From: Sphingomonas abietis
Lineage (GTDB): Bacteria; Pseudomonadota; Alphaproteobacteria; Sphingomonadales; Sphingomonadaceae
Reading direction: 5' to 3'
Length of the DNA stretch: 64,000 nucleotides
Assembly (NCBI RefSeq): GCF_027625475.1
Contig: NZ_CP115174.1
Span: 3,197,001 to 3,261,000 of the forward strand
A program made the translations under genes and the position numbers. This document shows positions 1 through 64,000 of the stretch, in pieces. Position 1 is the stretch's first letter. Each line of letters starts with the position of its first letter. A model generated the notes under the pieces. The model was not told the origin of the DNA and did no database searches. It saw only the letters and a list, made by a program, of their open reading frames with translations.

Positions 1-1116
1 CCGGTCGAACGGACCCAACTCGTCCCATCCCCCCTCCGGCCTCAATAGCAGCATCGGATCGGCACCGAAACAGATGGCATTGTCCAACGGTTCCAACTCC
101 AGCATGATCTCACGATAAGGGATGTCCGCGAAGCTGAAATCCTTGCGCCCCATGTCGCGCCAGCCGAGGCTCGCCCACAACGGAACCAGATCGGCGCGGG
201 AGTGCGCGTAGAGCTTGCGATAGCCCTTGCGCCGGCAATGCGCGATCGCCGCCGCCGCCAACGGGCGGGTCACATGATAGCGCCGATATTCCTTGCGCAC
301 CGCCATGCGCTCGACCTTGGCGAAATCGCCGAACCATCGGATGCGCAGGCAGCCGGCGACATCGCCATTGACGGTGGCGAGCAGATGCGTCGCGCAGAAA
401 TCATTGCCGTCGAACTCCTCCTCATACAGCGGGAACTGCTCGGCCATGTAGACGGCGGAGCGCACCGCGAACACGCGCGCAATATCCTCCATGGTCCGCG
501 CGACCTGCACCTTGATGCTCGGCCGCCGCAGCTTCACCATCGGCAGCGCGACCAGCAGCCAGGGCGGCGCCGACGGATAGAGGTCGCTCGCCGGCTGGAA
601 GCCGACCGCATTCTGCATCCGGGCGGAAACGGCCGTGACCGCGCGAGAGAAGACCGGCAGGCCATCTGCCGCCTGTTCCTCCATATGGGCCACCAACCGC
701 ATGCACTGGCCGATCTGCTGCGGCGCCCAGACCAGCCAGATATAGATGGACGCCGCGATTTCGCCGGGCCTCGCCAGCCACGCAAGGTCGGGCTGCGCGC
801 CCGAGAAGCGGCCGTCCAGCATCGCGGCCGTGCCCGCCTCGTTGAGCCGCAGGAAAGCGATCAGCTGGCGGGCGCCTGCCGCACTCGCTTCGGTGATCTG
901 GAATTGCGCCGGGTCGATCGCCCGGACGGCATCGATCACGGCATCCTCGGCCAGCGTCATCCCTTGGCGCGCAACGGCGAGGATTTCGGCGATTTCCTGC
1001 CGTTCGGCAGGCCGGATCGGCCGGTTTTCGGCATGATCCGCCCAGCGATAGAAGGCCGGTTCGAAGCGACGCTCCCGCGCCATCTCAAATCCCGCCGCGC
1101 GCCGCATGTTACCCAT
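1..1116 (-). CDS. GNAT-family acetyltransferase, C-terminus cut by window edge
   Basis: The minus-strand frame opens with ATG (MGNMRRAAG) and stays open to base 1, so the C-terminus lies outside the window; about 372 codons are visible. Residues ~205-340 read as a GNAT acyltransferase fold: a strand VAGCLRIRW, then KVERMAVRKEYRRYHV at the acetyl-CoA-binding loop, and a late ADLVPLWASLGW segment. The first ~200 residues match no domain I recognise, and the substrate cannot be told. An AGGGCGGA-like site precedes the start. It is divergent from the LysR gene, 45 bp away, so that regulator may control it (inference). Confidence 0.75.
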   Translation of the reverse strand, partial: MGNMRRAAGFEMARERRFEPAFYRWADHAENRPIRPAERQEIAEILAVARQGMTLAEDAVIDAVRAIDPAQFQITEASAAGARQLIAFLRLNEAGTAAMLDGRFSGAQPDLAWLARPGEIAASIYIWLVWAPQQIGQCMRLVAHMEEQAADGLPVFSRAVTAVSARMQNAVGFQPASDLYPSAPPWLLVALPMVKLRRPSIKVQVARTMEDIARVFAVRSAVYMAEQFPLYEEEFDGNDFCATHLLATVNGDVAGCLRIRWFGDFAKVERMAVRKEYRRYHVTRPLAAAAIAHCRRKGYRKLYAHSRADLVPLWASLGWRDMGRKDFSFADIPYREIMLELEPLDNAICFGADPMLLLRPEGGWDELGPFDR

Positions 1117-1161
1117 GATTCCGCCCTTGGTCCGTGCTACCCATGAACGGGGAGACTAACG

Positions 1162-2229
1162 ATGGAGCCACGGCGGCCGCCCATGGAGAAAACTGACACC
1201 CCTGTTCAGTCGCTGAACAGCGGTCGCGCCGCGTTGACCGTGCCGGAAGATGCGCGATGGGACGATCTGCGCGTGGCGATCATCCTGAGCGAGGCCGAGA
1301 GCTTTCGTCAGGCCGCCGAACGCTTGGGAATCACCGTCAACACGGTGCGGGCGAGACTCGATCGGCTGGAGGCCTCCGTCGGGGTCCGGCTGTTCAGGCG
1401 ATCACCCAAGGGCGTCGCGCTGACCTCGGCCGGGCAGGATCTGGTGGCCGCCGCGCGGCAGGTGCAGAAACAGGTCGGCAGCGTTCATCTGCGCGATGAC
1501 GTGCCGCTGATATCCGCCGGAGAGATCAGGCTCGGGGTAAGCGAGGTTCTCGGCGTCTTGTGGCTCGCCCCGCGCCTGGGGGCGCTGCAAAGCCGGATCG
1601 GCACCCATGCCGTCCACCTCAGTTGCTCCTACGATCATCAGCGCGATCGGCATTTCGAAGTCGATATCGAGCTGACGTTCAAACGCTCCGAAAATCCCGA
1701 CATGATCTGCGCCCGGCTGGCGACCACCCATTTCATGCTGTTCACGTCCGACCGCTACATCGCCCGCCACGGTCGGCCGGACACGCTTGCCGACCTGACC
1801 AAACACCGGTTCATCGAACAGGTGGCGCCCGGCGTGAACTCCCATATTCTGGATTTCCTGGTCGGGACCGACCATGCGGCATCGTTCACGCCCTTGCGGA
1901 TGAACTCGGGGCTGGCGCTGCTGTCCGCCGTGGAGTGCGGCGAAGGCATCGCCATGATGCCGACCTATTGCATGGCGCTCCGCCGGGATCTGGTGCCGCT
2001 GGATCTGCCGGTACAGCTTCGCTTCGATATCTATCTGAGCTACGCGGCGGATCTGCGCAACGCCCGGCCCATCGTCGAAACGGTGGAATGGCTGCGCGGC
2101 ATCTTCACGCCGGTGAAGCAGCCCTGGTTCGCCGACAGCTTCACCCATCCCCGCGACATGGATTTTTCCCATGCATCGGACAATGACAGCGGCGCGATCT
2201 TCGCGATGCTGGACAACGCCATACGCTGA
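1162..2229 (+). CDS. LysR-family transcriptional regulator
   Basis: A 355-residue DNA-binding regulator. A winged helix-turn-helix lies at ~30-90 (FRQAAERLGITVNTVRARL, then RLFRRSPKGVALTSAG, the usual LysR wing), followed by a periplasmic-binding-protein-like effector domain at ~110-320. The N-terminal extension of about 30 residues before the HTH is longer than usual. The first ATG is chosen because GGGGAG sits 8 bases upstream; a second ATG seven codons later is possible. It is divergent from the acetyltransferase gene and convergent with the ferredoxin reductase gene. The effector is unknown. Confidence 0.88.
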   Translation: MEPRRPPMEKTDTPVQSLNSGRAALTVPEDARWDDLRVAIILSEAESFRQAAERLGITVNTVRARLDRLEASVGVRLFRRSPKGVALTSAGQDLVAAARQVQKQVGSVHLRDDVPLISAGEIRLGVSEVLGVLWLAPRLGALQSRIGTHAVHLSCSYDHQRDRHFEVDIELTFKRSENPDMICARLATTHFMLFTSDRYIARHGRPDTLADLTKHRFIEQVAPGVNSHILDFLVGTDHAASFTPLRMNSGLALLSAVECGEGIAMMPTYCMALRRDLVPLDLPVQLRFDIYLSYAADLRNARPIVETVEWLRGIFTPVKQPWFADSFTHPRDMDFSHASDNDSGAIFAMLDNAIR

Positions 2230-2230
2230 T

Positions 2231-2264
2231 CGCGCACGGAAGGCCGACATGCCCTCCGTGCGCG
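2231..2264. terminator. Inverted repeat between convergent genes, likely bidirectional terminator
   Basis: CGCGCACGGA is repeated in perfect inverse as TCCGTGCGCG around a 14-base loop, directly after the LysR stop codon and before the stop of the convergent reductase gene. There is no clear T-tract, so terminator function is inferred from position and the 10-bp GC-rich stem. Confidence 0.5.
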
Positions 2265-2270
2265 GAAACG

Positions 2271-3074
2271 TCAGCCGACGAAGGCGCGCTCGATCACATA
2301 ATGGCCGGGCTTGGCGTTCGAGCCTTCCTCGAAGCCGAGCGCATCCAGCATCGCCGCCTGCTCGCGGATCATCGCCATGCTGCCGCACATCATGATGCGA
2401 TCTTCGGCCGGATCGAACTGCTTGGGGCCGAGGATCGGGCCGCCGAACAGCGTGCCGTCCTCGATCAACCCGCCGATCCGCGCCGAGGTGTGGAACGGCT
2501 CGCGGGTGACGGTCGGCACATAATGGAGCTGGGCCAGCGCCTGCTCCTCGACCAGCGGATCGCCGGCGAGCTGGCTCTTCAGCTCGTCATGGTTGGCGAG
2601 ATCGCTGACCCGGCGAACCGAGTGGACGACGATCACCTGCGCGAACCGCTCATAGATGTCCGGATCGCGGATCAGGCTGAGGAACGGCGCGAGGCCGGTG
2701 CCGGTGGCGAGCAGGAACAGCCGGCGGCCGGGCAGCAGCGCATCGGCGACCAGCGTGCCGGTCGGCTTGCGGCCGAGGAACACCGAGTCGCCTTCCTTGA
2801 TGCCCTGGAGGCGCGAGGTCAGCGGGCCGTCCGGCACCTTGATCGAGAGGAATTCCAGTTCCTCGGCATAGGCCGGGCTGGCGATCGAATAGGCGCGCAG
2901 CAGCGGCCGCTGGCCATCCGGCAGGCCGAGCATCACGAACTCGCCCGAGCGGAAGCGGAAGCTCGCCGGGCGCGTGATCGAGAAGCTGAACAGATGCTCG
3001 TTCCAGTGATGGACGCGGGTCACCGTCTCGACGCTGAGCGCGCCGGTCGGCGCGAGGGCCTGGACTTCGCTCAC
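2271..3074 (-). CDS. fpr: Ferredoxin--NADP(+) reductase
   Basis: A 267-residue FAD enzyme that passes electrons between NADPH and ferredoxin or flavodoxin in the cytoplasm. The FAD-binding RAYS motif is at residues 60-63, an NADP-binding GTGLAP at 125-130, and the MMCGSMAMI segment typical of the nicotinamide-side loop is near 225. Length and the short C-terminal extension after HYVIER fit the bacterial Fpr class. The start is GTG and overlaps the stop of a 29-codon upstream frame by four bases (GTGA), so translation may be coupled to it. Confidence 0.93.
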   Translation of the reverse strand: MSEVQALAPTGALSVETVTRVHHWNEHLFSFSITRPASFRFRSGEFVMLGLPDGQRPLLRAYSIASPAYAEELEFLSIKVPDGPLTSRLQGIKEGDSVFLGRKPTGTLVADALLPGRRLFLLATGTGLAPFLSLIRDPDIYERFAQVIVVHSVRRVSDLANHDELKSQLAGDPLVEEQALAQLHYVPTVTREPFHTSARIGGLIEDGTLFGGPILGPKQFDPAEDRIMMCGSMAMIREQAAMLDALGFEEGSNAKPGHYVIERAFVG

Positions 3075-3160
3075 CGTCCGAGCTCCATCACCATGCCCGC
3101 GAACGAGGCGAAGCCGCGTTGCGAGGGGGTTTCCATGGGGTGGTCGGCGAACGAATACAT
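3071..3160 (-). CDS. 29-residue small ORF translationally coupled to fpr
   Basis: This small frame starts with ATG five bases after a GGAGAC ribosome site and ends in a GTGA overlap with the fpr start. It encodes MYSFADHP...GMVMELGR, with no signal peptide, membrane helix or Cys. I do not recognise a family. It may be a leader peptide that couples fpr translation, a real small protein, or chance. The placement (good ribosome site plus 4-base overlap) is what argues for translation. Confidence 0.4.
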   Translation of the reverse strand: MYSFADHPMETPSQRGFASFAGMVMELGR

Positions 3161-3366
3161 GCGGGTCTCCGAGTCGGTATCAGGCTTCGGCGGTGGACGG
3201 GACGAGCGACGCTCGAGCATTGCGCCTTATCAAACGTCGCACTTCCGGCATAACAAGCATTGCTGCACATGCGCAGAAGGCGACATTTATCGCGATCGTC
3301 GCCTTATGGTCGCGCATTTGGTGGCTTGCGCCCGGAAACGCAAGCACGATGCGCATCGAAAGCGGG

Positions 3367-4476
<1,110 letters not shown>

Positions 4477-4589
4477 CACCGTCACTCCCATATAGCGACC
4501 CGCTGCATAGGAATGTCGGCCCGTGAGCTCAAGCGGGCCATGACGCGCATCGCTTTGCCACGCGGTGGCGCGGTGCTAACGCCGCCGCG

Positions 4590-5696
4590 ATGAAGCGCCC
4601 CACCTCGATCGGCATCATACTCCATGATTTCCCGCTGGGCGGCACCGAGCGGATCGCGCTGCGTCTCGCCCAGGCGTGGTGCGAACGCGGCATCGCCGTC
4701 ACCCTGTTCGTCGGCGCGGACAGCGGCCCGCAGCGCGCGCTGGTGCCGCCAGATGCACGCCTGATCTTCGCCGATCCAGCGATTCCCCGCAGCCGTGGCT
4801 CCCGCCAGCGGCTGGGCCGGGCCGCAGCCCGCTATTTCACCGTCCACCCGGTCGATGCGATCTTCGTGATCGGCAATTTCCACTGGGCCATCGTGCCGGC
4901 GCTGGCCGGCATCGCCAGCCGTCCCGTGATTGGGGTGCAGGTCAGCTCGCCGCTCCACATGCCGCAGCGGGGACGGCTCCGCCAATTCGTCTTCGAACGC
5001 CGGATGCGGCGCCTGCTGCAGCGCGCCGACCTGCTGATCGCGATGGGGGAGACGCACCGCCGGCAGGCCGACGCCATCACCGGCCGGCCGATCGCGATCA
5101 CGATCCCCCTGCCGGCGCTGGACGACGACATCGGCCCGGCCCGGCCGGCGCAAGGCAGGACCATCCTCGCGGCGGGCCGCCTCATTCACCAGAAGGGCTT
5201 CGATCTGCTGATCGCAGCGTTCCGCCAACTCGATGATGCCGCCGCCCGGCTCGTCATCGTCGGAAGCGGCCCGGAAGCGGACAATCTGGCCCGGCAGGTC
5301 GCCGCCAGCGGCATTGCCGAGCGTATCACGCTGGCCGGCTACCAGCCCGATATCCGCCCTTTCCTGGACGAAGCCGCGCTGTTCGTCATGCCCTCCCGCT
5401 TCGAAGGTTATGGTGCGGTGATCGTCGAAGCGCTCGGCGCCGGGCGGCCGGTAATCGCCACCGCCTCGACCCCGGCGGTGGACGATGTACTGACCGACGA
5501 GGCCTGCGGGATCGTCGTGCCGGCAGAGGATGCCGCGGCGCTGGCCGAGGCGATGAGGCTCATGCTCGACCGCCCTGCCCCTGATCCCGCCCGGCTCGCC
5601 GCGGCGGTGTCCGCTTATCATCTGGGCAAAGGGGCAGACGCCTATCTCGATGCCTTCGCACGCAATGCCGTCACACAGGGGGGCGCCCACCGATGA
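4590..5696 (+). CDS. GT4-family glycosyltransferase
   Basis: A 368-residue GT-B glycosyltransferase. The N-terminal domain begins at the glycine-rich DFPLGGTERIALRLA; the C-terminal nucleotide-sugar domain has AAGRLIHQKGFDLLI and the GT4 E-x7-E signature in SRFEGYGAVIVEALGAG. Donor and acceptor are unknown. It overlaps the next GT4 gene by ATGA, so the two are co-translated. It is the first gene of a surface-glycan locus. The gap to frmA (113 bp, divergent) should hold both promoters. Confidence 0.9.
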   Translation: MKRPTSIGIILHDFPLGGTERIALRLAQAWCERGIAVTLFVGADSGPQRALVPPDARLIFADPAIPRSRGSRQRLGRAAARYFTVHPVDAIFVIGNFHWAIVPALAGIASRPVIGVQVSSPLHMPQRGRLRQFVFERRMRRLLQRADLLIAMGETHRRQADAITGRPIAITIPLPALDDDIGPARPAQGRTILAAGRLIHQKGFDLLIAAFRQLDDAAARLVIVGSGPEADNLARQVAASGIAERITLAGYQPDIRPFLDEAALFVMPSRFEGYGAVIVEALGAGRPVIATASTPAVDDVLTDEACGIVVPAEDAAALAEAMRLMLDRPAPDPARLAAAVSAYHLGKGADAYLDAFARNAVTQGGAHR

Positions 5697-6763
5697 TCCG
5701 GATCGCCTACATCATCAATTCCGTCGAGGGCGGCGGCGCCGCGCTGCCGGTGCCCTCGATCACCGAGGTGCTGCGCGCGGGCGGTGCGGAGGTCCGCATC
5801 TACGCCCTCACCCGCCGCGACGGTCGCGCGGTCGCACCGATGGAGGCGAGCGGGCTGACGGTGACGGTTCGCGACGGGGGCGAGAAGGATCATGTCGCGG
5901 CATTCCGCTGGCTCGATCGCCAGATCGCCGCCGACCGCCCGACGCATCTGTGGACCTCGCTGACCCGCGCGACGCTGCTCGGCCAGCTTATCGGGCGCAA
6001 GCGCGGTCTTCCCGTCGTGAGCTGGCAGCACGCCGCCTACCTCAAGCCCGCCAACCGGCGCCTGCTCCGCCTGCTGCAACCGCTCTCCCGCCTGTGGGTC
6101 GGCGATTCCGATGCGGTGACGCGGCTGACGGCGGAGCGCCTCAAGGTGCCGGCCGAGCGGCTGGTGCAATGGCCGATCTTCCGGGCCGATGCCGCCGCCT
6201 CCCGCGCACGGCCATGGCAGGCTGGCGAACCGGTGCGGATCGGCAGCCTCGGCCGGCTCCATCCGGTCAAGGGTTATGACGTGCTGATCGACGCCCTTGC
6301 CCGGCTTCCCGCCCATATTCCGCGCCCGCATGTGGCGATCGCCGGCGAAGGCGCTGAACGCGCGACCCTGACGGCGCAAGCGGAAAGCGCCGGCGTGGCG
6401 ATCGATCTGGCCGGCTATACCGACGATCCGCGCGCCTTCCTGGCCGGGTTGCATGTCTATGTGCAGCCGTCGCGGTCGGAGGGGCTGTGCGTGGCGGCGC
6501 ATGAGGCGATGCAGGCCGGGCTGCCGGTGGTCGCCAGCGCGGTCGGCCAGCTGCCTTATTCGATCGCGGACGGCCGATCCGGCTTCACCGTGCCGCCCGG
6601 CGATGCCCAGGCGCTGGCCGATGCCCTCGCGACGCTGCTGGCCGCGCCCGATCGCTTGGCCGCGATGGGCGACACGGCCCGCGCCGACGTGCTCGATCGC
6701 TTCGATCCCGCGCGTTTCGGTGCGGCCGGCCTCGCGATCCTCGAGCGGATGCGCGGCTTCTAG
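5693..6763 (+). CDS. GT4-family glycosyltransferase
   Basis: A 356-residue GT-B enzyme, second of a coupled pair. It opens with IAYIINSVEGGGAA, has the sugar-nucleotide-domain start GSLGRLHPVKGYDVLI near residue 182, and the E-x7-E motif in SRSEGLCVAAHEAMQAG. It probably adds a sugar to a lipid-linked repeat unit at the inner membrane (inference from context). Its 3' end overlaps the convergent GINT1-like gene by four bases. Confidence 0.9.
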   Translation: MIRIAYIINSVEGGGAALPVPSITEVLRAGGAEVRIYALTRRDGRAVAPMEASGLTVTVRDGGEKDHVAAFRWLDRQIAADRPTHLWTSLTRATLLGQLIGRKRGLPVVSWQHAAYLKPANRRLLRLLQPLSRLWVGDSDAVTRLTAERLKVPAERLVQWPIFRADAAASRARPWQAGEPVRIGSLGRLHPVKGYDVLIDALARLPAHIPRPHVAIAGEGAERATLTAQAESAGVAIDLAGYTDDPRAFLAGLHVYVQPSRSEGLCVAAHEAMQAGLPVVASAVGQLPYSIADGRSGFTVPPGDAQALADALATLLAAPDRLAAMGDTARADVLDRFDPARFGAAGLAILERMRGF

Positions 6764-7647
6764 CGCCGGGTCAACTCGCGCTTCGCCAGAACCGCCAGGC
6801 TGCGCGGCGACAGCAAGCGGCGCTTCACGTCGACCAGCGTGGCCCCACCCATCGCGGACAGCGTATGCAGCCCGGCATCGAACGGCGCGAACGCGGCGGG
6901 CGCGACGATCGCCGGCCCCGCCTCCGCCTCGAAATGGTCGGGATCGAGCCGGCCGATCACCAGCGGCCGGATCGCACCGCCATAGGTCAGCCGGCAATCC
7001 TGCACCGGCAGGACGATATTGCCGTCGATCATCACCGGCGTGCCGCCCGGTCGCGTGCTGTCCGTGCCGCGCCGCACCGGGTTTCCGGGATGAGGCCGCC
7101 AAGGCCCCGCCAGCCGTTCCGCAAAGGCGAGGAACAAGGCGCCCGTCTTGGTCTGCGCGTCGTCGGCCGCGGCATGGAAGAGCCACCACAGGCCATCATG
7201 GAAGAAAGGCGTCGCATCGACCGCGACATGATCGAGCGCCAGGGCGACGGCGCGCTCCCACCGCCACGGAAATTCGACGGCGCGATACAGGGTAAGGCCG
7301 CCCGAGCGATGGGCCTCGGGCAGCATATAGGTCTCGCCCTCCGCCTCGAAGACATAGGGGTAGGACAGATGCCACGGCTCGGCCAGCACCTGGCGGCGTT
7401 CGACCAGCCGGTGCCCGTCGAAATGCAGGCAATCGATCGTGCCGTGGCGTGTGCGATAATCATAGAGTTCGGCGAACACGAAGCGCTGGCCCCGGCGCTC
7501 GAGGCCGAAGGGATCGGCCAGGAAGCGGAGGAAGCCTTCCTCAGGCAGCCAGTGATGGGGGAAGCCCGCGATCGTTCCGGCGCGCAGTACCGCCTCGATC
7601 GGGGCTTCGAGGACCAGCGGCCGCCAGATATCCTTGGCAATAGGCAT
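6760..7647 (-). CDS. Glucosamine inositolphosphorylceramide transferase-like protein
   Basis: A 295-residue protein resembling the N-terminal domain of plant GINT1, a GH43-like beta-propeller fold found in many bacterial polysaccharide loci. Visible landmarks are FLADPFGLERRG, SYPYVFEAEGETYMLPEA and DATPFFHDGLWWLF, blade-type repeats with conserved Trp and Asp. Its reaction in bacteria is not established; a role in sugar or formyl transfer to a surface glycan is inferred only from neighbours. The start MPIAKDIW follows GGAGGGGGG. It runs convergent with the GT4 pair and lies 40 bp downstream of the CDP-glycerol-transferase-like gene. Confidence 0.8.
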   Translation of the reverse strand: MPIAKDIWRPLVLEAPIEAVLRAGTIAGFPHHWLPEEGFLRFLADPFGLERRGQRFVFAELYDYRTRHGTIDCLHFDGHRLVERRQVLAEPWHLSYPYVFEAEGETYMLPEAHRSGGLTLYRAVEFPWRWERAVALALDHVAVDATPFFHDGLWWLFHAAADDAQTKTGALFLAFAERLAGPWRPHPGNPVRRGTDSTRPGGTPVMIDGNIVLPVQDCRLTYGGAIRPLVIGRLDPDHFEAEAGPAIVAPAAFAPFDAGLHTLSAMGGATLVDVKRRLLSPRSLAVLAKRELTRR

Positions 7648-7687
7648 GATCCCCCCCTCCCACGCCGATCGCGCGGCGACAAGAGGA

Positions 7688-8917
7688 TCAGGCGGCGACC
7701 ACGGCCGGGCGCTTGGCGGGCTGGGCCTGGACGGGCCGCATCGGGATGGCCGGCCGGCTGACCGGACGATCCAGCGCGACCTGGAGTGCGCGCGCCGCAC
7801 GAGCGGCCGAGGATTCCTTCGTGAGATCGAAGCTGCGGCTGAACATGTCGACCTGCACCGGCCGATAGCGGCCATGCTGGGCAACCGCACGATCCAGCGC
7901 CGCCCCCAGATGGTCCGCGTCGCCGATCACCTCACCCGCCTGCCAATGCGCGTAATTGGCATTGTTCCGCCAATCGGCGCCGTGGCTGTCGAGGAACAGG
8001 CACGGGCGCGGCCGATGGAGGAATTCATAGACCTGGCTGCTGACATCCCCGAGATAGATGTCGGCAGCGGACGTGTAGGTCATGTCCGTAGAGGCCACGC
8101 TGCCGAGATCGACATGGATGTTCGGCGCGGCCAGCACCTTGTCGTCGATCAGGCCGGGGCGATCGATCCGCAGCCGGTCGATCGTCAGCACGAAACGCCG
8201 GTGGAACAGCATGACGTGGGGCGCGAAGATCAGATTGTAGCGATCGTCGCGGACGAAATGCTCGAGCACGGCGCGGCCATGCTTGTACCAGGACGAGAGA
8301 TGCGGCGAGAGGTGCGGATTGTAGAGCACCGTCGGCTTGCCGTTGGCCTGGAAGGGCAGCCGCGCCGGCTCCGCCGGCATCAGATCGAACTTGGGGTAGC
8401 CGACCATCGAGAGGCGCTCCGGCGCGACGCCGGCCTCCTGCACCAGCCGCTCGCGGATCTTGGGGCCGGACACCAGGACATGATCGAATTCGGCGCTGCT
8501 CTTGTCGAAGCCGATCGCCCGGTCGCCCGCCCCATGGCGGGTGTGAATGATCCGCAGATCCTTCAGGCCATAACGGCTCTTCAGCAGCAGCGAGGTCTTC
8601 TCGGCCACCACCAGCGCGTCGAGCGAGCCGAAGAAATCCAGATTGTCGCGATAGATCGCCAGCTTGGCGACCGGCAGCACCGCTTCCAGATGCCGCGCCG
8701 CAAACCGCGTGAACGGGCTGCGCAGGCCAAGCTCGACGACCGGGATGTCGACGCCCTGCCCGGCCGAGAGGCGCCGCACCTCGTCGGTCAGCCGCCGGTT
8801 GCTGGTCGCGATCACGATGTCCAGATCCGGCGCCTGCCGGGCCAGTTCGATCGCGATCGGCAGCGAATGGGCGACCTGATGAATCTGGTCGTGGTTGAAG
8901 AGGAAGCCGATCTTCAT
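7688..8917 (-). CDS. CDP-glycerol glycerophosphotransferase-like protein
   Basis: A 409-residue cytoplasmic or membrane-associated GT-B-type protein resembling the TagF/CDP-glycerol transferase superfamily. IHTRHGAGDRAIGF (residues ~124-137), LYNPHLSPHLSSWY, FAPHVMLFHRR and the DIYLGDVSSQVYEFL acceptor-side motif are in the expected order. It may polymerise or transfer a phospho-polyol onto the glycan made by this locus, but CDP-glycerol itself is unproven. The tail after ~380 (PVSRPAIPMRPVQAQPAK) is low-complexity and basic. It is divergent from the flippase gene. Confidence 0.78.
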   Translation of the reverse strand: MKIGFLFNHDQIHQVAHSLPIAIELARQAPDLDIVIATSNRRLTDEVRRLSAGQGVDIPVVELGLRSPFTRFAARHLEAVLPVAKLAIYRDNLDFFGSLDALVVAEKTSLLLKSRYGLKDLRIIHTRHGAGDRAIGFDKSSAEFDHVLVSGPKIRERLVQEAGVAPERLSMVGYPKFDLMPAEPARLPFQANGKPTVLYNPHLSPHLSSWYKHGRAVLEHFVRDDRYNLIFAPHVMLFHRRFVLTIDRLRIDRPGLIDDKVLAAPNIHVDLGSVASTDMTYTSAADIYLGDVSSQVYEFLHRPRPCLFLDSHGADWRNNANYAHWQAGEVIGDADHLGAALDRAVAQHGRYRPVQVDMFSRSFDLTKESSAARAARALQVALDRPVSRPAIPMRPVQAQPAKRPAVVAA

Positions 8918-9068
8918 AATCTTCCGCGCGCTGACCCTATCGAATGCCAGAAAGACGTAGACGCATCACCCGAACCGCACCCTGTTCTGCTCATTAAATC
9001 GCGCTCATGGAAATTATGATGACACCGCCCGGCGTGCATTTCGCACGGAACCCGGTTAGGGGGCCGCC

Positions 9069-10433
9069 ATGACCGGACCCGCCGTGCCGCCGCGCGCTAA
9101 TCCAATGCCGCACGACAGGCAATCAGACTCAGGTCTGAAACGGGTGCTCGGCAATCTCGCCCATCTGCTCGGCGGCAAGGCCGCAGCCGGCCTGATGAGC
9201 CTGGTCTATCTGGTCATCGTCGCGCGGACGCTGGGCGCGCGCGACTATGGCGAACTGGTGCTGGTCAACGGCTATGCGATCTTCATCGGCAGCCTGGTCG
9301 CCTTTTCCGGATTCCACGGCGTCGTCCGCTACGGCGCGCTGGCGATGGAGGCCGGAGACCCGGTGCGCCTCGCCCGGATCGTGCGGTTCATGGCGCTGGT
9401 CGAGGGGGTCTTCGGGCTGCTGGCACTCGCGATCGCGGTGATCGCCATCCCCTTCGTCGGCCCCCGGCTCGGCTGGTCGCCCGAAGCGATGCGGATCGCG
9501 ATCCCCTACAGCCTGGCCGTGTTCGGCGGCGTCCGCGCCACCCCGCAAGGGCTGTTGCAGATCGCCGGGCGGTTCGATCTCGTCGGGCTGCACCAGGCGG
9601 TGTCGCCCAGCATCCGGCTGATCGGCACGCTGATCGTGTGGGCCACCGGCGGCGGGCTCGATGCCTTCCTGATCGTATGGCTGCTCTCCTCGATCGCCGA
9701 GGGCGGCGCGATGTGGCTGCTCGGGCTGGTGGCATGGCGCAAGCTCGCCAGCGGCCAGCGGCTGATCGGCCCCTGGCGTGGGCTGATGCGCGACGGCCAG
9801 GGCTTCGGCCGCTTCATCCTGGTCACCAATTTCGACATCACGCTGCGCGAACTCGCGCCCAATCTGGCCCCGCTCACGATCGGCTGGATGCTCGGCCCGG
9901 TGGCGGCGGGACTCTTCTCGCTGACCCAGCGCGCCACCGCCCTGCTCCAGCAGCCGGCGATCCTGTTGTCGCAGGCGAGCTATGCGGTACTGGCCGATCT
10001 CGTCGCCAAGCGGAAGCTCGTCCAGCTGCGCAGCACGGTCTGGCGGAGCGCGGCCTTGGCGGGGACGATCGCGTCTCCCATCGTGCTGGCCTTCTGGCTG
10101 GCCGGCGACCGCCTGCTGCCGCTGGTCGGCGGCAAGACCTTCCAGGGCGGTGTCGCGATCGTGACGCTGGTGGCGGGCGCCCGTCTCGCGGCGCTGATCG
10201 CATCGCCGATCACCGCCGGGCTCACCGCGCTCGGCCGCCCGCAGCGATCGATGATGGTGACGCTCGCCACCAATCTGGCACTCTACCCGCTGCTGCCGGT
10301 GCTGATCTGGTGGCTCGGCCTGCATGGCGCCGGCCTGCACGCGCTGATCCAGAATGTGATCGCGACGGCGATGCTGATCCTGTTCTTCGCACGCGACGCC
10401 CGCGATCCGGCGACGCCGCGCCGCACCGCCTAG
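9069..10433 (+). CDS. Wzx-type polysaccharide flippase (MOP superfamily)
   Basis: A 454-residue polytopic inner-membrane protein with about 12-14 hydrophobic helices, beginning LAHLLGGKAAAGLMSLVYLVIV, which matches the start of polysaccharide-exporting MOP/Wzx proteins. It should flip an undecaprenyl-linked oligosaccharide to the periplasm. AGGGGG lies just upstream of the chosen ATG; a second ATG at codon 13 is possible. No polymerase (Wzy) or chain-length regulator is visible in the locus. Its end overlaps the convergent LacI gene by four bases. Confidence 0.87.
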   Translation: MTGPAVPPRANPMPHDRQSDSGLKRVLGNLAHLLGGKAAAGLMSLVYLVIVARTLGARDYGELVLVNGYAIFIGSLVAFSGFHGVVRYGALAMEAGDPVRLARIVRFMALVEGVFGLLALAIAVIAIPFVGPRLGWSPEAMRIAIPYSLAVFGGVRATPQGLLQIAGRFDLVGLHQAVSPSIRLIGTLIVWATGGGLDAFLIVWLLSSIAEGGAMWLLGLVAWRKLASGQRLIGPWRGLMRDGQGFGRFILVTNFDITLRELAPNLAPLTIGWMLGPVAAGLFSLTQRATALLQQPAILLSQASYAVLADLVAKRKLVQLRSTVWRSAALAGTIASPIVLAFWLAGDRLLPLVGGKTFQGGVAIVTLVAGARLAALIASPITAGLTALGRPQRSMMVTLATNLALYPLLPVLIWWLGLHGAGLHALIQNVIATAMLILFFARDARDPATPRRTA

Positions 10434-11455
10434 AGGGGCGGCGGGGCCGCCGTGCTGCCGCGCACGATCAGTTCGTAGGGCAGTTCGCGCCGGAAACGGG
10501 GATCGGTGGGCGCATCGCGATAGCTCGGATCGATCAGGATATCGACCGCCGCCGCCGCCATCTCGCCCACCGGCTGACGGATGGTGGTGATCGGCGGCCA
10601 CGCGACGCGCGCCGTCGGCCCGTCATCGAAACCGGCGATTGACAGTTGGCCCGGCACCGCGATGCCCCGCCGGGCGGCGGCCGCCGACACGCCGAGCGCC
10701 ATATCGTCATTGCTGGCGAAGATCGCGGTCGGGCGGGTTGCCCGGCCGAGCAGCGCCTCGCCCCCGTCGAGCCCGCCCCGAAACGTGAAATCGCCCGGCA
10801 CGATGCGATCGCGATCGACCGGCAGCCCGGCCCCGTGCATTGCGGACAGGAAGCCGGCACGGCGCTTGGGGGTCGCCGCGTGGCTGGGTATCCCCTCGAT
10901 CAGGCCGATGTCGCGATGGCCGAGATCGATCAGGTGCCGGGTCATCGCGAACGCCGCCCCCTCCTCGTCGATATCGACGGACCCCGATCGCTGATGATCC
11001 TTTCCCGGCGAGATGAGGACATAGGGCAGACCGATCCCGTCCAGCATGTCGAGCAACGGCGGCATCGCGCAGAGCGGCGGCGCCAGAATGGCACCATCGA
11101 GGCGCAGGCTGGCGATGCTCGCCATCAGATCGGGCTCCCATCCGTCGGTGCCGGTGTCCAACGGCTCGACGACGAGGTGATAATGCCGTTCCCGGCAGCG
11201 GATCAGCGCCCCGCGCTGCATCCCGGCCGCATAGCCCGACCAGGCCGGATCATCGAGGAACAGCCCGAGCAGATAGGAGCGCGCGCTGGACAGGCTGCGG
11301 GCGAAGGCATTGGGCCGATAGCCCAGCTCCTCCACCACGCGCATCACCGCTTCGCGCACGGCGGTGCGGACATGCGCCTCGCCGTTCATCACGCGCGACA
11401 CCGTCTTGGTCGATACCCCCGCCCGTTCCGCCACGTGCTTGATGGTGATCGTCAT
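10430..11455 (-). CDS. LacI-family transcriptional regulator
   Basis: A 341-residue repressor. The LacI HTH is at the N-terminus (TIKHVAERAGVSTKTVSRVMNGE), followed by the hinge RPNAFARSLSS and a sugar-binding periplasmic-protein-like core with FASNDDMALGV and the late IAGFDDGP. The start ATG overlaps the stop of the upstream sugar permease gene (ATGA), so the two form one transcript and the ligand is probably the sugar moved by that permease. It is the only LacI-type gene in the window and thus a candidate, not proven, for the operators in the hemicellulose locus. Confidence 0.93.
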   Translation of the reverse strand: MTITIKHVAERAGVSTKTVSRVMNGEAHVRTAVREAVMRVVEELGYRPNAFARSLSSARSYLLGLFLDDPAWSGYAAGMQRGALIRCRERHYHLVVEPLDTGTDGWEPDLMASIASLRLDGAILAPPLCAMPPLLDMLDGIGLPYVLISPGKDHQRSGSVDIDEEGAAFAMTRHLIDLGHRDIGLIEGIPSHAATPKRRAGFLSAMHGAGLPVDRDRIVPGDFTFRGGLDGGEALLGRATRPTAIFASNDDMALGVSAAAARRGIAVPGQLSIAGFDDGPTARVAWPPITTIRQPVGEMAAAAVDILIDPSYRDAPTDPRFRRELPYELIVRGSTAAPPPL

Positions 11456-12648
11456 GCTGCTCCGGGGACTCGCGGGGTAGTGGCACGCCCGAAGGCGAAG
11501 ATGACGCCGTAGCACAGGCCCGGCACGACGAGCGATGGCACAAGACCGATCCGATCCGCCAGCAATCCCGTCACCACCGGAATGACTGCACCGCCGACCA
11601 CCGCCATGCACAGCAGCATGGACGCGAGCGCGGCATCCTTGTCCTCCGCCGGCAAAGCCAGCGTGAAGATCAGCGGGAACATCACCGAATGGCACAGCCC
11701 GATCGCCAGCAGCGCGACACCGCCCACCGATCCGCGCGCCGTCATCGCGATCACCAGCAGCGACGCCGCGCCGATACAGGCCGCGCACAGCAGATGGCGG
11801 ATGCCGATGCGGCGCAGCGCGTAGGAGCCGGCGAAGCGCCCGGCCATCGCCCCGGCCCAATAGAGGCTGACCAGCCGCCCGGCGGCGAGCGGCGACTGGC
11901 CCAGCGTATCGGGCCGCATCAGATAATCGACGGCGAGCGTGGCGATCGTCACCTCGGCGCCGACATAGGCGAAGATCGCGCCCATCGCCGCCTGCATCCT
12001 GCCCCGCCGTACCAACGCGCCGAGTCCGGACCAGAGCAGCGGCGACGATCGCGGGCGTGGCAGCAGATCGCGATGCGCCCAGAAGGCGGCGGCGAGCAGC
12101 AGCAGCGCCACCGCACCGATCAGGAACGGCTGAACGGGCGCCGCCGCCGCCGCCCGGCCGAGCAGGAACCATGCCCCGATCAACGGCCCGATCACCGTGC
12201 CCAGCGAATTGAACGCCTGCAGCAGCGTGAAGCGCGGCGCCATCCGGACGGAACCGCCGAACGCCGTCGTCACCGCATTGCCCGAGATCTGGAGGAAGGT
12301 GACGCCCGCCGACATCACCAGCAGGGTCGTCAGCACGAACGCGAAATCGCGCTGCCCCTGCGCGACGGCGAAGAGCAGGCAGCCGCTCGCCATGATCGCC
12401 AGCCCCGCCGTGATCGCGCGCATCGCGCCGATCCGGATCGACCATAAGGTAATCGGCAGCGCGAACAGCAGGTAACTCGAATAATAAGCGAGATGGACGC
12501 TGAGCGCCTGCGCGTAATCGAGCCCCAGCGTGATCTGCAGACGCGGCACCAGAAGGTTCACGATCGCATTGAGCAGTCCGCCACCACCATAGACGCCGAG
12601 CAGCAAGCAGAACAGGCGGTCGGCGACCCTATCGTCCGGCGGATTCAT
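11452..12648 (-). CDS. FucP-like MFS sugar permease
   Basis: A 398-residue major-facilitator transporter with about 12 hydrophobic segments in the inner membrane. The early GGGGLLNAIVNLLVPRLQ, LAYYSSYLLFALP and FLQISGNAVTTAFG segments resemble the fucose/glucose/galactose:H+ symporter (FucP) branch. The exact sugar is unknown. It is coupled to the LacI regulator at its 3' end. Confidence 0.87.
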   Translation of the reverse strand: MNPPDDRVADRLFCLLLGVYGGGGLLNAIVNLLVPRLQITLGLDYAQALSVHLAYYSSYLLFALPITLWSIRIGAMRAITAGLAIMASGCLLFAVAQGQRDFAFVLTTLLVMSAGVTFLQISGNAVTTAFGGSVRMAPRFTLLQAFNSLGTVIGPLIGAWFLLGRAAAAAPVQPFLIGAVALLLLAAAFWAHRDLLPRPRSSPLLWSGLGALVRRGRMQAAMGAIFAYVGAEVTIATLAVDYLMRPDTLGQSPLAAGRLVSLYWAGAMAGRFAGSYALRRIGIRHLLCAACIGAASLLVIAMTARGSVGGVALLAIGLCHSVMFPLIFTLALPAEDKDAALASMLLCMAVVGGAVIPVVTGLLADRIGLVPSLVVPGLCYGVIFAFGRATTPRVPGAA

Positions 12649-12764
12649 CCCGGCGATCGTAGCGGCAAGCGCTGCCGCCGCAAGCGCGCGGCACGCGACG
12701 GCCCCCGCCGATCAGCGACACGCCATCGCGGACGGCGGCATTCCCCCCGCCCGGGGGCTTGGCA

Positions 12765-13409
12765 TCAGGCCGGTATGGCCATGACCAGTTCGGGCTGGAA
12801 CCGCACCGCCTCGTCATCGAGCCGCCGCGCATCCCGCGCGCAGACATGATCGAGCAGGCGATCGAGCACCCGCTGGCCCTCCTGCCATGCGCCGACGCCG
12901 GACTGTCCGCCGATATGGCCGACCTCTCCCGCATCGCACAGCGCGGCCAACCAATTGCCCGCCATTTCGCGGGAACGTCCCATCTCGCACCATGGATCGT
13001 TGCGACTGGCGACCACCACCGTCGGGAACGGCAGCACGGCGCGCGGACTCGGCGCGAATTCGGCGATCCGCCGGTCGAGGCTGACGCGATCGAGATCGGG
13101 CGGGGCGACCAGCATCGCCCCCGCCACCGGCCGCGCCGCCGCCTCGCCCGCCAGCGAGGCCCACCATGCGACGAGATGGCAGGACAGGCTGTGCGCGACC
13201 AGCACCACCGGCCCCCGCGCCTGCGCGATCGCCCGTTCCAGCCGCGCGATCCACATGTTGCGGGAAGGCTGGGACCAGTTGCCGAGTTCGACCCGATCGA
13301 CATTCGGACGCTCGCATTCCCAGCGCGTCTGCCAATGATCGGGGCCGCTACCATCGAGCCCCGGCAGAGTGAGACATAGCGGCGTCCGGCTCAAGCGATC
13401 TTGAAACAT
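12765..13409 (-). CDS. RBBP9/YdeN-like alpha/beta hydrolase
   Basis: A 214-residue serine hydrolase. The nucleophile elbow is VLVAHSLSCHL; an acid residue is in VVASRNDPWC and the His in GEVGHIGGQSG, in the order and spacing of the small RBBP9/YdeN serine hydrolases. LPGLDGSGPDHWQTRWE at the N-terminus is also typical. The substrate is unknown. It stands alone, divergent from the 148-residue hypothetical gene. Confidence 0.88.
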   Translation of the reverse strand: MFQDRLSRTPLCLTLPGLDGSGPDHWQTRWECERPNVDRVELGNWSQPSRNMWIARLERAIAQARGPVVLVAHSLSCHLVAWWASLAGEAAARPVAGAMLVAPPDLDRVSLDRRIAEFAPSPRAVLPFPTVVVASRNDPWCEMGRSREMAGNWLAALCDAGEVGHIGGQSGVGAWQEGQRVLDRLLDHVCARDARRLDDEAVRFQPELVMAIPA

Positions 13410-13633
13410 GGGGCGTCCTCCTCTCGCAGTAGCTCGCAGTAGAGGGTGAAGATGACGACGATAATTGCCTAGTACAAGCCAAGGCTATTCATCCTGGCGC
13501 AACCTTTGATCGGGAGTGCGCCGAAGGGCAGAGTCCATGCGCCAGAGCGTTTTGCGAATCGCTCGCAATCCACTTGACGCCTGCCGCCAACCCTTGTTTA
13601 TTGCGATCAATTCGCAACTGAGGAGAGCCGCTC

Positions 13634-14080
13634 ATGTATGACCTGATCGATCGGCCTGTGGCCCTGCTGGCACCCGGCGGGCGGTTCATGCTCTGGGCCA
13701 TGCGTGGCTGGATCCAGTCGGCCACCAAGGGCCATTGCCCGCCCGGCGCGCTCGCCCCCGCCTTCGCGCGCCATGGTGCCCTGCCGGCCCTGCCCCATTT
13801 TCATATGCTGCTGGCCGAGCTGAACCATCGCGCGATCCGGCAGATCGCCTTCTCGCCGCTGCCCTGCGGCCTGATCGGCGAGGATGAGGCGGTGCTGCTC
13901 CAGCTTTGCCGCGATGCCTGCGACAATCCCCCCCATGCCCGCGCCACGCTCGAACTGCTGCTGGAGGAAGAGGCGGTCGGCACCGCGTTTGGCGCCTTGC
14001 TGTCGGCGACCACGAAGCTGAAGGAGGTCGGGCTGGCCGATATCGCGTTCGAGCAGGATCGCGCCACCGGGCTGCGCTGA
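13634..14080 (+). CDS. Conserved-looking hypothetical protein, 148 residues
   Basis: I do not recognise a family. The protein starts MYDLIDRPVALLAPGGRFMLWAMRGW, has a mildly hydrophobic N-terminal third and a helical, acidic C-terminal half (EDEAVLLQLCRDACDN, LELLLEEEAVGTAFGALLSA). No signal peptide, metal or nucleotide motif is visible. GAGGAGAG upstream of the ATG and codon use like the neighbours support a real gene. It lies 42 bp before cysS and may be cotranscribed with it. Confidence 0.75.
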   Translation: MYDLIDRPVALLAPGGRFMLWAMRGWIQSATKGHCPPGALAPAFARHGALPALPHFHMLLAELNHRAIRQIAFSPLPCGLIGEDEAVLLQLCRDACDNPPHARATLELLLEEEAVGTAFGALLSATTKLKEVGLADIAFEQDRATGLR

Positions 14081-14122
14081 GCCCCCTTCTCGGCTGCGTC
14101 GCGAGCGGCTAAGGCGCGGCTC

Positions 14123-15649
14123 ATGACGCAGACCGGTGCCCCGCTTACGCTCTTCAACAGCCTCACCCGTTCGGCCGAGACTTTCGTGCCGATCGACCCG
14201 AAAATGGTGCGGCTCTACTCGTGCGGGCCGACGGTCTATTCGACCGCCCATCTCGGCAATCTGCGCGCCTATGTGTTCACCGATACGCTGCGCCGGGTGC
14301 TGAACTGGAAGGGCTATGCCACCACCCATGTGATCAACATCACCGATGTCGGCCACCTCACCTCGGACGCCGATGCCGGCGACGACAAGATGGAGCTCGC
14401 CGCCCAGAAATCCGGCACCACGATCTGGGATGTCGCCGCGCGTTACACCCGGTTGTTCAAGGATGACCTGAAGGCGCTCGGCATCCTCGATCCGTCGATC
14501 TGGAGCGTCGCGACCGATCATGTGCAGGACATGATCGCCTTCGCCCAGACCTTGCAGGATCATGGCGCCACCTATGAGCTGGACGGCGGCCTCTATTTCG
14601 ATGTCTCCAAGGTGCCGGACTATGGCCGCCTCGCCGGCCAGCATGGCGGCCCCGAGATCGGCCGGATCGAGACGGTCGAGGGCAAGCGCCACGCCGCCGA
14701 CTTCGCGATCTGGCGCAAGTCTCCGGCCGGCGAGCAGCGGCAGATGGAATGGCTTTCGCCATGGGGGCCGGGCGCGCCGGGCTGGCATCTCGAATGTTCG
14801 GTGATGAGCCTCAAATATCTCGGCGAGCAGTTCGACATCCACACTGGCGGAATCGATCATCGCGAGATCCATCACTGCAACGAGATCGCGCAGAACCAGG
14901 CCTATAACGACACCGCAAGAACCGGCGCCAACGTCTGGATGCACAACAACTTCCTGGTCGATCGCACCGGCAAGATGTCGAAGTCCAAGGGCGGTGTCGC
15001 GACGCTGGGGGCGCTGGTTGCGCGGGGCGCCCATCCGCTCGCCTACCGGCTGCTGTGCCTCGGCGCCCATTATCGATCCGAACTGGAATTCTCGCTGGAG
15101 GCGGTGGCGGCCGCGCTGACCCGGCTCAAGCGGCTGGTATTGGCGATCGCCGCGCTGAAGGCCGAGGCCGGGCTCGACGACGCCATGCTCCGCCCGGCGC
15201 GCGAGGCCGGTTTCGGCAAGGGTGCGCCGTTCGATTGGCAGCGCCACCAGTTCGAAGCCGGGCTCTCGGCGGACGCCGTCGCCTTCGTCGCGCGCTTCGA
15301 CGAGGCACTCGCCGGCGACCTGATGATCCCGCAGGCCTTGCCGGTGCTGGACGCGGTGATCGCCTCCACGCTCCCGGCCGACGAGAAGCTCCGGCTAATC
15401 GGCAGCTTCGATCTCGCTCTGGGGCTGGGGCTGCTCGACCTCGATCGGCGCGACCTCTCGGTGCAGCCCAAGGATGCGGCGCTGGCAGACGCGGAGGTCG
15501 AGGCGTTGCTCGACAATCGGCAGGCCGCACGGGCCGCCAAGGATTTCGCGGCGTCGGATGCGGCGCGCGATAGCCTCAAGGCCGCCGGCATCGAGATCAT
15601 GGACGGCGATCCGCTCCGCTGGGAATGGCGCCCCCAACTCACCGACTGA
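14123..15649 (+). CDS. cysS: Cysteine--tRNA ligase
   Basis: A 508-residue class I aminoacyl-tRNA synthetase that charges tRNA-Cys in the cytoplasm. Visible are the zinc ligand Cys34 (YSCGPTVY), the HIGH-type HLGN at 43-46, further zinc ligands in HLECS and IHHCNEIAQNQ, and KMSKS at 284-288. The C-terminal anticodon region (after ~360) carries the helical ARAAKDFAASDAARD segment typical of CysS. It is slightly longer than the usual ~460-480 residues because of insertions in the C-terminal half. Confidence 0.97.
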   Translation: MTQTGAPLTLFNSLTRSAETFVPIDPKMVRLYSCGPTVYSTAHLGNLRAYVFTDTLRRVLNWKGYATTHVINITDVGHLTSDADAGDDKMELAAQKSGTTIWDVAARYTRLFKDDLKALGILDPSIWSVATDHVQDMIAFAQTLQDHGATYELDGGLYFDVSKVPDYGRLAGQHGGPEIGRIETVEGKRHAADFAIWRKSPAGEQRQMEWLSPWGPGAPGWHLECSVMSLKYLGEQFDIHTGGIDHREIHHCNEIAQNQAYNDTARTGANVWMHNNFLVDRTGKMSKSKGGVATLGALVARGAHPLAYRLLCLGAHYRSELEFSLEAVAAALTRLKRLVLAIAALKAEAGLDDAMLRPAREAGFGKGAPFDWQRHQFEAGLSADAVAFVARFDEALAGDLMIPQALPVLDAVIASTLPADEKLRLIGSFDLALGLGLLDLDRRDLSVQPKDAALADAEVEALLDNRQAARAAKDFAASDAARDSLKAAGIEIMDGDPLRWEWRPQLTD

Positions 15650-15751
15650 GTGTTTTCGACGCCCGTCCGGCTCATATTTTCCTCATGACTTAATCCGGCC
15701 CAACCGGCATGATGCACCTTACAGGGGCATGGCGCTGCGGGGGCAAGGCGC

Positions 15752-16921
15752 ATGGGGGGATCGCGCGCGATCAGGCTGCTCAGCGTCGTCGGCACACGGC
15801 CGGAGGCGATCAAGATCGCGCCTGTGGCGCTGGCGGCCGCCCCACGCTCCCACATCAATCATCGTATCCTCGCCACCGGCCAGCATGGCGAGCTGTTCGA
15901 CGAGGCGCTGGCCGACTTCGGGCTGCATCCCGAGCTGAGATTGCCGCCCCTCCTGCATGACTCCTCTCTCGACGTGATGACGGCGCGTTTCGCCGATGCG
16001 ATCGCCGCGACCCTCCGCTCGGAACGACCCGACATGGTGCTGGTCCAGGGCGACACAACCTCCGCTTATGCCGGCGCGATCGCCGCACATCGGCTCGGCC
16101 TCCCGATCGGCCATGTCGAGGCCGGCCTGCGCTCGCACGATCTTCACTGTCCCTGGCCGGAAGAGCGCAACCGCGTGATGATCGACCGGCTCGCCACCCT
16201 GCTCTTCGCCCCGACGTCGGAGGCCAGGGCCAATCTCGTGGCCGAGGCGGGCGTCGTGACCGGCATCGTTACGGTGACGGGCAATACCGGCATCGATGCC
16301 CTGCTCGCCATGCGGGCGAGGCTCCCCGCCCCCACGAGCAGCGCGGACCAGGCCCTGATCCTGCTGACCTGCCACCGAAGGGAGAACATCGGCACCGGCA
16401 TCGAGGCGATCTGCGATGCCGCACGCCGTCTGGCCGATCGCGGTGACGTCATGATTCTCTGCCCGGTCCACCCCAATCCCGCCGTCGGCGACATTGTGCG
16501 CGCTCGCCTTGCCGAGCATCCGGCGATCACGCTGACCGGCGCGCTGCGCTATCGCGACGTCGTGGCGGCGATGGCGGCGGCACGGTTGATCCTCATCGAT
16601 AGCGGCGGCATCCAGGAGGAAGCCCCCGCGCTCGGCATTCCCGTGCTGGTGCTGCGTGACGTCACCGAACGGCCGGAGGGGCTGGCGACCGGCAATCTCG
16701 CGCTGGTCGGCACCGATGCGGATCGGATCGTCGTCACCGCATCGCGCCTGCTCGACGATCCCGCCGCCCATGCCGCCATGGCGTGCCCCGCCTTTCCCTT
16801 CGGACAGGGCGATGCGGCGACGAAGATCCTCGATGCCATCGAACAATATTTCTCGTCAGACCCGCCTGACGATCATCCATTGCCTTTCGGGCACGCGTCG
16901 ATCATGGACGTCGCCCGATAA
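15752..16921 (+). CDS. wecB: UDP-N-acetylglucosamine 2-epimerase (non-hydrolysing)
   Basis: A 389-residue enzyme interconverting UDP-GlcNAc and UDP-ManNAc, precursor for surface polysaccharide. The family signature appears in order: [14 protein letters not shown] at ~12-25, [11 protein letters not shown] near 108, [11 protein letters not shown] near 125, [19 protein letters not shown] near 207 and [10 protein letters not shown] near 288. It lies 11 bp before the DAHP synthase gene. Its product could feed the glycan locus at 4.6-10.4 kb, but that link is inference. Confidence 0.93.
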
Positions 16922-16932
16922 GGAGCAAGATC

Positions 16933-18306
16933 ATGGCCACCGCCTGGGCCCCCGAAAGCTGGCGCGGATTTGAAGCGCGACAGTTGCCCGAATATCCCGA
17001 TGCCGCTGCGCTTGCCGCCGCCGAAGCCAAGGTCGCGAACTTTCCGCCGCTGGTCTTTGCCGGCGAGGCGCGCGCGCTGACGGCCGAACTCGCCACCGTG
17101 GCAGCCGGCAAGGGCTTTCTGCTCCAGGGCGGCGATTGCGCCGAGAGCTTCGCGGAATTCCATCCGAACAACATCCGCGACACCTTCCGCGTCATCCTCC
17201 AGATGGCGGTGGTGCTGACCTATGCGTCCAAGCTGCCGATCGTGAAGGTCGGCCGCATGGCGGGCCAGTTCGCCAAGCCGCGCTCGGCCAATATGGAGGA
17301 GATCGGCGGCGTCTCGCTGCCCAGCTACCGCGGCGACAATGTCAACGACATCGCCTTCACCCCGGAATCGCGCACCCCCGATCCCGAGCGGATGATACGC
17401 GGCTACAACCAGTCCGCCTCGACGCTCAACCTGCTGCGGGCTTTCGCGCAGGGTGGCTACGCCAATCTCGTGCAGGTCCACCGCTGGACGCTCGACTTCA
17501 TGGGCCGCAGCCCATGGGCCGAGCGCTACCAGGCACTGGCCGACCGGATCAGCGACGCGCTCGACTTCATGGCCGCCTGCGGCATCGATCCCGAGACGCA
17601 GCCGCAGCTCCAGGGCACGCATTTCTACACCAGCCACGAAGGGCTGCTGCTCCCCTATGAGCAGGCGATGACGCGCCAGGATTCGCTGACCGGCGACTGG
17701 TACGACACCTCCGCCCACATGATCTGGATCGGCGACCGCACCCGCTTCGAAGGCTCGGCGCATGTCGAATATCTGCGCGGCATCGGCAACCCGATCGGCA
17801 TCAAATGCGGCCCGAGCCTCGAGCCGGACGTGCTGCTGCGCCTGCTCGACACGCTCGATCCCGCCCGCGCGCCGGGTCGGATCACGCTGATCACCCGCTA
17901 TGGGCACGACAAGATCGAGAAGGGCCTCCCCGCCCTCGTCCGCGCGGTCAAGCGCGAGGGGCGCCCGGTGGTGTGGTCGTGCGATCCGATGCACGGCAAC
18001 GTCGTCAAGGCCGCCAACGGCTACAAGACGCGCCCGTTCGAGCGCATCCTCGCCGAAGTCCGCGGCTTCTTCGCGGTGCATCGCGCCGAGGGGACGCATG
18101 GCGGCGGCATCCATGTCGAGATGACCGGCCAGAATGTCACCGAATGCACCGGCGGCGCGGTCGCGATCACCGACGAGGGGCTGGCCGCGCGCTATCACAC
18201 CCATTGCGATCCGCGCCTCAACGCCGGCCAGTCGCTCGAACTCGCCTTCCTGCTCGCCGATATGGTGAACCAGGAAATGAAGGAACGCGAGCGCCGCGCC
18301 GCCTGA
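16933..18306 (+). CDS. Class II 3-deoxy-7-phosphoheptulonate (DAHP) synthase
   Basis: A 457-residue plant-type DAHP synthase that condenses phosphoenolpyruvate with erythrose 4-phosphate, the first step of the shikimate pathway. Landmarks are [14 protein letters not shown] (residues ~62-75), [30 protein letters not shown], the active-site CDPMHGN near 355 and [15 protein letters not shown] near the C-terminus. Length and order match the class II family throughout. A strong inverted repeat follows the stop. Confidence 0.95.
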
Positions 18307-18324
18307 TTGATTTTCCATATTGAC

Positions 18325-18359
18325 GCGGAGCCGGCTCGCCCATAGAGAGCCGGCTCCGC
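18325..18359. terminator. 13-bp perfect inverted repeat between DAHP synthase and tRNA-Glu
   Basis: GCGGAGCCGGCTC is repeated in perfect inverse around a 9-base loop (GCCCATAGA). It sits 18 bases after the DAHP synthase stop and 7 bases before the tRNA gene. There is no T-tract, so it may act as a terminator or as a transcript-processing hairpin ahead of the tRNA. Confidence 0.6.
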
Positions 18360-18366
18360 GCTCTAC

Positions 18367-18441
18367 GGCCCCTTCGTCTAGCGGTTAGGACGTCGCCCTC
18401 TCACGGCGAAAACACGAGTTCGATTCTCGTAGGGGTCACCA
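18367..18441 (+). tRNA. tRNA-Glu (anticodon CTC)
   Basis: A full cloverleaf can be folded: acceptor GGCCCCT paired with AGGGGTC (one G-T pair), anticodon stem TCGCC/GGCGA around the loop CTCTCAC (anticodon CTC, reading GAG), and T arm ACGAG-TTCGATT-CTCGT. The CCA end is encoded (discriminator A, then CCA). Confidence 0.95.
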
Positions 18442-18531
18442 GCGAAAGATCTTTGCCATCTATCGGTAGGATCGCCTGTTTGACCGACTCTGGACCATTG
18501 CGTTTGTCGCGAGCTCCAGGATGGAGCCGGC

Positions 18532-19755
18532 TCAGACGAGATCGAGCGCTACCGGTCGGGTGTCGGGAAACACCGTGGCGAGCCGATTGCTCCCTAGTCC
18601 GAACTGGCGCTGGACGATGCCGCCGATGAGCTCCCGATAGTCGGTCAGCACGGGCAGGTCGCGCTGCTGGTTGAGCGTCTCGGCGGTGATCCGCACCTGC
18701 GGGCCGGCGATCCGGCCGCCGCGCACGCCGCCGCCGATCACCCAATAGACGCTGCCATGGCCGTGGTCGGTGCCCTTATCGCCATTTTCGCGGAAGGTCC
18801 GCCCGAATTCGGAAACCACCACGACTGTGGTGTCGCGCCAGGCGTCCGGGCCGATTTCCTGCGCGAAGCCGGCGAGTCCACGGCCCAACTCGCCGATCCG
18901 GCCGGCAAGATAGCCCTGCGCGCCGCCCTGGTTGACGTGCGTATCCCATCCGCCGACATCGACGAAGGCGAGATTATATTGTTCGCGCATCAGCGTGCCG
19001 ATCCGGCGGGCGGAGAGCTCGAACCCCTTGGGAGTGACCGCGCCGCGGCTTGCCTGCGTCATCTCGTCGGCAAGCGACTTGAACACCGTCTCACGCGTCG
19101 CGAAGCCTTCGGCGACCGCATCGGCGAGAGCCGCATCGCCCAAGCGATTGGTCGTGTACATCGCCTCGATCAGCTTCGCCTCGCGCGGGTCGATCGTCGG
19201 CTTTAGGTTGCCGTTGAGGGCGATGTTGGGAATGGGCTGGTTCGCCATGCCCTGGAAGCAGAGCGGCACCTGTGCCGAGAAGGCCATCGGCCGATCCGTG
19301 CCGAGCGCGACCGCCAGCCGGGCCATGAAGCCCGAGCGGAAGTCGCGCGATCCTGCAATCGGTTGGCCGAGCTCGATCGTATCCTGCGTCTCGAAATGGC
19401 TGCGGCTCATGTCGTCGGTCCCCGCGAACGGCACGAATGCGATCTGCCGCTTCTGCCACAGCGGATAGAGACTGTCCCTCAGTGCCGGGTGCATCGCCCA
19501 GTCTCCGTCGAGCGGCAGCGCGGCGTCCGGATTGGACGGATCGGGGGCGTGCAACCCAATCGTCGGTCGCGCCTGGTGGTAGAAGTCGCTGCCGACCGGC
19601 GCGACGATGTTGGCGGCATCATAGGCACCGCGCAGGAAGACCAGCAGCAGGCGTCCCGATCCGGCGGCGGGCGTTGCGAACGCGCGACCGGCGACGATCA
19701 TCGGAGCGAAGGCGGCAGCGGCCTTGAGCAGGTCTCGGCGATGCATGATGCTCAT
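18532..19755 (-). CDS. DUF1501 protein, exported by Tat
   Basis: A 407-residue protein of the DUF1501 (alkaline-phosphatase/sulfatase-like fold) family. The N-terminus HRRDLLKAAAAFAPMIVAGRAFA reads as a twin-arginine-type export signal, with cleavage near residue 28. LLLVFLRGAYDAANIVAP, the RSHFETQD segment and VVVVSEFGRTFREN with KGTDHGHG are characteristic of the family. Its reaction is unknown. It follows the DUF1800 gene by 6 bp; the two families are usually found as a pair, so they probably act together in the periplasm. Confidence 0.9.
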   Translation of the reverse strand: MSIMHRRDLLKAAAAFAPMIVAGRAFATPAAGSGRLLLVFLRGAYDAANIVAPVGSDFYHQARPTIGLHAPDPSNPDAALPLDGDWAMHPALRDSLYPLWQKRQIAFVPFAGTDDMSRSHFETQDTIELGQPIAGSRDFRSGFMARLAVALGTDRPMAFSAQVPLCFQGMANQPIPNIALNGNLKPTIDPREAKLIEAMYTTNRLGDAALADAVAEGFATRETVFKSLADEMTQASRGAVTPKGFELSARRIGTLMREQYNLAFVDVGGWDTHVNQGGAQGYLAGRIGELGRGLAGFAQEIGPDAWRDTTVVVVSEFGRTFRENGDKGTDHGHGSVYWVIGGGVRGGRIAGPQVRITAETLNQQRDLPVLTDYRELIGGIVQRQFGLGSNRLATVFPDTRPVALDLV

Positions 19756-19761
19756 CTCCTT

Positions 19762-21303
<1,542 letters not shown>

Positions 21304-22317
21304 CGCCTTCGTATCCAAAGCGCCCGCGACCACGGAGCGCCCGATCACTGTGCGGTCAGAATGATGAATGCTCTCCGAATATCCCAAGGGAAGTGGAACG
21401 AGCAGGTGGGATGCTATCGACCGCCTACCGCAAAAGCTGCACAGCTAGGCCATGAACAATCCCAGACCATCGCGAACATCGTGTTCGAACATGATCGTCA
21501 CCGCAAAGCCCAGCCATACCAGCACACAGCGTCCACGGATGCTCGGTTTGATGGGCATCTTCGGGTCTGCGTTCGGGATTGCTGCCGAGAGTCGTTGATC
21601 GGCAAGGCCTCGCAATCCTGCGGTCGACCGCATCGACAGCGGGAAGACCCACAAAGCGACATCAACGCCGTCCCAAGCTGACCTTCGCTCTGGAAGAGAT
21701 CTTACCGATGCCGCGTGGCGCCTGATCGCGCCGCATCCATCCCCCTTCGACCATGCCGACGGCGGCGGTGGTCGATGCGTCGGATCAATGAGGCGATCCT
21801 CTATGTGCTGCGATCCGGCTGTCCCTGGCGGCTTCTGCCCGACAGCTTTTCGCCGTGGGGCACCGTTTATGGGTGGTTCTCCGAATTGCGTGACGGTGGC
21901 GTGTTAGAGAGCCTGAACCATCATCTGGTTCCGCGCGATCGTGCCCGCCTCGGTCGCGCGCCCTGCCCATCGGCCGCCGTGATCGATCGCCAAAGCGTGA
22001 AGACGACCGAGGCGGGCGGGCCGAAAGGCTAAGATTCTGACAAGAAGGTCATGGGGCGCAAGCGCCACGCCATGACCGAAACCGATGGGCGCGCCTTCCA
22101 ACTGCTCGTTCATCCAGCCGACGTGCAGGACCGCAATGGCGCGGCACCGCTCCCCGGCAGCCTCCTAAGTCCGCACACATTCTCAAAACATATTGCCTCG
22201 GCCCGAAAATATTGATCTGAGTTATACTCTAACCTTTATTTTGTGAATCGAGCCAATGCGTGGACCCGGAGGGACCAGCGATAAGTTGAGCAGGTCCACT
22301 ATTGAAGGGTCAGTTTG
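21304..22317. other. 1-kb region with only a transposase remnant
   Basis: Apart from the IS5-type remnant described separately I see no supportable gene. A 69-codon minus-strand frame ending near 21445 contains a hydrophobic CVLVWLGFAVTIMF segment but has no clear ribosome site. The AT-richer stretch at ~22190-22240 is a reasonable place for the promoter of the DUF2383 gene, but no box could be assigned. Confidence 0.5.
21690..22150 (+). pseudogene. IS5-family transposase remnant
   Basis: Pieces of an IS5/IS427-group transposase are readable: LTDAAWRLIAPH in one frame, then after a frameshift RRINEAILYVLRSGCPWRLLP, WGTVYGWFSELRDGGV and AAVIDRQSVKTTEAGGPKG, an in-frame TAA where a Tyr codon is expected, then DSDKKVMGRKRHAM and VHPADVQDRNGA. 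The second half is missing. Ends are not visible, so no terminal repeats or target duplication can be given. The element cannot move by itself. Confidence 0.85.
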
Positions 22318-22770
22318 ATGAGCAACGATCATGACATCAAGACGCTGAACTCGCTGATCGAAACGGTCATCGATAGCGCGGACGGCTATACGGAGGCGTC
22401 AAAGGCCGCCCAAGGCTCGCGTTTCGAGGAGATCTTCCGGCGTCGCGGCGCCGAGCGCCAGCAACTGACGACCGAATTGCAGGGCAAAGTCCGATCGCTG
22501 GGCGGCGAGCCCGAGAGCGACGGCACGCTGTTGGCCGGTGCCCATCGCCTGTTCCTCAATCTGCGGAACAGCATGTCGAGCGACGACACGACCATCGTCG
22601 ATCAGGTCGAGGCGGGCGAGGATCACATCAAGCACAAGTTCGAGGACGCCCAGCGCGACAAGGAACTGAGCCCGGCGACGCGCGCCGACATCGATCGGGC
22701 CTATCTGATCGTGAAGGCCGGGCATGACGAGATCCGCGATCTCAAGCACGCCCTGCACGCAAGCGGCTGA
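22318..22770 (+). CDS. DUF2383 four-helix-bundle protein (PA2169 family)
   Basis: A 150-residue helical protein of the ferritin-like PA2169/DUF2383 family. DIKTLNSLIETVIDSADGY is the typical helix 1; FRRRGAERQQLTTELQ the helix 2 signature. In other bacteria such genes are often stress-linked, but their function is not established. MSNDHD is taken as the start, with GAAGGG upstream. It stands alone between the transposase remnant and the glycosyltransferase operon. Confidence 0.88.
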   Translation: MSNDHDIKTLNSLIETVIDSADGYTEASKAAQGSRFEEIFRRRGAERQQLTTELQGKVRSLGGEPESDGTLLAGAHRLFLNLRNSMSSDDTTIVDQVEAGEDHIKHKFEDAQRDKELSPATRADIDRAYLIVKAGHDEIRDLKHALHASG

Positions 22771-22898
22771 GGCTGACGCCGCGGCGACCTGGCCGCCCCG
22801 GCGCACCCGGCCACAAAAGCGCAGAAGCCGCTAAGGGTCGCAAGCGCCAGACAGGCACTTGGCGATCTTTCCGGTCAATCATCGCAAGGGAGCCCGCG

Positions 22899-24008
22899 TT
22901 GCGGATAGCGATCATTGCGCATCTCAAACACGCGATCGGCGAGCCGTTCGCGGGCGGTCTTGAGACGCACACCCACATGCTGGCAAAGGCTCTGCAGCGC
23001 CGTGGGCATGCCGTTACGGTCTTCGCCTCGACCCGATCGGATCCGGCGCTCGGCGTCGAGGCGATCTGCGACGAGACGTCGCTGCTGACGACGGGAACCG
23101 ACGAGGCGAACGACGTCGCCTTCTTTCGCGAGCACCACGCCTATCTGCGGCTGATGACCGCGTTGCGCACGCGCGATTTCGACGTGATCCACAACAATTC
23201 GCTGCATTATCTGCCGGTCAGCATGGCGGATACCCTCGCCACGCCGATGGTGACGACCCTGCACACGCCGCCCTTCTGTTGGCTGGAAAGCGGGATGAGA
23301 CTGGGTGCCGGCGCGTCGCGCTTTGCGGCGGTGTCGACTGCGACCGCACGGCTCTGGTCGCACGTGGCATCGGTCGATCACATCGTGTCCAACGGCATCG
23401 ATCTCACCCATTTTCCCTATCGCGCGACACCGGACCCCGAGCCGTATCTGGTCTGGTACGGGCGGATCGTGCCGGAAAAGGGGCTCGATCTCGCGATCGA
23501 TGCCGCCCGGCGCGCCGGCCTCCCGTTGCGCATCGCCGGCCCCATTTCCGATCGCGCCTTCTTCGCCGCCCACATTGCACCGCGACTGGGGCCAGATATC
23601 GTCCATGTCGGCCATCTGTCGCACGAGGCGCTGGCCCGTCTCGTCGGCGGTGCGCGGGCAGCCCTGTGCTCTCCGCGCTGGGAGGAACCCTACGGCCTCG
23701 TGGTCGCCGAGGCGCTGGCCTGTGGCACGCCGGTCGCCTCCTTCCGGCGCGGCGGCGTACCCGACATCGTCGACGCGTCGTCCGGAATCCTCGCCGAGCC
23801 GGATGACGTCGATGCGCTCGCCGCTGCGGCGCGACAGGCGATGGCGCTCGACAGGTCCGCCTGCCGCCGCCGGGCGGAAGCGTGCTGCGACGCCGAGCGG
23901 ATGGTCGATGCCTATGAACGGATTTATGCCGACATGGTCGCACAACCGCTACGGCTGGTCAGACCCGCGACGCCGACGGACCTCGAGCCGATCCTGAGCG
24001 TCGCCTGA
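22899..24008 (+). CDS. GT4-family glycosyltransferase, first gene of amino-sugar-type operon
   Basis: A 369-residue GT-B enzyme. The N-terminal GGLETHTHMLAKALQRRG, VIHNNSLHYLP and TTLHTPPFCWLES are acceptor-side landmarks; VWYGRIVPEKGLDLAI starts the donor domain and PRWEEPYGLVVAEALACG holds E-x7-E. The start is TTG, with AAGGGAG nine bases upstream. The stop overlaps the next start by one base (TGATG). It opens a run of seven genes joined by overlaps or gaps of a few bases. Donor and acceptor are unknown. Confidence 0.9.
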   Translation: MRIAIIAHLKHAIGEPFAGGLETHTHMLAKALQRRGHAVTVFASTRSDPALGVEAICDETSLLTTGTDEANDVAFFREHHAYLRLMTALRTRDFDVIHNNSLHYLPVSMADTLATPMVTTLHTPPFCWLESGMRLGAGASRFAAVSTATARLWSHVASVDHIVSNGIDLTHFPYRATPDPEPYLVWYGRIVPEKGLDLAIDAARRAGLPLRIAGPISDRAFFAAHIAPRLGPDIVHVGHLSHEALARLVGGARAALCSPRWEEPYGLVVAEALACGTPVASFRRGGVPDIVDASSGILAEPDDVDALAAAARQAMALDRSACRRRAEACCDAERMVDAYERIYADMVAQPLRLVRPATPTDLEPILSVA

Positions 24009-24910
24009 TGCGCCCATTCTGCGTCTGCGTGCCGGCGCGCAACGAGGCGAAGCATATCGCGACGCTGATCGATGCGCTCTCGACGCAGACGATCGCGGAG
24101 CCGGTGCGGCTCGCATTGTGCGTCAACAACAGCGACGACGACACGCTCGGGGTTGCGCAGTCGGCGGCCGAAGCCAGCGATGGCCGCGTCGTGCTCGACG
24201 CGATCGAGCGCGCCTTCCCGCCGCCACTCGCCCACGCCGGCTCGGCGCGGCGTGCAGCGATGGAGCTTGGCGCGGAGCGGATCGGCGACCATGGCCTGCT
24301 GATCTCGACCGATGCGGACTGCCGCCCGCCGCCCGCATGGATCGTGGCCAACCTCGCATCAGCCGCGCAGGACGAACTCATCGTGGGCGGCCGGATCGAT
24401 CTCGACGATCGCGAACCGGCGCCACCGGCCCTGTTCGGGCTGAAGCAGCGGTTCGATCGCTATTGGGAGCAGGTGCGCGCGATCGAGGATGCGGTCGATC
24501 CGCTGGCCTGGGATCCGGCGCCGCGTCATGGCGACCATACCGGCGCCAGCCTGGCGCTGGGCGTGGCGCTCTATCGTCGCGCCAGCGGTGTTCCCTTGCT
24601 GGCGACGGGCGAGGATCGCGCGCTGGTCGAGGCGGCGATCGCGGTCGGTGGGCGGCTCGTCCATCCGGTCACGGTCTCGACGCGGGTTTCGGCGCGCACC
24701 GTCGGGCGCGCCGCGGACGGGATGGCGCTGGAAATGCGTCGCTGGATCGAGGCGATCGAGGACGGTCGCACGCCGCTGGTTCCCGCCTTCGATCATTGGC
24801 GTGAACGCGCCGATTGGCGTCGCCGGATGCGCGCCGGCCACGCCGATGTCGCGAATGCGGAGCACCTGTTGCCGGCGATGCCGTGCGACATGGCCCTGCC
24901 GGAGCGGTGA
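24008..24910 (+). CDS. GT2-family glycosyltransferase
   Basis: A 300-residue GT-A enzyme. CVCVPARNEAKHIATLIDALSTQ is the usual GT2 N-terminus, VNNSDDDT lies at the nucleotide-binding strand and ISTDADCRPPPAWI contains the metal-binding DxD-type motif near residue 100. GDHTGASLALGVALYRR and TGEDRALVEAA (an ED motif, likely catalytic base) follow. No membrane helix is visible, so it is probably cytoplasmic. Confidence 0.85.
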   Translation: MRPFCVCVPARNEAKHIATLIDALSTQTIAEPVRLALCVNNSDDDTLGVAQSAAEASDGRVVLDAIERAFPPPLAHAGSARRAAMELGAERIGDHGLLISTDADCRPPPAWIVANLASAAQDELIVGGRIDLDDREPAPPALFGLKQRFDRYWEQVRAIEDAVDPLAWDPAPRHGDHTGASLALGVALYRRASGVPLLATGEDRALVEAAIAVGGRLVHPVTVSTRVSARTVGRAADGMALEMRRWIEAIEDGRTPLVPAFDHWRERADWRRRMRAGHADVANAEHLLPAMPCDMALPER

Positions 24911-24914
24911 CGGC

Positions 24915-25967
24915 ATGACGCGACCGATCGGCTATTATGTCCATCATCAGGGCGACGGGCACCGCCAGCGCGCGCTCGCCATCGCCCGCGCAGCAGGAGG
25001 CGCGGTGACGTTGCTCGGCACCGGGCTCGCCGGGCGGACGGGCGCGATTCCCGCCGTCGATCTGGCGGATGATCGCGTGTCCGGCGATCTGTTCGATGGC
25101 CGCGATCATGGCGACCGGCCCGCCTCCCTGCACTACGCCCCGACTGACCATGACGGCATCCGGCGGCGCGTGGCGCAGATCAGCGGGTGGATCGCCGAGG
25201 CGCGCCCGGCGCTGATGGTGATCGACGTCTCCGTGGAGGCAGCGATGCTGGCGCGGCTGGCGTCGGTGCCGACGGTCTATGTGCGGCTGAATGGCCTTCG
25301 TGACGATCGTCCCCATCGCGAGGCATTCGACGCCGCGGCGGCGCTGCTCGCGCCTTTTCACGCGGCGCTCGACGATGCGGCGATACCGCAAGCCGTGCGA
25401 CGGAAGACATTCTACGCGCCCGGCATCGTCGTGCCGACCGCCGTAACGAGCGCCGATCCCGGCCTCGTTCTCGGTGTCGTCGGTCGCGGCGGCGGCACAG
25501 GAGACGGGACGCTATGGGCTGAGGCTGCGCGATCCGTTCCCGAACGGCGCTGGCGGGTGATCGGCCCGTGTAGCGTACCGAAGCATCCTCCGGCCAATCT
25601 CGAAATATGCGGATGGGTCGATGATGCCGATCGGATGATTGCGCAAGCGGGTATCGTCGTCGGTGCGGCGGGCGACGGGCTGGTCGGATCGGTGATCGCC
25701 AACCGCCGCCCCTTCCTGTGCCTGCCCGAGCCACGCCCTTATGCCGAGCAGACGTCCAAGGCAGCGCGACTGTCGGCGCTGGGCGCGGCCGTCGTCGCCC
25801 CTTGCTGGCCTGCCCGCGACGATTGGCGCGATTTGCTCGACCGCGCCGCTGCGCTCGATCCCGCCAAGCTCGCATCGCTCGACATGACGGACGGCGCGGG
25901 CCGCGCGGCGCGGTGGCTGCAGGCGCTCGCCGACGCGCCAGACGAACAGAGGAGAATGACGGCATGA
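24915..25967 (+). CDS. GT-B glycosyltransferase, GT28/MurG-like
   Basis: A 350-residue protein. The N-terminus GYYVHHQGDGHRQRALAIARA has the GxGH arrangement of glycosyltransferases related to MurG and MGDG synthase. The C-terminal half carries ICGWVDDADRMIAQAGIVVGAAGDG and PFLCLPEPRPYAEQ, similar to the donor-binding part of GT28. The gap to the preceding gene is 4 bases; the next gene overlaps by ATGA. Acceptor unknown. Confidence 0.8.
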   Translation: MTRPIGYYVHHQGDGHRQRALAIARAAGGAVTLLGTGLAGRTGAIPAVDLADDRVSGDLFDGRDHGDRPASLHYAPTDHDGIRRRVAQISGWIAEARPALMVIDVSVEAAMLARLASVPTVYVRLNGLRDDRPHREAFDAAAALLAPFHAALDDAAIPQAVRRKTFYAPGIVVPTAVTSADPGLVLGVVGRGGGTGDGTLWAEAARSVPERRWRVIGPCSVPKHPPANLEICGWVDDADRMIAQAGIVVGAAGDGLVGSVIANRRPFLCLPEPRPYAEQTSKAARLSALGAAVVAPCWPARDDWRDLLDRAAALDPAKLASLDMTDGAGRAARWLQALADAPDEQRRMTA

Positions 25968-27070
25968 CTCCGACACCGGCGGTGCGTCCCGGCGAACAAG
26001 GCGATCTGGTCGAGCAACTCGCGGCGCTGGGCGCGCGCCACGACGCCGCGCCACGCTTTCCCGCGGAGAGTCTGCGACTGCTCTCGGACGACGGACTGCA
26101 TCGCCGGTTCGCGCCGATTGCGGCCGGGGGCGAGGCGTTCGCCGATGAGCGCGCGCGCCACGATGCGATCCGCGATGCGTTGCGCGTGGTCGGGCGCGGC
26201 GATCTCAGTGTCGGCCGTCTCTACGAGGGTCATGTCAACGCGCTGCTGCTGTTCGGCTGGTATGCGACGCCGGCACAGACGGCGTGGCTGTCCGATGCGC
26301 TCGATCGGGACGCCTGGTTCGGCGTCTGGGCGAGCGAACCGCCGCCGGGCGTCCGCCTGGTCCCTAGTGACAGCCCGATGCTCGACGGCGCCAAGCATTT
26401 CGCCAGCGGTGCGGGCGGCCTCGATCACGCGCTGGTCACCGTCGCGATCGAGGGCGACGGGCGCGGTCTCGCGATCGTGCCTGCCAATGATCCCGCACGC
26501 ACGGACAGCAGCGGCTGGCGCGTTCGCGGCATGCGCGCGAGCGTCAGCGGCCGCTATGACCTGACCGGCCTCGCGATCGCGCCATCGATGCTGCTGGGGG
26601 CGCCCGGCGATTATGATCGCGATCCGCGCTTCACGGCCGGCGCCTGGCGGTTTTGCGCGGTCCAGCTCGGCGGGATCGAAGCGTTGCTCACCGAAGTGCG
26701 CCGATCGTTGGGGGACGCCGCCCGCGCGGACCCGATCGCGCGCGCGCGTTTCGCCGATGCGCTCGTCGCGACGCGAACCGCCGGCTTCTGGGTCGCGGAG
26801 GCCGCCGCCCGCACCGCCGACGAGCATCCCGACGCCGTCCCGGTGGCACGGCTCGCGCGCGGCGTGGTCGAGCGTGCCGGGCTCGATGTGATGGAGGCCG
26901 CCGCCCGCTTGCTCGGCACGCGCAGCGCGTTCGACGGCCAGCGCGCGGACAAGATCATCCGCGATCTCTCGCTTTACCTGCGCCAGGCCGGTCCGGACCA
27001 TGCCCGCGACGAGGCTGCGCTGGCCTGTCTCGAGCATGACCCATGGCCGGCGGGCGATCGGCTGTGGTGA
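25964..27070 (+). CDS. Acyl-CoA-dehydrogenase-fold flavoprotein
   Basis: A 368-residue member of the acyl-CoA dehydrogenase/flavin monooxygenase superfamily. WFGVWASEPPPGVRL with LDGAKHFASGAGGLDHALV forms the flavin-contacting beta domain; DGQRADKIIRDLSLYLRQAGPD corresponds to the C-terminal helical domain. I do not see the usual catalytic Glu loop of true acyl-CoA dehydrogenases (EGT-type motif), and the RD..LRQ ending looks more like the flavin monooxygenase branch (HpaH, DszC, amino-sugar N-oxygenases such as KijD3). Assignment to either branch is inference. It sits between a glycosyltransferase and a deacetylase gene. Confidence 0.8.
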   Translation: MTPTPAVRPGEQGDLVEQLAALGARHDAAPRFPAESLRLLSDDGLHRRFAPIAAGGEAFADERARHDAIRDALRVVGRGDLSVGRLYEGHVNALLLFGWYATPAQTAWLSDALDRDAWFGVWASEPPPGVRLVPSDSPMLDGAKHFASGAGGLDHALVTVAIEGDGRGLAIVPANDPARTDSSGWRVRGMRASVSGRYDLTGLAIAPSMLLGAPGDYDRDPRFTAGAWRFCAVQLGGIEALLTEVRRSLGDAARADPIARARFADALVATRTAGFWVAEAAARTADEHPDAVPVARLARGVVERAGLDVMEAAARLLGTRSAFDGQRADKIIRDLSLYLRQAGPDHARDEAALACLEHDPWPAGDRLW

Positions 27071-27735
27071 GAGCCGAGCCGCTCACAGGCAGCGTCTGGG
27101 CCCGCGCCCGCTGGGTGGTCATCGCCCCGCACCCGGACGACGAAACGCTCGGCGCTGGCGCGCTGATCGCTCAGGCGGCGGCGGCAGACAGGTTCGGCGG
27201 CGTCGTCTACCTGACCGACGGAACGGGATCGCATCCTGCGGGCACGCCCCGTCTCGCATCGATCCGCCGAGCAGAAGCCCGCACCGCGATCCACCGCCTG
27301 ATCGCTGAAAGCCCCTCCATTACGCGCATGGGCTGGCAGGATGCGCGCCCGCATGATCCGGCCAGCGCGCGCTTCGATCGCGATGCCCGCCGGCTCGGCG
27401 CGCTGCTCCGTCGTAGCCGTATCGACGCGGTCGCGGTGACGGGGCCCAGCGAGCGCCATTGCGATCATGTCGCGGCCTATTGGCTAGCCGAGGCCGCGAT
27501 CCGCCACGCACGCCGCCGCGTTGCACTGTTCCTCTATGGCGTCTGGGGCGACCCGCCCGGTAACGGTTGCCGCCTGCTGCGGACCCGTCCGCTCGCGCCG
27601 GGCATCAGGCGCCGCGCGCTCGCCGCGCATCGCAGCCAGCTCTCGCTCGCTTATGGCGCAGGATTCCGGCTTCCCCGCGCCAAGCAGCGGATGCCGCCGG
27701 CCGACATCCTCTGGCTTCGGGAACCGAACCGATGA
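27067..27735 (+). CDS. PIG-L/LmbE-family N-deacetylase
   Basis: About 222 residues from a GTG that overlaps the preceding stop (GTGA); an ATG eight codons earlier is the alternative start. Zinc-site motifs of the PIG-L family are present: IAPHPDDETLGAG and ERHCDHVAAYWLAE. Family members remove the N-acetyl group from GlcNAc-type substrates (GlcNAc-PI, GlcNAc-Ins). Here the substrate is presumably the sugar added by the operon's transferases. The C-terminal half is rich in Arg. Confidence 0.9.
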   Translation: MRAEPLTGSVWARARWVVIAPHPDDETLGAGALIAQAAAADRFGGVVYLTDGTGSHPAGTPRLASIRRAEARTAIHRLIAESPSITRMGWQDARPHDPASARFDRDARRLGALLRRSRIDAVAVTGPSERHCDHVAAYWLAEAAIRHARRRVALFLYGVWGDPPGNGCRLLRTRPLAPGIRRRALAAHRSQLSLAYGAGFRLPRAKQRMPPADILWLREPNR

Positions 27736-28316
27736 GCGCACGATCGAGCCTCGATGCCGCCTATTTCGACGGCATCTTCGACGGTGACGATGATCCGTGG
27801 GATCTCGCCTCGAGCGACTATGAGGCGAGCAAGTTCGAGCGGACCCGCGCCGCTCTGGCCGGCCGACGCTATCGCCGGGCGATCGAGATCGGCTGCGCGC
27901 ATGGGGTGCTGACCAGTTATCTGGCGCCGCTGTGCGACGATCTGCTCGCGATCGATATCAGCGACAAGGCGCTCGCCAGGGCGCGACGGCGCGTCGGCGA
28001 TCGATCCGGTGTGACCTTCGCGCATAGGGCGTTTCCGGGCGAGGCGCCCCGGACGCCCGGCTTCGATCTCGCGATCCTGTCGGAGGTCGCTTATTATTGG
28101 AGCGTGGTCGATCTCGATCGCGCGGCCGCGTGGCTGCGCACGCACATCGCCCCCGCCGGTCGGATCGTCCTGGTCCACTTCACCGGCAAGACCGACTATC
28201 CGCACAGCGGCGACGAGGCGGTGGAGACCCTGTGGCAGAATCTGGGGGCCGATTTCACATCCATCGTCGCGCAGCGCTACGACCGCTATCGGCTCGACCT
28301 GTGGGAAAGGCGATGA
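27732..28316 (+). CDS. NodS-like SAM-dependent methyltransferase
   Basis: A 194-residue class I methyltransferase resembling NodS, which N-methylates the deacetylated sugar of rhizobial Nod factors. YFDGIFDGDDDPWDLASSDYE, AIEIGCAHGVLTSYLAPLCD (SAM-binding glycine motif), LLAIDISDKAL and LAILSEVAYYW occur in the NodS order. ATGA overlap with the deacetylase gene places it directly after the step that would expose a free amine. Actual substrate unknown. Confidence 0.87.
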   Translation: MSARSSLDAAYFDGIFDGDDDPWDLASSDYEASKFERTRAALAGRRYRRAIEIGCAHGVLTSYLAPLCDDLLAIDISDKALARARRRVGDRSGVTFAHRAFPGEAPRTPGFDLAILSEVAYYWSVVDLDRAAAWLRTHIAPAGRIVLVHFTGKTDYPHSGDEAVETLWQNLGADFTSIVAQRYDRYRLDLWERR

Positions 28317-29161
28317 ACGGCGTCTCGGTCCTGACGCTGGTCCGCAACCGGGCGGCGCATCTCGATAATCTCGTCGAGGGCCTGTCACGAAGCGATCGCC
28401 GGCCCGACGAGCTCGTCGTGATCGACATGAGCGACGAGCCCGTGACGCCCGGCGCCCAAGCCTTTCCGGTCCACATCGAGCGCATGCCGACGCAGGGGCT
28501 CCCGCTGGCAGCCGCGCGCAACCGCGCCGCCGCGCTCGCGCACCACGATCGGCTCGTCTTCCTCGATGTCGACTGCATACCGACGGCTGCGTGTATCGGG
28601 CGCCTCGCCGACGCGCTCGAGCGCCAGGACGCGCTGCTCTGCGCGGATGTCCGCTATCTCGGCCCGGGCGATGCGTCGCCCGGCTGGACGGAGGACAGCC
28701 TGCTCGCCCGCGGCCGGGCGCATCCCGTTCGGACCTTTCCCGCCCACGGCCTGCGCGAGGAGCCCAACCCCGGCCTGTTCTGGTCGCTGGCCTTCGCGAT
28801 CCGCAAGCGGCGTTTCGAGGCGCTGGGGGGCTTCGACGAACGCTTCGTCGGCTATGGCGGAGAGGACACCGATTTCGGCTTCCGCGCCGCGGCGGCTGGC
28901 CTTCCGCTGCTGTTCGTCGGCGGGGCGATCGCCTGCCACCAACATCATGACAGCTACGAGCCGCCCGTGCAGCATGTCGCCGACATCGTGCGGAACGCGA
29001 CCATATTTCACGCGCGATGGGGTCGCTGGCCGATGGAAGGATGGCTCGACGCCTTCGCCGCGATGGGGCTCGTGCGCTGGACCGATCAAGAGCTGGTGCT
29101 GCGTCGCCCGCCGACGCAGGACGAGCATGACGCGACCCGATCGAGTTGGCCGCTGCAATAG
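28313..29161 (+). CDS. GT2-family glycosyltransferase (galactosyltransferase-like C-terminus)
   Basis: A 282-residue GT-A enzyme, last of the operon. SVLTLVRNRAAHLDNLVEGL is the N-terminus, LVFLDVDCIP holds the DxD motif near residue 84, and FVGYGGEDTDFGFRAAAAG is the GWGxED-type motif common to galactosyl- and N-acetylgalactosaminyl-transferase domains. It overlaps the methyltransferase gene by ATGA. A 9-bp hairpin ~100 bp downstream may end the transcript. Confidence 0.87.
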   Translation: MNGVSVLTLVRNRAAHLDNLVEGLSRSDRRPDELVVIDMSDEPVTPGAQAFPVHIERMPTQGLPLAAARNRAAALAHHDRLVFLDVDCIPTAACIGRLADALERQDALLCADVRYLGPGDASPGWTEDSLLARGRAHPVRTFPAHGLREEPNPGLFWSLAFAIRKRRFEALGGFDERFVGYGGEDTDFGFRAAAAGLPLLFVGGAIACHQHHDSYEPPVQHVADIVRNATIFHARWGRWPMEGWLDAFAAMGLVRWTDQELVLRRPPTQDEHDATRSSWPLQ

Positions 29162-29259
29162 GGAGCCGTGGGCAGACCGAACGAGCCACGCCCGGTCGGA
29201 CTGACTTCGGCCAAGACCGCTGCCTGATTTTTTGAAGACGCTACAGCAATTGGCGCACT

Positions 29260-29286
29260 GGTGGCGGGAATCACGAACCCGCCACC
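29260..29286. terminator. 9-bp perfect inverted repeat after the amino-sugar-type operon
   Basis: GGTGGCGGG and its perfect inverse CCCGCCACC flank the 9-base loop AATCACGAA, about 100 bp after the last operon gene and 140 bp before the oxidoreductase. A T-rich stretch lies before rather than after it, so a terminator role is only likely. Confidence 0.4.
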
Positions 29287-29424
29287 GTTTCGACCTTCAA
29301 ACGCCCCTTGGCGTCCACTGCTCGGGCCGCTTGGAGACGACCGCGCCGAAGATGATGCGACGCAACAAAAGGTGGCGGAGTGACGTTGGTCTTTCGATCA
29401 CCCATTCAGGAGCGGAGACCGACC

Positions 29425-30540
29425 ATGTTCGGACGGACCAAGAAAATACGCTATGCCGTCGTCGGCGGGGGCCAGATTGCGCAACAGGCGTTCATGCCCG
29501 GCATCGGCCGTACCAACAATTCCGTACTGGCGGCATTGGTGACGGGTGACCCGGTGAAGGCCGATGCGCTTGCTGGCCTATACGCAATCAAATCCTGGAA
29601 ATATGAGGAATATGACGCGCTGCTGAGATCGGGCGAGATTGACGCCGTCTATGTCGCTACGCCGAATTTCCTGCATACGCCCTATGTATTGGCTGCGCTC
29701 GAGGCCGGTATCCACGTCCTCCTCGAAAAGCCGATGACGTCGAGCGTCGAAGATGCCGAGCAGATACTCGCCGCCCAGAAGAAGAGCGGCGCCAAGCTGA
29801 TGATCGCCTATCGCCTCCACCATGAACCGGGAACGGTCGAGATGATCACGCGTGCGCGCAACGGCGAATTTGGCGACCTGAGGGCGTTCACCGCGACCTT
29901 CGCCCAGAATGTCGCGGAAGAGAATTCGCGCGGCCACAATGGCTATTGGGGCGGCCCGGTCCCCGACATGGGCACCTATCCGCTCAATGCGGTACGTAAT
30001 CTGTTCGGCGAGGAGCCCATCGCCGTCTATGCGGTCGGCACGAAAACGGCTGGCCGGACCTTCAATTTCGATGACACCGTCGCGGTCACGCTGCGCTTCC
30101 CGGGCGACCGCCTGGCGCAATTCACGGTCAGCTATGCGACCGCGCCTGCCGAAAGCTTCACGCTGGTGGGAACGAAGGCCACAATCCATGCCGCCCCCTG
30201 CTTCATGTTCGGCCCGAAGATCGGCATTTCCTACACGGAAACCGACGGCGAAGGCAGCAAGACCCACAATTTCGATCCGGTCGAGCAGTTTGGCAACGAG
30301 ACGCAGTATTTCTCGGACTGCATCCTGAACGACCGTCATCCGGAGGCCGATGGCGAGGAAGGTCTGTTTGACCTGCGCGTGCTCGCCGCGATCGAGCGCG
30401 CTCTACAGACAGGCGAGACCGTGAAGCTCGATCCCGTCCGGCGCAGCCGTCATGTCCAGCCTGATCAAGCGCTCTCGCTCAAACCCGCCAAGGAGCCGAC
30501 CGAAGAGGAGATGATCAGCATCGTGCCTCAATCGGCCTGA
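29425..30540 (+). CDS. Gfo/Idh/MocA-family oxidoreductase
   Basis: A 371-residue NAD(P)-dependent sugar-type dehydrogenase. The Rossmann motif AVVGGGQIAQQAF is at ~12-24; VATPNFLHTPYV and the EKPM motif near residue 105 (LLEKPMTSS) mark the dinucleotide domain; GGPVPDMGTYPLNAVRNLFG is the usual catalytic-side segment. The start MFGRTKKIRY follows AGGAGCGGAGA; an upstream in-frame ATG is less likely. Substrate unknown; the closest resemblance by length is to glucose-fructose oxidoreductase-like enzymes without an export signal. Confidence 0.9.
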   Translation: MFGRTKKIRYAVVGGGQIAQQAFMPGIGRTNNSVLAALVTGDPVKADALAGLYAIKSWKYEEYDALLRSGEIDAVYVATPNFLHTPYVLAALEAGIHVLLEKPMTSSVEDAEQILAAQKKSGAKLMIAYRLHHEPGTVEMITRARNGEFGDLRAFTATFAQNVAEENSRGHNGYWGGPVPDMGTYPLNAVRNLFGEEPIAVYAVGTKTAGRTFNFDDTVAVTLRFPGDRLAQFTVSYATAPAESFTLVGTKATIHAAPCFMFGPKIGISYTETDGEGSKTHNFDPVEQFGNETQYFSDCILNDRHPEADGEEGLFDLRVLAAIERALQTGETVKLDPVRRSRHVQPDQALSLKPAKEPTEEEMISIVPQSA

Positions 30541-31464
30541 CCGATCCGGGGGGGGCGGCCAAGACCACATTGATCCTGGCTGCACTGTCCTGCCTGGCGC
30601 GTCCGTTCTATCGTCCCCACGGCCCCGCTCAGCCCCTCATCTGTCAGTCACGGCCGCTTCCACGCGTACCGCCAAATGTCTTGACCCGATCGAACGCAGC
30701 CAGCCGCTCGTGGGACATTCATGCCCTTTAAGCCGGCTGCCCCGAAGGATAGCTTCGGACATGAACCGTCATCCTTGGCAGCGTCTTCAACTTGACCCAA
30801 TGGCGCAAACTCCGCCGCAAGGGCCTTAGGGTCCGCTTTCCACCACAGCTGCACCAGTGGATCAGGCTCAAGGCGGGACCATCAAATTTCAGCTGAACTT
30901 GAGAGTCGGCAAAAAGGCCGCGCTGAGATTCCAATCAGCACCGAGCTGCCCCTTCCGCGCGACGATGGATGATGATGGATGACGTGCGCGGCCGCCATGC
31001 CGTGGCCGCACCCGGCAATGAGCGAAAGCTGGCTTGCCTTCGACGCGTCCGTCTCGAGCGCTTGGACGCGGTTCAGCACGCAGGCGCCCAGTCGCTGCCA
31101 ATACGCAGCAGCGAGCAGGCGAAAAAGATCGGGGGGTCGGCCACCCGCAATCAACCCGACACAGCGATGCGATTGAACACCAACGGAGCCGGAATGATGG
31201 CGCTTGACGGATCGCAGCAAAGTTCGTCGGCATGGATCGTCTGCGCCAATATCTCTCGCGCCGATACCGCGTCAAAAAGCGGTTCAAACCATGAGAGGTG
31301 CTCGGTCAGGATGGCGAAACCGGTCATAAGCGCTTGGCTCAGGCTCGTGCCATTACGATTCAAGCTTGATCATCGCGACTGCGCGATGACCTGCTTACGT
31401 GACATGCTCGCCATCAGTACCGGCTCCGGGATCCGGCAAGGCCAGCCTCACCACGGGCATCATT
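30541..31464. other. Gene-poor stretch, probably decayed sequence
   Basis: Open frames here are short, overlap each other in several frames and lack good ribosome sites. None translates to a domain I recognise. Two minus-strand frames (30882-31220 and 31151-31363) read partly protein-like but neither is supportable. The stretch may be decayed coding DNA. Confidence 0.4.
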
Positions 31465-32328
31465 TCATCGCGACGGGAAATGGACCGCGAGCCATTGGGC
31501 CACGGTTGCGGCCAACGCTACCCGGTGGTCATTGTAGCTATGGTCCGTCGTCATGTGGACGACCGTCGGCTTCGGGCCGCCCGCCGCGACGATCGAGCGG
31601 GCCGCGGCTTCGCCCAACGGCGCCAGACCATCGTCGGAGGTGAGCACCAGCACCGGCCGGCCGGCCAGCTGCGCCGCACGCTCGGTCCAGTTCCACGCCG
31701 CGCCATGCGCTGCCGCGTCCGCCGTCAACGCCTCGACGCTCGCATTGGTGTAGCTCGCCTCATCGGCGAAATCGGCACGCTTGTCCGCGGTCCAACTATC
31801 GGCCTCGGCGCTCTTGGCCATGTCAGCGGCCGAGATCAGAACATAGCCGGCGAGCGCCTTGTCGTCGCCGAGCATCAGCGTGTCGAACCCGCCCATGCTG
31901 TGACCAAGCGCCACGATGCGTGTGGGGTCAACACCGTAAGCCGCTGCCGCCGGCGAGCGCAGCCAGGCGATGGCCGCATGCGCATCTTCCACGGTATGGC
32001 TGAAGCTGAACTGCCCGGGCGCGCCCCACACGCCGCGGTAATGGATTGCGAGCACATTCCAGCCGGCACGCTGCAACACCCGCGCCAGATCGAGATTGAG
32101 CTCGGTCCCCGGAAAGCCATGGAGCAGCAACACTGTCGGGTGGATGCCCGCGCCTGCCGCAACGAACAGCCGTGCAGCGACCTGGACACCGCCCGTCGCA
32201 TAGCGGACCTGTTCGAGCCTTGCCGGATGTGCCGCATCGCGCGGCGGATCCGTCGCGAGAGCGGCAGGAAGAGTCTGGGCACCGACCGGAGCCGTCAGGG
32301 CTATCGCTGCAAGAAGGATAAAACGCAT
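31465..32328 (-). CDS. Exported alpha/beta hydrolase
   Basis: A 287-residue serine hydrolase with a signal peptide (MRFILLAAIALTAPVGAQ). The oxyanion segment LLLHGFPGTE, nucleophile elbow ALGHSMGGFD near residue 143, acid in VLTSDDGLAP and His in TTDHSYNDHR give a complete triad in standard order. It resembles periplasmic esterase/dienelactone-hydrolase-like proteins; substrate unknown. Neighbours give no clue. Confidence 0.86.
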   Translation of the reverse strand: MRFILLAAIALTAPVGAQTLPAALATDPPRDAAHPARLEQVRYATGGVQVAARLFVAAGAGIHPTVLLLHGFPGTELNLDLARVLQRAGWNVLAIHYRGVWGAPGQFSFSHTVEDAHAAIAWLRSPAAAAYGVDPTRIVALGHSMGGFDTLMLGDDKALAGYVLISAADMAKSAEADSWTADKRADFADEASYTNASVEALTADAAAHGAAWNWTERAAQLAGRPVLVLTSDDGLAPLGEAAARSIVAAGGPKPTVVHMTTDHSYNDHRVALAATVAQWLAVHFPSR

Positions 32329-32513
32329 GGCTCCACTCCGGATGGTGAGACTGGGACAACAGCTATCGGTTCAAACCTTGGGTATCGATCGATTTCATAC
32401 GGAAAATTGAGCCCGTCCCCCTGCGTTTCCGCGATATCTTTCACTCCGTCGGCGTGGCGATCGATGCCGTCCATCGAAAAACCGATGATTTCGGCCCTGA
32501 TTCCAGTGCGAGA

Positions 32514-33326
32514 TCACCGTCCGGCGCGAAGGAGTGCCAGGCCAAGCCGCAGCACGGCAAGCCAGTTCCCTGGTTTCGCCCTGTCCAATCCCACGAACAT
32601 TCTGGAAACCCGGACAAGCTGCTCCGCCGGATAATCATCGGGGAGCTTCGCGAGAATCCTCGACGCCCTATCCCGGCCTTGTGGCGCTTTCGCTCGATCG
32701 GCGCGCTGGAGCAGCAGCGGCAGCTCGTCACAGGTCGGGTCTGTACAGTAAGCGGGCTGCCCCGGTTGCTGGCGCCACGATTCCGACAAGGGACCGGCAT
32801 CGACGGCGCTGAATCCCAGCCGCTCGACGATCGCCATGATCGCTGCCCGCGCCTTTGGATCGTCACCCGCCACCGGCAATGCGATGCGGCATGGATCCCC
32901 TTCGGGCCTGCCGCTCGACGCCAGCAACGATGCGATGATGTTGTTGAACGCCTTGATGACGGCGACGCCCAGAGTCCGGGATACCCACTGGGATTCGATG
33001 AGGCCGGCATCGATCTCCGCGATGGCCCCGTCCCGCAGCGGATAGTAATTGCCCGCGTCCACCACGATCGCGCCCTTCGGAAGGGATGCGATGACGGTCT
33101 TCGGCAGGTCGCCGATGCGTGCCATCGGGATGGCGATCATGAGCACGTCCACGTCCAGCGCAATGTCGGCGATTGCGACCGCCTCGGCGCCGGTCCTCTG
33201 CGCGAATGCGCCGAGGCTGTCCGGCCCTCGGGAGTTGGCGACCTTGACCCTATGCCCGGTCTCGACGAGCCGGGATGCAAGCGACTCCCCGACATGCCCT
33301 GCGCCTATGATCCCGACATTCCGCAT
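32514..33326 (-). CDS. F420-NADP oxidoreductase-like NAD(P)-binding protein
   Basis: A 270-residue protein with an N-terminal Rossmann fold (VGIIGAGHVGESLASRLVETGH), VLMIAIPMARIGDLP and VVDAGNYYPLRDG, the layout of the F420-dependent NADP reductase/6-phosphogluconate-dehydrogenase-like family. AFNNIIASLLASSG and ALPVAGDDPKARA match related reductases. It is probably an NADPH-dependent reductase; F420 use is not implied. It is divergent from the HxlR regulator, which is its likely controller. Confidence 0.82.
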   Translation of the reverse strand: MRNVGIIGAGHVGESLASRLVETGHRVKVANSRGPDSLGAFAQRTGAEAVAIADIALDVDVLMIAIPMARIGDLPKTVIASLPKGAIVVDAGNYYPLRDGAIAEIDAGLIESQWVSRTLGVAVIKAFNNIIASLLASSGRPEGDPCRIALPVAGDDPKARAAIMAIVERLGFSAVDAGPLSESWRQQPGQPAYCTDPTCDELPLLLQRADRAKAPQGRDRASRILAKLPDDYPAEQLVRVSRMFVGLDRAKPGNWLAVLRLGLALLRAGR

Positions 33327-33340
33327 ATTGGTTCCTATAT

Positions 33341-33358
33341 GTAACCATCGATGGTAAC
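33341..33358. promoter_or_regulatory. Palindromic operator candidate between HxlR and reductase genes
   Basis: GTAACCATCGATGGTAAC is an imperfect 18-bp palindrome with a perfect 12-bp core (ACCATCGATGGT). It lies 15 bp upstream of the reductase start in the 101-bp divergent gap. A GGTTAC half-site lies again at 33409-33414. HxlR-type regulators usually bind such palindromes in their own divergent gap; the assignment is inference. Confidence 0.5.
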
Positions 33359-33427
33359 GAAGCTATACCGGGGAGCCGGTCGCACAAGACGGCACCTGCC
33401 TGTGCCTCGGTTACAAGGAGGGAACCC

Positions 33428-33832
33428 ATGCCGACGCCGACGGAGGAGCATGGCGGGGAATCCCCCCGCGGCATCGGCACATTGTCCTGCGCGCCACATG
33501 ACACACTGACGCATCTCGGCGACAAATGGACGATCCTGGTGCTGTTGCTCTTGGCGCAGTCGCCAGGCAATCGCCTCAGATTCTCCGCGCTCAAGCGGGG
33601 CGTGACGGGCATTTCCCAACGGATGCTCACGCTGACGCTGCGGATGCTGGAGCGCAACGGCTTGGTGGTCCGTCATTATTTCGCCGAAGTGCCCCCTCGG
33701 GTCGAATATGAGCTGAGCGACTTGGGGCAAGGCATGCTCCCGCCGCTGCATTTCTTCGCCAAGTGGATCGGCGAAAACTGGCACGCCATGGAGGCGGCAC
33801 GAACCGCCTACGACGCACGATCGGAGACCTGA
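33428..33832 (+). CDS. HxlR-family transcriptional regulator
   Basis: A 134-residue winged-helix regulator. HLGDKWTILVLLLLAQSPGNRLRFSALKR and GISQRMLTLTLRMLERNGLVVRHYF give the HxlR DNA-binding core, and PPRVEYELSDLGQGMLPPL is the family's late signature. There is no conserved cysteine in the HxlR sensing position that I can assign (one Cys at ~21). GGAGGGAA lies before the ATG. Divergent from the reductase gene. Confidence 0.93.
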   Translation: MPTPTEEHGGESPRGIGTLSCAPHDTLTHLGDKWTILVLLLLAQSPGNRLRFSALKRGVTGISQRMLTLTLRMLERNGLVVRHYFAEVPPRVEYELSDLGQGMLPPLHFFAKWIGENWHAMEAARTAYDARSET

Positions 33833-34087
33833 CGGAATTATTCTCACCGCAGCAGGCATCTGTCCGCGATCATATTCTCGTGATCGTGCGTGCAGACGGG
33901 CTTGATCCTGTCACGTCCCACAGCATGCCTATCGGCGGTCGCATCGGAAAGATGCGGCGTGGCCAGCCTGGAAATGGGCGCGGGAGTCGGATCATCCGGC
34001 AGGCGCCGGCTGAGCTTCGCCCCGTTCATAAAGGAACCGGCCGGCATAGGACACGACAAGCATTGCCAAATCGGGTAGGACGGCATC

Positions 34088-34423
34088 GTGCATAAGATGC
34101 TCACGCTCTTCCTCGGCTTCCTGCTCGCCATCTCGGCGAGCGGACAGGCGACGGCACATGCGCGCGAATCCTTCGCGCCGATCGAGACGACCCAGGCGGC
34201 CGATAGCGGCCATTGGGCGGGCGACGGCGACGAAGTGCCGGCGGATGCGGACAAGGGATATCCGCATCATCATGCCAGCTGCCATGACCATAATGTAGGA
34301 TTTCCGGCGACCGCAGGGCGGTTGCCGCTCGATGAGCGCGCCGCTCAGACACCGGCGAGCCTTCGCCCGACGACACTCGCGACGGCCGATCCAGCCGAGT
34401 TGCTTCGCCCGCCCCGGGCCTGA
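34088..34423 (+). CDS. Small exported His-rich protein heading the metal-efflux operon
   Basis: A 111-residue protein with a signal peptide (MLTLFLGFLLAISASGQATA). The mature part has a compact metal-ligand cluster, YPHHHASCHDHN, around residue 60. It lies 62 bp upstream of the CzcC-like gene in the same direction. Small His-rich periplasmic proteins at the head of RND metal-efflux operons are known to bind metal; that role is inferred here. I cannot assign a named family. Confidence 0.65.
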   Translation: MHKMLTLFLGFLLAISASGQATAHARESFAPIETTQAADSGHWAGDGDEVPADADKGYPHHHASCHDHNVGFPATAGRLPLDERAAQTPASLRPTTLATADPAELLRPPRA

Positions 34424-34485
34424 CGCACGCATCCCGCCGCCGGCACCAGCCGCGCGGCTGATCCCTACGTCAGGAGCATAACATC

Positions 34486-35751
34486 ATGCATCGCGTGATC
34501 GCGGCCGTTCTGGCCGTGACCGCTTGCGCCTCGACGGCGCAGGCACAGACTTCCGATGGTCCACCAGACGGACCAATCCTCACGCTCGCTCAAGCGATCG
34601 AACGCGCGCGCGCCAGTGCTCCGTCACTGGACGCCGCCCACGCCGGCATCCGCGCGGCCGACGCCGGGCGGCGTGTCGCCGGCCTGCGGCCCAATCCGAC
34701 TGCGAGTGCGGACATCGAAAATGTCGGAGGATCCCGGGCCTATCATGGGATCGAAGCCCCCAAGCAGACGGTCGCAATCGGTTTGCCGCTCGAACTTGGC
34801 GGCAAGCGCCCGGCCCGGATCGCGGTGGCGGAATCGCAGCGAGGACGGGCCGGCCTCGACCAGGCGCTCGCCGAGGCAGAGCTGCGGGAAAGCGTGACCG
34901 ACGCCTATGTCGAAACCATCGCCGCGGAGCGCCGCCTTGGCGCTTCCCGCGAACAGGCGCGCATCGCGGGCGAGACGGTTCATGGCGCCCAGGCCCGTGT
35001 CGAAGCCGGCAAGGCTTCGCCATTGGAGCGCCAGCGTGCCGACGTCCTGCACATCGCCGCCGATGCCGACGTCCAAAAGTCGGCGCGCCTCGCGACGCTG
35101 GCACGCGCCAACCTCGAACGGCGGCTCGGCCAGCCGATAGCCGGTCGGCTCGATCAGGCATGGTTCGAGCGCATCGAGGCTTATGGTCCGGTACGGCTGC
35201 CGGATGGCATGGCGAGCCTACCGGTCGCGGCGGCAACGGCCGATCGGCGCACTGCCGAGGCACTGCTTCGGCTGGCCCGCGCCCAGCGCATCCCCGACGT
35301 CACGGTCAGCACGGGCGTCCGGCGGCTTCCTGCCACCAACAGCGTCGCGGCGATATTCGGGGTCTCGGTTCCGCTGCCGCTCTTCAACAGCGGCTCGGCG
35401 GCGATCGAGCAGGCCACGGCAGAACGCGACAAGGCGGACGCCCAGCGTCGCAGCGCGATGCTCGATACCGAGCGACAGATCGCGCAGGCGCAGGCCGAAC
35501 TCGCCAATGCGCAGGCCGCCGCCACCACGGCGGTCGGGCCAGCCCTCGCGGCGGCCCTAGAAGCCGCGCGGATTGCGCGTATCGGTTATCGCGAAGGCAA
35601 GTTCGCGCAGCTCGACCTGCTCGACGCGGAACGCAGTCTCTCGGAGACGCGAACGACCGCGATCGACGCGCTCGCCGCCTATCACCGCGCGCAGGCACGC
35701 CTCGAACGGCTCGCTGCCACCCTGCCCTCGTCTAGGGAGGACGATCGATGA
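34486..35751 (+). CDS. CzcC-like outer-membrane efflux protein
   Basis: A 421-residue TolC-family protein, the outer-membrane channel of a tripartite metal-efflux pump. A signal peptide (VIAAVLAVTACASTAQAQ) is followed by two long Ala-rich helical repeats; LTLAQAIERARASAPSL and the matching second half with FGVSVPLPLFNSG are typical of the OEP repeat. It overlaps the adaptor gene by ATGA. Confidence 0.9.
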   Translation: MHRVIAAVLAVTACASTAQAQTSDGPPDGPILTLAQAIERARASAPSLDAAHAGIRAADAGRRVAGLRPNPTASADIENVGGSRAYHGIEAPKQTVAIGLPLELGGKRPARIAVAESQRGRAGLDQALAEAELRESVTDAYVETIAAERRLGASREQARIAGETVHGAQARVEAGKASPLERQRADVLHIAADADVQKSARLATLARANLERRLGQPIAGRLDQAWFERIEAYGPVRLPDGMASLPVAAATADRRTAEALLRLARAQRIPDVTVSTGVRRLPATNSVAAIFGVSVPLPLFNSGSAAIEQATAERDKADAQRRSAMLDTERQIAQAQAELANAQAAATTAVGPALAAALEAARIARIGYREGKFAQLDLLDAERSLSETRTTAIDALAAYHRAQARLERLAATLPSSREDDR

Positions 35752-36902
35752 ATCCCCTTTTGCTGCGAGCCCTCGTGCCCGCCACCATCGCGCTGGCATT
35801 GGCTGGCTGCGGACGTTCGCCCACCACTCACGACACAACGGAAACGCAAGCGGGCGGCGACGAGAAGACGTCGCCTGACGAGGCGCAGACCGCCATTCTA
35901 TCCGCCCAGCAAATTGCCGATGCCGGCATCGAAGTGACCCGGCCCACCGTCGGCGGCGTCGCTGGCGCCATCGAACTGCCGGCAACGATCGAGGGCGATC
36001 CGCAGGGCGTGCAGGTCGTGTCGGCGCCGATCGGCGGGCGCCTCGTGTCGCTGACCCGCAATCTGGGCCAGCCCGTTGGCCGTGGCGACACGCTCGCGGT
36101 GATCGAGAGCCGCGAGGCCGCCTCGCTCAACGCCGAAGTCGAAGCAGCCCGCGCGAGATTCGCGCTCGCCCGCTCGAATCTGCAGCGCGAGCAGCGCCTG
36201 TTCGCCGAACGGGTGTCGCCAGAACAGGATCTCGTCGCCGCTCGCACGGCCGCGATGGAGGCCAGCATCGCGCTTCGCCTCGCGCGTCAGCAGCTGTCCG
36301 CCACCGGCGGACAGGGGGGCGCGCTCAACCGGATCGCAGTCCGCGCGCCCTTAACCGGCCAGGTCATTGCCCGGTCGGCGACGCTCGGCCAGCAGATCGC
36401 GGCTGACGCCGAACTGTTCCGCGTCGCCAATCTCGCCACGGTGTCGGTGACGATGTCGCTGGTGCCGGCCGATGCCGGGCGGGTGAAGCCCGGAGCCCGT
36501 GTGGAGGTGACGTCCGCCGGCCGCCGGCGGGACGGCCTCGTCACTTTCGTCTCGCCGATCCTGGATGAGACCACCCGCTTGGTGCCGGTGATCGCGCGCA
36601 TCGACAATGCCGATGGCGCCTGGCGTGTCGGCGAGAATGTCGGGGTCTCGGTGCTGCTCCCCGCCACCGGCAACCGCAGCGTCGCAGTGCCATCGGCCGC
36701 CGTGCAGATGATCGGCGACAAGCCCCATGTGTTCGTGCGGACGCCGACCGGCTTCAGGGCGACCGCCGTGACCCTCGGGCGCACCCATGGCGGATCGATC
36801 ACGGTCATTTCCGGCCTGACCGGCGACGAGCGGATCGCGTCGACCAACTCGTTCACGCTCAAGGCCGAACTCGGCAAGAGCGACGCGCAGGACGAGGATT
36901 GA
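35748..36902 (+). CDS. CzcB-like RND periplasmic adaptor (lipoprotein)
   Basis: A 384-residue membrane-fusion protein. The lipobox LALAGCGRS at ~17-25 predicts a lipid-anchored protein. The barrel-sandwich halves are GGRLVSLTRNLGQPVGRGDTL and IAVRAPLTGQVIARSATLG, flanking an Ala-rich helical hairpin. The C-terminal part (after ~270) has the usual beta-barrel and membrane-proximal domain. It lies 3 bp before the pump gene. Confidence 0.92.
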   Translation: MNPLLLRALVPATIALALAGCGRSPTTHDTTETQAGGDEKTSPDEAQTAILSAQQIADAGIEVTRPTVGGVAGAIELPATIEGDPQGVQVVSAPIGGRLVSLTRNLGQPVGRGDTLAVIESREAASLNAEVEAARARFALARSNLQREQRLFAERVSPEQDLVAARTAAMEASIALRLARQQLSATGGQGGALNRIAVRAPLTGQVIARSATLGQQIAADAELFRVANLATVSVTMSLVPADAGRVKPGARVEVTSAGRRRDGLVTFVSPILDETTRLVPVIARIDNADGAWRVGENVGVSVLLPATGNRSVAVPSAAVQMIGDKPHVFVRTPTGFRATAVTLGRTHGGSITVISGLTGDERIASTNSFTLKAELGKSDAQDED

Positions 36903-36905
36903 ACC

Positions 36906-39900
36906 ATGCTCGCCCGCATCGTCACCGTCGCCGTCGAAAAGCGCTGGCTTGTGCTGCTGTTGACCATCGCAGCGGCGCTCGTCGGCGTCTTCGCCATCCA
37001 GCGTCTGCCCATCGACGCCGTTCCGGACATCACCAACAACCAGGTCCAGATCAACGTCGTTGCGCCAGCGCTGTCCCCCGACCAGATCGAGAAGCAGGTC
37101 GCCTTCACGGTGGAGACCGCGCTCGCCGGCATCCCGGGCCTTGAATACACCCGCTCGCTCAGCCGGAACGGATTCGCGCAGATTACCGCCGTCTTCGCCG
37201 AGAGCACCGATGTCTATTTCGCGCGCCAGCAGGTCGCCGAACGGTTGCGGACGGTGGAGGACAGCCTGCCCGACGGCGCAAATCCAGAGATGGGACCGAT
37301 CGCTACCGGGCTTGGCGACATCTTCATGTGGACGATCGAGTTTCGCGAGCTCGGCAAGGACCACCATCTGGTCGGCGAGCCTGGCCTCCAGAAGGATGGC
37401 AGCTACATCACCCCCGAGGGCGATCACCTCATCAGCGAGGCGGACAAGGCGACCTATCTGCGCACCGTTCAGGACTGGATCGTCACGCCCCAGCTCAAGG
37501 GCACGCCAGGCCTCGCCGGCGTCGACAGCCTCGGCGGCTACACCAAGCAGTATCTCGTGATGCCCGACATCCAGCGCATGGCCGCCATGCACATCACGCT
37601 GCAGGATCTCGCGACGGCCCTTGAGCGCAACAACACCAGCGCGGGTGCCGGGGTCGTGGATCGCAACGGCGAAGGCCTCGCAGTCCGGGCCGATGGCCGC
37701 ATCCGTAACATCGACGAGCTGGTGCGTACCGTGATCGCCACGCGTGCGAGCGTGCCGGTCCTGCTCAGCCAGATCGCGACCGTCCGCACCGGCCAAGCGC
37801 TGCGGATGGGGTCCGCATCCGAGAATGGCCGCGAGGTCGTCGTCGGCACTGCCGTGATGCGGATCGGCGAGAATAGCCGCACGGTCTCGACCGGCGTCGG
37901 CAAGCGACTGATCGAGATCGGGCGGGCGCTGCCCGTCGACGTCGTGGTCAAGCCGGTGCTCAACCGTACCGAGCTCGTCAACGCGACGATCACGACCGTC
38001 GCACGCAATCTCGCCGAGGGCGCGGTGCTCGTCATCGTCGTGCTCTTCGTCCTGCTCGGCAATGTCCGCGCAGCCCTGATCGCGGCGCTGGTGATCCCGA
38101 TCGCGATGCTGCTCACCAGCATCGGCATGCTCAGGGCCGGCGTGTCCGCGAACCTGATGAGCCTTGGCGCGCTGGACTTCGGCCTGATCGTGGATGGCGC
38201 GGTGATCATCGTCGAGAATTGCCTGCGCCGTCTCGGCGACGCCCAGCATGGTCGCGAAGCGCCCCTGCCCCTTCAGGATCGGCTCGCCATCGTGGCGGCG
38301 TCGGCCCGCGAGATGATCCGTCCCTCGGTCTATGGTCAGGCGATCATCATCCTCGTCTATGCGCCTTTGCTCACCTTCTCGGGCGTCGAGGGCAAGATGT
38401 TTGAGCCGATGGCACTTACCGTCATCATCGCGCTGGTCTTCGCCTTCATCCTGTCGATGACCTTCGTACCCGCGGCGATCGCGGTGGGGCTCGGCGCGTC
38501 GGTCGACGAGACGGAGAGTCGTATCCTGGCATGGCTGCGGCGACGCTATGAACCGGGGCTCGATACGGCCATGGGCCGCCCGCGTGCCACGCTCGGTATG
38601 GCCGTGGGCGCGTTGGCGCTGGCCGGTGTCGCCTTTACGACCCTGGGTCAGGAATTCTTGCCCCAGCTCGACGAGGGCAACATCCTTGTCCAGGCGGTTC
38701 GCATTCCGGGCACGTCGGTCGATCAAAGCCAGGCCATGCAGTTCCAGGTCGAAAAGATGCTCGCCCGCCAGCCCGAGGTGCGCTTCGCCTTTTCGCGAAC
38801 CGGCACGTCCGAGATTGCCAGCGATCCGATGCCGCCAAACGCGACGGACACCTTCGTCATCCTCAAGCCCAGGGCGGATTGGCCCGTTCCAGGCCTGAGC
38901 AAGGAGGAGCTCGTGGCGCGGATCGAGACGCGACTGAAGACATTGCCCGGCAATGCCTATGAGATCACCCAGCCGATCCAGATGCGCTTCAACGAGCTGA
39001 TCGCGGGCGTGCGCGGCGACATCGCCGTGAACGTGTTCGGCGACGATTTCGGCGGCATGAACGCGGCCGCCGATCGCATCGCGGATATCCTGCGCAAGAC
39101 GCGCGGCGCGGTAGACGTCCGTGTCGAGCAGACCGAAGGCTTGCCGATGCTCGACATCCGGCCGAACCGCGTGGCGATGTCGCGGATCGGGGTGTCCGCC
39201 GGCGATGTGCAGGACACCGTCGCCGCGGCGATCGGTGGCCGTGAGGCCGGCGTCATCTTCGAAGGGGATCGCCGTTTCCCGGTCGTGATCCGCCTGTCCG
39301 AGGCTGCCCGGTCGGACCTGACCCAGGTCGCGCAGATCCCGGTGCCGACGGCCGCCGGCGGCTTCGTGCCGCTGTCCACCGTCGCGGACATCAACGTCGC
39401 CGACGGTCTGAACCAGATCAGCCGGGAGAATGGAAAGCGCCGCGTCGTGGTCCAGGCCAATGTCCGGGATCGGGACGTCGCCGGCGTGGTCGCCGATGCC
39501 AGGGCCGCGATCGATGCCCAGCTAAAGATGCCGCCCGGCACCTACATGGAATGGAGTGGGCAGGCCGAAAATCTCGCATCGGCCCGCAACCGGCTGGCGA
39601 TCGTCGTGCCCCTGTGCTTCGCCGTCATCATGCTGCTGCTCTATGGCGCGCTCGGCTCCGTGCGTGACGCGATCATCGTGTTCACCGGGGTGCCGCTAGC
39701 GCTGGTCGGCGGGGTGCTCGCGCTGTTCCTGCGCGGCATGCCCTTCTCCGTCTCGGCGGCAGTCGGGTTGATCGCGCTGTCCGGCATCGCGGTCCTGAAC
39801 GGCCTCGTCATGGTGACTTCGATCCATGATCTGTTGTCGACGGGAATGGATCGTGCTCGCGCGGCACGCGAAGGGGCGCTCGCCAGGCTCCGCCCTGTCG

Positions 39901-40085
39901 CGATGACCGCGCTGGTCGCCAGCCTTGGCTTCGTTCCCATGGCGCTCGGCCATGGCGCCGGTGCCGAGGTGCAAAAGCCGTTGGCCACGGTCGTGATCGG
40001 GGGCTTGATGACGGCGACATTGCTGACGCTTTTCGTCCTGCCCACGCTTTACGCCCGTTTTGGCGGGGCGCGTGCGCCGCAGTGA
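36906..40085 (+). CDS. CzcA-family heavy-metal RND efflux pump
   Basis: A 1059-residue inner-membrane proton-driven exporter of divalent cations. The heavy-metal RND signature DFGLIVDGAVIIVEN is at residues 424-438, in TM4; its Asp, Gly, Asp and Glu pattern fits the Co/Zn/Cd/Ni branch rather than the Cu/Ag branch, which lacks the second Asp-Gly. Twelve membrane helices and two large periplasmic loops are visible. It is the last gene of the operon with the adaptor and outer-membrane genes. The exact metal cannot be read from sequence. Confidence 0.94.
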   Translation: MLARIVTVAVEKRWLVLLLTIAAALVGVFAIQRLPIDAVPDITNNQVQINVVAPALSPDQIEKQVAFTVETALAGIPGLEYTRSLSRNGFAQITAVFAESTDVYFARQQVAERLRTVEDSLPDGANPEMGPIATGLGDIFMWTIEFRELGKDHHLVGEPGLQKDGSYITPEGDHLISEADKATYLRTVQDWIVTPQLKGTPGLAGVDSLGGYTKQYLVMPDIQRMAAMHITLQDLATALERNNTSAGAGVVDRNGEGLAVRADGRIRNIDELVRTVIATRASVPVLLSQIATVRTGQALRMGSASENGREVVVGTAVMRIGENSRTVSTGVGKRLIEIGRALPVDVVVKPVLNRTELVNATITTVARNLAEGAVLVIVVLFVLLGNVRAALIAALVIPIAMLLTSIGMLRAGVSANLMSLGALDFGLIVDGAVIIVENCLRRLGDAQHGREAPLPLQDRLAIVAASAREMIRPSVYGQAIIILVYAPLLTFSGVEGKMFEPMALTVIIALVFAFILSMTFVPAAIAVGLGASVDETESRILAWLRRRYEPGLDTAMGRPRATLGMAVGALALAGVAFTTLGQEFLPQLDEGNILVQAVRIPGTSVDQSQAMQFQVEKMLARQPEVRFAFSRTGTSEIASDPMPPNATDTFVILKPRADWPVPGLSKEELVARIETRLKTLPGNAYEITQPIQMRFNELIAGVRGDIAVNVFGDDFGGMNAAADRIADILRKTRGAVDVRVEQTEGLPMLDIRPNRVAMSRIGVSAGDVQDTVAAAIGGREAGVIFEGDRRFPVVIRLSEAARSDLTQVAQIPVPTAAGGFVPLSTVADINVADGLNQISRENGKRRVVVQANVRDRDVAGVVADARAAIDAQLKMPPGTYMEWSGQAENLASARNRLAIVVPLCFAVIMLLLYGALGSVRDAIIVFTGVPLALVGGVLALFLRGMPFSVSAAVGLIALSGIAVLNGLVMVTSIHDLLSTGMDRARAAREGALARLRPVAMTALVASLGFVPMALGHGAGAEVQKPLATVVIGGLMTATLLTLFVLPTLYARFGGARAPQ

Positions 40086-40096
40086 TCGCACGCCTC

Positions 40097-40127
40097 GATC
40101 GGCGCAGCTGCCTGGGCTGCGCCGATC
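40097..40127. terminator. 12-bp perfect hairpin, bidirectional terminator
   Basis: GATCGGCGCAGC and its perfect inverse flank a 7-base loop (TGCCTGG) between the convergent pump and glucose dehydrogenase genes, with a short T-rich run after it on the + strand. Position and stem strength make a shared terminator likely. Confidence 0.75.
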
Positions 40128-40133
40128 ATTCCC

Positions 40134-42560
40134 TTATTGCGCTGCCTTCGGCAGGGCGAAGGCGATCACGCTGTCGCCATTGCGGGATCGCAGGCCGCCA
40201 TGACCGCCGGCCGCGATCACGACATATTGGCGGCCGTCGCGCCCGGTATAGCTGAGCGGGGTGGCGTTGCCGCCCGCCGGAAGCGCGGTGCTCCACAAGG
40301 TCCGGCCGGTGCGCGCGTCGAACGCCCGGAACTGCTGATCGGACGTCGCGCCCATGAAGACCAGACCGCTTGCCGTCGCGATGTTGCCGCCCATCATGAA
40401 GATGCCGGTGGGCAGCCCGAACGGGATACGGAAATTGTGCGGCCCCATGTTGGCGGTCGTGCCGACGGGGCGCGACCAGACCACCTTGCGCGCGACCAGA
40501 TCGATCGCCTTCAGCGTACCCCATGGCGGCGCGACACACGGCGCGCCGAAGGCACCCAGCCACGGCTTCACCACCTGGGCATAAGGCAGGCCGTGCTGCG
40601 GATTGTTGTTGAACAGCGGCTGCGGATAGGGATGGCCCCAACCCGCCCATGGCTTGAAGAGCTTCTTCTTCAGCGCATCGGCACGGGTATAGGTGGTGAA
40701 GACGAACGGCATCTCCATCGAGTTGGTGTAGAGCAGCTTGCGCACCGGATCGATCGTGCCGCCATACCAGTCCATCACGCCATCGAAGGCGGGATCGCCC
40801 AGCACCGGCTTGTCGAGGCCCGACGGCGTGAACAGGCCGTCGTTGCGCATGCCGGCCAGCTCGATCCGGCACAGGGCCTGATCGATCGGGGTCATGCCCC
40901 AGGTCTTGGTCGCCACCATCTTGGGCGGAGTGAGATTGGGCATGCCGACCGAGAAAGGCTGGGTCGGCGCATAGCGTTCACCGGGCAGATGGCCGCCGGG
41001 AACGGGCCGCTCCTCGACCTTGGCGATCGGATGGCCGTTGCGTCGGTCGAGCAGGAACAGCTGGCCCTGCTTGCTGGTCTGCACCAGCGCCGGGATGGTC
41101 GATCCGTTCGGCCCCGGCAAGTCGACCAGCGACGGCCCGATCGGCACGTCGAAATCCCAGATGTCGTGATGGACGAGCTGGAAATGCCAGCGCTCGAGGC
41201 CGGTGGTCATGTCGAGCGCGACCACGGACGTGTTGTACTTGTCGTCGAACGGACGGCGCCGGCCGCCGAAATAGTCCGGCGTGGCGATCCCCGTCGGGAT
41301 GTAGACGAGGTTGAGCGCCGGATCGGCGGTGTAGACGCCCCACGCATTGGGCGTGCCGCGGGTGAAGATCTCGTTCTTGCCGAGCGGCCTGTTGGTCGGG
41401 CTCCGTCCGACGTCCCAGGCCCAGGAGAGCTTGCCGGTGACCGCATCAAAGGCGCGCACGACGCCCGAAGGCTCCTGCACGCTCTGATCGTCATAGACCC
41501 AGCCGCTCAGCATGATCCGGTTGTTCATGACCAGCGGCGGCGAGCTGATGAAGTGGAAGCCGGGCGGCACGTCGCCGAGGCCGTCGCGCAGATCGACCGC
41601 GCCGCCCTGCCCGAAGGACCGGCACAGCTTCCCGGTATCGGCGTCGAGCTCAAACAATTTGGGCGTCGCCGATTCGGTCGCGATGATGCGATGCGGGCAC
41701 GCCTGGCCGGCGGGCGCGTCGAAATAGGAAACGCCGCGGCACGCCTGATAGATGTTCTTCGACATGTCGCCGCCGGCCACATAGCGCCAGCGCTGCTTGC
41801 CGGTGGTCGCGTCGAGCGCGACGACATCATGGTGCGGCGTACAGAAATAGAGGCTGTCGCCGACCTTGATCGGCGTCGCCTCGAAGCTGAATTCGCGGCC
41901 TCGGCTGTTCTCGCCGGCGCGCGGCAGATCGCCCGTCGAGAAGGACCAGGCCGGCTTCAGCTGGGAGACGTTCTGCGGCGTGATCTGGGTCTGCGGCGCA
42001 AAGCGCTCGCCGCCGGCACTGCGGCCGTAGTAACGCCAGTCGTCGGACGGGCCGTCGGTCGCAAGCGCTGCGCCGCGTGCGGCCGGATAGGGCGAACCTT
42101 GCTCGAAGCGCTGCGCGGTCGTGGCATAGCCGGCCGCGAACACGCCCGCGATGAGCAGCGCGCAGATGGCCATGCCGGCGAGCGAGCGCCAGGTGGCAGC
42201 GCTGCCGGTCACGCCCGCCTGCCGATCGAGCCGTCCGGCAATCCAGGGTGTGCAGAGCCACAGTCCGAGAACAGCCGGCGCGACGATGCGCGGGATCAGC
42301 GCCCAGCCATCGAGCCCGGCCTCCCAGAGTGCCCAGACCACCGTTGCCGCCAGCACCGCAACATAGACATGGATACCGCTCCGCCGGCCGCGCAGGATCA
42401 GCACCCCGGACGCGACGAGTCCGAGCCCGGCGAGCAGATAATAGACCGAGCCTCCAAGCGCGGCGAGCCAGCCGCCCAGCCCGAGCAGGACGATGCCCAG
42501 AAGGATCGTGACCACCGCCGTGGTGACGACCAGCCACCGCCCACGCATCTTATGGTCCAT
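40134..42560 (-). CDS. gcd: Membrane-bound PQQ-dependent glucose/quinate/shikimate-type dehydrogenase
   Basis: An 808-residue inner-membrane quinoprotein that oxidises an aldose (usually glucose to gluconolactone) on the periplasmic side and passes electrons to ubiquinone. Five hydrophobic helices span residues ~10-145; the PQQ propeller runs from ~165, with SDDWRYYGRSAGGERFAPQTQI, RDLVHHDIWDFDVP-type segment QLVHHDIWDFDVPIGP and the late GHGGLRSRNGDSVIAF. MDHKMRGRWL is taken as start, with GGAGCGAGC upstream. No pqq biosynthesis genes are in the window. Substrate within the family is uncertain. Confidence 0.92.
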   Translation of the reverse strand: MDHKMRGRWLVVTTAVVTILLGIVLLGLGGWLAALGGSVYYLLAGLGLVASGVLILRGRRSGIHVYVAVLAATVVWALWEAGLDGWALIPRIVAPAVLGLWLCTPWIAGRLDRQAGVTGSAATWRSLAGMAICALLIAGVFAAGYATTAQRFEQGSPYPAARGAALATDGPSDDWRYYGRSAGGERFAPQTQITPQNVSQLKPAWSFSTGDLPRAGENSRGREFSFEATPIKVGDSLYFCTPHHDVVALDATTGKQRWRYVAGGDMSKNIYQACRGVSYFDAPAGQACPHRIIATESATPKLFELDADTGKLCRSFGQGGAVDLRDGLGDVPPGFHFISSPPLVMNNRIMLSGWVYDDQSVQEPSGVVRAFDAVTGKLSWAWDVGRSPTNRPLGKNEIFTRGTPNAWGVYTADPALNLVYIPTGIATPDYFGGRRRPFDDKYNTSVVALDMTTGLERWHFQLVHHDIWDFDVPIGPSLVDLPGPNGSTIPALVQTSKQGQLFLLDRRNGHPIAKVEERPVPGGHLPGERYAPTQPFSVGMPNLTPPKMVATKTWGMTPIDQALCRIELAGMRNDGLFTPSGLDKPVLGDPAFDGVMDWYGGTIDPVRKLLYTNSMEMPFVFTTYTRADALKKKLFKPWAGWGHPYPQPLFNNNPQHGLPYAQVVKPWLGAFGAPCVAPPWGTLKAIDLVARKVVWSRPVGTTANMGPHNFRIPFGLPTGIFMMGGNIATASGLVFMGATSDQQFRAFDARTGRTLWSTALPAGGNATPLSYTGRDGRQYVVIAAGGHGGLRSRNGDSVIAFALPKAAQ

Positions 42561-42997
42561 GCTCGCTCCTTGGTACGCAAACAGATCGACACCCGAGCGT
42601 CCGCACGCCGGCCGATGCTCGCTGCTGCAAGCGCACAAAAATGCCCGGAGTTCCGCGATTGGACGGGGAAAAACGATATTGTGCATCGCACCGGTCGCTT
42701 TCGGCGATCGGGGAGCCGTCGGCGCCTCGCGAGCATGGCCGACCGCCCGAAACCGGCCTGGATCGAGACCTGGCGACCAGGCAGATCTCAGAAGCAGCCG
42801 ATCGCCAGCCGCAATTGCTGAAAAATGTCCGAAAAGCGCGGTGCGTGTCCGTCATCACCGTGCCAGCCGGCTGAATCCAAAGCCCGCGGCGGCGAAAGCG
42901 ATCGCGGCGGCGCAGCGACATGCCGCATCGTGGCCGCCGGGCGCAGATTGGAGCGGCGACGCCGGGAATTGACCGAAGAAGATCGCAACGGAGAGAC

Positions 42998-43196
42998 GGG
43001 AGAGAGATCGCGTCGATCCTGTCCGAGGCCATCGCGACGCGCGCGTTCGCCGCCGATACCGATGTCGGAGCGCTCAACGATAGGATCCACGGCGCCTTCC
43101 GCTATCGTCTGTTGCTGGATGCGTCTGTTGCCGGATGAGCCGCTCGACGGGGCCTACGCCGAAAGGCTCGCTGCCACGGCGATGCGCCGTGCCTGA
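42998..43196 (+). pseudogene. TetR-family C-terminal remnant with frameshift
   Basis: GREIASILSEAIATRAF and NDRIHGAFRYRLLLD read as the end of a TetR regulator, then the frame is lost. The remainder, PDEPLDGAYAERLAATAMRRA and a stop, is in another frame. A 16-bp tandem duplication sits exactly at the frame change; removing one copy gives a continuous TetR-like ending. No DNA-binding domain is found upstream, so the gene is also truncated at its 5' side. Confidence 0.6.
43106..43137 (+). repeat. 16-bp imperfect tandem duplication
   Basis: CGTCTGTTGCTGGATG is followed at once by CGTCTGTTGCCGGATG (one mismatch). Since 16 is not a multiple of three, the duplication breaks the reading frame of the TetR remnant. 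Confidence 0.9.
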
Positions 43197-43284
43197 CGGC
43201 GTTCGCGTACAGAGTCCCCGAGCATGACCGTCACCGGGATCGCGATCCTGCCCGGATGCCGTTGCATCTGGAAGCGAGCCGCCG

Positions 43285-44193
43285 TCACGGATCACCCGAC
43301 CGCACGCCCATCTCCGCGACGACGCAGTCGATGAACGCGCGCAGCTTGGGGGGCTGGGGCGTGCGTCGCGCGAACACCAGATAGAGCGGCCGCGACGGGG
43401 GAACGTAATGACGGAGAACCGGAACCAGCCGGCCGTCCGCAATCGCGTCCCGCAAGATCGCGACGGGCTGCAGGATGATCCCGCGCCCGGCGATCGCCGC
43501 TGCGACGAGGACGCGCCCGTCATTGACCTGGAACCGGCTGCGGATCCGGACGGAATGCGTCACGCCATCCTTGGCAAAGCGCCATTCGGCATAGGGCAGG
43601 CCCGACCAGTTCACGAATGCGAGGCAATCATGGCGATCGAGATCGCCTGGCCGTTCGGGAGCGCCATGGCGGGCGATATAGTCGGGCGACGCGCAGGCGA
43701 TCTGATCATGACTGACCAGTTCGCGCGCGACGAGATTGGTATCGCCGATTGGCCCGAGCCGCAGCACCGCGTCATAACCCTCGTCGACAATATCGACATA
43801 GCGGTCGGTCAGCGTGAGCTCGACCTCGATCCCGGGATGGCGATCCAGAAAATCGGCGATGACCGGCGCCAGCACGCCCGCACCGAAGGCCACGGGTGCG
43901 TTGACCCGCAGACGACCGCGCGGCGCCGCGCTCATGCCTTCGACCAGCGTCTCGGCCGCCTCCGCTTCGCTCAGGACGATCCGGCACCGCTCGTAGAATA
44001 GCTGCCCCACCTCGGTGAGGCTCTGTCGCCGCGTGCTGCGTCGGAGCAGCGGCGCGTTGAGACGCTCCTCCAGGCTCGCGACATGCTTGCCGATCATTTG
44101 CGACGAGAGCCCAAGCGCCGCGCCTGCCGCGGTGAACGAGCCGAGATCCACCGTTTTGACGAAGGCGGCCATGCTGGTCAGGCGGTCGAGCAT
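43285..44193 (-). CDS. LysR-family transcriptional regulator
   Basis: A 302-residue regulator. The HTH is at ~5-60 (MAAFVKTVDLGSFTAAGAALGLSSQMIGKHV, LLRRSTRRQSLTEVG), then an effector domain with GRLRVNAPVAFGAGVLAPV and VARELVSHDQIACASPDYI, the CrgA/AaeR-like branch often controlling oxidoreductases. It is divergent from the truncated oxidoreductase gene, its probable former target. Confidence 0.92.
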   Translation of the reverse strand: MLDRLTSMAAFVKTVDLGSFTAAGAALGLSSQMIGKHVASLEERLNAPLLRRSTRRQSLTEVGQLFYERCRIVLSEAEAAETLVEGMSAAPRGRLRVNAPVAFGAGVLAPVIADFLDRHPGIEVELTLTDRYVDIVDEGYDAVLRLGPIGDTNLVARELVSHDQIACASPDYIARHGAPERPGDLDRHDCLAFVNWSGLPYAEWRFAKDGVTHSVRIRSRFQVNDGRVLVAAAIAGRGIILQPVAILRDAIADGRLVPVLRHYVPPSRPLYLVFARRTPQPPKLRAFIDCVVAEMGVRSGDP

Positions 44194-44310
44194 TCGCGAT
44201 CCTCGGTTACAAGTGATCCTAAGCTACAGGCAATTGTTCAAGCAGCAATAGTCAATAGCTTGTGGGCAGAGGATGCGGCCGGTGGATGCGCCGCATCGAG
44301 GAGACCGATT

Positions 44311-44616
44311 ATGGCCGACGAATTGCGTGTGGGAATCATCGGCGCGAATGCGCACAGCGGCTGGGCCCGGGAATCGCATGTCCCTGCCGTTCAGGCACTT
44401 GCGGGCCTGTCGCTGGCGGCGATCGCCACCAACAGCCGGGATACGGCGGACGAGGCCGCCAAGGCCTTCGGCACGAAGGGATATGCGAGCGGGCTGGACC
44501 TCATCGCCGATCCGGCGATCGACATCGTGACCGTCGCGACGCGCGTATGGGTGAGCGTAAAGCCGTTGCCGACGAAGTCGAGGATGGCGCGCGAATTGGC
44601 GCCGCCCGCGCCATAA
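44311..44616 (+). pseudogene. Truncated Gfo/Idh/MocA oxidoreductase
   Basis: Only the first ~77 residues are oxidoreductase: ELRVGIIGANAHSGWARESHVPAVQAL (Rossmann strand and helix) through AIDIVTVATRV. The frame then runs into sequence that is antisense to a TonB receptor and stops after 101 codons, against ~350 for the family. ATCGAGGAGACC gives a good ribosome site, so the stub could still be translated. Catalytic residues are absent. Confidence 0.8.
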
Positions 44617-45843
44617 GGATTGAAATAGCCGTCGGCCGCAGTGCTGAACGGGGTCAGCGGATCGTCGGGCGTCGTGCCGAGCGCCTCCGACAGCGACGCG
44701 CTGTCGACGAGATGATCGGCGCGGGACGTGTCGCGCTCCTGGGCGAACCCTGCGTAGGAGCGGATCTGCCAATGGGCGCCCAGATCGACATCGGCCGATG
44801 CGCCATAGGTCATCGCCTCGGCCGTACCGGTGTCGCGCGTCGGCCCCAGCTCGGGATAGAAGCTATAGGCGAACAGGTCGTAAGGCGCGCCATCGGGCGA
44901 CACGAAATAGGGATTGGCCGCGGTGATCTCGCCGACCGTGCTCGAGGCGACGCCGGCGACCGCATAATGGCGGCGGGAATAGCGCGCATCGAGCGCCAGG
45001 TGCACGCTGTCGCCGACGCCCTGATAGAGCCGGGCATATCCGCTGTGCCGGGTCTGGGTCGCGGTGAGATCAGTGCCCTCGCGGAAATTTTCGAGATTGG
45101 TCGCGCCGGCGACGAAATCGCCGACCGTGGTCGCGATGCCCGATGGGCCGGGCCGGATCGCATAAGCAGGCTCATAGGCGCCGGTCACGGGATCGAAGGC
45201 GAGGATATTGCCGGGTGCGCTCAGATAGTAACGATGGTCGGTGCCACCGAACGGGGTCGAGTCCGCCGATCGCGCGAAGGCCCGGTCGGCCGAAGCGAGC
45301 GCGCCGCGGTGATAATATTCATAGGCCGCCAGGATACCGCCGCCGGTCCAGTTGGTGCCGAGCGTCTGGCCGAGCTGGGTCTCGCGGGCGCCACCGCTGG
45401 TGACGCTGCCGAAGCGCAGGCGGGTCTCGGCCCCGTCATAGCGCTGCTTGAGCAGGATGTTGACGACGCCGCCGACGGCATCGGAGCCGTAGAGCGCCGA
45501 CGCGCCGTCGGTCAGGACCTCGACCCGGTCGAGCGCGACATTGGGCATGCTCGAAATATCGCCAATGTCGCCGTTGAGCCCCGACCCGGCGATGCGGCGG
45601 CCGTTGACGAGGACGAGCGTCGCATCGGTACCGAGCGCGCGCAGGTCGACGCCGGTAGCGAGGACTGCATTGGCGCCGGACGTGTCCGCGCCCGAGAGCG
45701 CGCTCTGTTCGGTCGCCATGCCGGCGAAATTGGACGGCATCGCCGCCAGCGCCTCGGCGGCGGTGGCATAGCCGCTGCGATCGACATCGGCGCGCGTCAT
45801 GGTGGTGACCGGCGACGCCCCACTGCCACCGCCGCGGATACTC
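44541..45843 (-). pseudogene. TonB-dependent receptor fragment
   Basis: About 430 codons of a TonB receptor lacking the signal peptide, TonB box and most of the barrel. The plug is readable: IRGGGSGASPVTTMTRADVDRSG, LRALGTDATLVLVNGRRIAGSG, NVALDRVEVLTDGASALYGSDAVGGVVNILL. The barrel then runs to FVGNGFTLTHTR and is cut where it meets the antisense oxidoreductase stub. The N-terminal side is cut at about IRGGG. Long and frame-intact inside, so the loss is recent or the fragment moved as a block. Confidence 0.85.
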
Positions 45844-45871
45844 ACGAAGCAATGCACGCGGCGGGCACCCG

Positions 45872-46159
45872 TCAGGGCGGCGTCCCCTCTTCATAGCGGC
45901 CGGCGCGGCGCAGCTGGCGGACGATACCGTTGAAGGCGGCCGTTACCCCCTGTGCGCGACCGATCTCGTTCTGCTGCCCCGCTGCATCCCAATAGAGTTC
46001 GAGCGGCCAGCGCTCGGGGCAATGGTGCAGCAGGCAGCGCAGCGCCAGGCGCACCTCGATCCCGTCGACGCAGCCGTCGGAGGAGCGCGTGACGCCGTTG
46101 CGCAGGATATGGATCGACAATGCGATCACGACGCGCTGATGCTTGGGAAGCTGCGCCAC
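45872..46159 (-). CDS. Hypothetical protein downstream of the dnaE2 remnant
   Basis: A 95-residue frame starting MAQLPKHQRVVIALSIHILRNG, 3 bases after the dnaE2 stop. It has a Cys/His-containing middle (ALRCLLHHCPERW) and no signal peptide. I do not recognise a family. Composition is protein-like, but its place at the edge of a rearranged region means it could be a remnant. Confidence 0.4.
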   Translation of the reverse strand: MAQLPKHQRVVIALSIHILRNGVTRSSDGCVDGIEVRLALRCLLHHCPERWPLELYWDAAGQQNEIGRAQGVTAAFNGIVRQLRRAGRYEEGTPP

Positions 46160-46162
46160 CGG

Positions 46163-47694
46163 TCAGTGGAAGTCGTGCGATTTGAAACGGACCGCCTCTT
46201 CGGGATCCATGCCGTCGGCATGCGGCGGCCAATAGCAATTGCGCGGTTCCGGGCTCCAGCCCTTGTCGCCGCGGTCCGGCGCGCCGGCATGCCGTGCACC
46301 ATCGCCGCGCCCGGTCCGATGCGGGAAGGACATCTGGCCGACCCGGGTCAGCAGATCGCCGTGATCGATGATCCGGTCGCAGATGACGTGGATCACCTCC
46401 CCTTCCTTCTGCACCCGTCCCTTCATGCCGATCATCGAGGCGGACATGATCGTACGGCGCTGTTTCTCGAAGCGGTCCGGCCATAGGATGCCGTTGGCGA
46501 TCCCGGTCTCGTCCTCGATGGTGATGAACAGGATGCCCTTGGCCGATCCCGGCTTCTGGCGGACGAGGATGATGCCGGCGACCTCGACATGGCGCCCGTC
46601 TCGGATCGTGGCGAGATCGGCGCAGCGGACGACGCCGCGCCGGGCCAGTTCGTCGCGGACGAAGGTCAGCGGATGAGCGCGCAGCGAGAGCTGCAACGAT
46701 CGATAATCCTCGATCACCTCGCGCCCGTCGGTCAGCGGCCGCAAAGCGACATCCGGTTCTATGCCTTCGACGCTCACCGCCGCCGCCGCCCGGTCGGCGG
46801 CGGCGAATAGCGGCAGTGCCGCTTCGCCGAGACGAAGCGCTCGAACAGCAATTCATGCTTGATCGGGTCGATCGAGGTGACGCCGAGCACGAAGCAGACG
46901 CAGCTGTTGGCGGCCGAGCCACGCCCCTGGCAGAGAATGCCGCGGCGGCGCGCCTCGCGCACGATGGCGTGGACGGTGAGGAAATAGGGCGCATAGCCGA
47001 GCTCGGCGATGAGGTTCAGCTCATGCGCGATCTGGTCGCGATAGGCCTGCGGCACGGCGCCGTCGAACATTCGCTCCACCGCCTCCGTCGACATCTGTTC
47101 GAGGGCCTCCTGGGCACTCAGTCCTTCGATCAGCCGCTCGTGCGGGTATTGATAGGCGAGTTCGCCGAGATCGAAGGCGCACAGCGCAGCAATGTCGACG
47201 CTGGCGCGCAGGGCATCCGGATAGTCGCGGAAGCGCCGGACCATTTCGGCCGGCGATTTGAGCGCGCGGTCGGCATTGACCTCGCGCCGATAGCCCAGTT
47301 CATCGACCGTGCATTTCTCGCGGACCGCGGTCACGACATCCTGCAGCAGCCGTGCGGCCGGCGCATGATAGAGCACATCGCCGGTCACGACCGCACGGAT
47401 GCCAGCGGCGCCTGCTTGCCTCGCCAATGCGTCGATGCGGGCCGCGTCGTCGGGCCGGCGCCGCTGGAACAGGGCCATATAACCGCGCCGGCCATAAATC
47501 GCCTTGAGATCGGCCAGCGCCGCGAGATTGTCCGCAGCCGCTTCGTGCAGAGCGCCGGCACGCAGGCCACCGCCATTCAGTCGGCTATCCAGCGAGGGGA
47601 GCTCGAACGGCATGACCCGGAAGTCGACGGCCGGAGTCGCGATCGTCCGAAGATCGGCTATGCTCCTCGGCAGGGACTCGGCGATATCGGGCAT
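46163..47694 (-). pseudogene. imuA-dnaE2 deletion fusion (SOS mutagenesis cassette remnant)
   Basis: Three pieces are joined. First, an ImuA N-terminus (MPDIAESLPRSIADLRTI, ELPSLDSRLNGGGLRAGALHE). At ~47530 it runs into the PHP domain of DnaE2 (VTGDVLYHAPAARLLQDVVTAVREKC, ELGYAPYFLTVHAIVREARR, GRGSAANSCVCFVLG). At ~46825 the polymerase centre is missing and the frame shifts to the DnaE2 C-terminus (LPLFAAAD, EVIEDYRSLQLSLRAHPLTF, then an OB domain with VAGIILVRQKPGSAKGI and the final RFKSHDFH). ImuB is absent. No polymerase activity is possible. A LexA box lies 22 bp upstream of the start. Confidence 0.88.
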
Positions 47695-47715
47695 GATGGC
47701 GTTTAGACTCGGCTT

Positions 47716-47730
47716 GTTCTCTTTATGTTC
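47716..47730. promoter_or_regulatory. LexA (SOS) box, alphaproteobacterial type
   Basis: GTTC TCTTTAT GTTC matches the alphaproteobacterial LexA consensus GTTC-N7-GTTC exactly, 22 bp upstream of the imuA fragment. The imuA-imuB-dnaE2 cassette is classically LexA-controlled in this class. Confidence 0.85.
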
Positions 47731-47892
47731 CGTTAAAGCGGAGGCTTGGTCAAGCGGCCCCACCGCCCGCGCGGTTGAAAAGGTCGGTATAAGCCCGTGG
47801 ATTGATTGCGCTTTCGCCACCGTGAAGGGCGGAATTCCGCGCTTGCACGAGGACCAGCGTGGCCTTGAAAATATCTGCCGGGGCGACGCCCG

Positions 47893-48498
47893 CTAGCTGG
47901 TGGCAGCCCCGAAAGACCGGCCACCATTTTCGTCCGGGAAAGCCCGGCTGAGGAAGGGCGACCCTGCCAGACCGAACCGCCACGGTGTCTCTATCGCCAG
48001 CTTGATACCGATCCGACGTCCGACAATCGATCGCACGATCTCGTTGGACTGGTCGAGACGAAAGGGCGGCGCGTCGAGCGCTGCGCCGTTCAAGCTCATG
48101 TCGATCCCAAGCGCCTGGGTCAGTCGTCCGGGGCCTGCACACAGCCGCCGGACATCCTCGATCCCTCGTCGCGCGGCCATGATCTCCAGCCCCACGCACG
48201 GTTCGAGCGCGCGGATCAGCACGGCACTCCCGGTGCCCTCGGCCCCACAGACGAAATTGAGACACCAATGGAGCCCGTAGCTGCGATAGATATAGGCCCG
48301 ACCAGGAGGCCCGAACATCGCCGCATTGCGGCTGGTGGGCCTGCGAAAGCTATGCGACGCCGGATCGAGCTGATCATAGGCTTCGGTTTCGACGATGATC
48401 CCGCCGATGCCGTCGACCAGCAGCGAGGCTCCGATGAGCTCGCGCGCGACCGCCGCGACGTCGCGAGCGAAGAAAGCCGGTACGAGAGCGCTGCTCAT
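47893..48498 (-). CDS. 3-methyladenine DNA glycosylase (AAG/MPG family)
   Basis: A 201-residue base-excision repair enzyme that removes alkylated purines. AFFARDVAAVARELIGASLL, GIIVETEAYDQLDPASHSFR (catalytic Glu in ETEAY), RPTSRNAAMFGPPGRAYIY and GPGRLTQALGI appear in AAG order. It overlaps the NUDIX gene by ATGA, so the two are one unit. It lies next to the SOS cassette remnant, but no LexA box was seen directly upstream. Confidence 0.93.
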   Translation of the reverse strand: MSSALVPAFFARDVAAVARELIGASLLVDGIGGIIVETEAYDQLDPASHSFRRPTSRNAAMFGPPGRAYIYRSYGLHWCLNFVCGAEGTGSAVLIRALEPCVGLEIMAARRGIEDVRRLCAGPGRLTQALGIDMSLNGAALDAPPFRLDQSNEIVRSIVGRRIGIKLAIETPWRFGLAGSPFLSRAFPDENGGRSFGAATS

Positions 48499-48956
48499 TC
48501 GCCGATCACCCGCCTCAGCGCATCGAGCAGAGGGCGTTGGCTCGCCAGCATCATCGCCTCTGCCGCGTCCCAATCATACCAGGCCGCCCGATCCACTTCC
48601 GGGAAAGATTCACGACGGCCGCTTCTTGGCGGCCACTCGATCTCGAACCGGTTGCTCACGACAGCATCCGCATCGATGACCTGCTCGAGCGCGAAGGCCT
48701 CGACGATCTTGCCGCCCTTCTGCTTGATGGTCGCAAGCGGCCACGGCGCATCGTCGATTGCGATCCCGAGTTCCTCCCCGGTTTCTCGCCTGGCTGCCCG
48801 AACGGCATCCTCGCCCGGCTCGATCAGCCCTTTCGGAATTTGCCAGACACCCGCCTCCTTGTTGCGATAGAAGGGGCCGCCTGGATGGACGAGCAGAACC
48901 TCGGTTCGTCCTCGATCACGTCGAAACAGGAGAATGCCGGCGCTTCGGGGCGTCAT
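48495..48956 (-). CDS. NUDIX hydrolase
   Basis: A 153-residue hydrolase. The Nudix box GLIEPGEDAVRAARRETGEELGI is present (the G-x5-E-x7-REUxEE pattern at ~47-69), preceded by VWQIPKG. MTPRSAGILLFRR is the chosen start; longer in-frame starts give an unlikely extension. SAGILLFRRD..EVLLVHPGGP resembles diadenosine-polyphosphate or oxidised-nucleotide hydrolases, so sanitation of damaged nucleotides is plausible beside the glycosylase. Confidence 0.9.
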   Translation of the reverse strand: MTPRSAGILLFRRDRGRTEVLLVHPGGPFYRNKEAGVWQIPKGLIEPGEDAVRAARRETGEELGIAIDDAPWPLATIKQKGGKIVEAFALEQVIDADAVVSNRFEIEWPPRSGRRESFPEVDRAAWYDWDAAEAMMLASQRPLLDALRRVIGE

Positions 48957-48966
48957 GGGTTCGGCC

Positions 48967-49242
48967 TCAGGCCACCAGATCCTGCTGTTCGGGATGATGG
49001 CGCAGATAGGCAGCGACAAAGCTGCACTGGGCGACGACATGCAACCCCTCCCTGCGCACGTCATCGAGCGCACCCGCGATCAGCCGCGATCCGACCCCCT
49101 TCCCTTCCAGTGCGCGGGGAACCTCGGTGTGGATGAAGACGACCGTATCGCCGCGCTTCTCATAGGCCGCGATGGCGAGTTCACCGCCGACTTCAAGTTC
49201 GTAGCGATGCTTGTGCGGGTCGTTGGTTACCGTCTCTGTCAT
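48967..49242 (-). CDS. Small GNAT-type acetyltransferase (NATD1-like)
   Basis: A 91-residue protein of the short GCN5-related family. ELAIAAYEKRGDTVVFIHTEVP and the CoA-binding EGKGVGSRLIAGALDDVRREG are typical, and CSFVAAYLRHHPE is the usual ending. GGAGGATCC lies before the ATG. Substrate unknown. It runs ahead of the NUDIX/glycosylase pair with a 10-bp gap, probably one transcript. Confidence 0.9.
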   Translation of the reverse strand: MTETVTNDPHKHRYELEVGGELAIAAYEKRGDTVVFIHTEVPRALEGKGVGSRLIAGALDDVRREGLHVVAQCSFVAAYLRHHPEQQDLVA

Positions 49243-49369
49243 CGGGATCCTCCTTGCATCGGACCAACGTCCGACCTGGGGTTCGAGCCCCGAACGCACA
49301 GACGCGGACAGCAATGCGGAACTCCCCGGCGGACGAACCGTCTGCTAAGGTCATTTTGGAGGCCGATCC

Positions 49370-49588
49370 ATGAAGCCCAGCGGCGCAGCAGACGAAATCC
49401 AAGAACATAATGTGTTCGTTCCGATCCATCGGCTCGCCGAACTTTTCTCGGTGATCGATGGGCAGCTCTGGTCGCCGGCAGACGCAGCCGGTCTCAGGGC
49501 TCGCCTCGCCGATTATCTGGCGACGAACGCCATCTCCGCACGAGCGACGCCGGACGAAGCCTATGTCGCGGCCCATCATGTCAACTGA
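49370..49588 (+). CDS. Small hypothetical protein, 72 residues
   Basis: I do not recognise this protein. It is soluble and mildly acidic: HNVFVPIHRLAELFSVIDG, then SPADAAGLRARLADYLATN. GGAGG lies 8 bases before the ATG. It overlaps the next small gene by 11 bases. Confidence 0.6.
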   Translation: MKPSGAADEIQEHNVFVPIHRLAELFSVIDGQLWSPADAAGLRARLADYLATNAISARATPDEAYVAAHHVN

Positions 49589-49808
49589 CACGAGCGAGAG
49601 AATGCCGGATGTAAAGACCGGCAGCTCGCGCGCCCGATTTGAAATCCGCGCGGGCCGATCGGTCGGATTGAGCGCCGAGGTCGAGGTCACCCCCTTGGGC
49701 GTGGCTGCGATCGGGACGCTCGTCGCAGGCATATTGCTGGCGACTGGAGCGATGGTCCGGCTGATCCAGTCTGTGCCGCAGGAACTCCGACACCGCCGCG
49801 ACGCTTGA
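49578..49808 (+). CDS. Small membrane protein, 76 residues
   Basis: Unrecognised. One clear membrane helix, VAAIGTLVAGILLATGAMV, lies in the C-terminal half, preceded by RARFEIRAGRSVGLSAEVEV and followed by a short basic tail. An alternative start is MPDVKTG eight codons later. It lies between two other small hypothetical genes. Confidence 0.5.
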   Translation: MSTDTSERMPDVKTGSSRARFEIRAGRSVGLSAEVEVTPLGVAAIGTLVAGILLATGAMVRLIQSVPQELRHRRDA

Positions 49809-49837
49809 GCCTCACTATGGTCGAGAGAGGGCGAATG

Positions 49838-50107
49838 ATGAGCGACGGAGCATCGAACGACACCAGCGGACGGAGCCCGATCGAGTGGAGCATGAGCGCC
49901 GCCTTGGAGAATGTACCACGGGGCGATAACGATCTGGCCGAGGTGACGAGCCTGGAAGGCGCGGTTCGGGCATGGCTTGGACTGGACCCCGAGCATCGAA
50001 TCCATGCTCGCCTCAGCACGGAACATCCGATCCAGCTTCAGGGCGTGCCGACGGCCATCTTTACGGGCGAGGCGATCGGCGAACTGGCCAAGCATCTTCC
50101 GGGCTGA
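49838..50107 (+). CDS. Small hypothetical protein, 89 residues
   Basis: Unrecognised. SLEGAVRAWLGLDPEHRIHARLS and VPTAIFTGEAIGELAKHLPG suggest a compact soluble fold. The second ATG of an ATGATG pair is chosen because GAGAGG is better spaced from it. It is in the same direction as the small genes around it. Confidence 0.55.
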   Translation: MSDGASNDTSGRSPIEWSMSAALENVPRGDNDLAEVTSLEGAVRAWLGLDPEHRIHARLSTEHPIQLQGVPTAIFTGEAIGELAKHLPG

Positions 50108-50185
50108 AGGCGCAGGGGCGGCCGAGCGCATTGCCGCAATGAACTCGCTGGAATCTCGAGGGTTGATCAACCGAGGAGACGGAAC

Positions 50186-50374
50186 ATGTCTGACGACGAG
50201 TCGAACCGAGGCCCCCAGGATGCCTCAAGGGTCAATATCCACGAGGATTACGAGGTCGCCTACTGGACGAAGAAATTCGGAGTCGGAAAGGCGGAGTTGG
50301 AAGCGGCCGTTAAGACCGTCGGCGTCAGTGCCGAAGTGAACCACGCCGGGTTTGTCGGAGGCTCCAGCTCCTGA
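50186..50374 (+). CDS. DUF3606 domain protein
   Basis: A 62-residue protein. RVNIHEDYEVAYWTKKFGV followed by ELEAAVKTVGVSAEVN is the DUF3606 signature. The family is common in alphaproteobacteria; function unknown. GAGGAGACGG precedes the ATG. It is the last of a row of four small genes. Confidence 0.88.
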   Translation: MSDDESNRGPQDASRVNIHEDYEVAYWTKKFGVGKAELEAAVKTVGVSAEVNHAGFVGGSSS

Positions 50375-50406
50375 GAAGGTGGCCATGAGCAAGACAACTT
50401 TTGAGT

Positions 50407-52704
50407 TTAATACTTCCCGGAATCTCGCAATCGAGCACGGTTCCGTCGTATTTCACGCTGTATCTCCGTGCCTCTTTCGGGATCCCCGTAGACAATCCCA
50501 CGCCCGTCTGTACCGATATAAACCCGCCCATAACGCCGCGGATCGCCGGAAATGACGCGAAAGCGCGCGCCCCACTGGTGCCCGTGATCGTTGATGCGGC
50601 GCCACGTCCCGCCCCCATCGACAGACCGCCACACGGCGAAAAGGCCCTGCCGGCGCCCAATGGCGAACACGGCCGGCCAACCTTGCCCCCGCGCCCCTTT
50701 TCCCAGGCCGTAATAGGCGACCGAAAGTCCCTGCCCAACACGTGTCCAACGATCGCCCGCATCGGCCGACCGGTAGAGATCCCCACCCACGTTCAGCCAC
50801 AGCAATCCCGGACAATCGGGCGTGGCGAGCAGAGGATTTTGAGCCTCGCGCCAGGTAACGGCAGCGGCGGACAGCGTCCGCGGCAAGCCCAACCCTGCGG
50901 TCGGTTGAAAATGTGCGCCGCCATCCTCGCTGCGGACGAGGTGATGGGCCGCAAAGTCGATCGCGTAGAAACGGCGAGCATCGACCTTGTCCGCGGTCAC
51001 GCGAACCCGCGATGGCAGGCCCTCTACCGGCTGCCAGCTATGGCCTTGGTCGCGACTCAACAAAGGCCGGTCGGTCTCGACGACGAAATTCCGGCCATCG
51101 GCCGAAACAGTGATCGCGGCATCACCGGTGGCTTCAGGTGGGACGCTGCCGTCGGCGCGCGGCGAAGATGGCGGCAGAGCGATTGGCGACCAGCGTTCGC
51201 CGCCATCCCACGACCATGCGAGCGACGCGCCGGGAACGATCCGTGTGTGCGTGCTGCCGCTACGCACCATGATCGCGGGCGCACGCCCTGCATAATCGAG
51301 CGTGTTGGTGTTGGTCAGATACGGATCGAGATGCAGATGGGCAGGCGAAATCGCCAGATCATCATGCCGGAAACCTGCGATGTCGCCCAATCCCGAAACC
51401 AGCGGGACGCCGCCGGTGGGGCTGACCAGCGTGATGATCGCGGTCTGCTCGATGCCCTCCGTCCACGGAGTCCAGAGCATCGTTCCCGGACGATCGAACC
51501 CGGTGGTGGCATAGACGGTGGCACCCGTCACATAAGCGGCGTGCCCTGGATCGAAAGGATCGATTGCGAGGCCGGCGATCCAGTGGCCAAAATTGGCTTG
51601 GCCATCGAGATTGAGGAAGGGGGTTGCCCGCACGTCCCGCTTGCTGCGCTGCCAGAGTTCATCCCAATGGCGCCCCGCATCGGTTGAGCGCCAGACCGTG
51701 TCCACCGGCCGGCCGCGATCGACTGTACTGACCGCGATGACCCGCGGATCCTGGACGGAAACGGCTACCCCCATATAACCGCCCGGTGGGGTGTCGGCGC
51801 CACGCAGCGGGGTGATGTCGGTCCATTGGCCTGCCGCCGGATCATAGCGCCATACCGCGCCGCGCGTGATCCCATTGGGGCCGATCGCGTCGCAATAGGT
51901 GATCGTCAGCACGCCGTCGCTGCCGACCACGGCCTTGACCGGGAGGAGGCCATTATCGGGACCACCCTCGATCCCCCTCCAGCGTGCGCCGCCATCGTCC
52001 GATCTGAACAGATGCACACCGCCGGGATCGGCGCTGCCCACAAACAGGCGCGCGAAATGGTGCGGATCGAACAAGACGAAAGACAGGCCGCCATGCGTCG
52101 CCCGTCGTCCAGCGGGCACCCCGAGGCCGGGCCGCGGAAATCCCGCCACCTGCGCCCAGTGTGCGCCCGAATCGTCGCTACGCCACAAGCCATCGTGCCG
52201 CGAACCGAACAGCAATGTTGCGTGCCGCTGCGGATCGATCGCCAATCGCTCGCCGAGGCCCCGCCCATCCTCATTGCCCCCCATCGCGAAGGGAACCGGC
52301 ACGATCCGCCAGTGCGCGCCACGATCGGCCGAGCGGAAGATCGCGGCAGGCAGATCCTTGCTCATGCCTGCCGCCAGATAGACAATATTCGCGTCGATCG
52401 GATCGGCCGCGATACTCTCGACCCCCATATAGCTGGCGACGCCTTGGTCGTCCTCCAGCGGCGCCCAGCGCCCGTTTCCCGAATCCCAACGATAGGCGCC
52501 ACCCATATCGGTTCGAAGATAGGCAAGACCGCGCTGAACCGGGCTGAACACGATGCCGGGCGCGAAGCCACCACCGCCCACCGCCACATTCTGCCATCGA
52601 TACGGGATGGGCTTAACCGCCGGTCGCGCCGACAAGCCCGCTGGCAGCATCGCGACCGCGACGGATAAGGCGATGCCGATCCTCCGCCAGACATGTGCAG
52701 CCAT
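50407..52704 (-). CDS. GH74 endo-xyloglucanase, exported
   Basis: A 765-residue two-propeller glycoside hydrolase that cuts the xyloglucan backbone outside the cytoplasm. A signal peptide (IGIALSVAVAMLPAGLSA) precedes the diagnostic YRWQNVAVGGGGFAPGIVFS and YLRTDMGGAYRWD, whose Asp is one catalytic acid; SGLGDIAGFRHDDL near residue 430 holds the second. Repeated BNR-type S-x-D-x-G-x-x-W blades run through the protein. It is divergent from the TonB receptor across a 535-bp gap. Confidence 0.93.
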   Translation of the reverse strand: MAAHVWRRIGIALSVAVAMLPAGLSARPAVKPIPYRWQNVAVGGGGFAPGIVFSPVQRGLAYLRTDMGGAYRWDSGNGRWAPLEDDQGVASYMGVESIAADPIDANIVYLAAGMSKDLPAAIFRSADRGAHWRIVPVPFAMGGNEDGRGLGERLAIDPQRHATLLFGSRHDGLWRSDDSGAHWAQVAGFPRPGLGVPAGRRATHGGLSFVLFDPHHFARLFVGSADPGGVHLFRSDDGGARWRGIEGGPDNGLLPVKAVVGSDGVLTITYCDAIGPNGITRGAVWRYDPAAGQWTDITPLRGADTPPGGYMGVAVSVQDPRVIAVSTVDRGRPVDTVWRSTDAGRHWDELWQRSKRDVRATPFLNLDGQANFGHWIAGLAIDPFDPGHAAYVTGATVYATTGFDRPGTMLWTPWTEGIEQTAIITLVSPTGGVPLVSGLGDIAGFRHDDLAISPAHLHLDPYLTNTNTLDYAGRAPAIMVRSGSTHTRIVPGASLAWSWDGGERWSPIALPPSSPRADGSVPPEATGDAAITVSADGRNFVVETDRPLLSRDQGHSWQPVEGLPSRVRVTADKVDARRFYAIDFAAHHLVRSEDGGAHFQPTAGLGLPRTLSAAAVTWREAQNPLLATPDCPGLLWLNVGGDLYRSADAGDRWTRVGQGLSVAYYGLGKGARGQGWPAVFAIGRRQGLFAVWRSVDGGGTWRRINDHGHQWGARFRVISGDPRRYGRVYIGTDGRGIVYGDPERGTEIQREIRRNRARLRDSGKY

Positions 52705-52921
52705 GCGCCCCTCCCCGCGTCTTCGACGTCGCCGCTATTTCTGTGGGTGTCGCCTCGGATGAAGTCCGCCCCCCGGTCTCACGATAACGCGAGCAGACGA
52801 GGAGGGAAATGGTCGCCCACCAAGCACGGCTCATGCGTCAAGGCAGCGATCGACCGATTCTGCCACCTAAAAACATACTGCCGGCGAATCTGTATTGCGA
52901 AGAACGCAAAATAGAAAGATA

Positions 52922-52935
52922 TGGTATCGGTAACA
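52922..52935. promoter_or_regulatory. LacI-type operator candidate, site 1
   Basis: TGGTATCGGTAACA fits TGNTANCGNTANCA exactly and resembles the xyl-box (TGGTAGCGCTAACA) described for xylan regulons in Xanthomonas. It lies in the gap between the GH74 and TonB-receptor genes. Confidence 0.55.
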
Positions 52936-53163
52936 CGCGATCGCCGACTTGCTGCAAGTGCGAATATGCGGGACGATATAGGGGACGGATGAAGGCTGGA
53001 CGCCTTGAACTGGCTGAATTGGCGATCTTGGTCATGGCCGCACTTGCACCATCAGCCGTTCACCCCTCAGCTTTGCAGAAAATATGGCGTTGCCGACGTA
53101 TTTCTATGATGTTACCGAGTATATAGCGCACAAACGAAAACGTTAATGCGCGACGAGTCCGAA

Positions 53164-53177
53164 TGATACCGCTACCA
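53164..53177. promoter_or_regulatory. LacI-type operator candidate, site 2
   Basis: TGATACCGCTACCA fits the same TGNTANCGNTANCA pattern, 62 bp upstream of the TonB-receptor start, a normal place for a repressor site overlapping the transcript start. Confidence 0.6.
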
Positions 53178-53239
53178 TATAATAAGCGGGGCTATCGGGG
53201 CGTATAGCGCAGACGCGCGACTGAGGAGGGGGAACTGAA

Positions 53240-56200
53240 ATGAATGCCGGTTTTGCGATGCCCGCGGCGAATATTCGCTCGCGGCGAAGGGTGACTTTGT
53301 GCGCCAGCGTATCTGCTGCCGTGCTGACACTGGCTAACTTGTCCACACCGGCATTGGCGCAGTCCGCCATGGACCCGGCCGTCACCAATAACCAGACCGA
53401 TACGGCATCCGCGGCAGCGCCCGCCGCGAACGGCGACACCGCGACGCCGGCGGGGACCAAGGAATCAACGCCAGACAAGCAGGCGATCAAGGAAATCGTC
53501 GTGACCGGCCAGCGCGCGTCGATCGCCAACGCGATCAGCATCAAGCGCAACGCCGACCAGATCATCGACTCCATCTCCGCCGACGATATCGGCAAGCTGC
53601 CCGATCGCAGCGTGACCGAGACGTTGCAGCGGATCACTGGCGTCACCATCGACCACTTCATCTCGCGATCAGACCCCGATCACTTCTCGGTCGAGGGATC
53701 GGGCGTGAATATCCGCGGCCTCACCTTCGTGCGCTCCGAGCTCAACGGACGCGATGCGTTCAGCGCCAATGGCGGCCGCACATTGAGCTTCGAGGATGTC
53801 CCGCCGGAGCTGCTGTCCGGTGTCGATGTCTACAAAAATCCTTCCGCTGACCTGATCGAGGGTGGCATTGGTGGCCTCGTCAACCTGCGGACCCGCCTGC
53901 CGTTCGATTCCAAGGGCCAGGTGATCAGCGTGTCGGCGTCCGGTTCGCTGGGCGATCTCCGCAAGGAACTGGAGCCGTCCTTCTCCGCGCTCTATAGCAA
54001 CCATTGGCAGACGCCGATCGGCGAGATCGGCATATTGGCCGACGTCGCCTATTCGGTCAGCGCCACGCGCACCGACGGCGTGCAGGTCGAGCCTTATTAT
54101 CCGCGCACCGATCTCGTGTCCGGCGAGACGGTCTACATCCCCAAGGGCATCGACTGGCGCCAGCTCGACTTCACGCGCAAGCGCTTCGGCGCTTATGGCG
54201 CGCTCCAGTGGAAGCCGGCCGACAATCTGGAAATCGTCGCGACGGTGTTCCAGTCGCGCTACAAATTCCATTGGGACGAACATGCGATCTTCGCGCAGAC
54301 CAATGCCTATAACATCCAGCCGGCCGCCGGCACCCAGTTCCAGTTCGACGACAATGGCGTGTTCCAGAAGGGCACCGAGACCGACACCAATGCCAGCGAT
54401 GGCGGGATGCCGTTCAGCGACGACGTGCGCAGCGCCGACCAGAAATCGGTCACGACCGACATTTCCGGGTCGATCAAGTGGCACCCGACCGAGCGGCTGA
54501 CGCTGCGAGCGGATGTGCAGCATGTCCACGCCACCAACAGCAGCTTCGATTCCACCGTCGCCACCGGCGTCAACCTGCCGAGCGAGACGGTCGATCTGAC
54601 CAAGAATGTGCCGAGCGTCTCGGTCGATCCCGCCTATCTCGCCAATGCGTCCAACTATTATTGGGCGTTCACGATGGACGAGCGCCAGCATAATGTCGCT
54701 AACGAATGGGCCTATCGCGCCGATCTCGATTATGATCTCGATACCGGTGGCTTCCTGAAGAGCTTCCGCTTCGGCGGTCGCATGACAAGCACCCATGCCG
54801 ACAACAAGGCATCGCCCTATAACTGGCAGGCGGTCAGCCAGACTTGGCAGGTGCCGGGCGTCATCCCGCGCCTCGCCATGCTGTCCGAATTCCCGCTCGC
54901 CAGCCAGAATTTCGGCTTCGGCAGCAATTTCTACCATGGCGGGGCGAACGTGCCCCTCAACGTCATCTTCCCGGCGACCTCGCAAGCGACCGGCTATCCG
55001 GACACCTATTACGCGCTGCACGATCTCACCACGCAGCTGTGCGAGGAAATCAGCCCGGCATCCGACTGCCCCACCTTCGCGCTGGCCCAGTTCGGCGATG
55101 CGCAGACCAATATCCAGCGCGAGAAGAATTACGCGCTCTACGGCCTGCTGAAATTCGATTTCGACGGCAGCGGCCTGCCGCTCAGCGGCAATCTCGGCCT
55201 GCGCTGGGTCCAGACGACATCCAACGCGAGCGGCTTCATCGTCCAGCCGGCGCCGATCAGCGGTGCGCCCGCCGGCGGGCCGGTGTTCACCGGCGTGTCC
55301 GAAGCGATCAACGCCAAGAACAAATATCATTACTTCCTGCCGAGCCTGAACCTGCTCTACAAGCTGACGCCGAAGCTCCAGGCGCGTTTCGCCGCGGCGC
55401 GCGCGATGACCCGCCCGGATTTCACCCAGCTCCAGGCCTACACGCCGCTGTCGGCCTCCTATGACACCACCACGGGCACCTATAATTTCGCCTCGACCGC
55501 GTCGGGCAACCCGTATCTCAAGCCGACGACATCGACGCAATTCGATGCCGCGCTGGAATGGTATTTCGGCAAGGCCAGCTCGCTGACCGGTACCGTCTTC
55601 TACAAGCACCTCAACAACATCATCCGCAACGTCGCGGTGCCGTTCGAATTTGCCGGCACGACTTTCAACCTCACCCAGCCGGAGAATGTCGGCACCGCCA
55701 ACATCAAGGGCGCGGAGATCGGCTACAACCAGGCCTTCACCTTCCTGCCCGGCCTGCTGAGCGGCTTTGGCGTGACCACCAACTTCACCTTCGTCGACAG
55801 CAAGACCAAGGTGGACGTGTCGAGCCTGCAGGCCAACAGCGCGGCCTATGTCTCGGCCAACGGCGTCGATACCAACGGCGCGATCTTCGGGCGCCTGCCG
55901 CTCGAGGGCCTGTCCAAATACAGCTACAACGTGACCGGCTATTACGAGAAGGGCATCCTGTCCGCCCGCTTGGCCTATAACTGGCGGAGCCGCTATCTGC
56001 TGGCCACCAACGTCAACGGCACGCAAGGGTCGGACGGTACGCCGCTCACCGCGGGTGGGGTCCAGTGCGGGGCTTCCACCGCCGCCGATCACTGCGTGGT
56101 CTGGGGTCTGCCGACCTACAACGCCTCTTATGGCCAGCTCGATGGCTCGATCTTCTTCAAGTTCATGAATGACAAGGTTTCGTTCGGGATCGAGGCCCAG

Positions 56201-56314
56201 AATCTCAACAACGCGCAGAACCGTGTGCTCATGAAGCAGTCGACCGGCCTGATGGGGCGTGCGTGGTTCGTCAGCGACCGGCGCTACACCGCGTCGATGC
56301 GCGTTACCTTCTAA
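53240..56314 (+). CDS. TonB-dependent receptor (Caulobacter/Sphingomonas carbohydrate type)
   Basis: A 1024-residue outer-membrane receptor, likely importing hemicellulose oligosaccharides. A signal peptide (ASVSAAVLTLANLSTPALAQ) precedes the TonB box-like region IKEIVVTGQRASIANAIS; the plug has DSISADDIGKLPDRSVTETLQRI and VNIRGLTFVRSELNGRD; the barrel ends in the terminal Phe of MRVTF. The plug motifs match the large TonB-receptor subfamily associated with plant polysaccharides. It opens the operon-like run with the halogenase-like and glycosidase genes. Confidence 0.94.
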   Translation: MNAGFAMPAANIRSRRRVTLCASVSAAVLTLANLSTPALAQSAMDPAVTNNQTDTASAAAPAANGDTATPAGTKESTPDKQAIKEIVVTGQRASIANAISIKRNADQIIDSISADDIGKLPDRSVTETLQRITGVTIDHFISRSDPDHFSVEGSGVNIRGLTFVRSELNGRDAFSANGGRTLSFEDVPPELLSGVDVYKNPSADLIEGGIGGLVNLRTRLPFDSKGQVISVSASGSLGDLRKELEPSFSALYSNHWQTPIGEIGILADVAYSVSATRTDGVQVEPYYPRTDLVSGETVYIPKGIDWRQLDFTRKRFGAYGALQWKPADNLEIVATVFQSRYKFHWDEHAIFAQTNAYNIQPAAGTQFQFDDNGVFQKGTETDTNASDGGMPFSDDVRSADQKSVTTDISGSIKWHPTERLTLRADVQHVHATNSSFDSTVATGVNLPSETVDLTKNVPSVSVDPAYLANASNYYWAFTMDERQHNVANEWAYRADLDYDLDTGGFLKSFRFGGRMTSTHADNKASPYNWQAVSQTWQVPGVIPRLAMLSEFPLASQNFGFGSNFYHGGANVPLNVIFPATSQATGYPDTYYALHDLTTQLCEEISPASDCPTFALAQFGDAQTNIQREKNYALYGLLKFDFDGSGLPLSGNLGLRWVQTTSNASGFIVQPAPISGAPAGGPVFTGVSEAINAKNKYHYFLPSLNLLYKLTPKLQARFAAARAMTRPDFTQLQAYTPLSASYDTTTGTYNFASTASGNPYLKPTTSTQFDAALEWYFGKASSLTGTVFYKHLNNIIRNVAVPFEFAGTTFNLTQPENVGTANIKGAEIGYNQAFTFLPGLLSGFGVTTNFTFVDSKTKVDVSSLQANSAAYVSANGVDTNGAIFGRLPLEGLSKYSYNVTGYYEKGILSARLAYNWRSRYLLATNVNGTQGSDGTPLTAGGVQCGASTAADHCVVWGLPTYNASYGQLDGSIFFKFMNDKVSFGIEAQNLNNAQNRVLMKQSTGLMGRAWFVSDRRYTASMRVTF

Positions 56315-56391
56315 GCCGATCGGAGAGGAGCGGCCGTCCGCCGGATGGTCGCCCCTCTCCAACAGCATCTCGCGAAGACGGTGGGAAATCG

Positions 56392-57897
56392 ATGAGCGCT
56401 CCGCCGATCAAAAGGGTCGTGATCGTCGGCGGGGGCACCGCCGGCTGGATGACCGCGCTGGCGCTGGCCCGCATGGGCCCGCCCCACGCGCCGCATATCA
56501 GCCTGGTGGAATCACCCGACATCGGGACGGTCGGCGTCGGCGAGGCCACGCTTCCCACTATCCGTCATTTCAACCGCTGGGCCGGCATCGACGAGCGCGA
56601 TTTCATCCGCGAGACGCAGGCCAGCTTCAAACTGGGCATCGAGTTTCGCGATTGGCGCGAGCCCGGCCACAGCTTCTTCCACGGTTTCGGCGATCATGGG
56701 CCGGAGATTGCGGGCCTGTCGCCCTATCACCAGATGATCCGCCTTGGCCTCGGCGATGCGCTCGACCAATTCTCCCTGCCGGCGCAGGCCGCCCGTGCCG
56801 GTCGTTTCGCGCCGCCTTCGGACGACGCGAAATCCCTCGCCGCCACTTACTCTTATGCCTATCACTTCGACGCAAGCCTCTATGCCGCCTATCTGCGCCG
56901 CCTCGCCATCGGCGCGGGTGTCGCCCATGTGCAGGGCCGGATCGATCATGTCGCACGGAACCCGGAAACCGGGCTGATCGAGCGGCTGTCGCTGGACGAT
57001 GATCGATCGATCGCAGGCGACCTGTTCGTCGATTGCTCGGGCTTCCGCTCGCTGCTGCTGGGCGGGGCACTGGACGTGCCCTTCGAGGACTGGTCGCACT
57101 GGCTCCCGGCCGATCGCGCCTGGGCGGTGCCGTGCGCCGGCACCGACGCGATCGAGCCCTATACCCGTTCGATGGCCTGCACGGCAGGCTGGCGCTGGCG
57201 CATCCCGCTCCAGCACCGCATCGGAAACGGCCATGTCTATGCCAGCGCCTTTCAAGATGATCAGGCCGCCCTCGATGCGCTGATCGACGGGCTCGACGGC
57301 CCACCACTGGCCGAGCCGCGACACTTGCGCTTCCGGGCCGGGCACCGGCGCCGCTTCTGGGCGGGCAACTGCATCGCGATCGGACTTTCCAGTGGATTCC
57401 TCGAACCGCTGGAATCGACCAGCATCAACCTGATCGAGCGCGGCATCAGCCTGCTGGCCCAGCTCTTCCCCACCGCCGGCCTCGATGACGTGCTGGCGCG
57501 CGAATATGATCGCCACATGATCAATGCCTTTGCCGGCATCCGCGATTTCGTGATCCTCCACTATCGCCTCGGGCGCCGCACCGAACCTTTCTGGCAGGCG
57601 ATGCGCGCGCAACCGATGCCCGACAGCCTCGCCGACCAGATCGCGCTGTTCGAGGCGAGCGGCGAGATCGCGATCCGCGACCCGGAAAGTTTCGGCGAAC
57701 CCAGCTGGGCGGCGATCCTGTTCGGGCTGGGCGCCACGCCCCGCGCCTATCACCCCTTGGCCGACCGCGAACCGGCAGACGCCATCGAACGCCATCTCGC
57801 GCGCGGACGCACCCTGATCGCCGGCCATGTCGCCACCATGCCACCGCATCGCCAGTTCATCGACGCGCTCGCAGCGCAGCCGATCTCCCGATCATGA
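56392..57897 (+). CDS. Tryptophan-halogenase-family flavoprotein
   Basis: A 501-residue flavin-dependent halogenase-like protein. The FAD motif GGGTAGW is at 13-19; Lys80 (QASFKLGI) matches the catalytic Lys of PrnA/RebH; WRWRIP at 267-272 is the WxWxIP motif. All hallmarks are therefore present. Family members placed beside TonB receptors in sphingomonads and xanthomonads include enzymes shown to brominate indoles, but their role in sugar loci is unknown. No flavin reductase gene is next to it. It overlaps the next gene by ATGA. Confidence 0.92.
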   Translation: MSAPPIKRVVIVGGGTAGWMTALALARMGPPHAPHISLVESPDIGTVGVGEATLPTIRHFNRWAGIDERDFIRETQASFKLGIEFRDWREPGHSFFHGFGDHGPEIAGLSPYHQMIRLGLGDALDQFSLPAQAARAGRFAPPSDDAKSLAATYSYAYHFDASLYAAYLRRLAIGAGVAHVQGRIDHVARNPETGLIERLSLDDDRSIAGDLFVDCSGFRSLLLGGALDVPFEDWSHWLPADRAWAVPCAGTDAIEPYTRSMACTAGWRWRIPLQHRIGNGHVYASAFQDDQAALDALIDGLDGPPLAEPRHLRFRAGHRRRFWAGNCIAIGLSSGFLEPLESTSINLIERGISLLAQLFPTAGLDDVLAREYDRHMINAFAGIRDFVILHYRLGRRTEPFWQAMRAQPMPDSLADQIALFEASGEIAIRDPESFGEPSWAAILFGLGATPRAYHPLADREPADAIERHLARGRTLIAGHVATMPPHRQFIDALAAQPISRS

Positions 57898-59045
57898 CCA
57901 TCGCCTGCATCGCGGTGCTGGGCGACGGCATCGAAGCGTGGCTGTTTGCGGCAATCGCCCGGCAATTGCTGCGCGGCTCCGTGCCCGTGATGGTCGTTCC
58001 CGCGGGTCCGCAGTCGCTTTCCGACACCATCGCCTTGCCGCCCGATATCGAGCGCGTCCACCGGCTCCTGCGCATTCCACCTGCTCTCGTTCGCGCGATC
58101 GCCCGCCCCCGCTATGGCATTGCTGTGCCAAGACACGACGCCAAGGCGCTGTTCATCCCCTATGGTGGCATCGGCGACCCCGGAACACCGGGCGATTTTG
58201 CGGCAGACTGGATTCGCGCGCGCGTGATGGGGCACCCACCGGCGCTGAGCAGCCTGTCGGTGAACGCCGCTCTCCATTCGGGGGCGATCCTCCCGCCGGA
58301 CGCACCGGCGGAACTGAGGCGGAGCGGCACCGCCGGCTGGGAAGCGGCGACCGGTAGATATCACTCCCTGCTGCGCGAAGCGGCACAAGCCTGTGGCGTG
58401 GTTCAGTCGGCACCATGGGCTGAACCGTTAACGGCAGAGAGAGCCGCAGCGGCTTGGCATCTTGCTGACGGGACGCGCCTGACGGCTGATATCTGGGTTG
58501 ATGCGCGCGGCGATGCCGGCGTGGCGCACTCCCCGTCACCGCCGGGATGGCACGCGGACAGGATCGGCGTCGGGACCATGGCGCAGCGGATCGACGCGCC
58601 GGAACCATTCGCCATCGCCGCCATCGCATCGGCGGCCGCACGTCTGGTCGCCCTGCTTCCACGCGGCCCCGCCCGGTCGCAGCTGGCTGCAGAATATCAT
58701 CGTCAGCTGTCGTGCGAACAAGACGCTATAGCTGCGGCCGGCGCCGCCTTGTCCCGCCTTGCCGGACAGGACGCGAAATCGGCAACGCTGGATCGCTACG
58801 CCGATCGCTATCGGGTCGCGGGCCTGCTGCCGGCTGATCCGCAGCCCTGGTCGGCCGAGACATGGTTGTTCTGCTTCGATGCGATGGGCATCGTACCGCG
58901 CCGCTACGACCCCAATTCGGATCGCTACCCCGTCGATCAGGCGGCCGACAGGATGACGGCCCGGGCGATGGCGATCGCACGTCTCCCCGGGCGGCCGAGG
59001 CCCCCCCCTCCTGACGGCGACACATGCCTCGGCCGGCCACCATGA
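57894..59045 (+). CDS. Degenerate tryptophan-halogenase-like protein
   Basis: A 383-residue paralogue. The N-terminal IAVLGDGIEAWLFAAIAR aligns with the GGGTAGW FAD motif but as GDGIEAW (10-16), losing two glycines. TADIWVDARGDAG resembles the family's VDCSGF segment and LFCFDAMGIVPRRYDP its C-terminus. I find no catalytic-Lys segment and no WxWxIP. It is ~120 residues shorter. It is probably not a halogenase; a partner subunit or a decaying copy is possible. Both ends are coupled by ATGA to neighbours. Confidence 0.7.
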   Translation: MTIACIAVLGDGIEAWLFAAIARQLLRGSVPVMVVPAGPQSLSDTIALPPDIERVHRLLRIPPALVRAIARPRYGIAVPRHDAKALFIPYGGIGDPGTPGDFAADWIRARVMGHPPALSSLSVNAALHSGAILPPDAPAELRRSGTAGWEAATGRYHSLLREAAQACGVVQSAPWAEPLTAERAAAAWHLADGTRLTADIWVDARGDAGVAHSPSPPGWHADRIGVGTMAQRIDAPEPFAIAAIASAAARLVALLPRGPARSQLAAEYHRQLSCEQDAIAAAGAALSRLAGQDAKSATLDRYADRYRVAGLLPADPQPWSAETWLFCFDAMGIVPRRYDPNSDRYPVDQAADRMTARAMAIARLPGRPRPPPPDGDTCLGRPP

Positions 59046-60736
59046 TTCCGGGAATGGCCAGCCCACCCGTCTCGCGCGCCGGACAACGGCCCCCTCCTCC
59101 CCGACGTGCCAAAGGACCACCGCCAGTGCCTCTCACACCGATCATAAGGCGACGTCTCGGGATGATCGCCTGGGCAGGGCTGGCCTCCAGCACGATCGCC
59201 GCCCCGCCATCTCGTCATATCGACGTCGATGTCAGCCAGCCCGGCCCGCCGGTCGATCGCTTCTACGATCTGTCGGTCGGATCGGATTATCCCGGCACGC
59301 TGATCCGTCCCGACAGCCAGCGCCAGCTCGCCGCCACGGTGGACGAACTGGGTTTCCGCTACCTGCGCTTTCACGACATATTCCATGACGTGCTCGGCAC
59401 CGTGCGCGTGACCAATGGCCGCACGGTCTATGACTGGACCAGGATCGACGCGCTGTATGACGGGCTGTTGGCGAAAGGCATCCGCCCCTTCGTCGAACTG
59501 GGTTTCACGCCGGACGCGCTGCGCACCTCCGACCAGACCATCTTCTACTGGAAGGGCAATACATCTCACCCGCGCATGGCGGGATGGCACGATCTGATCG
59601 ACGCCTTCATCCGCCATCTGCGGACGCGCTATGGCGCCGAGGAGGTGAGGAAGTGGTATTTCGAGGTCTGGAACGAACCCAATCTGTCCGGATTCTGGGA
59701 AGGCGGCGATCGGCAGGCCTATTTCCAGCTGTTCGACGAGACCTCGCGCACGATCAAGGCGATCGATCCCGCGCTGAGGGTCGGTGGCCCGGCGACCGCG
59801 GGCGCCGCCTGGGTGCCGGAATTTCTCGATCATGTCGCGAAGGCCGCCACCCCGATCGATTTCGTCAGCACCCATGCCTATGGCGTGGATGGCGGCTTTC
59901 TCGACGAGAATGGCCAGCAGGACACCAAGCTTTCGCCGTCTCCGGATGCGATCATCGGGGACGTCCGCAAGGTTCGCCAGCAGATTGAAGCCTCGCAATA
60001 TCCCGGCCTGCCGCTGTTCTTCACCGAATGGAGCACGAGCTACACCCCGCGCGACTTCGTTCATGACAGCTATATCAGCGCGCCCTACATCCTCACCAAG
60101 CTCCACGGCGTCGCCGGGCTCGTCCAGGGCATGAGCTACTGGACCTATAGCGACCTTTTCGAGGAACCCGGCCCCCCGACGACCCCCTTTCATGGCGGCT
60201 TCGGCCTGATGAACCGGGAAGGCATCCGCAAGCCGGCGTGGTTCGCCTATCGCTACCTCCATGCCTTGCACGGACACGGCGTGGCCGTCGGCGATCGCGA
60301 TGCGATGGTCGCGGTCGATGGGCATCGCACCGCGGCGTTGATCTGGGATTGGCATCAACCGGCCCAGACTGTCAGCAACAAGCCCTTCTACACCCGCGCC
60401 CAACCCTCACGACAGAGCGCACCGGCGGTGCTGCGCCTGTCCCATTTGGCCCCCGGCCGATACCGCCTGCGGCTGTTCCGCACCGGCTACCGGATTCACG
60501 ATCCCCTGACCGCCTACATCGCCATGGGGATGCCCGAGCGCTTCACGCCGGCGCAGTTGGAGCGGATGGAGGCGCTGACCCAAGACAGCCCCCAGCAGGA
60601 CAGGGTCGTCGATATCGCCGACAAGCATATGTTCGCCATCCGGCTGCCGATGAAAACGAACGATATCGTGCTCGTTACGCTCGCTCCCGAGACGTCCATG
60701 ACCGGCGCGCCGACGACGATATCGCCCATCCCCTGA
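59042..60736 (+). CDS. GH39-family glycoside hydrolase (beta-xylosidase type)
   Basis: About 564 residues. The TIM-barrel has DVSQPGPPVDRFYDLSVGSDY, RYLRFHDIFHDVL, acid/base Glu212 in FEVWNEPNLSGFW and nucleophile Glu329 in LFFTEWSTSY, as in GH39 xylosidases. The start is the ATG overlapping the preceding stop (ATGA); this leaves a Pro/Arg-rich stretch before the hydrophobic LGMIAWAGLASSTIAA, so a start nearer residue 30-40 (GTG) is possible. It should release xylose from oligosaccharides imported by the receptor. Confidence 0.92.
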   Translation: MIPGMASPPVSRAGQRPPPPRRAKGPPPVPLTPIIRRRLGMIAWAGLASSTIAAPPSRHIDVDVSQPGPPVDRFYDLSVGSDYPGTLIRPDSQRQLAATVDELGFRYLRFHDIFHDVLGTVRVTNGRTVYDWTRIDALYDGLLAKGIRPFVELGFTPDALRTSDQTIFYWKGNTSHPRMAGWHDLIDAFIRHLRTRYGAEEVRKWYFEVWNEPNLSGFWEGGDRQAYFQLFDETSRTIKAIDPALRVGGPATAGAAWVPEFLDHVAKAATPIDFVSTHAYGVDGGFLDENGQQDTKLSPSPDAIIGDVRKVRQQIEASQYPGLPLFFTEWSTSYTPRDFVHDSYISAPYILTKLHGVAGLVQGMSYWTYSDLFEEPGPPTTPFHGGFGLMNREGIRKPAWFAYRYLHALHGHGVAVGDRDAMVAVDGHRTAALIWDWHQPAQTVSNKPFYTRAQPSRQSAPAVLRLSHLAPGRYRLRLFRTGYRIHDPLTAYIAMGMPERFTPAQLERMEALTQDSPQQDRVVDIADKHMFAIRLPMKTNDIVLVTLAPETSMTGAPTTISPIP

Positions 60737-60809
60737 ACGCCGGTCGCGATCAACGGGCACCGCCCAAATCCCGCTCTTCGCGACCCCGGAAAATCTGACA
60801 CGCTGCGAC

Positions 60810-60823
60810 TGATAACGCTACCA
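60810..60823. promoter_or_regulatory. LacI-type operator candidate, site 3
   Basis: TGATAACGCTACCA fits TGNTANCGNTANCA and differs from site 2 by one base. It lies 16 bp before the GH43 start, in the 103-bp gap after the GH39 gene, so GH43 may have its own regulated promoter. Confidence 0.55.
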
Positions 60824-60839
60824 TGCCGGGAGAGAATAT

Positions 60840-62474
60840 ATGTCCTTTTCGCGTCGATCGGCGCTGGCCACCATGTTGGCCGGCACGGCGGCCGCATCGC
60901 GCGCCACCGGAATGCGCAGCGCGGCGGCGACGCCCCCGGCCCCCGGCCGCGGGGCGGATGGGCAACGGATCGCCGATCTCGGCGATGGCACCTTCATCAA
61001 TCCGATCATGGCCGGCGATCATCCCGATCCGACGATCCTGAAGGATGGCGGCACCTATTATATGACCTTCTCGTCGTTCCTGTCCTATCCGGGGCTGGTG
61101 ATCTGGCGATCGACCGACCTAGTCAACTGGCATCCGGTCGGCCCCGCCCTCCACCAACGGATCGGCACGGTCTGGGCCGTCGATCTGGTCCGCCACGAGG
61201 GCCGCTACTTCCTCTATATCCCGGCGGCACAAGACGGCGAGGAATGGCGCATCTATGCGATCTGGGCAGACCGGATCGAGGGGCCCTGGAGCGATCCGGT
61301 CGACCTCGGCATCCGCGGCTGCATCGATCCGTGTCATGTGGTGGGAGAAGACGGCAAACGCTATCTCTTCACCAACGGCGTCCGCCGTGTCCGATTGGCC
61401 GATGACGGCCTGTCCACCATCGGCGCGGTAGAGCCCGCTTATGCCCCCTGGCGATATCCCGACGACTGGATCGTCGAGAATTTCGCGCCGGAGGGGCCTA
61501 AGCTGCTCCGGCACGGCGACTATTTCTATCTGGTCACCGCCGTGGGCGGCACCGCCGGCCCCGCTACCGGCCATATGGTGATCGCAGCGCGATCCCGCTC
61601 CATTCATGGTCCCTGGGAAGATTGCCCGCATAATCCGATCGTCAGAACCCGCTCGATCGAGGAACCCTGGTGGTCGAGAGGACATGCCACCCTCGTCGAA
61701 GGTCCGGCCGGTGACTGGTGGATGGTGTATCACGGCTATGAAAACGGCTTTCGCACCCTCGGCCGCCAGACCTTGCTCCAGCCGGTCGACTGGACCGACG
61801 ATGGCTGGTTCCGCGCGAGCGGGGGATGTTTGTCGACCCCGATCGCCAAGCCGAAAGAAGGACGGAGCGGACCATCCGCACCGGCCCTCTCCGACGATTT
61901 CTCGGCCGATCGGATGGGAGTCCAGTGGAGCTTCCACGAGCCTGGCCCGAACGAGGCGGCCCGCTTGCAGCGCGGACGGCAGGGCGCCGTTCTGGAGGGG
62001 CGCGGCACGGGGCCGGCTGACACCGCACCGCTGACCTGTATCGTCCGCGACCGGTGCTATCAGGCAGAAATCTCCATCGACCTGCTGGGCGACGCGGAAG
62101 CGGGCCTGCTGCTGTTCTACAACCACAAAGCTTTCGTCGGCATCGGATTCACCCCAGAGGCCGTCAAACTCTTCGAATATTCGGACGAGCTGTCATGGGC
62201 GCGCAAACGTCACGACGCCCGGACCCTGAGGCTCAGAGTGCGCAACGACGAGCATGTCGTGACATATCATTATTCCTATGACGAAGGGCGGACCTGGATG
62301 CGCCATGATACACGGATGGAGGTGTCCGGCCTTCACCACAATGTGTTCGGAGGCTTTCTCAGCCTCAAGATCGCGCTCTACGCCGTCGGGACTGGCAGCG
62401 TGCGGCTGCGCGATTTCCACTACGACGGCAATCCCGCTCCCGTGATCGAGACAAAGCTCGATTCGTTCGGCTGA
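60840..62474 (+). CDS. GH43-family glycoside hydrolase (xylosidase/arabinofuranosidase type), exported
   Basis: A 544-residue enzyme. SRRSALATMLAGTAAASRA is a Tat-like export signal. The five-bladed propeller carries the catalytic triad of GH43: Asp63 (GDHPDPTIL), Asp163 (GCIDPCHVV) and Glu218 (FAPEGPKLL). After ~345 a beta-sandwich accessory domain follows (FSADRMGVQWSFHEPG to LRDFHYDG). GGGAGAG lies before the ATG. Substrate is a xylo- or arabino-oligosaccharide. Confidence 0.93.
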   Translation: MSFSRRSALATMLAGTAAASRATGMRSAAATPPAPGRGADGQRIADLGDGTFINPIMAGDHPDPTILKDGGTYYMTFSSFLSYPGLVIWRSTDLVNWHPVGPALHQRIGTVWAVDLVRHEGRYFLYIPAAQDGEEWRIYAIWADRIEGPWSDPVDLGIRGCIDPCHVVGEDGKRYLFTNGVRRVRLADDGLSTIGAVEPAYAPWRYPDDWIVENFAPEGPKLLRHGDYFYLVTAVGGTAGPATGHMVIAARSRSIHGPWEDCPHNPIVRTRSIEEPWWSRGHATLVEGPAGDWWMVYHGYENGFRTLGRQTLLQPVDWTDDGWFRASGGCLSTPIAKPKEGRSGPSAPALSDDFSADRMGVQWSFHEPGPNEAARLQRGRQGAVLEGRGTGPADTAPLTCIVRDRCYQAEISIDLLGDAEAGLLLFYNHKAFVGIGFTPEAVKLFEYSDELSWARKRHDARTLRLRVRNDEHVVTYHYSYDEGRTWMRHDTRMEVSGLHHNVFGGFLSLKIALYAVGTGSVRLRDFHYDGNPAPVIETKLDSFG

Positions 62475-62507
62475 CACCACCGCCCTCCCCGCCTCAAAGA
62501 ACAAGCG

Positions 62508-63622
62508 ATGCGTTTTTCGTCGAGATATCTGGTTCTCTCATGCCTGGCGATGGGGACGTCGAAGCTCATCGTCGTGCCGGTGACCACGCCATCGGCTGCC
62601 TCGGCCATCTGGGCCGAGACCCGCATCGGTGGCCGCACGGTGCCAGTCGACGGCGGCAGCGAAAGGTTGCGCCGGTGGCCCGCTGCTTATTTCGAAACGA
62701 TCGTCGACGGCCGGCCTTGTCATTCCAGATCGGGACGGGCAAGATCGCGCTGGACGTGATCGTGGATGGACGGACCATCGCCACGTTGATCAAGCCCATT
62801 CTTGGCTTCTACCGCATCGAAGGTCTCGATGTCGGCCGTCATCGCATCAAGGCGGAGATGACCTTGGAAAGCCAGGCCGCGCCGACCGCTTTCGGGGGCT
62901 TCTTCTTGCGAAGACGAGGACCTCGCGCCCTCCGCCCCGGCAGCGCCAGATCGAGTTCATCGGAGACTCCTACAGCGTGGGCTACCCGATCTCTCGGCCC
63001 AGCAGGATTGCTCGCAGGACGAGGTATGGGAGACGACGGATATGTCGAGGGCTTTCGGCCCGATGCTGGCCGCAAATATGGTGCCGATTATCAAGTGAAC
63101 GCCATTTCCGGGCGGGAGTCGTCCGCAACTATAACGGCTTTGCCGCCGACACATTGCCCCAAGACTATCCCTATGCGCTGTTTAGCGACAGACAGCAGGG
63201 CAGATGAGCCTGACTGGCATCTCCAACTCATCATGATCGCCTTGGGCACGAACGATTTTTCGACGCCCTTGCGCGTCGGAGAACGATGGACCCGCGACGA
63301 GCTTCATTCGGACTACGAAGCCACCTATGTCCGTTTCGTGCAATCGCTCCGGGGCCGCTATTCGCGCAGCGTTTTTCTATTATGGGCGACAGACAAAGCC
63401 GATGGCGAGATCGAAGACGAAGTGCACAAAGTGGTGGCCACCCTGTGCACTGCCGGAAAGATGCATCTGGCCTATGCGCCGATCGACCAGCTGACATTCT
63501 CCGCTTGTCATTCCCGTCCATCTGAGGCGGACGAGGGCGTGATCGCGACTCGCCTATCTGCGGCTCTCGATAATTTTCCCGACATCTGGGATGATCCAAA
63601 AGCGCAGCCTGATCCCCGTTAA
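62508..63622 (+). pseudogene. CE2-type SGNH esterase broken by about six frameshifts
   Basis: A carbohydrate acetylesterase is readable only by changing frame. GGRTVPVDGGSERLRRWPAAYFE starts the N-terminal jelly-roll; then SFQIGTGKIALDVIVDGR; then RQIEFIGDSYSVGY (block I, GDS Ser); DCSQDEVWETTDMSRAFGP; KYGADYQVNAISG; VVRNYNGFAADTLPQDYP; and finally IALGTNDFSTPL (GTND) and FSACHSRPSEAD (His). Protein sequence is well preserved on both sides of each break. As printed it cannot make an active enzyme. Start MRFSSRYLVLSCLAMG looks like a signal peptide. Confidence 0.85.
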
Positions 63623-64000
63623 GCGCGGCCGACAAGACATAATCACCACGCACGGAGCGTCACATCGGCATCGGCCGGAGCATCTTCGGGCGAATTGGGG
63701 GCGCGCGTTCGTCAGCACAGCCCCGGTCAACGACCGGCGTATCGGACGGAGTAATCGTCTGCACCTCTACCAATATCGCCGTACTGTTCAGTGGTCAGTG
63801 CGTACAGCTCGCCATCGTGGCTCTAACGATATTTTCATCGGCATCGCCGTCCGGCGTGCTGATCGCGCTCATCCAACCATAACCCCTTCGATCTTGGGCG
63901 GCAGGCCACGCGGATTTGGGAGCATGTGCATGTCCAAACGTCTATCCAGATTTTTCACACCGATGATTTTCGGCGCCAAAGCGCCGCTGGATGTTGGGCG
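63623..64000. other. Right-edge region with no supportable complete gene
   Basis: Only short frames are present. A minus-strand tail ending at 63727 (GELYALTTEQYGDIGRGADD) reads protein-like but is closed by a stop just upstream, and a possible new gene starts near 63931. Confidence 0.4.
63931..64000 (+). CDS. Possible gene start running off the right edge
   Basis: MSKRLSRFFTPMIFGAKAPLD is open to the window end, with GGGAG seven bases before the ATG. Too little is visible to assign a family or to be sure it is a gene. Confidence 0.25.

Follow-up and report, generated by a model that had tools for sequence, protein, structure and literature searches.

A seven-gene Sphingomonas operon with a conserved ACAD-fold/PIG-L/NodS-like cassette: a candidate pathway for a modified amino-sugar glycoside

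The stretch of DNA analyzed here, referred to as the window, comprises 64,000 nucleotides of the Sphingomonas abietis genome. Within it, seven forward-strand genes from 22899 to 29161 code for four glycosyltransferases (GTs), a flavoenzyme of the acyl-CoA dehydrogenase (ACAD) fold, a PIG-L de-N-acetylase and a NodS-like methyltransferase (Table 1). A preliminary description of this DNA had read the seven genes as a single coupled run, and this layout holds, every junction being an overlap of 1-4 bases or a 4-base gap. An alternative ATG start of the PIG-L gene at 27043 would give a 28-base overlap with the ACAD-fold gene. By family search, no flippase, polymerase, exporter or initiating transferase is encoded among the seven genes. 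GT2a reached 32.3 bits against the HpnB model (cut-off 379), and a PDB search with it gave nothing up to E 0.1. The promoter and terminator scan gave signals not above chance, and the sole match of the Rfam scan was a tRNA. As for the flanking genes, PA2169 family members also occur at two of the other loci (L042 and L097), and in Bradyrhizobium a Gfo/Idh/MocA gene likewise lies near the cassette described below.

Table 1. Genes of the operon and its immediate neighbors (window coordinates)
Product	Position	Strand	Remarks
PA2169 family four-helix-bundle (DUF2383) protein	22315..22770	+	Adjoins operon upstream; neighbor, putative co-transcription at most
GT4 glycosyltransferase	22899..24008	+	TTG start; Pfam GT4 above cut-off
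GT2a glycosyltransferase	24008..24910	+	1-base overlap with GT4; Pfam GT2 27.7 bits, cut-off 23.3
GT28/GT1-like GT-B glycosyltransferase	24915..25967	+	4-base gap after GT2a; no Pfam match; predicted fold
ACAD-fold flavoenzyme	25964..27070	+	4-base overlap with GT28-like; Pfam ACAD 25.0 bits, cut-off 22.4
PIG-L (LmbE-type) de-N-acetylase	27067..27735	+	GTG start; 4-base overlap with ACAD-fold gene; above Pfam cut-off
NodS-like SAM-dependent methyltransferase	27732..28316	+	4-base overlap with PIG-L; above Pfam cut-off
GT2b glycosyltransferase	28313..29161	+	4-base overlap with NodS-like; above Pfam cut-off
Gfo/Idh/MocA oxidoreductase	29380..30540	+	Adjoins operon downstream; neighbor only

The seven-gene arrangement is not a product of chance, because the identical order was found in other genera. 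The GT28-like gene served to retrieve 42 loci; all seven genes occur together in 21 of them, while 19, all from Methylobacterium, have the GT4-GT2-GT28-like module with no cassette nearby. The operon is made of two modules, this GT module and an ACAD-fold/PIG-L/NodS-like cassette, and the latter is also found in other Pseudomonadota, in Deinococcus (D. radiodurans) and in Nostoc. In a sample of 299 Pseudomonadota genomes, of which 55 gave matches and the best 30 loci were read, all 17 cassette-type ACADs adjoin PIG-L and/or NodS genes (12 both, 4 NodS only, 1 PIG-L only), against none of the 13 other ACADs, a group that includes a canonical ACAD (L083) which passed the 80-bit line and was placed there post hoc for its EGTNEI. 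Within the Sphingomonadaceae 38 of 298 genomes match, and the 30 loci read have PIG-L in 30, NodS in 29 and a GT2 fitting the GT2a profile in 25. In the family of a Pseudomonas-like genome, G375, 15 of 59 genomes match and all three proteins are present in 12 of 12 loci read. Plasmids contribute 70 matching records, 18 Acinetobacter records being left out; of the 11 read, 10 hold both PIG-L and NodS. For 74 loci preselected to hold all three cassette proteins (those lacking one, L061, L070, L072, L075, L080, L081 and L153, and a number of others being excluded), the correlation between the distance matrices is 0.82-0.86, with a permutation maximum of 0.16. No PIG-L/NodS fusion was seen among the 120 listed of 1039 matches, all 120 being PIG-L only and 252-257 aa long; the named sequences among them are from Pseudomonas. 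The Deinococcus N-terminal part, used as query against the genome of the window in a search run with no positive control, gave no match. The preliminary description had named joint conservation of the genes as a check, to be made with the PIG-L and NodS-like pair. Joint conservation of the set is supported; the core is the three-gene cassette rather than the pair alone, and the accompanying GTs differ between lineages.

In acyl-CoA dehydrogenases the usual catalytic base is a Glu near the C-terminus, in the EGTNEI region, an alternative base site being known from isovaleryl-CoA-type enzymes. The operon product has the ACAD fold, and the column of the EGTNEI-region Glu holds Gln in 31 of 31 cassette rows (among them the row of the window, L066, and two rows, L055 and L074, that are the same gene), whereas Glu is found in 6 of 7 comparison rows. 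Judged by this alignment, the protein is an ACAD-fold enzyme devoid of the usual dehydrogenase base at this site. Among solved structures, flavin monooxygenases match its sequence best, and its scores against the DszC and SfnB equivalog models are 31.8 bits (cut-off 850) and 32.8 bits (cut-off 430.9). It would more likely act as a monooxygenase than as a dehydrogenase.

The motifs of the PIG-L and NodS-type enzymes are intact in the alignments. PIG-L residues H22, D24, D25, E26, H131, D133 and H134 are kept in 27 of 27 aligned rows, with HPDDE (HSDDE in one row, HADDE in three) and HxDH both preserved, and the search of the genome gave no other PF02585 match. NodS residues D21, P22, W23, E118 and Y121 are kept in 30 of 30 rows. 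NodS is the closest named family of the methyltransferase (74.1 bits), and many other methyltransferase models match weakly.

The cassette frequently lies beside genes of stress physiology. The catalase KatE is encoded in 12 of 32 loci, a count in which the L006 match consists of weak fragments, L141 and L142 are cassette-only loci and L061 falls outside the set; in 5 of the 12 the catalase gene sits between GT4 and GT2a. Catalase is also encoded near the cassette on Sulfitobacter, Novosphingobium and Sphingobium plasmids. Directly upstream of the cassette, 10 of 12 Pseudomonas-family loci have GlgX (6) or LigD (4), and L171 has TreZ-MalQ-TreY-GlgX upstream and no GT match. The Bradyrhizobium neighbors are Ku, LigD and RpoH. 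These neighbors suggest that the product helps cells to survive oxidative stress, osmotic stress or desiccation.

Promoters of the alphaproteobacterial EcfG regulon have the form GGAAC-N15-18-CGTT. This strict motif is absent from the window and from all 42 upstream regions, and EcfG control of the operon was rejected on that basis; a relaxed GGAAC form lies at -134 to -156 in four loci (L013, L014, L018 and L019). Examples of EcfG promoters, and an EcfG-dependent GT operon (#3505-3509) of Sphingomonas melonis Fr1, are given in PMC6599016. One possible reading of a 25-mer listed there is LEALADR, a sequence similar to the ends of the GT28-like family, WLEALG/WLQALAD. With up to 3 mismatches it matches 27 of 397 family genomes, and the GT28-like gene is present at 0 of 29 short loci. 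The S. melonis operon may contain a GT28-like orthologue, a link that is unproven.

Taken together, we give an even chance to the reading that the operon is associated with stress and makes a small glycoside (or a short oligosaccharide) with an amino sugar that has lost its N-acetyl group, gained an N-methyl group and probably been oxidized by a flavoenzyme. The four GTs would assemble a saccharide, with a small molecule as acceptor. PIG-L, with the motifs observed, would strip the N-acetyl group from a GlcNAc-type residue and the NodS-like enzyme, true to its family, would methylate the freed amine, from which we infer an N-methylated amino-sugar product. The ACAD-fold flavoenzyme, its base lost, could oxidize the same residue, more probably as a monooxygenase, and the product would serve in the stress survival to which the gene association points.

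A different use of the same enzymes, which we consider unlikely, is the synthesis or decoration of a surface polysaccharide or glycolipid by the seven gene products, the GTs building a repeat and the cassette modifying its GlcNAc. The presence of four GTs is in keeping with this, as is GT2b, which is weakly MftF/EpsD-like with weak likeness also to HfsG and chondroitin synthase. Yet the seven genes have no initiating transferase, flippase or polymerase, and at L171 the cassette stands beside GlgX with no GT match. The AlphaFold model of the GT28-like protein (pLDDT 91) shows a GT-B fold like that of GT1/GT28 enzymes, and this predicted fold appears closest to natural-product GTs. The best solved relatives of GT4 include small-molecule glucosyltransferases, those of tetrahydrobiopterin (E 1.4e-40 and 1.7e-35).

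It is quite improbable that the ACAD-fold enzyme and the methyltransferase act on a non-sugar part, such as an acyl or amino-acid side chain, with PIG-L hydrolyzing a non-sugar amide. PIG-L-family proteins are able to cleave other amides, and the weak matches of the methyltransferase to many models would fit; but GTs repeatedly accompany the cassette, and NodS is the nearest named methyltransferase family. A photoprotective or antioxidant pteridine glycoside, in which GT4 would attach glucose to a tetrahydropterin, leaving extension and modification of the sugar to the remaining enzymes, draws on those same tetrahydrobiopterin relatives of GT4 and strikes us as very doubtful: the top solved match, 7fg9, is annotated merely 'Glycosyl transferase', the annotated neighborhoods read name no pterin gene, and the cassette is frequently found with no operon-type GT4. 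The mycothiol-like alternative of the preliminary description, a mycothiol/bacillithiol-like thiol pathway, had the co-occurrence of GT4 and PIG-L in its favor and was rejected as scarcely credible, every thiol-family score being far under its cut-off (GT4 36.8 of 462.5 bits for MshA and 42.5 of 273.7 for BshA), the operon having no ligase or acetyltransferase, and BshC not being found in the genome by a search whose control was positive in 3 genomes.

Two further identities were rejected. The same description had held that this is not a Nod-factor cluster as such, and we agree, since the NodS score lies under the equivalog cut-off of 300 and the operon content differs, the deacetylase being PIG-L and not of the NodB type. 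NodA, NodB and NodC had no match among the seven genes (NodB and NodC at E 0.01), and NodA had none in the genome or in 14 control genomes. For anti-phage defense the sole match was between the methyltransferase and the methyltransferase-like portion of PADLOC mad2 (48.7 bits).

No paper describing the gene set was found in an open-access library, judged by titles and the starts of abstracts, and the words acyl-CoA, deacetylase and methyltransferase do not occur in the main text of PMC8084333. If the small-glycoside reading is true, many environmental bacteria, including the cassette carriers Deinococcus radiodurans and Pseudomonas-family genomes, would share an uncharacterized small-molecule pathway tied to stress survival, and in the base-less ACAD-fold enzyme amino-sugar chemistry would gain a new catalyst. 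The cassette is a clear three-gene signature, so that the product could be sought directly. Bolder, and rather unlikely in our judgment, is the reading that the product belongs to a widespread, undescribed class of metabolites of the stress response. It would be a small glycoside with its amino sugar de-N-acetylated, N-methylated and N-oxygenated by the base-less enzyme. In Sphingomonas, Bradyrhizobium and relatives of Pseudomonas its genes would neighbor those for trehalose/glycogen, catalase and end joining, and Deinococcus and cyanobacteria have the same cassette.

PIG-L shares its family and conserved motifs with the BshB/MshB deacetylases, but reaches 40.2 bits against a cut-off of 182.5 for BshB1, the nearest NCBIfam model, and has no thiol-pathway ligase beside it. 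The methyltransferase has Pfam PF05401 and the solved relative 3ofj in common with NodS, the Nod-factor N-methyltransferase, but is partnered here by a PIG-L deacetylase. The UDP-glucose:tetrahydrobiopterin glucosyltransferase 5ze7 is the closest solved relative of GT4 with a stated acceptor, whereas the neighborhoods read here name no pterin gene. CalG3, OleD and MurG (GT1/GT28) have folds similar to the predicted GT28-like model, although that protein has no credible PDB sequence match even by profile. The DszC/TdsC/SfnB flavin monooxygenases share with the ACAD-fold protein both the fold and the missing Glu at the dehydrogenase site, and DszC and TdsC are its top sequence matches, but identity is about 20%; nitrososynthases of the KijD3/DnmZ type are represented lower among its matches, by a nitrososynthase and by DnmZ.

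The operon is accessory and built of two modules, because it is patchily distributed within its genus and each module is found without the other. Its seven genes were described in the preliminary description as closely coupled, and this holds: neighbouring genes overlap by 1 or 4 bases, with a single gap of 4 bases. Pfam and NCBIfam label them, in gene order, GT4, GT2 (GT2a), none (the GT28-like gene), ACAD (a weak match; a flavoenzyme fold), PIG-L, NodS and GT2 (GT2b); we refer to the first three as the GT module and to the next three as the cassette. The genome carrying the window is 4.43 Mb in one contig, and the named relatives of the window's proteins belong to the Sphingomonadales, with Brevundimonas lower down the list. 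A PA2169 protein is encoded upstream of the operon and a Gfo/Idh/MocA enzyme downstream. A second GT4 copy in the same genome shares 74% DNA identity with the operon GT4 over about 1 kb; the other six operon genes are absent there, and its neighbours encode an ECF-type sigma factor, a YflT-type stress protein and a GGDEF/EAL protein.

Coordinates of the operon and of features noted in the window and in other loci
Feature	Sequence	Coordinates	Strand
Seven-gene operon	window	22899-29161	+
PIG-L start, GTG (overlap 4 bases)	window	27067	+
PIG-L start, ATG (overlap 28 bases)	window	27043	+
IS4/IS5-family transposase fragment (DUF4096), apparently truncated, upstream of PA2169 gene	window	21715-22032	
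DUF1501/DUF1800 gene pair, upstream of operon	window	18532-21387	-
Second GT4 copy	own genome C1 (L005)	about 1437.7-1439.0 kb (L005 9684-10988)	
GT28-like gene of plasmid operon, annotated as two pieces	Sphingobium xenophagum plasmid (L059)	10914-11962	
400-aa N-terminal part of ACAD-fold protein	Deinococcus radiodurans (L060)	7543-8742	
Cassette-type ACAD, no PIG-L or NodS within 9 kb	Methylobacterium FF17 plasmid (L061)	8884-10050	
Second PIG-L gene, immediately 3' of cassette	Pseudomonas-type genome (L171)	11808-12620	

A gene-neighbourhood comparison of the kind proposed in the preliminary description, here run from the GT28-like gene against named genomes, returned at least 42 loci and finds the genes conserved together, with matches to all seven in 21 of the 42 listed. 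The hosts are Sphingomonas, Sphingobium, Stakelama, Brevundimonas, Bosea, Methylopila, Hansschlegelia, Chenggangzhangella and Hyphomicrobiales MAGs; the set is split over two strands in one locus (L015) and has GT2b in pieces in another (L017). Among the same 42, L010 is missing a GT2b match and L039 the cassette, and 19, all from Methylobacterium, carry the GT module without an adjoining cassette (some of these loci end close by), three of the 19 with opposite-strand matches to GT2b and, weakly, to PIG-L. Ten genomes of the window's genus comprise four with the operon, two where the cassette is accompanied by a GT2a-type match or by none, and four with no cassette-type match. Plasmids carry the operon too. 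Since the modules are found apart, the operon may join two pathways.

The ACAD-fold query matched 55 of 299 Pseudomonadota genomes (E <= 0.001), and among 30 loci read from these, PIG-L and/or NodS adjoin all 17 cassette-type ACADs (both 12, NodS only 4, PIG-L only 1) and neither lies beside the 13 other ACADs. Sphingomonadaceae gave matches in 38 of 298 genomes (E <= 1e-12); the 30 loci read hold PIG-L in 30, NodS in 29 and a GT2a-type match in 25, with GT28-like and GT2b genes additionally in 9. The family of genome G375, which its PIG-L marks as a Pseudomonas, matched in 15/59 genomes, with the order ACAD, PIG-L, NodS in 12/12 loci read, and 70 plasmid records matched, with PIG-L and NodS in 10 of the 11 read. 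Four ACAD-NodS pairs (L070, L072, L080, L081) have no PIG-L within about 1.5 kb, and L080 places NodS before ACAD. Nostoc has the three cassette genes and a GT2a-type gene. The Deinococcus radiodurans ACAD forms a fusion protein with a further N-terminal part; PIG-L comes next, and NodS after one other-strand gene. This N-terminal part, which by eye we take to be glycosidase-like, gave no match in a Pfam search. Distances of the three cassette proteins correlate at 0.82-0.86 over 74 chosen loci, as expected of proteins that travel together, although shared host ancestry contributes.

Neighbours were surveyed in 32 loci between 9.7 and 31 kb long, of which 30 have GT4 and GT28 and two are cassette-only. 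KatE occurs in 12 (the L006 match is weak), Crp-type regulators in 12, DUF892 YciE/F-type proteins in 7 and PA2169 in 3; a same-strand catalase gene sits between GT4 and GT2a in five. By arithmetic rather than a measured control, a gene present once or twice in a 4-5 Mb genome would fall in a 20-kb stretch about 1% of the time. In the window, KatE is absent within 10 kb of the operon and the EcfG motif was not found. Cassette neighbours include Ku, LigD and RpoH in Bradyrhizobium, and catalase, Hsp20 and LigD in Novosphingobium. Directly upstream on the same strand, the G375 family has GlgX in 6/12 loci and LigD in 4/12, with neither seen in 2/12. L171 reads TreZ-MalQ-TreY-GlgX-ACAD-PIG-L-NodS-PIG-L, and GT profiles found no match there. 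One study reports that trehalose from an operon of the type seen in L171 serves osmotic tolerance in P. aeruginosa, and alpha-glucan desiccation tolerance (PMC8084333).

Thiol-pathway membership failed those tests that had power, which speaks against the mycothiol-like alternative of the preliminary description; Nod-factor cluster membership likewise failed those that had power, in agreement with its view that this is not a Nod-factor cluster as such. We keep deacetylation followed by N-methylation of an amino sugar as the simplest use of a PIG-L and a NodS-type enzyme: PIG-L would remove the acetyl group, and the NodS-type enzyme would then methylate the amine. To this chemistry we would add a flavin oxidation and a putative stress role. 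The seven genes include no flippase, polymerase or exporter, and a small soluble glycoside is therefore the favoured putative product. Other genes may nevertheless provide export: in L013, L014 and L019 an ABC transporter gene (ABC_membrane_2), which in L014 also matches SbmA/BacA more weakly, adjoins the operon upstream of GT4, and its protein is a candidate exporter. Searches of an open-access collection, in which few subscription papers are included, yielded no description of the gene combination or of its stress setting; the individual enzymes belong to known families.
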